Origin: Symploca sp. SIO2C1
GTDB taxonomy: Bacteria; Cyanobacteriota; Cyanobacteriia; Cyanobacteriales; Coleofasciculaceae
DNA: 34,103 bases
Assembly: GCA_010692635.1 (NCBI GenBank)
Contig: JAAHGL010000015.1
Coordinates: 1 to 34,103, forward strand
Reading direction: 5' to 3'
Shown here: positions 1 to 34,103 of the stretch, one piece after another
Numbering within the stretch: the first letter of the stretch is position 1
How the letters are laid out: every line of letters starts with the position of its first letter
Translations under genes and position numbers: made by a program
Notes under the pieces: model-generated
Told to the model about the DNA's origin: nothing
Database searches by the model: none
Seen by the model: only the letters and a program-made list of their open reading frames with translations

Positions 1-99
1 CTCCCAGATTTTTTCAATTGTGCAAGCTTTTTGAGCCAAAAGGTATAATTTACTTGCACTTATTTCGCTTGCAAAATGCTTGAAAGCTTTGTTTAGCAT
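1..99 (-). CDS. Partial ORF of unknown function running off the left edge
   Basis: An open minus-strand frame begins at an ATG at 99 and is still open after 33 codons at the window edge. It reads MLNKAFKHFASEISASKLYL and onwards. A GGAAG stretch lies a few bases upstream of the ATG, and a GTG three codons further upstream is an alternative start. The fragment is too short to assign to a family. Whether it is a real gene depends on sequence beyond the window. Confidence 0.35.
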   Translation of the reverse strand, partial: MLNKAFKHFASEISASKLYLLAQKACTIEKIWE

Positions 100-132
100 A
101 GCTTCCACACTTATACAGCAAGCCCTAAATAA

Positions 133-303
133 GCCCCCACTGACACTCATGCCAATGGGGGTATTGTAGTCTTTGGAATTTGGTCTCTCTATCTACTTAT
201 CCGTGCAGGAGATAAATGTTACGCAAAAGATTCACTCGAACCTTTTCTAAACTCCAATGTCATTACCCCCAAAGCTGGTGAAATCACCAAATTGAAAGCT
301 TAG
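133..303 (+). other. Open frame without a clear start, possible gene remnant
   Basis: A 56-codon open stretch has protein-like composition (it contains THANGGIVVFGIW and ends in GEITKLKA before TAG at 301) but no ATG or GTG start. It could be the 3' scrap of a deleted gene. The rest of 100-481 holds two palindromes and a MITE-A fragment and no other gene I can support. Confidence 0.2.
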
Positions 304-321
304 GTAAAGTAACTTTACCTA
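301..321. repeat. Perfect 10-bp-arm palindrome
   Basis: TAGGTAAAGT and ACTTTACCTA flank a single central A. The element begins at the stop codon of the 133-303 frame. There is no T-run after it, so it is not a convincing intrinsic terminator. Confidence 0.6.
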
Positions 322-352
322 ACAGGTTAAGCTTATATCGAGATAAGTGTTC

Positions 353-385
353 AGATCCCGGACTTCTTAAAGAAGTCCGGGATCT
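353..385. repeat. Perfect hairpin repeat (GATCCCGGACTTCTT type)
   Basis: Perfect 16-base arms (AGATCCCGGACTTCTT and its complement) are separated by one base. Close relatives with the arm GATCCCCGACTTCTT and a longer loop occur inside the 238-bp units at 32837-33580, so this is a dispersed hairpin family rather than a one-off terminator. Confidence 0.75.
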
Positions 386-429
386 TGCGCTGTCCGATGG
401 GTGAGCGAAAAAAAGGGTGGGGAGATGGG

Positions 430-485
430 GAGATCTATAGAATCCTGACTCTATAAGCATTCTTAATTCCGCGCAGCGATACTAG
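430..485 (+). mobile_element. MITE-A fragment (right part)
   Basis: It matches the right half of the complete MITE-A copies at 7951, 15763 and 29746: the core ACTCTATAAGCATTCTTAAT followed by CCGCGCAGCG and a terminal CTAG. The left half is missing and is replaced by GGGGAGAT-like sequence. The terminal CTAG supplies the stop codon of the glycosyltransferase gene on the minus strand. Confidence 0.7.
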
Positions 486-2083
486 ATACCTATATTTATA
501 GCTTTCATCACATAGTAATCTTTAATCCATATCCCAAATCGGGTAACAGGCACAGTAATTGGAGCTGAGGTTTGCTGGAACTGAGATAGTAGTTTTGGAG
601 TAACTGGATGCCAATCATCCGACAAGATTAGGACATCTTTAGTTGAGAATTTATCGTGATTGTACCAAAAATCAAACTGATCAATTCTATCGGCAATTGC
701 TATCACATTCCGATTTTTCAGTTGATATGCCAGCGCTGAGGCAGAACGATAATCCGTTGTCACCAGTAACGGTTCATCACCCAGTTGTGCTGCTTGCTTG
801 CTGACTACTGCTGCTACATCCTTCCAGCCAAACAACATACGGGATTCCGGATCAGCCTCTTTACTCACCAAACTAGCCAAAGGCAGTATGCTATAGTTTA
901 CAACTAGCAAAACAGCAAATAGTAAACCATAGAGTTGACCACTTAACAGAAGTGAGCTTCGCCGGAGATGAGAAGAGGGAGAAATTCCTTCATCCTTAAA
1001 ATCCCTATCCTTACCTGTGAGAACCTTCTGCCCTCTGCCTCCTGCCTTCTGCCTTCTTTTGATAAACACTGTTGGTAACAGGGGAAACAGCAGCAGATAA
1101 GCCAAGATGTTCCAGTAATAGAGGGCAGTGTAAACCAGGGAAATAGCTGTAAGAGTTATGGTTGAAATCCCAAATACCCAAAGCGCCACTGTTTGGTAAA
1201 CTGAGTCGGAGGTGTTTGTAGGATAAGACTCAAAAACCTTCTGCCCTCTGCCTTCTGCCTTCTGCCTTCTTATAAGTATCTGGAAGATTGCCCAGCAGTT
1301 AACTGGAGACAGCATTAGGACAGAAAATAACAAGAATTTCAGCGGTTCAGCGAATTGGAAACGAAAGCCAGTAGTATTGAGACTGCGATCAAAGTAGTAG
1401 CGAAATGATTGGAAATCATTAGTATAGTTCCAAAGTAAAATTGGGAGAATAGCGCTAGTAGCGATCGCTACTGCTAGATAAATTCTGCGATCGCGTAGTA
1501 AAGGGTGTAGTCGTTGGTCTGATACCACAGTAGCAGCAAATCCCAGTGCGACAAATACTGCTGTATACTTGCACAATCCAGCCAACCCAATCGCTACTGA
1601 TGCTCCATAGAGCCGCCAACTTTTACCCTTGCCATTTGCCAGGTAGCCATCCAGAAACCTGATGAACAAGTAGGCTGAAACTAGGGACAGAGTAATCAGT
1701 AGGTGGTCATGCCAAGCCAGTGCTAAAAAAAGGAAGTACAGTGGTGATGCTAACACCAACGTTACCACTAGCCATAAGGAGTATCTGTCATGCTCACCAT
1801 ACAGATAGCGAGTAATCTGATAGTAGGTGTAGAAGAAAACCCCATTACTGATTACGTTGGGCAGCCTCAGGGTAAAAGCAGAGCGCCCGAAAGCAGCCGT
1901 GAAAAGACCTTGAACCCAAGCTTGCAAGGGCGGATGATCATAATAGGAAAACGCCGGATGCTGTCCCCACAACCAGTAGTACGCTTCATCGGGATTAGGG
2001 AAGGTAGCAAACCAAAATACTAGCCGCAGCAGTAGGAAGGCAAATAGTGGGAGCAGGATGAATTTGAAAAATTTTGATGCCAA
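482..2083 (-). CDS. GT39-family (ArnT/PMT-like) membrane glycosyltransferase
   Basis: A 533-residue polytopic membrane protein, probably transferring a sugar from a lipid-phosphate donor to an acceptor on the outer face of the cytoplasmic membrane. The N-terminus has a hydrophobic helix (about residues 8-27), then the GT-C acidic motif PDEAYYW (residues 31-37) and YYDHPPLQAW (47-56), both typical of the PMT_2/ArnT superfamily, followed by many transmembrane helices. The start is a TTG at 2083; there is no in-frame Met before the PDEAYYW motif and no clear Shine-Dalgarno sequence. Two stretches, [12 protein letters not shown] and RRQKAGGRGQKV, are translated heptamer repeats (see 1237-1271 and 1022-1057); both fall in hydrophilic loops between helices and keep the frame. 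The stop codon is formed by the CTAG end of a MITE-A fragment. The substrate cannot be told from sequence. Confidence 0.85.
   Translation of the reverse strand: MASKFFKFILLPLFAFLLLRLVFWFATFPNPDEAYYWLWGQHPAFSYYDHPPLQAWVQGLFTAAFGRSAFTLRLPNVISNGVFFYTYYQITRYLYGEHDRYSLWLVVTLVLASPLYFLFLALAWHDHLLITLSLVSAYLFIRFLDGYLANGKGKSWRLYGASVAIGLAGLCKYTAVFVALGFAATVVSDQRLHPLLRDRRIYLAVAIATSAILPILLWNYTNDFQSFRYYFDRSLNTTGFRFQFAEPLKFLLFSVLMLSPVNCWAIFQILIRRQKAEGRGQKVFESYPTNTSDSVYQTVALWVFGISTITLTAISLVYTALYYWNILAYLLLFPLLPTVFIKRRQKAGGRGQKVLTGKDRDFKDEGISPSSHLRRSSLLLSGQLYGLLFAVLLVVNYSILPLASLVSKEADPESRMLFGWKDVAAVVSKQAAQLGDEPLLVTTDYRSASALAYQLKNRNVIAIADRIDQFDFWYNHDKFSTKDVLILSDDWHPVTPKLLSQFQQTSAPITVPVTRFGIWIKDYYVMKAINIGI
1022..1057 (-). 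repeat. Heptamer array (AGAAGGC type) inside the GT39 gene
   Basis: About five units of AGAAGGC/AGGAGGC/AGAGGGC on the minus strand, translated as RRQKAGGRGQK in a loop of the glycosyltransferase. The same heptamer family is intergenic at 2145-2188, 2268-2300, 5438-5548 and 13471-13500. The unit has no stop codon in any of the six frames. Confidence 0.85.
1237..1271 (-). repeat. Second AGAAGGC heptamer array inside the GT39 gene
   Basis: Five units on the minus strand, translated as [11 protein letters not shown] in an earlier loop of the same protein. It is a separate insertion from the one at 1022-1057, with about 180 bp of transmembrane-coding sequence between them. Confidence 0.85.
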
Positions 2084-2144
2084 CAGTTTCTAATTATTCG
2101 AGATGTCTATTTGTCTATAATATTCCCGGTAGTCTTTTAAGAAA

Positions 2145-2188
2145 CAAGGCAGAAGGCAGAAGGCAGAGGGCAGAAGGCAGAAGGAAAG
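2145..2188. repeat. Intergenic AGAAGGC heptamer array
   Basis: Six units of AGAAGGC/AGAGGGC lie upstream of the glycosyltransferase gene. A shorter set in the opposite orientation (CCCTCTGCCTCCTGCCTTCT) lies at 2281-2300, next to the 3' end of the hydroxylase gene. The rest of 2084-2318 shows no gene. Confidence 0.85.
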
Positions 2189-2318
2189 AGGATTTTGACT
2201 TGTTTCTTCCCTTCGTATTATATGAGGAATTTATGACTTCTTTTTAGGTAGGGAAAACTCTTGTTCCTCCTGCCTCGGAGCCCTCTGCCTCCTGCCTTCT
2301 AATGCTCATTACTCATTC

Positions 2319-2846
2319 TCAGCGCCACCGGAGTTGAAAATAACCCTTTTCCGGTTGTTGAAGTTCCTCTTCTGTAAGCCATTCCACAGGCTTATAGGTA
2401 CCAAAAAACCTGTCCCACCAGTCTACAGCTAGACCAAAGTTGTGATGCCACATGTTGTATTTGTGATGTACATAGTGAACTGGCATCTTCATCCAAAAGC
2501 ACCTTTTGGGATTTTCATGTTGTAGCTGATGGGCATAAGCGGCAAAGGCGGCATAAGATAGTGCTCCCAAAAACCAACCAATGCCAGCACTCCAAGAGTA
2601 GAAAAACATCAAGCACATAACCACAAAGCTACCTTTGATATAGTCCCTAAATTCCCACAGCACTCCCTGCCCCTCGTTACGGCGGTGGTGATCCCGGTGA
2701 CGTTCACCAACTCGATGGGAGACGTGCATGAGGCGATGGAGCCAGTATTCCACTAAACTAGCTAAAACAAATGCTACGGTAAAGCAAATAATTCCTATTC
2801 CCACGGGGAAGGCTCCACGAACAGTAAACTGGGCGAAGAAAGTCAT
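2319..2846 (-). CDS. Fatty acid hydroxylase/sterol desaturase-superfamily protein
   Basis: A 175-residue di-iron membrane oxygenase of the fatty acid hydroxylase superfamily. The histidine clusters are visible in order: HRLMH (37-41), HRDHH (50-54), HYVHH and WHHNFG in the last third. Hydrophobic segments lie at about 15-35 and 70-100. Members insert a hydroxyl group into lipids, sterols or carotenoids; the substrate cannot be assigned here, and the length and motif order also fit bacterial carotene hydroxylase-like proteins. The ATG at 2846 is preceded by a heptamer array, and no good Shine-Dalgarno sequence is seen between them. It lies 72 bp downstream of the copper ATPase gene on the same strand, so cotranscription is possible but the functions are not obviously linked. 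Confidence 0.85.
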   Translation of the reverse strand: MTFFAQFTVRGAFPVGIGIICFTVAFVLASLVEYWLHRLMHVSHRVGERHRDHHRRNEGQGVLWEFRDYIKGSFVVMCLMFFYSWSAGIGWFLGALSYAAFAAYAHQLQHENPKRCFWMKMPVHYVHHKYNMWHHNFGLAVDWWDRFFGTYKPVEWLTEEELQQPEKGYFQLRWR

Positions 2847-2860
2847 CTAATTATTGGAGT

Positions 2861-2934
2861 TATCAATTATCAATTATCAATTATCAATTATCAATTATCA
2901 ATTATCAATTATCAATTATCAATTATCAATCAAT
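2861..2934. repeat. CAATTAT heptamer array between hydroxylase and copper ATPase genes
   Basis: Ten near-perfect CAATTAT units. On the minus strand the array overlaps the 3' end of the copper ATPase gene and provides its TGA stop codon (the last codons read A K L I D N stop). Confidence 0.95.
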
Positions 2935-5318
2935 TTAGCGACTCTCTGAATTCTTTGATTAGCTTGTGGCTTAAAATTCCGTAAACGTAGGGCATTAGTA
3001 ACTACAGAAACTGAGCTAAATGCCATCGCTGCACCTGCAATTACTGGGTTGAGTAGCCAGCCAAAGAAGGGATAAAGAATTCCTGCGGCAATGGGAATAC
3101 TGCAAATGTTATAAATATAGGCAAAAAAGAGGTTTTGACGAATATTTCGCATCGTGGCATGACTCAGTTGAATGGCGGTGACAATACCTGTTAAGTTGCC
3201 AGAAATCAGGGTAATATCACTAGCTGCCATTGCTACATCTGTCCCCGTGCCAATGGCAATACCTACATCAGCTTGGGCTAAGGCTGGAGCATCATTTATA
3301 CCATCCCCTACCATTGCTACCGTTTTTCCTTCCGCTTGCAGTGCTTTAACTGTTGCCGCTTTTTGGTCTGGTTTTACTTCGGCAAATACCCGCTTAATGC
3401 CGACTTCGTGCCCAATTGCTTCTGCTGTTGGGCGATTATCTCCAGTCAGCATTACTACTTCCAATCCCATTCTTTTTAGGGCTCTCACCGCCTCTATTGA
3501 AGATGGTTTCACTGCATCCGCAATTCCCACCAATCCCTCAATTTTTCCATCAATAGCAATCCAGGCAGTAGTTTTGGCAGCGGCTTCCCAGGCTTGCCGG
3601 TGGGATTGGAGTGATTGGGTAGCAATTCCCAAGGCATCCATCCAGCGCTGGGTGCCAATTTGGACAAACACCTGTTGTCTAGAGTCTGTTTTCAAAGCAT
3701 TGGAGGATGTAGGAAACATTCCCTGCTCCCTGCCCTCTCCCTCCTGCCTGCTGCCCTCTGCCTCCTGCCTTGTTTCTTCAGAAACAATGCCTTGAACACC
3801 CATACCTGCTACAGCTTCAAAGTTCTCAACTGCTGGCAGAGGCATCTGAACTCCCTGAGATTGAGCATACTGCACTACTGCTTCTGCTAGGGGATGTTCG
3901 GAATTCCGTTCTACCGCTGCTGCTAATTGCAAGAGTCTAATTTCATTGCTATTGGCGGTGCCTTTAACTGTTACATAATCAGTGACACTGGGTTTACCTT
4001 GGGTGATGGTGCCAGTTTTATCCAAGACAATTGCCTGAATTTTATGCGCCAACTCCAAACTATCTGCACCCTTGATTAAAATACCGTTTTCTGCACCTTT
4101 ACCCGTACCAACCATGATTGAGGTGGGAGTCGCTAAGCCAAGAGCACAGGGGCAAGCAATAATTAAAACACCAATGGTAGTAATCATGGCGAAGGTAAGG
4201 TTGCCCATAGTATTAAACCAGATAACAAAGGTAGCGATCGCGATCGCCATCACTCCTGGCACAAACCAGCCAGTTACTCTATCAGCTAATTGTTGAATCG
4301 GTGCTTTACTTCCTTGGGCATCTTGCACCAATTTTACAATCTGGGCTAGTACTGTATTCTTGCCTACCCGTGATGCCTGGAACTTGAAGCTACCTGTCTT
4401 ATTAATGGTTGCACCAATTACCTCTTCCCCTGCTTGTTTCTTCACCGGTATCGATTCCCCGGTTACCATCGACTCATCCACAGTTGAAGAACCTTCAATC
4501 ACTTCTCCATCTACTGGAATTTTCTCCCCTGGACGCACTACAATCACATCACCAACAATAACTTCTGTTATTGGTAGATCAATTTCTTTACCAGCACGAA
4601 TCACCCGGGCAGTCTTTGCCTGTAACCCCATCAGTTTACGAATGGCTTCTGAAGTCTGCCCTCTAGCACGATTTTCCAGCAGACGCCCCAACAGAATCAG
4701 AGTAATGATTACTGTTGCTGGTTCATAGTACACTTCTGGTTGAAGACCTTGAGCTAGTAAAAAGCTAGAGAAAAGGGTAGCAAACACAGAATACAGATAT
4801 GCTGTACCAGTACCCAACGCCACCAGGGTATTCATATCAGCAGTATGACGCTTGAAGGCTTTCCAGGCACCGACAAAAAAGGATTTACCACACCAAAACA
4901 GCACTGGTGTACTTAACCCTAGCTGCACCCAAGAGTTATGCAACCATGCCGGGATGAAGGGCAAGTGTAGACCCATCATAGCTGGCAGTGATCCCACCAC
5001 CAACACAATACTGATGATGCCTCCCAAAACTACTTTGCGTGTTAAGTCTTTTTGTTCACTCTCTCGTGCTGCTTTCTCAGCATCCTCTTCCCCAGCATCC
5101 GTTTCCTGTATTGCCTGGGCAGTATATCCTGCATCTGCTACAGCTTGCTCAATTGCTTCAAAATTGGTTTGCTGAGGGTTGTACTCAACTGTTGCTTGCT
5201 CCATAGCGAAGTTAACATTGCTTTTAATTACGCCAGGAACATCCTGAATGGCTTGCTCGATGGTGACAGCACAAGCAGCACAACCCATGCCCTTTAATCG
5301 TAGATGGCTGGTTTCCAT
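2919..5318 (-). CDS. Copper-transporting P1B-type ATPase
   Basis: A heavy-metal-exporting P-type ATPase of about 799 residues, close to CopA/PacS/CtaA. In order: an N-terminal HMA domain with the metal site GMGCAAC (residues 10-16), transmembrane helices, the actuator motif TGES, the intramembrane copper site [11 protein letters not shown], the phosphorylated aspartate in DKTGTIT, the nucleotide-binding SEHPLAEA, and the hinge [11 protein letters not shown] and GMxCxxC indicate Cu(I). PacS-type (thylakoid) and CtaA-type (plasma membrane) proteins cannot be told apart by motif alone. I prefer ATG 5318 over TTG 5333 because it puts the HMA domain at the normal distance and follows a GAGAG stretch. 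A low-complexity insertion of about 30 residues ([17 protein letters not shown] and flanks) sits in the N-domain just before the QIGTQRWM strand and derives from heptamer repeats. The last codons and stop lie in another heptamer array. Confidence 0.95.
3721..3771 (-). repeat. Degenerate heptamer array inside the copper ATPase gene
   Basis: About seven degenerate units of AGGCAGG/AGGCAGA/GGGCAGC on the minus strand, translated as [17 protein letters not shown]. It belongs to the AGAAGGC family but is more diverged than the intergenic arrays, which suggests an older insertion. Confidence 0.8.
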
Positions 5319-5416
5319 AACTAACTCTCTCAAGCTGCACTAGTGTTTTAGTGACCTTAGGTTAAAGTCTCCAGTTAACTAGAGAGTATAGTGAATGTAA
5401 TAAAAGTTTAGAAACC

Positions 5417-5588
5417 CTAGTGCAGCGCGGTGGAGATAAGGCAGAAGGCAGAAGGCAGAAGGCAGAGGGCAGAAGGCAGAAGGCAGAAGGCAGAAGGCAG
5501 AGGACAGAGGGCAGAAGGCAGAGGGCAGAGGGCAGAAGGCAGAGGGCATAACAAATAACCAACAACCAACAACTAACAACAAATAACA
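5417..5588. repeat. MITE-A left end fused to two heptamer arrays
   Basis: The first 17 bases of MITE-A (CTAGTGCAGCGCGG and on) are followed directly by about 16 units of AGAAGGC/AGAGGGC (5438-5548) and then a different heptamer, AACAAAT/AACCAAC (5549-5588). It fills the 298-bp gap between purQ and the copper ATPase. The minus-strand ORFs that cross it are artefacts of a stop-free repeat. Confidence 0.85.
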
Positions 5589-5616
5589 CAAAATCCTTCG
5601 TGCTTTAGCCATTGGA

Positions 5617-6312
5617 TCAGTTAACAGCAAATGTTGTCAACAATCCTTGGAACAACTTGATACCATCTGTACCGCCTAATAAGGGATCTGAGGCTCGTTC
5701 TGGGTGAGGCATCATACCCAAAATCTTACCAGAGCGATCGCAAATACCTGCGATGTTTTTCAGTGAACCATTGGGGTTAGCAGATTTTGATGTTTTGCCT
5801 GTAGCTGTGCAGTAACGGAATAGGATTTGTCGATTATCTTCAAGAGATTTCAGCAGCCCAGGTGCAGCGTAGTAGCAGCCTTCACCGTGAGCAATTGGCA
5901 GGGTAATAACTTCCCCGGTTGAGTAAGCTGATGTCCATTCTGAGTTAGCGCGTTCTACTTTAATTGGGACGCGATCGCAAATAAAATGTAGATCTCGATT
6001 TTTTACTAGTGCCCCTGGTAACAGTCCAATTTCCGTCAACACTTGGAAACCGTTACAAATGCCCAGGACATATTTACCCTGCTTGGCATGTTCCACTACC
6101 TGCTTCATGACTGGGGAGAATTGAGCAATTGAGCCACAGCGCAAGTAATCCCCATAACTAAAGCCACCAGGAAGGACAATCACATCTATGTCAGAAATAT
6201 CTGTTTCCTGATGCCAAACCATCCGGGTTGGTAACTGTAGCAAATTTCGAGTGACATATGCCACATCGCGATCGCAGTTGGAACCAGGAAAAACTACAAT
6301 GCCAAATTTCAC
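5617..6312 (-). CDS. purQ: Phosphoribosylformylglycinamidine synthase subunit PurQ
   Basis: The glutaminase subunit of FGAM synthase (purine biosynthesis step 4), supplying ammonia to PurL. At 231 residues it has the usual size. The class I glutamine amidotransferase features are visible: FPGSNCDRD at the N-terminus, the nucleophile Cys86 in GICNGFQVL, AHGEGCYY, and the C-terminal MMPHPERASDPLLGGTDG. The start is GTG at 6312, overlapping the purS stop in GTGA, so the two genes are translationally coupled. PurL is not in the window. Confidence 0.96.
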   Translation of the reverse strand: MKFGIVVFPGSNCDRDVAYVTRNLLQLPTRMVWHQETDISDIDVIVLPGGFSYGDYLRCGSIAQFSPVMKQVVEHAKQGKYVLGICNGFQVLTEIGLLPGALVKNRDLHFICDRVPIKVERANSEWTSAYSTGEVITLPIAHGEGCYYAAPGLLKSLEDNRQILFRYCTATGKTSKSANPNGSLKNIAGICDRSGKILGMMPHPERASDPLLGGTDGIKLFQGLLTTFAVN

Positions 6313-6596
6313 AGCGAAACACCCATTTGTGCAGAAACTTCAACTAGCTCAAACCGATAATTTTCAATCACTGGATTCGACAGCAGTTGGTCGCAAATAT
6401 CATCAAGTTGCTCCCGTGCTTGCTTTTCATTAGAAGAACTCAGCATTAGTTCAATATACTTGCCAATGCGAACTTTCTCAACACTTTTGTAGCCCAGTTG
6501 CTTGATACCTGACTCTACTGCCACACCAGCTGGGTCTAAAACTGAAGGTCGGAGGGTAACATAAATACGAGCTTGATATTTGTGAATCACTGTCAC
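6309..6596 (-). CDS. purS: Phosphoribosylformylglycinamidine synthase subunit PurS
   Basis: A 95-residue protein that bridges PurQ and PurL in the FGAM synthase complex. It begins TVIHKYQARIYVTLRPSVLDPAG, a typical PurS N-terminus, and includes the GYKSVEKVRIGKYIEL segment. The start is GTG at 6596, and a second in-frame GTG lies two codons downstream. The stop overlaps the purQ start by four bases (GTGA). Confidence 0.95.
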   Translation of the reverse strand: MTVIHKYQARIYVTLRPSVLDPAGVAVESGIKQLGYKSVEKVRIGKYIELMLSSSNEKQAREQLDDICDQLLSNPVIENYRFELVEVSAQMGVSL

Positions 6597-6780
6597 TAGC
6601 CCCTAAATTTTCAACAAAACCATCTTAATAGTTGTTGGCTACTCTGATTCGTTGCCTGCTTGTTAGAGAAAAACTTTGATTCCCCAAAGCGGTCGAAAAT
6701 GCAATTTAGATGCACAATAGCTTACCATAGCCTTGACACTCCGCTTTTTTTTATAGGGGTGAACGAAATTTTGGGACTAA

Positions 6781-6836
6781 TTATCAATTATCAATTATCC
6801 ATTATCAATTATCCATTATCAATTATCCATTGATAA
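6781..6836. repeat. Heptamer array upstream of the Zur-like gene
   Basis: About seven units of TCAATTA/TCCATTA, ending in TTATCCATTGATAA, an inverted TTATC/GATAA pair. It sits 54 bp upstream of the regulator's ATG, in the divergent region shared with purS. The remainder of 6597-6889 has no gene. Confidence 0.85.
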
Positions 6837-6889
6837 ACATTACCCCTCCTCTCAACTCAACCAATTTCTAGAAGATTGAGATTTCACCC

Positions 6890-7306
6890 ATGAAACCCCA
6901 ACGCACCCGCTCTCAACAACGCATTTTGAATTTGCTCTCCAAGTTGAATCGTGCTATTTCTGCCCAGGATCTTTATGTCGAACTACGCAAAGGTGGCAAA
7001 AGTATAGGTTTAGCAACAGTATACCGCTCCCTAGAAACTCTCAAACTTAGGGGGGTAGTACAAATGCGGAAACGTCCTAATGGAGAATCTCTCTACAGTT
7101 CCGTACAAAAGGATCAACATCACCTTACTTGCCTCAATTGCGGGGAGTCGATTCCCATCAATGAATGTCCTGTACATCAACTCGAGACTGAGCTGCAAAC
7201 TAGCCACCAATTCAAGATCTACTACCACACTTTGGAGTTTTTTGGTTTATGCGATCGCTGTGGTGTTGATCATACTCTGGAGAAACACGGAAAAGCTAAT
7301 GGCTAA
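6890..7306 (+). CDS. zur: Fur-family metalloregulator, probably zinc-responsive Zur (FurB)
   Basis: A 138-residue Fur-family repressor. The winged-helix DNA-binding domain covers about residues 5-65 with the recognition segment IGLATVYRSLETLKLRG (39-55). Metal-site residues follow: HH (77-78) and two CxxC pairs, C81/C84 (CLNCG) and C121/C124 (CDRCG), that form the structural zinc site. SAQDLYVELR and GESIPINECPVH resemble cyanobacterial FurB, shown to be Zur in Anabaena, rather than FurA or PerR; that subfamily call is from memory. The last residues (KANG) and the TAA stop are encoded by the start of a heptamer array, so the original C-terminus may have been a little different. The copper ATPase gene is close but on the other side of purSQ, and nothing links them directly. 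Confidence 0.8.
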   Translation: MKPQRTRSQQRILNLLSKLNRAISAQDLYVELRKGGKSIGLATVYRSLETLKLRGVVQMRKRPNGESLYSSVQKDQHHLTCLNCGESIPINECPVHQLETELQTSHQFKIYYHTLEFFGLCDRCGVDHTLEKHGKANG

Positions 7307-7531
7307 TGGCTAATGGTTAATGGCTAATGGTTAATGGCTAATGGCTAATGGTTAATGGCTAATGGTTAATGGCTAATGGCTAATGGCTAATGGCTAATGG
7401 CTAATGGCTAATGGTTAATGGCTAATGGTTAATGGTTAATGGCTAATGGTTAATGGCTAATGGCTAATGGTTAATGGCTAATGGTTAATGGCTAATGGCT
7501 AATGGTTAATGGTTAATGGCTAATGGTTAAT
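7294..7531. repeat. 34-unit G(C/T)TAATG heptamer array at the 3' end of zur
   Basis: 34 uninterrupted copies of GCTAATG or GTTAATG, differing only at the second base. Read as C/T, the order by hand is CCCT CTCCTCTC CCCCCTCTT CTCCTCTCC TTCT. The first copies encode the end of the Zur-like protein and its stop. A few units of the same heptamer recur at 10431-10457. Confidence 0.95.
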
Positions 7532-7615
7532 GGCCATTGGTGACAAGTTAAGGCAAAAATGTCGTTGTCAAGGGAACAGGGAGCTGGGGGAGTCAAACCA
7601 GATTGTCAATTAAAA

Positions 7616-7624
7616 TGCTATAAT
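7616..7624 (+). promoter_or_regulatory. Candidate extended -10 promoter for the peptide cassette
   Basis: TGCTATAAT matches an extended -10 element (TGN plus TATAAT) 141 bases upstream of the peptide ATG at 7765. No convincing -35 hexamer lies at the usual spacing. It is the best promoter-like motif in the 230-bp gap after the heptamer array. Confidence 0.35.
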
Positions 7625-7764
7625 TTCTCAATAGTTGACTGCGTAAATTGAATTGAGTTAGACTTTAGCTGATCGCGCTCTATGGCGATGATCATTTTTT
7701 ATGCTGCTACTGCAAACTCGGCGGTAGAGTATGTCAATCACTTACTATATTGAGACAGATAGTT

Positions 7765-7920
7765 ATGTCACAGTTGAAACAAGCTCGTGCTAGTAAGATT
7801 CAAATCGAAGTCCGGGAGATTTCTCATACAACCCGTAAAAACAACATATCTCAATTAAATACTGATGCTGATGGGGGAGATCTAAATACTGATGCTGACG
7901 GAGGAGATTTAACTACTTGA
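7765..7920 (+). CDS. Small repeat peptide, candidate RiPP-like precursor
   Basis: A 51-residue ORF. Residues 1-30 (starting MSQLKQARASKIQIEVREIS) are charged and leader-like. Residues 31-39 and 40-48 are two exact copies of LNTDADGGD, followed by LTT and the stop. At DNA level the copies (7855-7881 and 7882-7908) differ at three positions, all synonymous (TTA/CTA, GAT/GAC, GGG/GGA), which argues for selection on the peptide. There is no Cys, Ser/Thr-rich or GG-protease site beyond the motif itself; the Asp/Asn/Thr-rich repeat would suit hydroxylation or ester/amide crosslinking. The next genes on the same strand are a JmjC oxygenase and a sucrase/ferredoxin-like protein, with a MITE-A in between. 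No strong ribosome binding site is visible (GAGACAG about 10 bases upstream). I do not recognise the family; the precursor role is inference. Confidence 0.55.
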   Translation: MSQLKQARASKIQIEVREISHTTRKNNISQLNTDADGGDLNTDADGGDLTT

Positions 7921-7950
7921 AGCGGATGAAAGTGATCATCTGAGCAACGA

Positions 7951-8054
7951 CTAGTGCAGCGCGGCAAAAGTAACTGACCAGTTTGAGATGATTAGAATCC
8001 TTACTCTATAAGCATTCTAAATTCTAAATTCTAAATTCCGCGCAGCGGCACTAG
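7951..8054 (+). mobile_element. MITE-A, complete copy 1 (104 bp)
   Basis: Terminal CTAGTGCAGCGCGG and CCGCGCAGCGGCACTAG are imperfect inverted repeats. The interior holds CAGTTTGAGAT, ATCCTTACTCTATAAGCATT and ATTCTAA heptamers. It has no coding capacity and lies between the peptide gene and the JmjC gene. Confidence 0.85.
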
Positions 8055-8151
8055 TATATACTAATTTTTCTCAAACTTTGCTCCAATGTTTTTTGGAGCG
8101 AAGTAGGTTATATTACTTTTTTTGTTTTCTTATTGAAAAATATTTTTATTA

Positions 8152-9306
8152 ATGCTATCCCTAGCCCAAATATTAAAACCTTATAAGGTAGAAGAATTTT
8201 TAGAGAATTATTGGACAAGCCAAGCTCTCTATGTATCTAGCCAGGGAGAGAGAAAGTTTGACTACCTATTTTCCTGGGAACAACTCAACTATTTATTGAA
8301 CTACCATCAATTCCAATACCCGGAACTGCGTCTAGCTTTAGATGGCAAGGTTTTAGATAAAAGCGAAAATGCGAACCTGCTCAAGTTATGCCAAGAAGGT
8401 GCTACGTTAATAATTAACGGGGTACATAAACTAATTCCAGAAATCGCTCAGTTCACATCATCCCTGAGATACGACATTGGCTATAGTACTCAAGTAAATG
8501 CTTACTGTTCCTGGCCAGGAAGACAAGGTTTTTCACCTCACTACGATACCCATGAAGTTTTTATCTTACAGATAGAAGGGAAAAAACAGTGGCGGGTATT
8601 TACAGATACGAAGAAATATCCTTTACCTGAGCAAAAATCATCCTCTCTTGTGCCTCCAGAGGGAGAACCGGATTTGAGCTGTATCCTAAATCCAGGGGAT
8701 GTACTCTACATTCCAAGAGGCTATTGGCACTATGCGATCGCTCTAGATGAACCTTCCCTACATCTTACTTTAGGAGTGCATTGCCAAACAGGTATTGATT
8801 TTCTAGAGTGGTTAGTTACTGAATTACAACAGCAAGAAGAGTGGCGTAAAAGCTTGCCCTTGCGTACAGAAGCTGCTCCTGTAGCAGCTTCTATAGAAAA
8901 ATTAATTGCAGATTTAAATCAATATCTTACTGATCCTACTCTGGCCCAAGAGTATATTAACTATCTTGATAGTTTAGGGAAGCCAGCAGCTAGATACTCT
9001 TTACCTTATCAAGCTGGGTTTCATCTATTTTCCCAGGGAGCAGCAACTCAGTTCAAAAGTGCTAAATTGCAGCGGGTGAAAATTGCTGAACTTTCTGACA
9101 ATAGTGGGTACAAAATTATCACTTCAGGAAAAGAGATTTCCCTCAGAGGGGTGAATCGAAACCTACTGGAAAACTTATTTAATGGAGAGACTTTTACTGG
9201 AAATGATGTGATGCAATGGTTACCCGACTACGATTGGGAGCTTGACATTGTCCCTCTATTATCTCGTTTGGTACTAGAGGGAGTGATTTTTGTTGACTCT
9301 AAATGA
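8152..9306 (+). CDS. JmjC/cupin-fold 2-oxoglutarate Fe(II) oxygenase (ribosomal oxygenase-like)
   Basis: A 384-residue protein of the Cupin_4/JmjC group that includes bacterial YcfD (RoxA) and human MINA53/NO66, which hydroxylate residues in ribosomal proteins. The iron-binding triad is visible as H130-x-D132 (SPHYDTHEVF) and H193 (RGYWHYAI); FILQIEGKKQWRVF and LNPGDVLYIPRG are the characteristic cupin strands. The C-terminal half (about 240-384) resembles the dimerisation and winged-helix region of such enzymes. The family acts on peptide side chains, so the upstream repeat peptide is a plausible substrate, though L16-type ribosomal hydroxylation is the alternative. It is 13 bp upstream of the next gene and very likely cotranscribed with it. 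The ATG has an A/T-rich leader without a clear Shine-Dalgarno sequence. Confidence 0.85.
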   Translation: MLSLAQILKPYKVEEFLENYWTSQALYVSSQGERKFDYLFSWEQLNYLLNYHQFQYPELRLALDGKVLDKSENANLLKLCQEGATLIINGVHKLIPEIAQFTSSLRYDIGYSTQVNAYCSWPGRQGFSPHYDTHEVFILQIEGKKQWRVFTDTKKYPLPEQKSSSLVPPEGEPDLSCILNPGDVLYIPRGYWHYAIALDEPSLHLTLGVHCQTGIDFLEWLVTELQQQEEWRKSLPLRTEAAPVAASIEKLIADLNQYLTDPTLAQEYINYLDSLGKPAARYSLPYQAGFHLFSQGAATQFKSAKLQRVKIAELSDNSGYKIITSGKEISLRGVNRNLLENLFNGETFTGNDVMQWLPDYDWELDIVPLLSRLVLEGVIFVDSK

Positions 9307-9319
9307 AACCTAAAAAACA

Positions 9320-10330
9320 ATGAATCCTTTTTTCTGTGCGGAAGCTTCACGACAAGCAGATGAAGATATTATTGGCAGTGGTACGAATTACTCAACCTAT
9401 ATTTTGGTTGAGTGTCCGACTCCGTGGGCAGCTAATGCTTTTGATTCTAAATCTTTGCCTAATAATCTCAAAACTCTAGTCGAGGAGGTGAAGCAATCTC
9501 AGCGTTCGATCAGATTTTTATTATTAGCACCGAATAAATCTCAACCAACTAACGGTACAAAAGTCTTAATTTTTGAACAAGAACAAGGAGGGTTGAGTCG
9601 GGGTTACCAAAAACATGAGTTTAATGTTGCCCAGATTGAGCAGGTAGCAGGAATTGTTGAGCAATATTTAGCAGGTGAGTCGCCAGATTGTGAAGAGGAA
9701 ACCGATGAGACACGAGATATTTTAGTCTGTACTCACGGTAGCCATGATAAATGTTGTGCGCGGTATGGTAATCCTTTTTACCGGGAAGCATTAAAGATTG
9801 TTGCAGAGTTATCCTTAAGTAAGGTTAGGATTTGGCAAGCGAGTCATTTTGGTGGTCATCGGTTTGCTCCAACAGCTATTGATTTTCCAGATGGCAGATA
9901 CTACGGCGGTTTAAAGCGAGATTCATTCATCTCCATTTTAACAAGAACAGGTGATATCGAATGTTTGAAAAAGGTTTATCGGGGCTGGAGTATTTTACCA
10001 ACTTCTATGCAAGTTTTGGAGAGAGAGTTAATCCTCTTATCTGGGTGGGATTGGTTTCACTACAAAGTTACGGGCAGAATTCTTAAGCAAAGCTTTAATA
10101 ATAGTTTTATCAAAGCTGAGCTAACCTTTGAAAAGCCGGATAGCTCAATCTACACTTATCGAGCTCAATTAGTCAGAGACGAAAATAAAACCATGCGACT
10201 CCGGGGATCTTGTGGTGCAATGAAGGAGTCAGAGTTTGTCAAATATTATGTAGATAACCTCACAGAAAGCAGCGGGAAGCCTACTCCTTTCGACATCTCC
10301 AAAAACCCTGATTTTGGCACGGTGGCATAA
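9320..10330 (+). CDS. Sucrase/ferredoxin-like (thioredoxin-fold [2Fe-2S]) protein
   Basis: A 336-residue protein of the Suc_Fer-like family, whose C-terminal thioredoxin-like ferredoxin domain binds an iron-sulfur cluster. Visible features are the N-terminal FFCAEASRQADEDIIGSG and PWAANAF, then CTHGSHDKCCARYG (C137, C145, C146) and WQASHFGGHRFAPT (172-185), the conserved family signature. Biochemical function is poorly known; redox transfer is the usual inference. It follows the JmjC gene by 13 bp on the same strand, so the two form an operon and may act together on one substrate. The last 100 residues are less conserved in my recollection and have no motif I can name. Confidence 0.85.
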   Translation: MNPFFCAEASRQADEDIIGSGTNYSTYILVECPTPWAANAFDSKSLPNNLKTLVEEVKQSQRSIRFLLLAPNKSQPTNGTKVLIFEQEQGGLSRGYQKHEFNVAQIEQVAGIVEQYLAGESPDCEEETDETRDILVCTHGSHDKCCARYGNPFYREALKIVAELSLSKVRIWQASHFGGHRFAPTAIDFPDGRYYGGLKRDSFISILTRTGDIECLKKVYRGWSILPTSMQVLERELILLSGWDWFHYKVTGRILKQSFNNSFIKAELTFEKPDSSIYTYRAQLVRDENKTMRLRGSCGAMKESEFVKYYVDNLTESSGKPTPFDISKNPDFGTVA

Positions 10331-10377
10331 GGGTTATAGCATAATTATTGGAGATGTCTTTGGCTCTTCTGGGGTAG

Positions 10378-10396
10378 TTATGCTAAATTAGCATAA
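10378..10396. repeat. Perfect palindrome TTATGCTAA-A-TTAGCATAA
   Basis: Nine-base arms around a single A. It lies 47 bp after the sucrase/ferredoxin-like gene and 155 bp before the antitoxin ATG. It has the shape of an operator, but no T-run for a terminator. The heptamer GCTAATG occurs about three and a half times at 10431-10457 in the same gap. Confidence 0.5.
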
Positions 10397-10550
10397 AATA
10401 AATAACACACTCTTGAGAAACACGCTCCAAGCTAATGGCTAATGGCTAATGGCTAATCTCTGAATAAATACCGAGTCTCCGAGTCAGGCAACAGGGAAGA
10501 GAATTGTTTCTCTCATTCAATTGGGTGCGCGAAGCGCTCCTCAGGAGCTC

Positions 10551-10817
10551 ATGAACAATCAAGAACTAGAGCAACAACTCCTCGGCCTCGATTTAGCCCA
10601 AAGGATTCACATCCTCCAACTTTTGGCTCAAAGCCTGACACTACCCTCAGCATCAGAGCTATCCCAATCCCCTAATGAACTTGATTTAAGCCGCGATAGG
10701 GAAGCGCTGTTGCAAGTAGATCGCAGCCCTCAGCATCCCCTACGGGGAATCCCCATTACAATTCCTCCAGATTTTGATGAATCTATGCCTGAATTATGGG
10801 ATGCTTTGGAACAATGA
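10551..10817 (+). CDS. Antitoxin of a VapBC-like pair (DUF2281-like)
   Basis: An 88-residue protein, MNNQELEQQLLGLDLAQRIH at its start and IPPDFDESMPELWDALEQ at its end. The PPDFDxxMPELWxAL tail is characteristic of small cyanobacterial antitoxins partnered with PIN toxins. ATG 10551 is chosen because CAGGAG lies 5 bases upstream; an upstream TTG at 10521 would only add a low-quality extension. Its stop overlaps the ATG of the toxin in ATGA, the usual coupling for such pairs. The toxin is interrupted by an insertion element, so this may be an orphan antitoxin in effect. Confidence 0.7.
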   Translation: MNNQELEQQLLGLDLAQRIHILQLLAQSLTLPSASELSQSPNELDLSRDREALLQVDRSPQHPLRGIPITIPPDFDESMPELWDALEQ

Positions 10818-10823
10818 TTTTAC

Positions 10824-12200
10824 TAGAAAACCAAACACTGAAAGCCCCGCGTCTTTAGACCGGGGATGAAAGTGACTAGCGACTTTAGTCGCCGTGAAAA
10901 AGATTGAATTATAAATTGACGGTTTTCGCTGGATGTGTTAGCGTAATTATTTAATAGAATAGGTCGAGTTCTGATGATAATAGTAGAGCTTAAAGCCTAC
11001 GGTAAGCCCCATAAATATCAAGCAATAGACGAAGCAATTCGGACGGTTAAATTTATCCGTAATAGCTGCATTCGTTTATGGATGGATAACAAAGGGACAG
11101 GGAAATACGACTTTAGCAAGTACTGCAAGATACTAGCTAAAGAATTCCCTTTTGCCAATGAGTTAAATTCTACTGCTCGACAAGCTGCGGCTGAAAGAGC
11201 ATGGTCATCAATTTCTCGCTTCTTGGAAAACTGCAAGAAAAAAGTACCTGGGAAGAAAGGCTATCCCCGTTTTCAGAAACACTGTAGGTCGGTTGAGTAT
11301 AAGCAATCAGGATGGAAAATTTCTTCTGAGACAAAGTCAATCACTTTCAGTGACAAGAAAGGAATCGGAAAGCTTAAACTTAAAGGTACCTGGGATTTGT
11401 GGCGTTTCGACAAAAAGCAAATCAAACGGGTTCGCATTGTAAAAAGGGCGGATGGCTACTATGTTCAGTTTTGCATCTGTGTCGATGTAAAAGAACAACT
11501 AGAGCCAGTTGATGCCACTGTAGGGTTAGATGTAGGGCTCAAAGAATTCTTTACCGACTCTAAAGGCAACACCGAACCTAATCCACGTTTTTATAGAACA
11601 GGAGAAAAGCGTCTCAAGTTTTATCAACGCCGAGTATCTCGCAAAAAGAAAGGCTCATCTAACCGCAAGAAAGCCGTTAATAAATTAGGCAGACAGCATC
11701 TTAAAATAAGTAGGCAGCGTGAAGAACATGCTAAGAGACTAGCACGTTGCGTAATCCGGTCTAACGACTTGGTCGCCTATGAAGATTTAAGAGTCAAAAA
11801 TTTGGTTAAAAACCATTGTTTAGCTACATCTATTAACGATGCAGGTTGGTATCAATTTAGAAAATGGTTAGAGCATTTTGGTCAGAAGTTTGGTAGAGTC
11901 ACCGTTGCGGTCAACCCTGCCTATACAAGCCAAAATTGTTCAGAATGCGGCGAGGTAGTAAAGAAGTCACTCTCAACCAGAACTCACGCCTGCGAATGTG
12001 GCTGTGAACTAGACCGAGATCACAACGCCGCAATCAATATCTTAAAAAGAGCCTTGGGTACGGTGGGGCACACCGGAACCTGGATCATAGATCCGAACTC
12101 TTCGGGAGATCTGGCCTCTACTGTTCTTGGTTCCGGCCAGGTTCAGCAAGTCGGGTCGTTGAGCGAAGAATCCCCGCGCCTTTAGGCCGGGGAGTGTCAA
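10824..12200 (+). mobile_element. IS200/IS605-type element carrying only tnpB
   Basis: The boundaries are deduced from the split toxin gene: removing 10824-12200 restores the reading frame with no target duplication, as expected for IS200/IS605 transposition. The left flank ends in TTAC, a known IS605-group target type. Subterminal hairpins are CCCCGCGTCTTTAGACCGGGG near the left end and CCCCGCGCCTTTAGGCCGGGG near the right end. There is a second left hairpin, GCGACTTTAGTCGC (10880-10893). No tnpA is present, so mobility would need a transposase in trans. Confidence 0.85.
10974..12185 (+). CDS. tnpB: TnpB RNA-guided nuclease of an IS200/IS605 element
   Basis: A 403-residue OrfB/TnpB protein. 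An N-terminal helix-turn-helix-like region precedes the RuvC-like nuclease: D186 in GLDVGLKEF, E270 in VAYEDLRV and D347/D349 in CELDRDHNAAINILKRA. The zinc ribbon is CSECG (322-326) with CECGC (340-344). All catalytic positions are present, so it looks intact. TnpB proteins are programmable DNA nucleases guided by an RNA from the element's 3' end. The stop lies inside the right-end hairpin. It starts at an ATG after an A/T-rich leader. Confidence 0.93.
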   Translation: MIIVELKAYGKPHKYQAIDEAIRTVKFIRNSCIRLWMDNKGTGKYDFSKYCKILAKEFPFANELNSTARQAAAERAWSSISRFLENCKKKVPGKKGYPRFQKHCRSVEYKQSGWKISSETKSITFSDKKGIGKLKLKGTWDLWRFDKKQIKRVRIVKRADGYYVQFCICVDVKEQLEPVDATVGLDVGLKEFFTDSKGNTEPNPRFYRTGEKRLKFYQRRVSRKKKGSSNRKKAVNKLGRQHLKISRQREEHAKRLARCVIRSNDLVAYEDLRVKNLVKNHCLATSINDAGWYQFRKWLEHFGQKFGRVTVAVNPAYTSQNCSECGEVVKKSLSTRTHACECGCELDRDHNAAINILKRALGTVGHTGTWIIDPNSSGDLASTVLGSGQVQQVGSLSEESPRL

Positions 12201-12216
12201 TTGACACTCATGTTTG
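12060..12216 (+). ncRNA. Predicted omega RNA (reRNA) region with guide
   Basis: By analogy with known TnpB systems the guide RNA scaffold covers the tnpB 3' end and right-end hairpin, here about 12060-12200, and the guide is the flanking host sequence from 12201. That guide would be TTGACACTCATGTTTG, inside the toxin gene. The matching target-adjacent motif would be the left flank TTTTAC. No structure prediction was run; the limits are approximate. Confidence 0.35.
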
Positions 12217-12607
12217 GCTTTGGTGGCTCCATACCCCAGAACAGCTTTCTGAACGTAGCCGTACCCTGTTAACCATAGGCGAAAACCAAAACACCCTTAT
12301 AGTTTCTGCTATTTCCGTTTGGGAAATTGCACTCAAGCATAGTGCAGGAAAACTACCACTTCCCCTTTCCGTCAATGAATGGTTTGCACTTGCAAAAACT
12401 CGACCTGGAATCACCATAGAACCACTTGATCCACTAGATGCAATCGCCAGCACTCAATTACCCGGCGACTTCCACAAAGATCCAGCTGATCGTATTATTG
12501 TTGCACTCGCCTACCGCCGCAATATAGAACTCATTACCTGTGATCAAAAGATTCTCAACTATCCACACGTCAAAACACTTTGGTAAGTGATCGCTCAGAA
12601 GATCGTA

Positions 12608-12690
12608 GGGTGGGCATTCTCGATAATCTTCATCTGTAGCGATATTTCTCCTCTTAATGCCCACGATGATCTTTCCGGGTAAGTCCTGTG
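12608..12690. repeat. Dispersed GTAGGGTGGGCATT inverted repeat
   Basis: GTAGGGTGGGCATT and AATGCCCAC face each other across about 45 bp, a common non-coding repeat type. A partial GGTAAGTCCT end (MITE-B-like) follows near 12680. No gene is seen between the toxin and the acetyltransferase. Confidence 0.45.
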
Positions 12691-12717
12691 GTGGGCAAAT
12701 TTATCTTTATTCGACGT

Positions 12718-13227
12718 CTAATCTCCAGATTTCTCCGAAGAAGGTAGCAAGTTAAGGCTCATGAAGATGTGGGGGATATTGAGAAAATCAAAGGGTTCAC
12801 CATTGGTAGAGAATCCCAGGCGTTGATAGAAGTCAAGAGCAGTCATCCGACTCTTTAATCTGATACTTTTTAGCTGCTTTGCTTGAGCTTTTTCGATTAG
12901 TTTCTGGATCAATTTTGTCCCAATTCCTTGGTGGCGAAACTCAGGTAAAACGCAGACATAAGCAATGCTGCCTATTTCTGGAGATAGTTCTCTGAGTCTA
13001 GCAGAACCAACGATTGTGCGTTGATCGCATACAGCAACTACATGAAAGGCACTAGAATCATATTTATCCTGTTCTGTTCCTTGTACCATCCCCAAAGGTG
13101 CTCTGAGGACAAGCCACCTTTGATAGTACATCTCCTCTAGTTCTTGTTGATTCTGGATCGGGCGTACTTGGAGATTGACTATGGTTTTGTTAGCTGAGTT
13201 GTTTGTCATCCTTAGCTTGCTTGTCAT
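12718..13227 (-). CDS. GNAT-family N-acetyltransferase
   Basis: A 169-residue acetyl-CoA-dependent acyltransferase. The acetyl-CoA-binding motif A is LPEFRHQGIGTKLIQKLIEKA, preceded by the strand IGSIAYVCV and followed by FYQRLGF near the end. The N-terminal MYYQRWLVLRAPLGM resembles ElaA-like members. The start may be ATG 13227 or the ATG six codons later. The substrate is unknown. It lies on the same strand as the molybdenum hydroxylase operon but is separated from it by a MITE-C and an array, so there is no sign of coregulation. Confidence 0.85.
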   Translation of the reverse strand: MTSKLRMTNNSANKTIVNLQVRPIQNQQELEEMYYQRWLVLRAPLGMVQGTEQDKYDSSAFHVVAVCDQRTIVGSARLRELSPEIGSIAYVCVLPEFRHQGIGTKLIQKLIEKAQAKQLKSIRLKSRMTALDFYQRLGFSTNGEPFDFLNIPHIFMSLNLLPSSEKSGD

Positions 13228-13266
13228 ACCAAATTGGCCTATTCTACCCTGGTGTCGCTGAAACCT

Positions 13267-13404
13267 TCTAGTGCCTTGGCACGCCTAAAACTGTAGGTTG
13301 GGTGGAACGAAGTGAAACCCAACGAAATATGCTCCGATGTTGGGTTACGCTATCGCTTCACCCAACCTACCTAATCTCTCATTTTAGCTATGTCACGGCA
13401 CTAG
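13267..13404 (+). mobile_element. MITE-C copy 1 (138 bp), fused to a MITE-B end
   Basis: Ends are CTAGTGCCTTGGCACG...CTAAAA and TTTTAGCTATGTCACGGCACTAG. The interior contains the facing repeats GTAGGTTGGGTGGAACGAAG and CACCCAACCTAC. A second copy is at 18460-18557. Its right CTAG runs straight into AGGACTTACGCACTGTAA, the terminal sequence of MITE-B. Confidence 0.75.
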
Positions 13405-13470
13405 GACTTACGCACTGTAAAAGAATTATGTCAAGTTCGGATAAACAGTTATCATTTCCTTCTACCTTGC

Positions 13471-13500
13471 AACCTTCTTCCTTCTGCCCTCTGCCTTCTT
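13471..13500. repeat. AGAAGGC heptamer array at the 3' end of the Mo-subunit gene
   Basis: Four units (CCTTCTGCCCTCTGCCTTCT on the plus strand). On the minus strand the array starts one base after the TGA of the molybdenum-subunit gene. Confidence 0.8.
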
Positions 13501-13501
13501 C

Positions 13502-15616
13502 TCACAACAACTTGTCAGGTGTAATTGGTAAATCACGGATGCGTTTACCTGTAGCATGATAAATGGCATTAGCGATCGCAGCTGAAACACCTGTAATCCC
13601 AATTTCACCTACACCACGCACCCCGGCGGGATTGAAATTCAAATCAGGTTCGCCGACAAAGGTTACTTGAATCCTGGGAATATCTGCATGAGTGGGGAAA
13701 TGATAGGTAGCAAAGTCGTAAACCACAGGATAACCAATATTCGGGTCAAAGTGACACTCTTCCATCAAAGCGTGCCCGATACCCATAATTACAGCACCAC
13801 GAATCTGAGAAGCTGCGGTTTTGGCATTGATAACTTGCCCAATATTCATCACTGATACCCAACGAGTTACCTGTAAGCGCCCAATTTCTTCATCAATACC
13901 GACTTCACAAAAATGTGCTCCCCAGGATTGAAATGCCCATTTTTTTCCCTCACCACCCGGAGCAGCAGAGGCTGTAGCTTCTAATGTTGCCTCTCCTGAT
14001 TCACGCAGAGCGGCAAACGCCTCCTGAGCAGTTGTAGCCTGAGCAGTTTTCAATACTTCCTTACAAGCTGCCATCACCGCTGGCACAAGAGTTGCACTCA
14101 TTTGGGAACCACCTGCCATGCCACCGTTTGGTAGTAAAGAGTCGCCCAATTTAACCCGTATTTGTTCTACAGGTAACCCCAATCCCTCAGCTGCGGTAGC
14201 GGCGACAACAGTATAGGCACCAGTACCCATATCATTACCGCTAGTCAGGATCTCGGCAGTACTATCAGCTAGTAGCCTGACTGTAACTGAGGCAGAACCC
14301 CTGAAAGCAGGAAAGGTGGATGCTGCCATTCCCCAGCCAATTAGCTTACCATCACGGGTGAGCGATCGCACCTGTTGTGGTCTATCCTGCCAACCAAATT
14401 GCTCTGCACCCACCCGCAAACATTCAGCAAAATGCTTAGCAGAAAAAGGTAAACATTGGTGCTGATGTTCCTTAGTTTCATTTTTTAACCGTAATTCTAC
14501 TGGATCTATCTTTAACTCCCACGCCAATTCATCCATTGCTGACTCCAGAGCCCACATGCCTGGATTTTCTCCCGGCGCACGCATAAATGTAGGCGTACCG
14601 ACATTCATCACTGCTATTTCCTGCTCTATTCCCAGATTCGGTGCAGCGTACATGGCTGATGTAATACCTGTACAGGGTTCAGCAAAAACATCTACTGGTG
14701 AAGTACAAGATTTGGCTGTATGCTCAATGGCGGTTAGACTACCATCCCCATTAGCTCCCAAACGAATTTTTTGCTCAGTTTCAGAACGGTGTCCCGCATT
14801 TGCTGTTACTTGCCGTCGGCTCAAGACAAGTTTTAAAGGATACTGAAGTTGACGAGCAGCCGCAGTACAAAGAATAGCATGGGGCCAAGGGAAGGCTTTA
14901 CAACCAAAGGCTCCACCAATAAAGGGAGTAATAATGCGAACTTTCTCTGCAGGAAGTCCAAAAAGTTCTGCATAGGTGCGCTGGCTGCCGATTACCCACT
15001 GAGATGGTTCGTAGATAGTCAAAGTATCTGCATCTTGCCAGTGAGCGATGATGGCATGGGGTTCCATCGCTGCATGCATTTCAGTGGAAGTTATGTAAGT
15101 AGCTTCAATTTTAGCTATGGCATCTGTCATGCCAGTGGCACAATTCCCCTTCTCAAATTGCATCTTTTGCCCAAACATGGAGATAGCCTCTTGGAAGGTA
15201 CCATTTTTTGCCACTACAATTGGCTCTTGGGTAGCATATTCCACCTTAACCAAATGGGCTGCGTGACGTGCCTGCTCAAAGGTATCTGCTACAACTAAAC
15301 CAATAATTTGCCCTGCGTAGTGAATCTGATTATCAGATAGGGGTAACCTTGCTTCATAGATTTTGGAAGCCATAAAATTGTTGGTTGGCTTACATATCTG
15401 AGGTCTATTGTTATGGGTAAAAACAGCAATCACCCCTGATGCTTGTTCTGCGGTTTGGGTATCAATATTAGTAATCTGCCCATGAGCAATACTGGCAGTT
15501 ACCAGATAACCATGAACCAAGCCGGGAATTTGATGCTCAGCAGCGTAGGTTGCTGTACCTGTAACCTTTGCTCGTCCATCTTTGCGGTTAATGCCACTAC
15601 CAATTACTTGATTCAT
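13502..15616 (-). CDS. Molybdenum hydroxylase, molybdopterin-binding subunit (xanthine dehydrogenase family)
   Basis: A 704-residue large subunit of an aldehyde oxidase/xanthine dehydrogenase-type enzyme, similar in size to E. coli PaoC (YagR). Family landmarks are IGSGINRKDGRAKVTGTATY at the N-terminus, PFIGGAFGCK, FMRAPGENPGMWALESAMDE, GNDMGTGAYTV, and the catalytic glutamate in GVGEIGITG near the C-terminus. It binds molybdenum-pterin cofactor and, with the two genes upstream, would oxidise an aldehyde or N-heterocycle. The ATG at 15616 is immediately preceded by a heptamer array (CAATTAACAATTATG), so no Shine-Dalgarno sequence is present; see the stranded start at 15928-15946. The substrate cannot be assigned from sequence. 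Confidence 0.92.
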   Translation of the reverse strand: MNQVIGSGINRKDGRAKVTGTATYAAEHQIPGLVHGYLVTASIAHGQITNIDTQTAEQASGVIAVFTHNNRPQICKPTNNFMASKIYEARLPLSDNQIHYAGQIIGLVVADTFEQARHAAHLVKVEYATQEPIVVAKNGTFQEAISMFGQKMQFEKGNCATGMTDAIAKIEATYITSTEMHAAMEPHAIIAHWQDADTLTIYEPSQWVIGSQRTYAELFGLPAEKVRIITPFIGGAFGCKAFPWPHAILCTAAARQLQYPLKLVLSRRQVTANAGHRSETEQKIRLGANGDGSLTAIEHTAKSCTSPVDVFAEPCTGITSAMYAAPNLGIEQEIAVMNVGTPTFMRAPGENPGMWALESAMDELAWELKIDPVELRLKNETKEHQHQCLPFSAKHFAECLRVGAEQFGWQDRPQQVRSLTRDGKLIGWGMAASTFPAFRGSASVTVRLLADSTAEILTSGNDMGTGAYTVVAATAAEGLGLPVEQIRVKLGDSLLPNGGMAGGSQMSATLVPAVMAACKEVLKTAQATTAQEAFAALRESGEATLEATASAAPGGEGKKWAFQSWGAHFCEVGIDEEIGRLQVTRWVSVMNIGQVINAKTAASQIRGAVIMGIGHALMEECHFDPNIGYPVVYDFATYHFPTHADIPRIQVTFVGEPDLNFNPAGVRGVGEIGITGVSAAIANAIYHATGKRIRDLPITPDKLL

Positions 15617-15735
15617 AATTGTTAATTGCTAATTGTTAATTGTTAATTGCTAATTGCTAATTGCTAATTGCTAATTGCTAATTGCTAATTGCTAATTGCT
15701 AATTGCTAATTGCTAATTGCTAATTGCTAATTGGA
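15617..15735. repeat. TTGCTAA heptamer array directly upstream of the Mo-subunit start
   Basis: About 17 units of TTGCTAA/TTGTTAA, beginning at the base next to the ATG of the molybdenum-subunit gene. The same family is at 29540-29664 upstream of the HerA-like gene. Confidence 0.95.
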
Positions 15736-15762
15736 AATATCTCCCCCAGCTTCCCCATCTCC

Positions 15763-15873
15763 CTAGAGCAGCGCGGCAAAAGTAACTGACCAGTTTGAGA
15801 TCGTTAGAATCCTTACTCTATAAGCATTCTAAATTCTAAATTCTAAATTCTAAATTCCGCGCAGCGGCACTAG
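15763..15873 (+). mobile_element. MITE-A, complete copy 2 (111 bp)
   Basis: Nearly identical to copy 1, but with one extra ATTCTAA heptamer near the right end, which accounts exactly for the 7-bp length difference. It is inserted inside the molybdenum hydroxylase operon, between the FAD and Mo subunit genes. Confidence 0.88.
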
Positions 15874-15926
15874 CTTCCCCAGCTCCCCACACTCCCTATC
15901 TACTAAGTTTGAGAAGCAAATCGGTA

Positions 15927-16922
15927 TCATACAATCCCTCCTCCTTGGGTAGAAACCTTGAGTGCGCGGCGAATAGCTCGCTTTGTTAGTTCAACTTTGT
16001 AGTGATTGTGAGCTAAAGGTTTAGCTCCCTGTAAGGCAATTTCTGCTGCTTGGGTAAATGTGGCTATATCAGCTGGTTTACCAATTAAAAACTCCTCTGC
16101 TGCTGTGGCTCGCCAAGGCTTGTGTGCTACTCCACCCATTGCTAAACGGACATCTTGGATTTGCTCCCCTACCAAGTTTACCGCTGCTGCGACAGAAACC
16201 AAAGCAAAGGAATAGGAAGTGCGATCGCGTAATTTCAAATAAACCCCAGATTGAGCAAAGGATAGTGGAGGTAAAGTTACCCCTGTAATTAACTCCCCTG
16301 GCTCTAAATTGGTGTCTTGCTGGGGTGTATTTTCTGGTAAACGGTGGAAATCTGCAAATGGTATCTGGCGTTGCCCCTGGGGACTTACTACTTCTACAAC
16401 TGCATCCAGGGCAGCTAAGGCAACACACATATCTGAAGGCTGAACTGCCACACAGTGCTCACTAGCACCAAGGATAGCATGACCACGATTAATCCCCGTT
16501 ACTGCTGGGCAACCTGCTCCTGGTTGCCGTTTGTTGCAAGGGAAGGCAGTATCGTAATAATAGGGACAACGGGTACGTTGCAAGAGATTACCTCCTACTG
16601 TTGCCATGTTACGAATTTGTTGAGACGCACCAGAGAGAATTGCCCTAGCTAACAGAGGATAGTCGCGACGGATCTGCTGATGATCTGCCACTGTGGTATT
16701 AGTGACTAAAGCTCCCAGACGTATACTGCCATCTGTCATTGGGGAAATTTGGTGCATCTGCAACCGGGAGATATCAATTAGTTGTGATGGCTCATCCAAG
16801 AAAACTTTGAGCCGATCCACTAAATTAGTACCACCGGCAATAAACATTGAATCTTGCTTTGCAACTGCTCGGTTCACGGCATCTTCCACCGATGCAGCAC
16901 GGATGTAGGTAAAGTTATTCAA
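15927..16922 (-). CDS. Molybdenum hydroxylase, FAD-binding subunit
   Basis: A 331-residue FAD-binding medium subunit, similar to PaoB (YagS). The FAD motifs FIAGGTNLVDRLK (27-39) and ATVGGNLLQRTRCPYYYD are clear. Four cysteines at 119, 129, 138 and 157 lie in an insertion that in PaoB carries an extra [4Fe-4S] cluster, a feature of the PaoABC type. The start is TTG at 16922, because the NNFTYIRAASVEDAV segment belongs to the domain and no ATG is available before it. The gene ends in an ideal Shine-Dalgarno sequence, AAGGAGGAGG, with an overlapping ATGA, which would normally start the next subunit. Confidence 0.92.
   Translation of the reverse strand: MNNFTYIRAASVEDAVNRAVAKQDSMFIAGGTNLVDRLKVFLDEPSQLIDISRLQMHQISPMTDGSIRLGALVTNTTVADHQQIRRDYPLLARAILSGASQQIRNMATVGGNLLQRTRCPYYYDTAFPCNKRQPGAGCPAVTGINRGHAILGASEHCVAVQPSDMCVALAALDAVVEVVSPQGQRQIPFADFHRLPENTPQQDTNLEPGELITGVTLPPLSFAQSGVYLKLRDRTSYSFALVSVAAAVNLVGEQIQDVRLAMGGVAHKPWRATAAEEFLIGKPADIATFTQAAEIALQGAKPLAHNHYKVELTKRAIRRALKVSTQGGGIV
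15928..15946 (-). promoter_or_regulatory. Stranded Shine-Dalgarno and start codon of the next operon gene
   Basis: On the minus strand AAGGAGGAGG is followed after six bases by ATG, which overlaps the TGA of the FAD gene. It now opens only a frame of about 26 codons that runs into MITE-A. It looks like the original translation start of the molybdenum subunit before repeats were inserted. Confidence 0.55.
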
Positions 16923-16929
16923 GATGCTT

Positions 16930-16966
16930 AATCTCTAATTCTCAATTTTCAATTCTCAATTCTCCC
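16930..16966. repeat. TCTCAAT heptamer array between FeS and FAD subunit genes
   Basis: Four to five units of TCTCAAT/TTTCAAT. It overlaps the 3' end of the FeS-subunit gene, whose last residues (RIEN) and TGA stop are made by the repeat. Confidence 0.85.
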
Positions 16967-17506
16967 TAGATTCACAGTTGCCATGGGAGAAGGTGGTTGT
17001 TGTCCAACTACCTGTTGCACAGCTGCGATAATACCGTTGTAAGCACTGCATCGACAGAGATTACCACTAAGTCGCTCCTTAATTTCCGCCTCGGAGAGTT
17101 CAGCTAGTTGTGGTGAACTATTTAAATCTGGTGTTACCGCACTAGCACAACCTCGTTTGACTTCTTCCAACAGAGCCACCGATGCACAAATCTGTCCCGG
17201 TGTACAATAGCCGCACTGGAAACCATCATTTTCAATAAATGCTGCTTGCACTGGATGGAGAGTATCCTCTGTTGCCAAGCCTTCAATTGTAAGAATCTCC
17301 TTACCTTCCTGCATTACTGCTAGAGTGAGGCAAGAATAAACTCGTTGACCATCAATCAGAACAGTACAAGCTCCACACTGCCCATGATCGCACCCTTTTT
17401 TGCTACCAACTAATCCCAAATGTTCACGCAGAGCATCTAGAAGTGTCACGCGCGGCTCAATCGTCAGGATTTGCCTCTCACCATTAATGGTAAGTTTCAC
17501 ATTCAT
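16949..17506 (-). CDS. Molybdenum hydroxylase, [2Fe-2S] subunit
   Basis: A small subunit of about 185 residues with two [2Fe-2S] clusters, similar to PaoA (YagT). The plant-type ferredoxin cluster is CDHGQCGACTVLIDG with a downstream C in YSCLTL; the second cluster has CGYCTPGQICAS and LCRCSAYNGI. ATG 17506 (MNVKLTINGERQ) is preferred to the upstream start at 17545 because the ferredoxin fold begins there. It is first in the operon, so electrons would pass Mo to FeS to FAD within the complex. No twin-arginine signal is present at the chosen start, unlike E. coli PaoA. The C-terminus and stop lie in a heptamer array. Confidence 0.92.
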   Translation of the reverse strand: MNVKLTINGERQILTIEPRVTLLDALREHLGLVGSKKGCDHGQCGACTVLIDGQRVYSCLTLAVMQEGKEILTIEGLATEDTLHPVQAAFIENDGFQCGYCTPGQICASVALLEEVKRGCASAVTPDLNSSPQLAELSEAEIKERLSGNLCRCSAYNGIIAAVQQVVGQQPPSPMATVNLGRIEN

Positions 17507-17608
17507 CTGTGTTTCTGTCCCAAAGATTTGACATCCTCTCACCACTATACCTCTTGTAGTTCGGGACTTTGCTGAAAATTAAGTAGCTCGTCAGATCTTC
17601 AGTTAACT

Positions 17609-17748
17609 CATCCCCCGGAAGACAGCACGGGGGATGCAAGTATTATTTGTTGTTAGTTGTTTGTCAAGAAATCAAATAACAAATAACAAACAACAAAGCG
17701 GCGGGCGGCTATCCCTCCCATCCCTTGAAGGAATGGGCTTTCCGCCGC
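17609..17748. repeat. Two hairpins and a heptamer array, possible IS200/IS605-type remnant
   Basis: CATCCCCCG (17609-17617) pairs with CGGGGGATG (17628-17636). A larger imperfect palindrome runs from GCGGCGG (17698) to CCGCCGC (17748), with an inner CCCAT/ATGGG stem around CCCTTGAAGG. Such structures resemble ends of TnpB elements. Between them lies a heptamer stretch (AACAAAT/AACAAAC). No gene is seen in 17546-17896. Confidence 0.5.
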
Positions 17749-17896
17749 TTTTGGTGACAAGCATTACCGACTAATCAGATTGCAGTCACACAAGAACTTG
17801 GGATATCTCACAGTTAATGGACGTTCCAAATCAATTAAACACCTTTGACTTTTTGAGATTATAAATATATGAGCAACGCGCCGGGAATAACAAGCA

Positions 17897-18190
17897 ATGA
17901 AACTTTCTGATCGTAATCTACCTTACTTAACTCAAACAATTGCCATCGATTCAGTTGAAACTGAAGTAACCGGCAGATTACTGAAATCCCGGTACACCCA
18001 AGCAAACTTAAGAGCATTATCAGTGAACAAACTAATTCAAACAGTCCTGAAAAAAAGCATTTATTTCTTCTTAGCCCTAGTCTTTACTGCTGTTGCAATA
18101 GTAGCTTTGCCAATTTCGGTAGTATTGGTGGCTGTAGCCTTTCCAGTTTTTACACTCTTTAAAGCACCTCAATCATTGGCAACTTTCTAG
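17897..18190 (+). CDS. Small membrane protein of unknown function
   Basis: A 97-residue protein. Residues 1-50 are polar; residues 52-88 form a long hydrophobic stretch (FFLALVFTAVAIVALPISVV and on) that could be one long or two short membrane helices. I do not recognise a family. It stands alone between an IS-like remnant and the MITE cluster, and no clear ribosome binding site precedes its ATG. Confidence 0.55.
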   Translation: MKLSDRNLPYLTQTIAIDSVETEVTGRLLKSRYTQANLRALSVNKLIQTVLKKSIYFFLALVFTAVAIVALPISVVLVAVAFPVFTLFKAPQSLATF

Positions 18191-18254
18191 ACTAACTAGG
18201 GTTTTCCAAGACTGCGATCGCTAACACCAAAAAGTCAAGTTTGCACAAAACTGA

Positions 18255-18370
18255 TAGGACTTACGCACCGTAAGGAAATTATTTCATCCTGAGCGATAGC
18301 GAAGGATCTCTTAGACGGCTCAGATGCTTCACTAGCACCTCAATATGACACTTGAGTGGGTAAGTCCTAG
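18255..18370 (+). mobile_element. MITE-B copy 2 (about 115 bp)
   Basis: Ends TAGGACTTACGCACCG and GGGTAAGTCCTA are inverted. The interior differs from the copy at 21780 apart from the ends. Its right end runs into the CTAG of the next element. Confidence 0.65.
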
Positions 18371-18463
18371 TGCCGCTGCGCGGAATTAAGAATTAAGAAT
18401 GCTTATAGAGTAAGGATTCTATCGATCTCAAACTGGTGGGTTATTTCCGCCGCGCTGCACTAG
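18367..18463 (-). mobile_element. MITE-A, complete copy 3 (97 bp), reverse orientation
   Basis: The same ends and core as copies 1 and 2, but inverted and one heptamer shorter than copy 1. It shares CTAG at 18367-18370 with MITE-B and CTAG at 18460-18463 with MITE-C. Confidence 0.85.
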
Positions 18464-18557
18464 CGCCGTGACACAGCTAAAATGAACCCTTGAGGATATT
18501 CCGTTGGGTTTCACTTCGTTCCACCCAACCTACAGTTTTACTTGTGTCACGCTACTA
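18460..18557 (-). mobile_element. MITE-C copy 2 (98 bp)
   Basis: Ends CTAGCGCCGTGACACAGCTA and TTGTGTCACGCTACTAG, with CACTTCGTTCCACCCAACCT inside. It is shorter than the copy at 13267 and inverted relative to it. Confidence 0.75.
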
Positions 18558-18562
18558 GAAGT

Positions 18563-18901
18563 TTATTTTTTGTCATCCCGGTAAAAGGGATTATTGATTG
18601 TTACTACTTCGATATTTTTGAGACTAATTGATTTCTTGTGGTTTTTCAAATCAATCATTTTAATTTTTTTAGGAGTGGGTAAATCTGCTAGTGGATTTTC
18701 CTTGAGGGCTGACTTGAGTAATTTTTCTGGGGAGAATTTTTTGCCAAAAATGTCCTTATTTTTTCCCATGACTTCTATGACTAATTGATTGTTGTGATAA
18801 AAATTGTGATACAGATGAATTTGTTTGTCAAGGGTTGTTGAATTGTTTAAAGTAATTTGCCCTGTATAAAGTTGATTTTGATGGATATCTAATCCCAGCA
18901 C
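18563..18901 (-). CDS. Hypothetical protein, second of a two-gene unit
   Basis: A 112-residue, lysine- and asparagine-rich protein (LGLDIHQNQLYTGQITLNNS near the start, VVTINNPFYRDDKK at the end). The likely start is GTG at 18901, with GAAGG directly before it; no internal Met is better placed. It follows the gene at 18928-19254 with a 26-bp gap on the same strand. I recognise no domain. A single gene broken by a frameshift is the alternative, but both pieces have plausible ends. Confidence 0.5.
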   Translation of the reverse strand: MLGLDIHQNQLYTGQITLNNSTTLDKQIHLYHNFYHNNQLVIEVMGKNKDIFGKKFSPEKLLKSALKENPLADLPTPKKIKMIDLKNHKKSISLKNIEVVTINNPFYRDDKK

Positions 18902-18927
18902 CCTTCAGTACAATTATAAAGAAAATT

Positions 18928-19254
18928 TTATAAATGTTTAATAACCCCATATTCTAATTCGTATGCTCGTCCTCCTGCATCAGGTATCCACCCGTTATTT
19001 AACGCCTTGTCAATAATTTTACTAATAACTTTTGGGGTAATTGTTGTTTGATGTGAATCTATCCAATTATCTGGTCTATCAATGTTTAACGTTACATGAA
19101 GAACTTTAGGCGACTGAGTTTCCAGTGACTGTATTGCTAATGTCATCCGGTTGCTTAGTGCAGCCTGAGAATATGTTGGTTTTGGACGAATCATCCAACC
19201 AAATTTAGTTTCTTGATACTCTAACTGTCTAAGACCTTTTCTTGCTAACGTCAT
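18928..19254 (-). CDS. Hypothetical protein, first of a two-gene unit
   Basis: A 108-residue protein starting MTLARKGLRQLEYQETKFGW and ending in GGRAYELEYGVIKHL. The ATG at 19254 is preceded by GAAGAG at a fair distance. It looks soluble, with a regular mix of charged and hydrophobic residues. I do not recognise the family. The pair sits among mobile elements, which is compatible with a small accessory or defence-associated unit, but nothing in the sequence shows that. Confidence 0.5.
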   Translation of the reverse strand: MTLARKGLRQLEYQETKFGWMIRPKPTYSQAALSNRMTLAIQSLETQSPKVLHVTLNIDRPDNWIDSHQTTITPKVISKIIDKALNNGWIPDAGGRAYELEYGVIKHL

Positions 19255-19352
19255 GTCTCTTCACCAATTAATATAACGTTGACTGGCTTCTACTCCGGTG
19301 GCAACAGCTCAAGGGTCTCCCACTATGCAGATTTGAGATTCTCCCTACTCAC

Positions 19353-19420
19353 TCTTCGTGTCCTTTGTGTCTTTGTGGTTAATTAGATAAGTAAACTACA
19401 AAGACACGAAGAGCACAAAG
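19353..19420. repeat. Imperfect inverted repeat (CTTCGTGTC/GACACGAAG)
   Basis: Arms of about 28 bp containing TGTCTTTGTGGTT and its near-complement face each other across 12 bp. It lies in the 360-bp gap upstream of the protease gene, with no gene in it. Confidence 0.65.
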
Positions 19421-19428
19421 ATTAGTCG

Positions 19429-19446
19429 CTAGTGCAGCGGTACTAG
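19429..19446. mobile_element. Collapsed MITE-A scar (18 bp)
   Basis: CTAGTGCAGCGGTACTAG joins the left end of MITE-A (CTAGTGCAGCG) to its right end (CAGCGGTACTAG) with the interior gone. Confidence 0.65.
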
Positions 19447-19614
19447 CCTCATAGCATAAAAATATCGTTAAATAGCATAAGTTCTATTTTAGTAACCAAT
19501 TAGCTTTCTCTCCTGGGGAAGTGCTTTCATTAAACATAGACAGGGATGCAAGGGAGATTACGGTTACTCAGGGACACCTCTGGCAATTCCCAAACAAAAA
19601 AACAACTAACAAAT

Positions 19615-21741
19615 ATGAAAAAAATTATTTCCAGCATTCTCTTAACAAGTTGCTTCTGTGGAATTACAGGGATTAGTTACTTCCCCAAGGCAACACCAGC
19701 AGCAGCACAAGTTTCTCCCACAGGGGAACTATTGTATAACTTCTACGGTCGCTCCATTCCTTTGAGAGTCCGCCAAGATGCTGTTGCCGTTAGCTTTAAA
19801 CCAGCTGGGAGATCCCGAAGTGGAGCTCCAGTGGAAGCCTCCTATTTAAAATTGCAGCGAGACTTGCAGGGTGGAACCCGTAGCCTATCGGGGAATAATC
19901 TAGAAGTTAAGCCGTTGGGATTGCGCTATGCTTTGGTAAACTTGCCTGCTGGAGCCCGTAGTTCTCCTGCTGCTGTTACTCAACGAGTGCAAAGACTACC
20001 TTATGTAGCAGGAACACTCCCTGTCCTCTCCCGTAGCGATCGCGATGAGACAATTGTTCTACCTAATGAAATTGTAGTTGCTTTCGAGCCAGAAGTAGCT
20101 GACCAGGCAGCAGTGCAGGCAATTCTCAATCGCTATAACTTAGAGATCATCAAACCCCTGCGCTTTACCAAAAATCGCTATTTGGTGCGCTCTCAAGTAG
20201 AGTCTGGTACAGCCATCCTCGCTATTGCCAATCGCCTCAATACCGTGCCTGGAATCAGTTCTGCTACGCCAAATTTTGTCCAATCAGTGACTTACAGTAA
20301 TCCAGGAATGGGTTTTGGGCATCCTAGCTTTACTGACACTCCTCGAGCTACTGACTCCCTCAAGCAAATGTTAAATGAATTGGAGGAGCAACCTAGTCCA
20401 ACCCCATTTAAGACAGAACTCCTTCCCTTGCAATGGCACCTCAACAGTATACCCCTGCGAGGCAAGTTACTGCCTCGTACTGATATTCGAGCCATTGAAG
20501 CTTGGCAACAGAGTAACCAAGGTAAGGGCGTGGTGGTAGCAGTAATTGATAGTTTGATTCAATGGGACCACCCGGATTTAAATGGTAATGTCTACAAAGT
20601 AGAAAATGTCCCTAATCCTTTACCAGGGGAAGTTCACGGCTGGGATTTTGCTCAAGATGATCCAGATACCCGGATTAGTGAAGAAGAATTGGCTACTTTG
20701 CTGCCAGATTTCCAGAATACCTTTAGTTTGTCTGATGAGAAGTTACTGGAGCAATACGCCGATTTAGCTGGTTTTATTCCCTTTATGGTTCCTGATTTGC
20801 CAGAATCAGAAATTCCCTCTTTCTTGCGCAACCTCATCCGTAATAAGATTGCTGGTGAGTTTCATGGTACTTGGTCAGCAGGGGTAGTTGCTGCTAATCC
20901 TCAAGGAGAAGGAGGAGTCATCGGAGTCTCTCCCCAAGCAAAAATTCTACCAATTCGAGTTTTTGGTTTAGGGGGTCAAACTTCTCCTGAAGTCATTTCC
21001 CAAGCAATTCGCTATGCTGCTGCTAGAGGTGTTGATGCGATTAACCTAAGTTTAGGAGGACTTTTACCTAGTCCCGAACAAGTAGAGGCAATTTTTGAAG
21101 TACTAGATGCCAATCCCAACCTCGTAATAATTGCTTCTGCTGGTAATGAGAGTTTGGATGGTGTAGCTTTTCCCGCAGCAATTCCCGGTGTCATTTCCGT
21201 AGGAGCCACAAATCTTTCTGGTAAACGAGCTGCCTACAGCAGTTATGGCGGTAGGCTAGATGTGGTAGCCCCTGGCGGCGATACTTCAGATTCAAAAAGG
21301 GGAGGGATTCTAACTACCGGAGGTACAGGGATAGATGGTTTCTGGCAAGGAATTACTGTGCCAGATTATAGCTGGGGTCATGCATTAGACTCTAAAGGTC
21401 AGTACGTGCAAGTACAAGGTACATCCTTCGCTGCACCTACTGTCTCTGGGGTAGTAGCTTTGATGAGGGGAGAAAATCCTAACCTTAGTCGCGATCGCAT
21501 AATTGCTATCCTGAAAGAAACTTCTAATTATCAAGGGTTGAACCTATCGAAAGCAGATACCAGAGCTTACCGCCTACAAAGGGAATTAGGCTTTGGCAGT
21601 GCTCCCAATTTTCCCTTTCTACGACCCTCCGGTGTCTTCCCTTTACCTGAACCCATACCAGCTAGCCAATACTTCTATGGTAGTGGTTTAGTTAATGCCG
21701 AAGCAGCAGTTAATGAAGTCAAGCGATCGCTCCAGAACTGA
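19615..21741 (+). CDS. Secreted subtilisin-like (S8) serine protease
   Basis: A 708-residue exported protease from ATG 19615. The start is chosen because MKKIISSILLTSCFCGITG begins a signal peptide (basic n-region, hydrophobic core, cleavage near PAAAQ); an ATG at 19546 would add 23 odd residues. An N-terminal prodomain-like region (about 40-240) precedes the catalytic domain. The triad is Asp in VVAVIDSLIQWDHPDL, His in GEFHGTWSAGVVAANP, and Ser in GTSFAAPTVSGVVALM. The Asp motif has DSL instead of the common D-S/T-G, which is unusual. SAGNE carries the oxyanion asparagine. An insertion of about 65 residues (RISEEELATLLPDF and on) separates the Asp and His motifs. The role is extracellular or periplasmic proteolysis. 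It is followed at once by a heptamer array. Confidence 0.92.
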   Translation: MKKIISSILLTSCFCGITGISYFPKATPAAAQVSPTGELLYNFYGRSIPLRVRQDAVAVSFKPAGRSRSGAPVEASYLKLQRDLQGGTRSLSGNNLEVKPLGLRYALVNLPAGARSSPAAVTQRVQRLPYVAGTLPVLSRSDRDETIVLPNEIVVAFEPEVADQAAVQAILNRYNLEIIKPLRFTKNRYLVRSQVESGTAILAIANRLNTVPGISSATPNFVQSVTYSNPGMGFGHPSFTDTPRATDSLKQMLNELEEQPSPTPFKTELLPLQWHLNSIPLRGKLLPRTDIRAIEAWQQSNQGKGVVVAVIDSLIQWDHPDLNGNVYKVENVPNPLPGEVHGWDFAQDDPDTRISEEELATLLPDFQNTFSLSDEKLLEQYADLAGFIPFMVPDLPESEIPSFLRNLIRNKIAGEFHGTWSAGVVAANPQGEGGVIGVSPQAKILPIRVFGLGGQTSPEVISQAIRYAAARGVDAINLSLGGLLPSPEQVEAIFEVLDANPNLVIIASAGNESLDGVAFPAAIPGVISVGATNLSGKRAAYSSYGGRLDVVAPGGDTSDSKRGGILTTGGTGIDGFWQGITVPDYSWGHALDSKGQYVQVQGTSFAAPTVSGVVALMRGENPNLSRDRIIAILKETSNYQGLNLSKADTRAYRLQRELGFGSAPNFPFLRPSGVFPLPEPIPASQYFYGSGLVNAEAAVNEVKRSLQN

Positions 21742-21779
21742 TTTATCAATGGATAATGGATAATGGATAATTGATAATT
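21742..21779. repeat. GGATAAT heptamer array after the protease gene
   Basis: Four to five units of ATGGATA/TTGATAA type begin directly after the protease stop codon. Confidence 0.8.
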
Positions 21780-21945
21780 TAGGACTTACGCATTGACAGA
21801 AATCCTTAGATATGCAGCTATGTCTATTCGACGTTTTGGTGTAATTTTTCCAATGCAGATTAGCGATCGCTATATCCAAAAACTGCAATCAAATGGCTGA
21901 AACAACGCAAATGCAATAGTACTTTTGTACAGTGCGTAAGTCCTA
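21780..21945. mobile_element. MITE-B copy 1 (166 bp)
   Basis: Perfect inverted ends TAGGACTTACGCA and TGCGTAAGTCCTA. It has no transposase and an internal HIP1 site. TA at both outer ends suits an IS630/Tc1-like target, but the parent element is not in the window. Confidence 0.8.
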
Positions 21946-21979
21946 TAATTGATTAATTTGGTCTACCTGCTGTCTATCC

Positions 21980-23209
21980 ATGCCCAAATGGTTTAATAAC
22001 GCTGGTCCTTGTAAAGAGGACATTCACTACATGCTCTCGCCCTTGGCTCGGTTGCCCCAGCTAGAGCGACTGATTGAGCAGCAGGGCTATTTTATCATCC
22101 ATGCCCCCCGACAAATGGGCAAAACTACGGCTATGTTGACTCTGGCTCAACAGCTTACCGCTAGTGGGCAATACACGGCTGTGATGCTATCGGTAGAAGT
22201 AGGAGCAGCCTTTCCCCATGATCCAGGAGCAGCGGAAGCGGCTATTCTTGATGCCTGGAGCAATGCCGCGAAATTTCGCCTCCCTCCTGAGTTGCAACCT
22301 CCCCTGTGGCCTCAAGCTGCTCCAGGACAGCGCCTTGGAGCAGCTTTGAGTGAGTGGGCGCAGCATTCCCCCCGTCCCTTGGTGGTTTTCATTGATGAAA
22401 TTGATTCGTTAGAGGACGAAACACTGATTGCTATCCTACGGCAATTACGCTCAGGCTATCCCAACCGTCCTCAAGGATTTCCCCACTCTCTGGCACTGAT
22501 TGGGGTGCGAGATGTACGAGATTATAAGGTGGCATCTGGGGGTAGTAACCGTCTCAATACCTCTAGTCCTTTTATAGCAACCGCCAGGGCCATTAGGACA
22601 TCAGATTAACGTCGTTTATTATTTCGAGCTAAACCTAGTGTCCTAACCGTTGTGGCGGTTGCTATAATATCAAACTTAAATCCCTGACCCTGAGGAACTT
22701 CACCGCAGCAGAAGTAGCGCAATTGTACCAACAGCATACTGCGGCAACTGGACAGATTTTTGAGACTGATGCCGTAGAGCGAGCTTTTACCTTAACCCAA
22801 GGCCAACCATGGTTAGTGAATGCCTTAGCCAAAGAAATTGTGGAAGAGTTGCTCAGGGATTCTACTCAACCCATTACCTTTAGTACTAATGGCTTTTTTG
22901 CATCGGGTGGTGAATGGAGGTGGCACCTTGGAGCGGGAATATGCCATTGGTAGCGATCGCATGGATCTGTGTCTGCGTTATGGGGATGTTACTCTGGGCA
23001 TGGAACTGAAGGTGTGGCGCGAAGGACACCCCGACCCCATCAAAGCAGGATTGGAGCAGTTGGAGCGCTACTTGGCAGGGTTAGGACTGGATACAGGCTG
23101 GCTGGTGATTTTTGACCAGCGCCAGGGACTACCTCCTATTGCAGAGCGTACCACTACAGAGCAGGCAATGACGCAGAGCGATCGCACTGTGGTTGTGATT
23201 CGAGGGTAA
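21980..23209 (+). pseudogene. Broken AAA+ ATPase with C-terminal PD-(D/E)XK nuclease-like domain
   Basis: The intact N-terminal part (209 codons) has Walker A as APRQMGKTTA and Walker B as LVVFIDEIDSLED. A 94-bp MITE-D then interrupts it after SSPF; removing the MITE and one TA gives SPFNIKLKSLTLRNF, in frame. The sequence continues TAAEVAQLYQQHTAATGQIF and QGQPWLVNALAKEI, then at about 22880 the frame jumps from TQPIT to LMAFLHRVVNGGGTLEREYA, consistent with a large internal deletion plus frameshift relative to this family. The 3' end has an intact-looking nuclease core: D in GSDRMDL and ELKVWREG (E-x-K). Function was probably DNA-linked NTPase/nuclease activity; now it is dead. The ORFs seen at 22723 and 22838 are its pieces. 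Confidence 0.85.
22573..22666. mobile_element. MITE-D (94 bp) inside the AAA+ gene
   Basis: Ends TATAGCAACCGCCA and TGGCGGTTGCTATA are perfect inverted repeats, and a second pair (TTAGGACA/TGTCCTAA) lies just inside. Its outer TA is duplicated from the target. Confidence 0.85.
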
Positions 23210-23215
23210 TAGTGT

Positions 23216-23240
23216 GAAGAATTGAGAATTGAGAATTGAC
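23216..23240. repeat. GAATTGA heptamer stretch after the broken AAA+ gene
   Basis: Three units of GAATTGA, and the same heptamer at 23606-23630 at the other side of the inverted repeat, where it provides the TAA stop region of the metallophosphoesterase gene. Confidence 0.75.
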
Positions 23241-23242
23241 GT

Positions 23243-23602
23243 CTAATGTGAATTAAATTGTACATATCGTAGGGGCGGGTTTAGCGACAAACCAACCCAT
23301 TTGACCCGAATATTGGAATCAAAACCCGCCCAACGCCATCCCCTGGTTATCCCAAATCCGCTTATATTAGGCTACTTATGTATTGAGAAAAGCTTGATAT
23401 ACATTGGTTGTAATTGACACATTATAGTCTAGTTAAACCGGATTTGGGATTAATACAACCAATCCCCAGTTCTAAATTCCCTTGGTTATCGCTTGGGCGG
23501 GTTTTGTATTAAGACTTTCACCAAATGTTTTGACGGTAACCCTAAACCCGCCCCTACAACAATTGATATTGTCTGTTTTGGGTATCTAATTCACATTATG
23601 TG
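23243..23602. repeat. Nested long inverted repeat (about 360 bp)
   Basis: Four blocks occur in the same order from each outer end inward: TAATGTGAATTA, GTAGGGGCGGGTTTAG, CAAAACCCGCCCAA and TCCCAAATCCG. The two halves therefore form a long imperfect inverted repeat whose arms each contain their own GGGCGGGTTT/AAACCCGCCC hairpin. No gene is seen. Confidence 0.7.
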
Positions 23603-23626
23603 TAATTAAGAATTGAGAATTGAGAA

Positions 23627-24727
23627 TTAGATAAGCAAGCTAGTGTGGTTGTCAATCAAAGCGGGTTTACCATCGCTAGTAATAGCACTAAAGGACTGAA
23701 AGTAGCGACGGACAGTTGGGGGAAAATCTGGGTAGTCAAACAAGGCATCACCAGCAGCAATAGTAGCCCAGAAGTACCGTAAACTCGGGGCTAGCTTGTC
23801 TGCTTCTGCTCTTGGTAAGTTTAAAGGGGGACTAGTCAGCAATTTCATCATGAAGGGATAAGAGCGATCGCCCATCCATTCGCGGGATATCTGTGGTAAA
23901 TTTTCGTAACCGGGTACTGATTTAACTCGATGAGACTCAATCTGCAAAGTTCTTTGTCCCTGCTCATCGGTTCGCAGTTGGAGTATTCGATAGGGGTGAG
24001 GATAGCTAACTAAAGAACCTGTGGTAATCTCATAGATGCCTTCTTGGTAAGCGACATCCTGAACGTGCAAGTGACCTGTAAAGATGAGATTAACCCCAGC
24101 TGCCTTGAGGATGTTGAGCAGTACTGGAGCATTGGCTAACATATATCGCTCTCCTAGGGGATGGGTAGCTTGCCCTGGTACATGCTCGATAACATTGTGA
24201 TGCAACATTACTACTACTAACTTGTCCTGTTTTTGAGCAAGTACCTGCTCAAGCCAGGCTAATTGCTGCTCATCCAAACACCCTAACTGTTGATTGGAGG
24301 AGTCAAATTGGTTGGAATTAAGAGCAATTAGTTGCAATCCTGGCACTGGTTCACAGGTGTAGTAAAGCTGCTGTGGATTAACATAGCCAAATTTTTGGTA
24401 GTAGTGAGGAAAGTCTTGGAGTCCGATGGATTGCTCACCTGGCAACAGAGTGGGAACGTCGTGATTTCCTGGTACAACGTAAACGGGGAAAGGCAGCTGG
24501 CTCAAGCGCTGTTGCAACCAAGCATGGTTATCTGGTTCACCATGCTGAGTTAAGTCTCCTGGCAGCAAAAGGAAGTCTAGCTCTTCCTGCTGCAAATGTT
24601 CCAAAGTTAGCTCTAGTAAGGGAATACTAACTTCTATCAGATGAAACGGCGTTGAAGTCTGTAAAATAGTGTGGGGCAATCCGATATGCAGATCGCTGAT
24701 CACCGCAAAGCGAAAATTTAGACTCAT
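23627..24727 (-). CDS. Calcineurin-like metallophosphoesterase
   Basis: A 366-residue binuclear metallophosphoesterase of the Icc/CpdA-like group. Metal-binding motifs in order: SDLHIG (D12, H14), PGDLTQHG, VVPGNHDVP, MLHHNV and FTGHLHVQD. Members hydrolyse cyclic nucleotides or other phosphodiesters; the substrate is not visible here. The C-terminal 90 residues lie beyond the catalytic core. It has no signal peptide. The stop TAA abuts a heptamer stretch. Confidence 0.9.
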   Translation of the reverse strand: MSLNFRFAVISDLHIGLPHTILQTSTPFHLIEVSIPLLELTLEHLQQEELDFLLLPGDLTQHGEPDNHAWLQQRLSQLPFPVYVVPGNHDVPTLLPGEQSIGLQDFPHYYQKFGYVNPQQLYYTCEPVPGLQLIALNSNQFDSSNQQLGCLDEQQLAWLEQVLAQKQDKLVVVMLHHNVIEHVPGQATHPLGERYMLANAPVLLNILKAAGVNLIFTGHLHVQDVAYQEGIYEITTGSLVSYPHPYRILQLRTDEQGQRTLQIESHRVKSVPGYENLPQISREWMGDRSYPFMMKLLTSPPLNLPRAEADKLAPSLRYFWATIAAGDALFDYPDFPPTVRRYFQSFSAITSDGKPALIDNHTSLLI

Positions 24728-24815
24728 AGTATTAATTTTACCTTGAATTGATAGTGCTATTAAGATAAGTTAGATACTGGGATGATTTATATTCAAAATC
24801 ATCCCAATTTTATTT

Positions 24816-24926
24816 GTGGCTAGAAGAGTACTCGTTGATGAATTAACTCAGGCTATTGACGGACTAAAAGAAAGTTGGTTAGATTTGTATTCCGATGAAG
24901 AAAAAGTAGGTCATCGAGTAGAATAG
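24816..24926 (+). other. Possible small ORF or gene remnant
   Basis: A GTG opens a 36-codon frame (VARRVLVDELTQAIDGLKES and on) with amphipathic, protein-like composition. No ribosome binding site is visible. It may be the scrap of a lost gene. The rest of 24728-25184 has no gene I can support. Confidence 0.25.
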
Positions 24927-25184
24927 ATTAGGGCACATCCCTGTTTTTTCAAAGGAATTGAAAAATAGTTCTCTTTTACGCAAGAGAACACACTACAATC
25001 CCCTCTACATAAGAACTTTAGCTATCAGTTCAACATACAGCTTTTTTTGGTGCAAGATCTGAGTTTAATACCAAATTCGCTTTAGCCTTGTTCTGGAGTT
25101 TAGCCTCGCAATTGTGTGCGATCGCCTTTAGCCCACCGATCCAATAAAATATAAAGTACTGCATTTGGCACAGAAGCGGGTAAT

Positions 25185-25913
25185 ATGGTTCAGCAACTTC
25201 AACCCACCAGCGTTACTCCCGATTGTCTCTATCCTGAAAGTGATGGGTTACCTTTGTCTGACAATACCATTCAGTTTCGCCTAATTACCACCCTTCAGGG
25301 TGGCATTGATGCCCTGTTCGCCGATGATCCTAATGTTTTTGTCGCCGCAGATTTACTCTGGTATCCGGTAGAAGCTGTCGAAGGTGTACCCGAAAGTCAG
25401 GCACCGGATGTGATGGTGGTCTTTGGTCGTCCCAAAGGCGATCGACGCTCCTACAAGCAATTCACTGAAGACAATATAGCACCTCAAGTTGTCTTTGAAA
25501 TTCTCTCCAAGAGCAATACATCCAAAGAGATGCTTAACAAATTTAATTTCTATGAGCGTCATGGTGTAGAGGAATATTATCTGTATGATCCGGCTACAAA
25601 TTCACTCAAGGGGTGGTTAAAACAAAACAACCGGTTGATACCTATTGACAATATGGAAGGTTGGATTAGTCCCAGGTTGGGTAGCCGATTTGAGACTGCT
25701 AATGGGGCACTGGAACTGTATCGACCGGATGGGCAACGGATGGAGACCTATGTGGAAACCTCAAAACGTGCCCAACAAGAGGCCCAACGTGCTGAACAAG
25801 AGGCTAAAGCAAGACGTGATGCCATTCCCCGACTCTTAGCATTGGGGTTGAGTGTAGCACAAGTAGCGGAAGCGCTCGACCTGTCAGTTGAGGAAGTCAA
25901 TCAGAGATATTAA
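25185..25913 (+). CDS. Uma2-family (DUF820) protein, PD-(D/E)XK fold
   Basis: A 242-residue member of the Uma2 family, which is greatly expanded in cyanobacteria and has a restriction-endonuclease-like fold. The core shows APDVMVVFG and VVFEILSKSN, the D...E-x-x-S positions of the family, then FYERHGVEEYYLYDP. The tail (190-242) is a charged coiled coil ending in LGLSVAQVAEALDLSVEEVN, a small helical motif frequent in these proteins. The biological role is unknown; nuclease activity is inferred from fold. Confidence 0.88.
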   Translation: MVQQLQPTSVTPDCLYPESDGLPLSDNTIQFRLITTLQGGIDALFADDPNVFVAADLLWYPVEAVEGVPESQAPDVMVVFGRPKGDRRSYKQFTEDNIAPQVVFEILSKSNTSKEMLNKFNFYERHGVEEYYLYDPATNSLKGWLKQNNRLIPIDNMEGWISPRLGSRFETANGALELYRPDGQRMETYVETSKRAQQEAQRAEQEAKARRDAIPRLLALGLSVAQVAEALDLSVEEVNQRY

Positions 25914-26020
25914 GAGGTGCACCCTGTAATCTGGATGAAGAAAAACTACTGTTGACTGATAATCGGAGGGAGGAGTATTCCAGGAAAGAGAGCTCCAAAG
26001 TAACAGGCAACTAACTCTAC

Positions 26021-26110
26021 ATATTCATTGTGGAACTGGCATCATATTCATTGTGGAACTGGCATCTTGCCAGTGGGCACGTCGGATTTAGGGCGCACGT
26101 CGGTGCGCCC
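26021..26110. repeat. 23-bp tandem duplication and GC-rich hairpin
   Basis: Two exact 23-bp copies beginning ATATTCATTGTGGAACTGGC (26021 and 26044) are followed by the hairpin GGGCGCAC-GTCG-GTGCGCCC (26091-26110). The hairpin overlaps the 3' end of the GrpB-family gene, which takes its last residues from it. A similar GTGGAACAGGCATCTTGCCT occurs at 32703. Confidence 0.75.
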
Positions 26111-26636
26111 CTACGTTATGGATTGTGTACCATTGTGCTGCTTTCTTATCCATTTCCTTGATAAAGCCATCCTTTCCGTCCATATATCCATCTATATTTT
26201 GCGGATATTCTCTTGCTAATTCGCGCTTTAACTTACTGTATCTTTGGGCAGCTTCAGGATGAGCAATCATATAGTCTCGAAATGCTATGTGGCGCTCTAC
26301 CTGGGCTGAACCAACCTCGAATATATGAATATGATGCGTTCTGATACCGGCTTGGTTGTCTTTACGGAAAAATCGACGATTAGGAATTCCATACTCACCC
26401 ATAACTTCGTAACCAAGGGACTCCATTGCTGAACTCTGCTCATCCACTTGAGTAATATCTTGGACTTCAACTAATATATCGATAATGGGCTTAGCATAAA
26501 TACCTGGAATGGCTGTGCTACCAATATGGTGTATGGTCACAACAATTTCCCCTAGTGCATCAGCAACATGCTTCGATTCAATCCTAAATGCCTCTTGCCA
26601 CCTTAGATCATGTTGGACAACTTCTATTTTCCTCAT
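26088..26636 (-). CDS. GrpB family protein (nucleotidyltransferase fold)
   Basis: A 182-residue protein of the GrpB/UPF0157 family. Typical motifs are IHHIGSTAIPGIYAKPIIDILVEV (the G-S and D-x-D-like positions of the fold), FFRKDNQAG and THHIHIFE, then HIAFRDYM. Members are proposed nucleotidyltransferases without a settled role. The C-terminal VGAHRRAP is encoded by a dispersed GC-rich repeat, so the native end was probably a few residues shorter or different. Confidence 0.88.
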   Translation of the reverse strand: MRKIEVVQHDLRWQEAFRIESKHVADALGEIVVTIHHIGSTAIPGIYAKPIIDILVEVQDITQVDEQSSAMESLGYEVMGEYGIPNRRFFRKDNQAGIRTHHIHIFEVGSAQVERHIAFRDYMIAHPEAAQRYSKLKRELAREYPQNIDGYMDGKDGFIKEMDKKAAQWYTIHNVGAHRRAP

Positions 26637-26700
26637 GATTATAGTATCAATAATAGAGTACTATGCAGCGATCGCTTGAGCTTACGCCTTGTAACAATTT

Positions 26701-27042
26701 TCATTGTGATGGACGGTTAACTCGAATCAATTTATCACTCAAAGTTTTTTCAGCAGAAATAGCCTCATTAATTCGTGTTGCTAGCCTCTCCAAGTTGTGG
26801 TCTTCTGTACAAACAATTATCCCAGCGTGACTTGGTTGTGAGCGATGTAGTCGGATAAAATCATACCGATTGATGGTCAAAACAGCGCGATTATCATTCA
26901 CCGCATATCCCAACACTTCTGAATCTGGAACTCCGAATCCAGCATTTCCTGCCTCTTGAACTGTTAACACATCGTGACCTAAAGTGCGTAACAATTCACT
27001 GACTTTACGAGGGAATTGTTCATCTGCATAAAGACGTGCCAT
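26701..27042 (-). CDS. DUF5615 PIN-like toxin
   Basis: A 113-residue PIN-like protein, starting MARLYADEQFPRKVSELLRT, with LGHDVLTVQEAG and AVLTINRYDFIRLHR. Asp7 and the DxxF region correspond to the family's acidic site. Such proteins are partners of DUF433 proteins in predicted type II toxin-antitoxin systems and would be RNases. The ATG is only 3 bases after the DUF433 stop. Confidence 0.88.
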   Translation of the reverse strand: MARLYADEQFPRKVSELLRTLGHDVLTVQEAGNAGFGVPDSEVLGYAVNDNRAVLTINRYDFIRLHRSQPSHAGIIVCTEDHNLERLATRINEAISAEKTLSDKLIRVNRPSQ

Positions 27043-27045
27043 TGC

Positions 27046-27372
27046 TCAAGCTTCTTCATTCTTAAGGATTGCTACTTCAATTTCCTCGGGATATGCATCA
27101 GCATAAGCCCAAACATTAACTAAATCAGCAGCACTAAGATGGGGATAAAAACTTAGAAGTTCCGCATCACTCACACCCTGATGACGCCAACTTACCATTA
27201 ACCAAATTGGAATGCGAGTTTTGGCAATACAAGCATCACCACCACAAACGCCAGGAGTTTTCGTAATCCCTCGCGCACCGTTACTTATAGTTTGGGTTAA
27301 TATTTGTATGGCTTGTGCTTTCTCAGTTGGAGTTAAAGCAAGAAGTTGTGTTGTTAATTGTTTAACTGTCAT
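27046..27372 (-). CDS. DUF433 family antitoxin
   Basis: A 108-residue protein with the DUF433 signature: TPGVCGGDACIAKTRIPIWL followed by the helix-turn-helix-like GVSDAELLSFYPHLSAADLV. It is an MbcA/ParS-unrelated small HTH antitoxin partner of DUF5615. It is first in the two-gene operon, as usual. Confidence 0.9.
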   Translation of the reverse strand: MTVKQLTTQLLALTPTEKAQAIQILTQTISNGARGITKTPGVCGGDACIAKTRIPIWLMVSWRHQGVSDAELLSFYPHLSAADLVNVWAYADAYPEEIEVAILKNEEA

Positions 27373-27548
27373 CGTTAATACTGCTTTAAGATTCAGATAA
27401 ATTAATTATTGCATGATTACTTAATTGGTAGAGAAGCACCAACAACAGTACACGGGGTCGTAAAGGGAAATATATCTCTATGCCTTTTCAAATTTTAAAA
27501 GCTACCCTTTTAGGCAACTTGCAACGGCTTTGTAGGAAGTATTCTGGG

Positions 27549-27740
27549 TTATGGTAGCGGCTTATTCTCTTCAGTAAACATTTCAACAAAAGCCTCGATT
27601 ACTTCCTGACCATTTTTGGCAGCTTCCTCATAAGTTCTACCGTGGGTATGAAACTGTTGCCAGGGAAACTCAGGCAAGTGAACCAAGAAAAGTTGATCTT
27701 CTTGTGACCATTGAATCACCATGCTGTAGTGATAGCTCAT
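27549..27740 (-). CDS. HicB-family antitoxin, apparently without HicA
   Basis: A 63-residue protein with the HicB half-fold: YSMVIQWSQEDQLFLVHLPE followed by THGRTYEEAAKNGQEVIEAF. It lacks the C-terminal DNA-binding domain of longer HicB proteins, which is common in cyanobacterial single-domain versions. No HicA-like ORF is seen on either side. The ATG is at 27740. Confidence 0.82.
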   Translation of the reverse strand: MSYHYSMVIQWSQEDQLFLVHLPEFPWQQFHTHGRTYEEAAKNGQEVIEAFVEMFTEENKPLP

Positions 27741-27786
27741 TATTCTCCCTCCTGGTTCTCTTCGCTTTATTGTTTTTCCAGTTCTT

Positions 27787-29496
27787 TTAAAAGCCCAAAT
27801 CTGCTTTAGCCTTTTCGGCTTCTACAAATACCTCTTCATCCGACATTTCCTCCCAGGAAGTATCCCCAACTTCTCGATAGAAGTTCTCATCATAGGGACG
27901 AGTCTGCACTACTACTGGCATGGGTACAGCATGACCTAAAATGAGAGCTTGTTGCTTAGAATCTAACTTTGCTAAAACCGATCGCAAACTTTGTCCCCCA
28001 GATACCCCGGTAAAAATCGCTTCAATGTCCTTATCATCATTGAGTAGTGCGGTAATCCGGGTACCAATCTGGGACATTACCTCATTATCAATCCCCGAAG
28101 GACGCTGATCTACTACCAGTAAAGTCACAAAATACTTGCGCATCTCCCGAGCAATTATCCCAAAGATAGTTTGCCGAACGGTAGCAGAATCGAGAAAGCG
28201 GTGAGCTTCTTCAATAGTAATGACTAATGGACGAGGGCGATCGCTAACATTTTTCGACTGCAAAAACTTTTCCGCCTTGCGCACGTAGGAGCTATGGATG
28301 CGGCGCGTCATTACATTGGTTGCCAGCATATAGGAAAGCATATTGGATTGGGAACCGAATTCCACAACTACATGCTTACCCGCCTCCAAGGATTGTAAAA
28401 TCTGATCTACATAATTATGAGGGCAAGCACTACGCATGTACTTCAAATCATCGAGCCGCAGCAGTTTCCGCTGCAATGCCATAATTGAAGACTTGTTCCC
28501 TCGCTTCTCATCACAAAACTCCTGGATTTCGTCATTCGTCATCGACAGCAGTCGGGTAATCCAAGACTTGCCAAACTCATTGCGCAGAATAATCGCATTC
28601 TCCAGACTTGCCTCAGAAAGATTTAACTCTCCCCGCACTAGCATGATATCTTCAACTTCAATTTGGTCGTAACTCAGATATAGTTCCTGAGCATCCTTAA
28701 TACCCCGACGTTTGGTAGATGCGGGGTCTAGGGTGTAAACTTGCACCTGATTGGGAAACAGCTGCCGCAAGCCTTTAACGGTACTGAATTGCTTGCCTTC
28801 AGAAACCGCTTCCCAGCCATATTCCGAGTGCATATCAAAAATCAGATTTACCGCTGCTTGCTTGCGGATAATTCCTGATAGTAGCAACCGGGTGAGGAAG
28901 GATTTGCCCGTACCAGATTTGCCAAAGACACCATTGCTCCGTTCTACAAAGCGATCGAGGTCAATGCATATCGGTACATCCATGTCAAGGGGCTTGCCGA
29001 TAGCGAAATTACGCCGCTGGGGGTCATCTTCCCAGCCAAAGACAGCCCGGAAGTCCCGCTCACTGGCATCATATACTTGGGAGAAGTGGCTGGGAATTGT
29101 CTTCACTGGCAGCAATTCCATTTCTTCACTACTTTGAGCTTGAAAGGATGCTAAACCACTATCGTTTTTGGGAGAATCTCCTGTCTCCTTTTGTCCCTGC
29201 TGTGGTGTAAACATTAACATCGGTGTCAGATTCACCGTTCCGAAAGTACCACTACCTGCCAGCACTTCCCGTAAAAAATCATCATTGGGATTGGGAGGAT
29301 TAGCAAGAATCCGCTGACTAGAGGTTCCCAGGGAAACATCAGTAAGCATACAGAAAAAGCGCGATCGCATCCCCTGTACTACCAAAAATTTACCTACTCG
29401 CATATCTTCCACCGAGACATCTGGGTGCAAGCGCACCTCCAATCCAGCGGAAAGAGAGCCTTGAATTACTGAACCTAATGGTTGATCCAAGTTCAT
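27787..29496 (-). CDS. HerA-like (DUF87) ATPase
   Basis: A 569-residue hexameric-type ATPase of the HerA/FtsK superfamily. An N-terminal HAS-barrel-like beta region (about 1-130) precedes Walker A GVFGKSGTGKSF, then LIFDMHSEYGWE and Walker B PLVITIEEAHRFLD, and a C-terminal arginine-finger region with DQRPSGIDNEVMSQIGTR. HerA pumps DNA together with NurA nuclease in archaea; in bacteria related proteins also serve in defence. No NurA-like gene is adjacent, so its partner is unknown. A heptamer array lies about 45 bp upstream of the ATG. Confidence 0.88.
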   Translation of the reverse strand: MNLDQPLGSVIQGSLSAGLEVRLHPDVSVEDMRVGKFLVVQGMRSRFFCMLTDVSLGTSSQRILANPPNPNDDFLREVLAGSGTFGTVNLTPMLMFTPQQGQKETGDSPKNDSGLASFQAQSSEEMELLPVKTIPSHFSQVYDASERDFRAVFGWEDDPQRRNFAIGKPLDMDVPICIDLDRFVERSNGVFGKSGTGKSFLTRLLLSGIIRKQAAVNLIFDMHSEYGWEAVSEGKQFSTVKGLRQLFPNQVQVYTLDPASTKRRGIKDAQELYLSYDQIEVEDIMLVRGELNLSEASLENAIILRNEFGKSWITRLLSMTNDEIQEFCDEKRGNKSSIMALQRKLLRLDDLKYMRSACPHNYVDQILQSLEAGKHVVVEFGSQSNMLSYMLATNVMTRRIHSSYVRKAEKFLQSKNVSDRPRPLVITIEEAHRFLDSATVRQTIFGIIAREMRKYFVTLLVVDQRPSGIDNEVMSQIGTRITALLNDDKDIEAIFTGVSGGQSLRSVLAKLDSKQQALILGHAVPMPVVVQTRPYDENFYREVGDTSWEEMSDEEVFVEAEKAKADLGF

Positions 29497-29539
29497 GAGT
29501 ACAACTGCTCGACTATGCCAGCATATCTTACAAGGCTTG

Positions 29540-29664
29540 GGAATTGTGAATTGTGAATTGTGAATTGTGAATTGCTAATTGCTAATTGCTAATTGCTAAT
29601 TGCTAATTGCTAATTGCTAATTGCTAATTGCTAATTGCTAATTGCTAATTGCTAATTGCTAATT
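29540..29664. repeat. GAATTGT/TTGCTAA heptamer array upstream of the HerA-like gene
   Basis: Four GAATTGT units are followed by about 13 TTGCTAA units. The two families meet in phase, as if one had changed into the other by point mutation and spread. Confidence 0.9.
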
Positions 29665-29745
29665 GGGAATGTCTCCCCAGCTCTCGCAGCTCGCTATAAA
29701 TTCTTAGTGTTGCAGCCACCACCATATATGCTAATATCACCAAAT

Positions 29746-29842
29746 CTAGTGCAGCGCGGCGGAAATAACCCACCAGTTTGAGATCGATAGAATCCTTACT
29801 CTATAAGCATTCTTAATTCTTCATTCCGCGCAGCGGTACTAG
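29746..29842 (+). mobile_element. MITE-A, complete copy 4 (97 bp)
   Basis: Ends CTAGTGCAGCGCGG and CCGCGCAGCGGTACTAG with the conserved ATCCTTACTCTATAAGCATT core; same length as copy 3. It lies in the 432-bp gap upstream of the large membrane protein gene. That gap otherwise holds only the heptamer array. Confidence 0.85.
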
Positions 29843-29928
29843 TTTGCTTTTTGGAAAGACAAAATTTTTTATTTATTTATTTCCCAGTCTAATTGCTTAT
29901 TTAACCATAGTTAAATCTTGATCTGTAA

Positions 29929-32130
29929 ATGAACAAGAATATTAATTTTTTGAAGTTAGGTCTGTACTTTATAACCATAATAGTTGTAGTAGTATATGTT
30001 TTTATCATATTTCTACCCTTACCTGCGGGGATTGGAGTAGGCTTAGATCCATCTTGGACTTATGGAATCAGTCGTGCGGCAGTAGATCAACTGATATTTG
30101 GACAAGATATTATCTTCACTTATGGTCCTTTTGGCTATTTAATTCAGGGAGCTGCATTAGAACAAAACTTTTTTGCGATCGCATTTTTTCAGATCGGAGT
30201 ACACTTAGCCTTCTTGGGAGTGACAGTTGCCAAGCTATTGCAGTTAAAGACTAATTTACAAAAGCTAGCTTTAGCGATTAGCGTCTTGTTGATTTACTTG
30301 ATAAACTTTACCACAGACTACCGCATTATCTTTACCTTCTTACTCCTCCTTTCTTGGAATAACATTCTCAACAGAAAGTTAATCAGATGCTGGTCTTTAG
30401 GACTGGGTGCAGTGGCAGGCTTTTGCTTACTCACCAAATTTACAGTAGGAGTTTCTACCATAGGAGCACTTGTTTTACTATTATTGGCTAACCTCTATAA
30501 TTCCCTTCGTGCCAAATCAGCTGTAGAAACGAGTATTCTGGCTTTAGTCGATTCCATGATTGCAGCTACATCTGTAGCTTTCTTATTTTTAAACCCGGAG
30601 CCTCTGTTCAGTTTTCATAAATTATTAATTTGTGCTGCTATTGCTGGTGCTTTTGGAGCTACTACTTGGTTTATACAACATCTACAAAGACGCAAGCAAC
30701 TCTCCCAAGTCACAGCAGAAGCTCCTACGACAAAATTCAATAACTGGAAGCTGCAGCTTATTGGCTGGCAGGGATTTTATTGGGTATACAGCGTATCTCT
30801 ATTAATTACAGTTTTATCGGCAAAACCTTCCCTCTTGGCTTTTATTAAAACTTCTCTGGAAGTATCATCTGGCTACTCTAGTGCTATGAGTATAGTTGCT
30901 TCTCCTTGGGAAGTGGGATGTGCTGCTTTAGGGGTTGTGATTGTACTAGCACTTTTGAGGATCTTGGCGCAACAAAACTCTCTAGGATTTTCTTTGAGTC
31001 TAGCGTTTGTCCTCTGGATAACATTTAAACATGGATTTGTTCGCCAGGATGCCCACGTTCTGATCTTTGTCTTTTCACTACCTCTGATTGTTGCTCTAAT
31101 CATTGCTAAATCTCAAAGTCTGCGGCTGGCAAAATTTGCCTATATAGTACAAGCCTATGCTTTATTGATGATCATAGTTTATTGTTTCGTCCCGGAACCC
31201 TTTGGACAAGCATTGACTCTGAATCATATTTTTAATATTCTTAAACCGAACCCTACTACTATTGTTAGTAAAGTCTCCTCCTTACTGAATTTAAATCAGG
31301 TTAAGGAGCAAACAATTGCTGCTAGTTTCAATAATCTTGCTGCTATTAAGTTACCTGATAAGGTAACAACTATGTTAAAAGATAAACAGATAGATGTTGT
31401 ACCTATAGAGACATCCCTAGTAGCTGCCAATAATCTCAACTGGAAACCTAGACCACTATTTCAGTCTTATGTAGCCTATAAAACTTCTCTGGATAATGCT
31501 AACTTGAAAAGTTTAGTGACTCAGCCAAGAGATTACCTAATCTACCAATTTATTACCATTGATGGCAAGCATCCTTTCTTCGATGAGCCAGCAACGTTCT
31601 TTCATATGATGTGTCATTATCAATTGTCTCCTACTATTCCTGGGTTTGTGCAGAACACCCCGCCTGCTATTGCTCAATTGATGATTTTAGAACAACGCCA
31701 GTCAAATATTTGTCCCACTGGCTTGGGTGAAGAAAAAATCACTATTCCCTGGAAAGCAGTTCAAGAGTTAACAACTAGGGATGGTTCTCTGGCTCGTGCA
31801 GCAGTCAAAATCAAATATTCTCTTTTTGGCAAAATATATAAAACTTTATTCCGGAGTCCACCTGTACAGATGAAGGTGACTTATGAAGATGGTTTTGAAA
31901 AAGGATACCGAATTATTCCGGAAAATGCTGACAATGGTATCGTAATTAGCCATCTTCCCAAAGATGCCAATGAAGCTCTGTCCTTTTTTCAAGCTCTAGA
32001 CTTTGCTAACAGACAGTTAACTGGTAAGGTAAAGTCAATTAGTTTTTCTAACCAGAACTCTCTTTTATACTCTTCTAATATAGAGTTAACTTTTACCTCT
32101 TATAATATGCTGGCTAAAACCTTAAATTGA
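29929..32130 (+). CDS. Large polytopic membrane protein of unknown function, possibly GT-C-like
   Basis: A 733-residue protein with an N-terminal helix (about 8-28), then a conserved-looking loop GVGLDPSWTYGISRA and DIIFTYGPFGYLIQGA, and about ten further membrane helices up to residue 420. The C-terminal 300 residues are largely soluble. A short acidic motif in the first loop after one helix, followed by many helices and a large outer domain, is the layout of GT-C glycosyltransferases, but I cannot confirm that fold. It is 4 bp upstream of a NUDIX gene, clearly one transcript. ATG 29929 is used. Confidence 0.7.
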   Translation: MNKNINFLKLGLYFITIIVVVVYVFIIFLPLPAGIGVGLDPSWTYGISRAAVDQLIFGQDIIFTYGPFGYLIQGAALEQNFFAIAFFQIGVHLAFLGVTVAKLLQLKTNLQKLALAISVLLIYLINFTTDYRIIFTFLLLLSWNNILNRKLIRCWSLGLGAVAGFCLLTKFTVGVSTIGALVLLLLANLYNSLRAKSAVETSILALVDSMIAATSVAFLFLNPEPLFSFHKLLICAAIAGAFGATTWFIQHLQRRKQLSQVTAEAPTTKFNNWKLQLIGWQGFYWVYSVSLLITVLSAKPSLLAFIKTSLEVSSGYSSAMSIVASPWEVGCAALGVVIVLALLRILAQQNSLGFSLSLAFVLWITFKHGFVRQDAHVLIFVFSLPLIVALIIAKSQSLRLAKFAYIVQAYALLMIIVYCFVPEPFGQALTLNHIFNILKPNPTTIVSKVSSLLNLNQVKEQTIAASFNNLAAIKLPDKVTTMLKDKQIDVVPIETSLVAANNLNWKPRPLFQSYVAYKTSLDNANLKSLVTQPRDYLIYQFITIDGKHPFFDEPATFFHMMCHYQLSPTIPGFVQNTPPAIAQLMILEQRQSNICPTGLGEEKITIPWKAVQELTTRDGSLARAAVKIKYSLFGKIYKTLFRSPPVQMKVTYEDGFEKGYRIIPENADNGIVISHLPKDANEALSFFQALDFANRQLTGKVKSISFSNQNSLLYSSNIELTFTSYNMLAKTLN

Positions 32131-32134
32131 TACT

Positions 32135-32671
32135 GTGGATATAATCGAGCGGAATAAAGTATTTTCGACACCTTGGTTTGACGTAGTCGCCAAAACTCTG
32201 AGTGAGGGAAATCCTAATGCTCCTTACTACAGCCTAGAGATGTCTGACTACGTCTCGGTTGTGGCTGTGACTGAATATCAAGAGGTTTTGCTGGTACGTC
32301 AATATCGTCCCACAGTAGAAAGATACACCCTAGAGTTACCTAGTGGTCATCTTGAGGCTGGGGAGTCTCCTGAAGATACGGCTAAGCGGGAACTTTTGGA
32401 AGAAACTGGTTATCAAGCTAGTACTGTCGAGTTGCTGGGATGCCTGATACCTGATTCGGGTAGGTTATCAAACCACCTGTGGTGCTATTTTGCCACTGAT
32501 GTCACTCTTTCTAGTCCCAATCCAGAATTAGAAGCAGGTATTGAATTAGTCGTTTGTAGCCAGGAGGATTTAGTGAATTATATTCTACAACAGCAGTTTG
32601 ATCATGCCCTGCATTTGGCTCCGATTCTGCTTGCGATGTTAAAGAATAGGCTTTTAGTCAGCAAACCCTAA
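32135..32671 (+). CDS. NUDIX hydrolase (ADP-ribose pyrophosphatase-like)
   Basis: A 178-residue hydrolase of nucleoside diphosphates linked to another moiety. The complete Nudix box reads GHLEAGESPEDTAKRELLEE plus TGYQ, preceded by VRQYRPTVERYTLELPSG, as in ADP-ribose or nucleotide-sugar pyrophosphatases. The start is GTG at 32135, 4 bp after the preceding stop; coupling is likely. Coupling to a membrane protein of possible glycosyltransferase type would suit a nucleotide-sugar substrate, but that is inference. Confidence 0.9.
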   Translation: MDIIERNKVFSTPWFDVVAKTLSEGNPNAPYYSLEMSDYVSVVAVTEYQEVLLVRQYRPTVERYTLELPSGHLEAGESPEDTAKRELLEETGYQASTVELLGCLIPDSGRLSNHLWCYFATDVTLSSPNPELEAGIELVVCSQEDLVNYILQQQFDHALHLAPILLAMLKNRLLVSKP

Positions 32672-32705
32672 TTACTACAAATATCAATGAGCTTTCCTCT
32701 TGTGG

Positions 32706-32823
32706 AACAGGCATCTTGCCTGTTACGCTCGCTAGAAGTTAAACGGGAGCAAGATCAGGGCGAAGCATTTGGATAGAATACATCTAATGTTTGCTGTTAA
32801 ATTATCGCCCAAATGCTTCGCCC
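32706..32823. repeat. Two dispersed hairpins after the NUDIX gene
   Basis: AACAGGCA-TCT-TGCCTGTT (32706-32724) is a perfect hairpin. GGGCGAAGCATTTGG (32758) pairs with CCAAATGCTTCGCCC (32809-32823). The second motif recurs in altered form at about 33626 inside the NACHT remnant. Confidence 0.7.
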
Positions 32824-32836
32824 CTACAAATTTACG

Positions 32837-33580
32837 ATTGAGGACGCGATCGCGTAAAAATTCTAACATCCAAGATTCATCCTTCCAGCCACAGACGATT
32901 TCTTCTATTTCTAAATTCCCATTGTTACCGGCAGATCCCCGACTTCTTATTTCAGCTTGTTGAGTTAATCACACTTCCAACAAAGAAGTCGGGGATCTGG
33001 GTTTGCTTAATGATAATCTTAAGTGCTAATTGTCGAGGGTTGTCTTCAAACTTATACTGGCGCTCAAAGGGGTCATTGAGGACGCGATCGCATAAAAAGT
33101 CTAACATCCAAGGTTCATCCTTCCAGCCACAGACGATTTCTTCTATTTCTAAATTCCCATTGTTACCGGCAGATCCCCGACTTCTTCTTTCGGTTTGTTG
33201 AGTTAATTACGCTTGCAACAAAGAAGTCGGGGATCTGGGTTTGCTTAATGATAATCTCAAGTGCTAATTGTCGAGGGTTGTCTTCAAACTTAGACTGGCG
33301 CTCAAAGGGGTCATTGAGGATGCGATCGCATAAAAATTCTAACATCCAAGGTTCATCCTTCCAGCCACAGACGATTTCTTCTATTACATTCCCATTGTTA
33401 CCGGCAGATCCCCGACTTCTTCTTTCGGTTTGTTGAGTTAATTACGCTTGCAACAAAGAAGTCGGGGATCTGGGTTTGCTTGATGATAATCTCAAGTGCT
33501 AATTGTCGAGGGTTGTCTTCAAACTTAGACTGGCGCTCAAAGGGGTCATTGAGGATGCGATCACGTAAAAATTCTAACAT
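32837..33580. repeat. Tandem 238-bp units (three copies plus a partial fourth)
   Basis: Units begin with ATTGAGGA at 32837, 33075, 33313 and 33548 (periods 238, 238, 235). Each holds, on the minus strand, a coding scrap (WMLEFLRDRILNDPFERQSK and on, characteristic of NACHT protein C-termini) and a hairpin element GATCCCCGACTTCTT ... AAGAAGTCGGGGATC. The first copy is the most diverged. Short ORFs in each copy are not separate genes. Confidence 0.9.
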
Positions 33581-33589
33581 CTAAGGTTC

Positions 33590-34103
33590 ATCCTTCCAGC
33601 CACAGGATATTTCTGAGCACACTGTAGGGGTGAAGCATTCGGGCGAAAATCTCTCCCCCATTGATGCAGCAGTACTTCTGAAGCTTTTTCGTATAGTGTT
33701 GGTCGATCTCTGGGTAATTCTTGCTTACGATTGAGTATTGCCATCATTGTCAGCAGCAGGGGATTGCCTGCTAGTTCCCTAATCGCTTTCGAGGTATCGA
33801 TCGCTCGTTGCAAGCGCTCTCGCTTTCTGAGTTTATCTACCTCATCGGTAAAGGTTAACTCATGCCAACGGTGGATAAAATCCTAAATTTGCTCTGAGTC
33901 TAAATCTTGCAGCAGGAAGTGACGAAACTCAGCATCTCGCAGCCGTTGCGGTTTGTAGCCAATAATGCGAGAAGTGACGATTACCCGTACTTTGGGATAC
34001 TCATTAGGGCTTGCTGAATAAGTAACAAGTAACAAGTAACAAGTAAAAAGTAACAAGTAAGAAGGAATGAAGCATTTATCCTCGTGGGTGAGCACTTCCA
34101 TTA
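33590..34103 (-). pseudogene. Decayed NACHT-NTPase gene, partial at the window edge
   Basis: The minus strand reads EYPKVRVIVTSRIIGYKPQR, then FRHFLLQDLDSEQI, an in-frame TAG at 33885-33883, DFIHRWHELTFTDEVDKLRK and AIRELAGNPLLLTMMAIL. These are consecutive motifs of a cyanobacterial NACHT domain (sensor and winged-helix part). After YEKASEVLLHQW the frame runs into a dispersed repeat (RPNASP) and stops, and the natural C-terminal part appears only as the amplified scraps in the 238-bp units. A heptamer array at 34018-34062 adds a hydrophobic stretch. The upstream Walker motifs would lie outside the window. NACHT proteins of this kind include signal-transducing and antiphage STAND ATPases; this copy is inactive. 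Confidence 0.8.
34018..34062. repeat. AAGTAAC heptamer array inside the NACHT remnant
   Basis: About six units of AAGTAAC. On the minus strand (GTTACTT) it is translated as YLLLFTCYLLLVTYS without stops, and the NACHT frame continues on its far side. Confidence 0.85.

Follow-up and report, generated by a model that had tools for sequence, protein, structure and literature searches.

Bacterial JmjC proteins are known chiefly as ribosomal oxygenases, and CinX is a RiPP Asp beta-hydroxylase. One demonstrated JmjC RiPP hydroxylase met in our literature search is BipG, characterized in the accessible part of its report as a gamma-ornithine hydroxylase that modifies ornithine in the biphenomycin RiPP precursor (PMC12707348), so the proposal made here, that a JmjC enzyme acts on a ribosomal precursor peptide, has a precedent. 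According to the same partial source, the biphenomycin cluster also carries an MNIO, a B12 radical SAM enzyme and a TldD-type protease (PMC12707348), whereas in the family described here, whose neighbours are only partly identified, PmbA/TldD-type genes lie on the opposite strand, ~3-6 kb from the JmjC gene, in 9 of the 49 loci of close relatives (close loci). PesHI and SmaO are presented in the available portions of two further reports as RiPP Asp beta-hydroxylases acting on the precursor peptide (PMC13060819, PMC13097080), the same kind of target as proposed here, although the term JmjC is absent from both. Counted against the hydroxylation proposal is PbsQ, a cupin relative of BpmG, co-expression of which gave no further modification in the accessible part of the report (PMC12257519). 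We found no published description of the system in the open-access PMC literature, which omits most subscription papers, and the family, widespread in cyanobacteria and actinobacteria, is apparently undescribed.

The window, meaning the whole stretch of DNA that was analysed, comprises 34,103 nucleotides of contig JAAHGL010000015.1 from Symploca sp. SIO2C1 (GCA_010692635.1), and its relevant features are as follows.

7765..7920, + strand: precursor-like peptide gene, 51 aa (order-wide profile matches, dN/dS)
7792..7821, + strand: SKIQIEVREI leader strand, residues 10-19, proposed docking element (conserved)
7855..7908, + strand: two tandem LNTDADGGD, proposed core (direct reading)
7950..8055, no strand assigned: MITE-like element, outside the system (genome copies, terminal inverted repeats)
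8152..9306, + strand: JmjC oxygenase, NO66/MINA53-like, 384 aa (PF08007, structure match, triad H130, D132, H193)
9037..9303, + strand: JmjC C-terminal domain, strand-rich then helical, ~residues 296-384 (model secondary structure)
9320..10330, + strand: sucrase/ferredoxin-like (Suc_Fer) protein, thioredoxin-like [2Fe-2S] fold (PF06999)
12718..13227, - strand: GNAT acetyltransferase, convergent conserved neighbour (PF00583)

The peptide, JmjC and Suc_Fer genes lie on the same strand at the positions given in the first-pass annotation, and the Suc_Fer-like gene, recognised by its PF06999 match, indeed follows the JmjC stop at 9306 by 13 bp. The 231-bp gap between peptide and JmjC gene contains a repeat element that had been called a MITE. 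It is MITE-like in having 11-nt terminal inverted repeats at its ends (7950-7960 and 8045-8055) and recurs elsewhere in the genome at 40 or more places, a lower bound because 40 of 506 first-look candidates were scored; one of these copies is at 15763-15873 of the same window. The remark that no transporter or protease is nearby is accurate beside the cassette, where we recognised neither a protease nor a peptide exporter in the window, but it does not extend to the 9/49 close loci with PmbA/TldD genes. A subtilase gene is located at 19546-21741, 9 kb from the cassette.

The product of the ORF at 7765-7920 is a peptide of 51 aa, MSQLKQARASKIQIEVREISHTTRKNNISQLNTDADGGDLNTDADGGDLTT, and direct reading confirmed the duplicated LNTDADGGD (residues 31-39 and 40-48) that had been noticed earlier behind a leader-like half. 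An alternative longer version starts at TTG, 7750. An alignment of 16 rows showed no variation at repeat positions D34, D36, G37 and D39, although the larger set includes departures, for example the Trichodesmium tails; relatives carry 1-3 repeat units per peptide. Across 43 close loci we counted 21 similar leader 10-mers, selected by regex, against 30 distinct tails, several of them only 8-12 residues long, the pattern of a ribosomally encoded precursor with a conserved leader and a variable core. The short ORF might instead be a chance frame or an mRNA leader element, in keeping with its small size and with the lack of any Pfam or NCBIfam model above cut-off for this peptide or the other precursors. 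However, peptide dN/dS was 0.20 among Microcoleus-type relatives (66 pairs) and 0.076 in Okeania (6 pairs), most change in both groups falls at third codon positions, and an Rfam scan of the window returned no match, all of which makes a non-protein origin exceedingly improbable. A third multi-pair group gave 0.39, and the range of 0.08-0.39 across the multi-pair groups shows purifying selection on the peptide frame; the 0.54 of the window/Symploca pair is inflated by a one-residue length difference in right-aligned sequences.

Of the order's 388 genomes, 42 gave a match to the peptide profile, and all 42 matches were linked to a JmjC gene, on the same strand and 80-1246 bp upstream of it, which is more than chance association. 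This linkage is independent of the strand-motif regexes used below, and the count took 47 of 116 JmjC rows, counted by hand. Five of the 47 had no linked peptide (G360:C409, G348, G080, G050 and G004), of which G004 begins at a contig edge and G080 has a different DGG-type peptide, L211. The actinobacterial loci add a DGGAD-repeat ORF, with an unrelated leader, ahead of the JmjC gene in 31 of 31 cases, and a putative modifying enzyme is genetically linked to a precursor in 42/42 profile matches and 31/31 Actinobacteria. Nor do close relatives commonly keep the JmjC/Suc_Fer pair without the peptide or let its frame drift, either of which would speak against the first-pass annotation: 43 of the 46 evaluable close loci retain the peptide, which is absent from the other 3/46, and purifying selection acts on its frame. 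These findings lend support to the earlier suggestion of a RiPP-like peptide/JmjC pair in which the repeats are the likely substrate. The locus set and the genome set overlap (e.g., L035 and G005:C112), so their counts are not independent.

The JmjC protein matched PF08007 (E 2.3e-29), and H130, D132 and H193 were invariant in 36 aligned JmjC sequences, giving the JmjC fold and HxD...H metal triad characteristic of ribosomal oxygenases. NO66 was the best match in sequence comparison, and comparison of the structural model returned NO66 (Z 27.5, aligned over model residues 1-384), MINA53 (26.0, residues 1-382) and YcfD (20.2), placing the enzyme nearer NO66/MINA53 than YcfD by sequence and by modelled fold; of the earlier label, JmjC and the triad stand but YcfD-type is not supported. 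The likeness to NO66, MINA53 and YcfD covers fold, triad and a similar domain layout, but in the present clade, unlike in theirs, the gene usually lies downstream of a short ORF rich in Asp, and a ribosomal substrate is not indicated. Because ribosomal-protein hydroxylases share this fold, a ribosomal target is conceivable, with the peptide as a regulator, a decoy or an unrelated co-transcribed small protein, and ribosomal oxygenases are the best structural matches. We nevertheless consider this improbable, because one JmjC clade is linked to a varied set of short, Asp-rich ORFs whose N-termini are of several types, and because the JmjC gene is patchily distributed (97/388 genomes of the order), unlike a housekeeping ribosomal modification.

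Distant JmjC relatives have other Asp-rich short ORFs upstream, many with a related leader strand. A leader-related motif was present in 17 of 24 distant precursors, typed from 22 of 29 candidate-bearing loci with near-duplicates and the double-glycine type omitted, against a mean of 0.43 and a maximum of 3 in 500 shuffles. Using strand-motif regexes composed after the peptides had been inspected, we found a short ORF with the motif and at least 5 Asp before the JmjC gene at 19/46 close loci (0/274 controls; 3 close loci at contig ends omitted from these counts) and at 15/40 distant loci (0/83 controls), the 40 being our own choice among JmjC rows. The strand motif was absent from 31/31 actinobacterial loci, where motif plus Asp gave 0/31 against 1/506 controls. 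Asp content by itself is a weak test, with 19/46 close (6/274 controls), 19/40 distant (2/83) and 27/31 actinobacterial loci (32/506). Cores vary widely, the tail of L193 being Asn-Ser-rich with few Asp, and a recognisable precursor was missing at 11/40 distant JmjC loci. Precursor type tracks the JmjC tree, which holds 19/49 close, 8/31 actinobacterial and 40/40 distant loci, requiring 9 changes where shuffling gave a mean of 35.9. A second JmjC of the window's own genome (L002) is not among the rows of this tree. By eye, many distant precursors carry the strand motif behind an apparent Sec signal.

Taken as a RiPP-like system, the locus probably comprises a precursor peptide and a dedicated JmjC enzyme of NO66/MINA53 fold that hydroxylates Asp, and perhaps Asn, in the C-terminal repeats. 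We infer that the JmjC enzyme takes the peptide as its substrate, targets Asp and docks at the conserved strand. The enzyme would read the peptide strand (residues 10-19), perhaps via its C-terminal domain (~296-384), in the model a candidate leader-docking domain, and its Fe(II)/2-oxoglutarate centre (H130, D132, H193) would then hydroxylate Asp, possibly Asn, in the (N)xDxDGGD repeats; the PmbA/TldD-type genes near some close loci would fit leader removal. DxDG repeats resemble calcium loops, and the peptide could also act unprocessed as a metal binder with calcium- or iron-type DxDxDG loops, its affinity tuned through hydroxylation by the JmjC enzyme, a reading that overlaps the hydroxylated-precursor explanation. 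The window has no recognised protease beside the peptide, and a strand motif behind an apparent Sec signal would remain in the mature form of distant precursors, both in line with an unprocessed binder, yet several tails span merely 8-12 residues and a PmbA/TldD-type peptidase gene lies near 9/49 close loci, so that we regard it as rather doubtful.

The Suc_Fer-like protein matched PF06999 (E 1.4e-32; 113.8 bits vs a curated cut-off of 34.9) and resembles an Aquifex thioredoxin-like [2Fe-2S] ferredoxin (E 5.3e-4), and C6, C137, H139, C145, C146 and H176, invariant in 30 Suc_Fer sequences, are ligand-like residues for a putative [2Fe-2S] cluster. It shares profile, fold and conserved Cys/His pattern with PF06999 proteins and thioredoxin-like [2Fe-2S] ferredoxins, but differs from them in lying beside a JmjC and a peptide gene and in its length of 336 aa, with an extra strand-rich C-terminal part. 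Suc_Fer occurs in 43/49 close loci (43/46 evaluable) and within ~3 kb of 4/40 distant JmjC genes, with a fifth distant locus carrying it ~5 kb downstream, and was not found in 10/31 actinobacterial loci. The idea of a dedicated factor serving the oxygenase, put forward in the first-pass annotation, fails on these counts and on the persistence of Suc_Fer in 5 loci of another family (L217-L220, L223) where the JmjC gene is missing or decayed; we reject a dedicated partnership in view of these close Suc_Fer relatives without an intact JmjC and of the presence of PF06999 in 167/388 genomes. The 15 Suc_Fer loci inspected were our own non-random choice from the top of the list. As a partner Suc_Fer is common but dispensable. 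It accompanies chiefly the Asp-Gly (DGG) subtype and is probably accessory, in a redox or iron-handling role.

We tentatively suggest, as a possibility, a wider RiPP-like superfamily of Cyanobacteria and Actinobacteria in which JmjC enzymes make poly-(beta-hydroxyaspartate) peptides, the ribosomally made DGG subtype binds metal (iron) and the thioredoxin-fold [2Fe-2S] Suc_Fer protein, as a reductase, releases it. JmjC/Suc_Fer genes adjoin TonB-receptor genes at three loci, a lead for an iron role: G080 has in a row on one strand a DGG-type peptide, JmjC, a TonB-dependent receptor, a PF01497 periplasmic binding protein, an MFS transporter and Suc_Fer; at G130 a TonB receptor and a PF01497 gene adjoin the peptide/JmjC/Suc_Fer set; and at G158 a TonB receptor adjoins a partial JmjC and Suc_Fer. 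The iron-binder reading is weakened because all three belong to one family (f13), and neither the 49 close loci nor the 31 actinobacterial ones yielded a TonB receptor. Other Suc_Fer genes also have MFS neighbours, which score better against models of an H+ antiporter and of macrolide efflux than against EntS, in every case below cut-off, so that by themselves they give no evidence of siderophore export. A Fur link, considered because a Fur-like gene lies at 6890-7306, was rejected, as tblastn found no relative in the 49 close loci.

If true, a JmjC clade travelling with Asp-repeat peptides would offer dozens of testable enzyme-substrate pairs, would account for many short genes that match no family model, and would show how two genes can suffice for making hydroxylated, acidic and probably metal-binding peptides; one branch of the Suc_Fer family gains a function hypothesis. 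The GNAT gene makes a fourth conserved member of the neighbourhood, with the GNAT cluster present in 39/49 close loci.

The cassette in the window is real, conserved and RiPP-like, and apparently undescribed, and its reaction and product are putative. We recovered its three genes exactly where the first-pass annotation had placed them:

7765-7920, + strand, 51-residue peptide, putative precursor with two LNTDADGGD repeats
8152-9306, + strand, JmjC oxygenase
9320-10330, + strand, sucrase/ferredoxin-like protein (Suc_Fer, PF06999)

The peptide reads MSQLKQARASKIQIEVREISHTTRKNNISQLNTDADGGDLNTDADGGDLTT. The MITE-like element reported between peptide and oxygenase does lie in that gap, with at least 40 further matches elsewhere in the genome, including a second copy at 15763-15873. 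Nothing next to the cassette in the window was recognised as a protease or a peptide exporter. A literature search of open-licence PMC articles returned no recognisable description of an Asp-repeat peptide/JmjC system. That JmjC enzymes can work on RiPPs is established by the biphenomycin ornithine hydroxylase BipG (PMC12707348), the cupin PbsQ, from a cluster related to that of BipG, produced no further modification (PMC12257519), and Asp hydroxylation in RiPPs is already known (PMC13060819, PMC13097080).

Searches of related genomes revealed that the peptide is tied to the JmjC gene. Used alone as query, the window peptide matched 9/20 genomes of its family and 37/388 of its order (own genome counted); a 16-row peptide profile matched 42 of the 388, and a JmjC profile 97 (E 1e-30). 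All 42 peptide-profile matches lay 5' of a JmjC match on the same strand, at 80-330 bp in 30 pairs (window counted) and 616-1246 bp in the remaining 12; one of these JmjC matches (G360:C24) is a broken fragment. The peptide is likewise kept in close relatives, present in 43 of 49 named loci, with three of the six misses at contig edges (L044, L078, L081) and three absences (L061, L062, L076). A convergent acetyltransferase (GNAT) gene, at 12718-13227 on the - strand of the window, occurs in 39 of these loci. NCBIfam models gave no match above cut-off to the peptides tested.

The peptide ORF is a protein under selection, and its frame is conserved, with dN/dS of 0.20 in the Microcoleus type (66 pairs), 0.076 in Okeania (6 pairs), 0.39 in Scytonema/Brasilonema (6 pairs) and 0.16 in Symploca (one pair); the Moorena pair had zero synonymous changes, and the window/Symploca pair gave an inflated 0.54. 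Across 43 loci, the 10-residue leader strand, typically SKIQ[IV]EVK[ED]I, took 21 similar forms versus 30 different tails: a single NVDADGSDVSNE in Microcoleus, two NTDADGGDL-like units in Symploca and Scytonema, and two or three NFDADGGDR-like units in Okeania.

The proposed oxygenase triad (H130, D132, H193) was invariant across 36 aligned homologues selected from the window and named loci. The label "YcfD-type" fits less well than NO66/MINA53-like: among solved structures the closest by sequence were the ribosomal oxygenases NO66 (E 7.2e-26) and MINA53 (2.7e-20), then YxbC (3.5e-15), with E. coli YcfD far weaker (5.8e-6). The predicted model (mean pLDDT 84.9) matched NO66 (Z 27.5, rmsd 6.9, 362 aligned) and MINA53 (Z 26.0, rmsd 7.7, 370 aligned), and its C-terminal domain (about residues 296-384) has strands first, then helices. 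In RiPP recognition elements, the leader strand adds to the domain's sheet, and by analogy the leader strand here could join the sheet of this C-terminal domain. In Okeania loci (L070 at 11150-12440; also L064, L069 and L071-L073) the C-terminal JmjC part recurs between JmjC and Suc_Fer, up to several times and in partly broken form.

The comparison was extended to 40 more distantly related JmjC loci; at the site, 37 gave no peptide-profile match and three a weak one (L212-L214). By eye, 29 carried a candidate precursor 5' of JmjC. Of these, 19 are proteins that are acidic or rich in Asn, mostly with what looks like a Sec signal; 3 combine a double-glycine leader with alternating Asp repeats; and 7 resemble the Asp-Gly-repeat (DGG) type. 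The other 11 loci had no candidate upstream. In L179, L183 and L202, a double-glycine-like leader is followed by long alternating DVDVD repeats. A strict strand motif was present in 17/24 typed distant precursors versus a mean of 0.43 and maximum of 3 in shuffles (n=500). An automatic test for ORFs before JmjC with the strand motif and at least 5 Asp found 15/40 distant and 19/46 close loci, the latter low because the tails of single-unit peptides offer just some 3 Asp, and 0/83 (distant) and 0/274 (close) control genes. Two JmjC relatives without a precursor (L178, L192) adjoin other kinds of genes, in L192 a 927-residue ORF whose end resembles an ABC transporter ATPase by eye, and are perhaps in other biosynthetic clusters.

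Homology searching also yielded 31 actinobacterial JmjC relatives (26-36% identical), each preceded by a DGGAD-type repeat ORF whose end lies 53-202 bp upstream of the JmjC match. Of these ORFs, 21 share DDDIT near the N-terminus, and Suc_Fer follows JmjC in 21 loci. A motif search for the cyanobacterial leader strand found it in 0/31, therefore the trait in common is the Asp-Gly repeat. Precursor type tracks JmjC phylogeny (9 changes on a 68-row tree, minimum possible 4, versus a shuffled mean of 35.9), with the DGG type changing 5 times and so not one clade. Two of the order's own JmjC genes without a precursor (L209, L210) cluster with the actinobacterial ones; deep joins are unsure because of long branches.

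Suc_Fer is the sole PF06999 protein found in the Symploca genome, and the family is present in 167/388 order genomes. Its model (pLDDT 86.4) matches an Aquifex thioredoxin-like [2Fe-2S] ferredoxin (E 5.3e-4), and C6, C137, H139, C145, C146 and H176 are invariant across 30 sequences. Suc_Fer occurs in 43/49 close loci. Contig edges account for three of the misses (L038, L062, L063); the gene is lacking in L074, L076 and L061, the last with 1.4 kb in view. Five loci of family f33 (L217-L220, L223) have Suc_Fer relatives about 60% identical, with JmjC missing or decayed in all five and zero peptide-profile matches in their genomes. Because these genomes keep Suc_Fer without an intact JmjC or peptide match, peptide and JmjC appear to travel together, while Suc_Fer can remain alone.

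Iron-uptake-like genes neighbour several loci. In genome G080, a DGG-type peptide and JmjC (L211) head a same-strand series that continues with genes for a TonB-dependent receptor, then a PF01497 binding protein, an MFS transporter and finally a Suc_Fer paralogue (31% identical). In G130 (L186), a TonB receptor and PF01497 gene precede peptide, JmjC and Suc_Fer, and in G158 (L224) a TonB receptor adjoins a partial JmjC and Suc_Fer. All three genomes belong to family f13, and tblastn with their receptors gave no match in either the 49 close loci or the 31 actinobacterial ones. TonB, ExbB, PF01497-like or MFS neighbours occur at some further Suc_Fer loci (L215, L216, L226-L229). Within one lineage, TonB-dependent receptors and other iron-uptake-like genes beside JmjC lie at:

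L222, 4716-9886, JmjC upstream
L186, 3-2576
L224, 1000-3696

PmbA/TldD-type peptidases are general proteins too. In 9/49 close loci, all of Microcoleus type, some 3-5 kb separate the JmjC start from such a gene, and 8 of them have a second one behind it:

L048, 13208-16178, strand opposite to the cassette, PmbA/TldD-type genes
L046, L053-L056, L059, L060, L075, strand opposite to the cassette, PmbA/TldD-type genes

The TldD-type BipI exemplifies the processing of some RiPPs by such peptidases (PMC12707348). DctQ and DctM transporter genes lie 5' in 12/49 close loci (Okeania-type).

In the window, a long run of tandem TAATGGC/TAATGGT units (7300-7535, by eye) lies directly 3' of a Fur-like gene. 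Between Suc_Fer and the conserved GNAT gene, a transposase gene of OrfB/TnpB type (10974-12185) is flanked by a short ORF (10521-10817) and a PIN-domain ORF (12194-12586), an arrangement (10521-12586) that resembles an insertion into a toxin-antitoxin-like pair.
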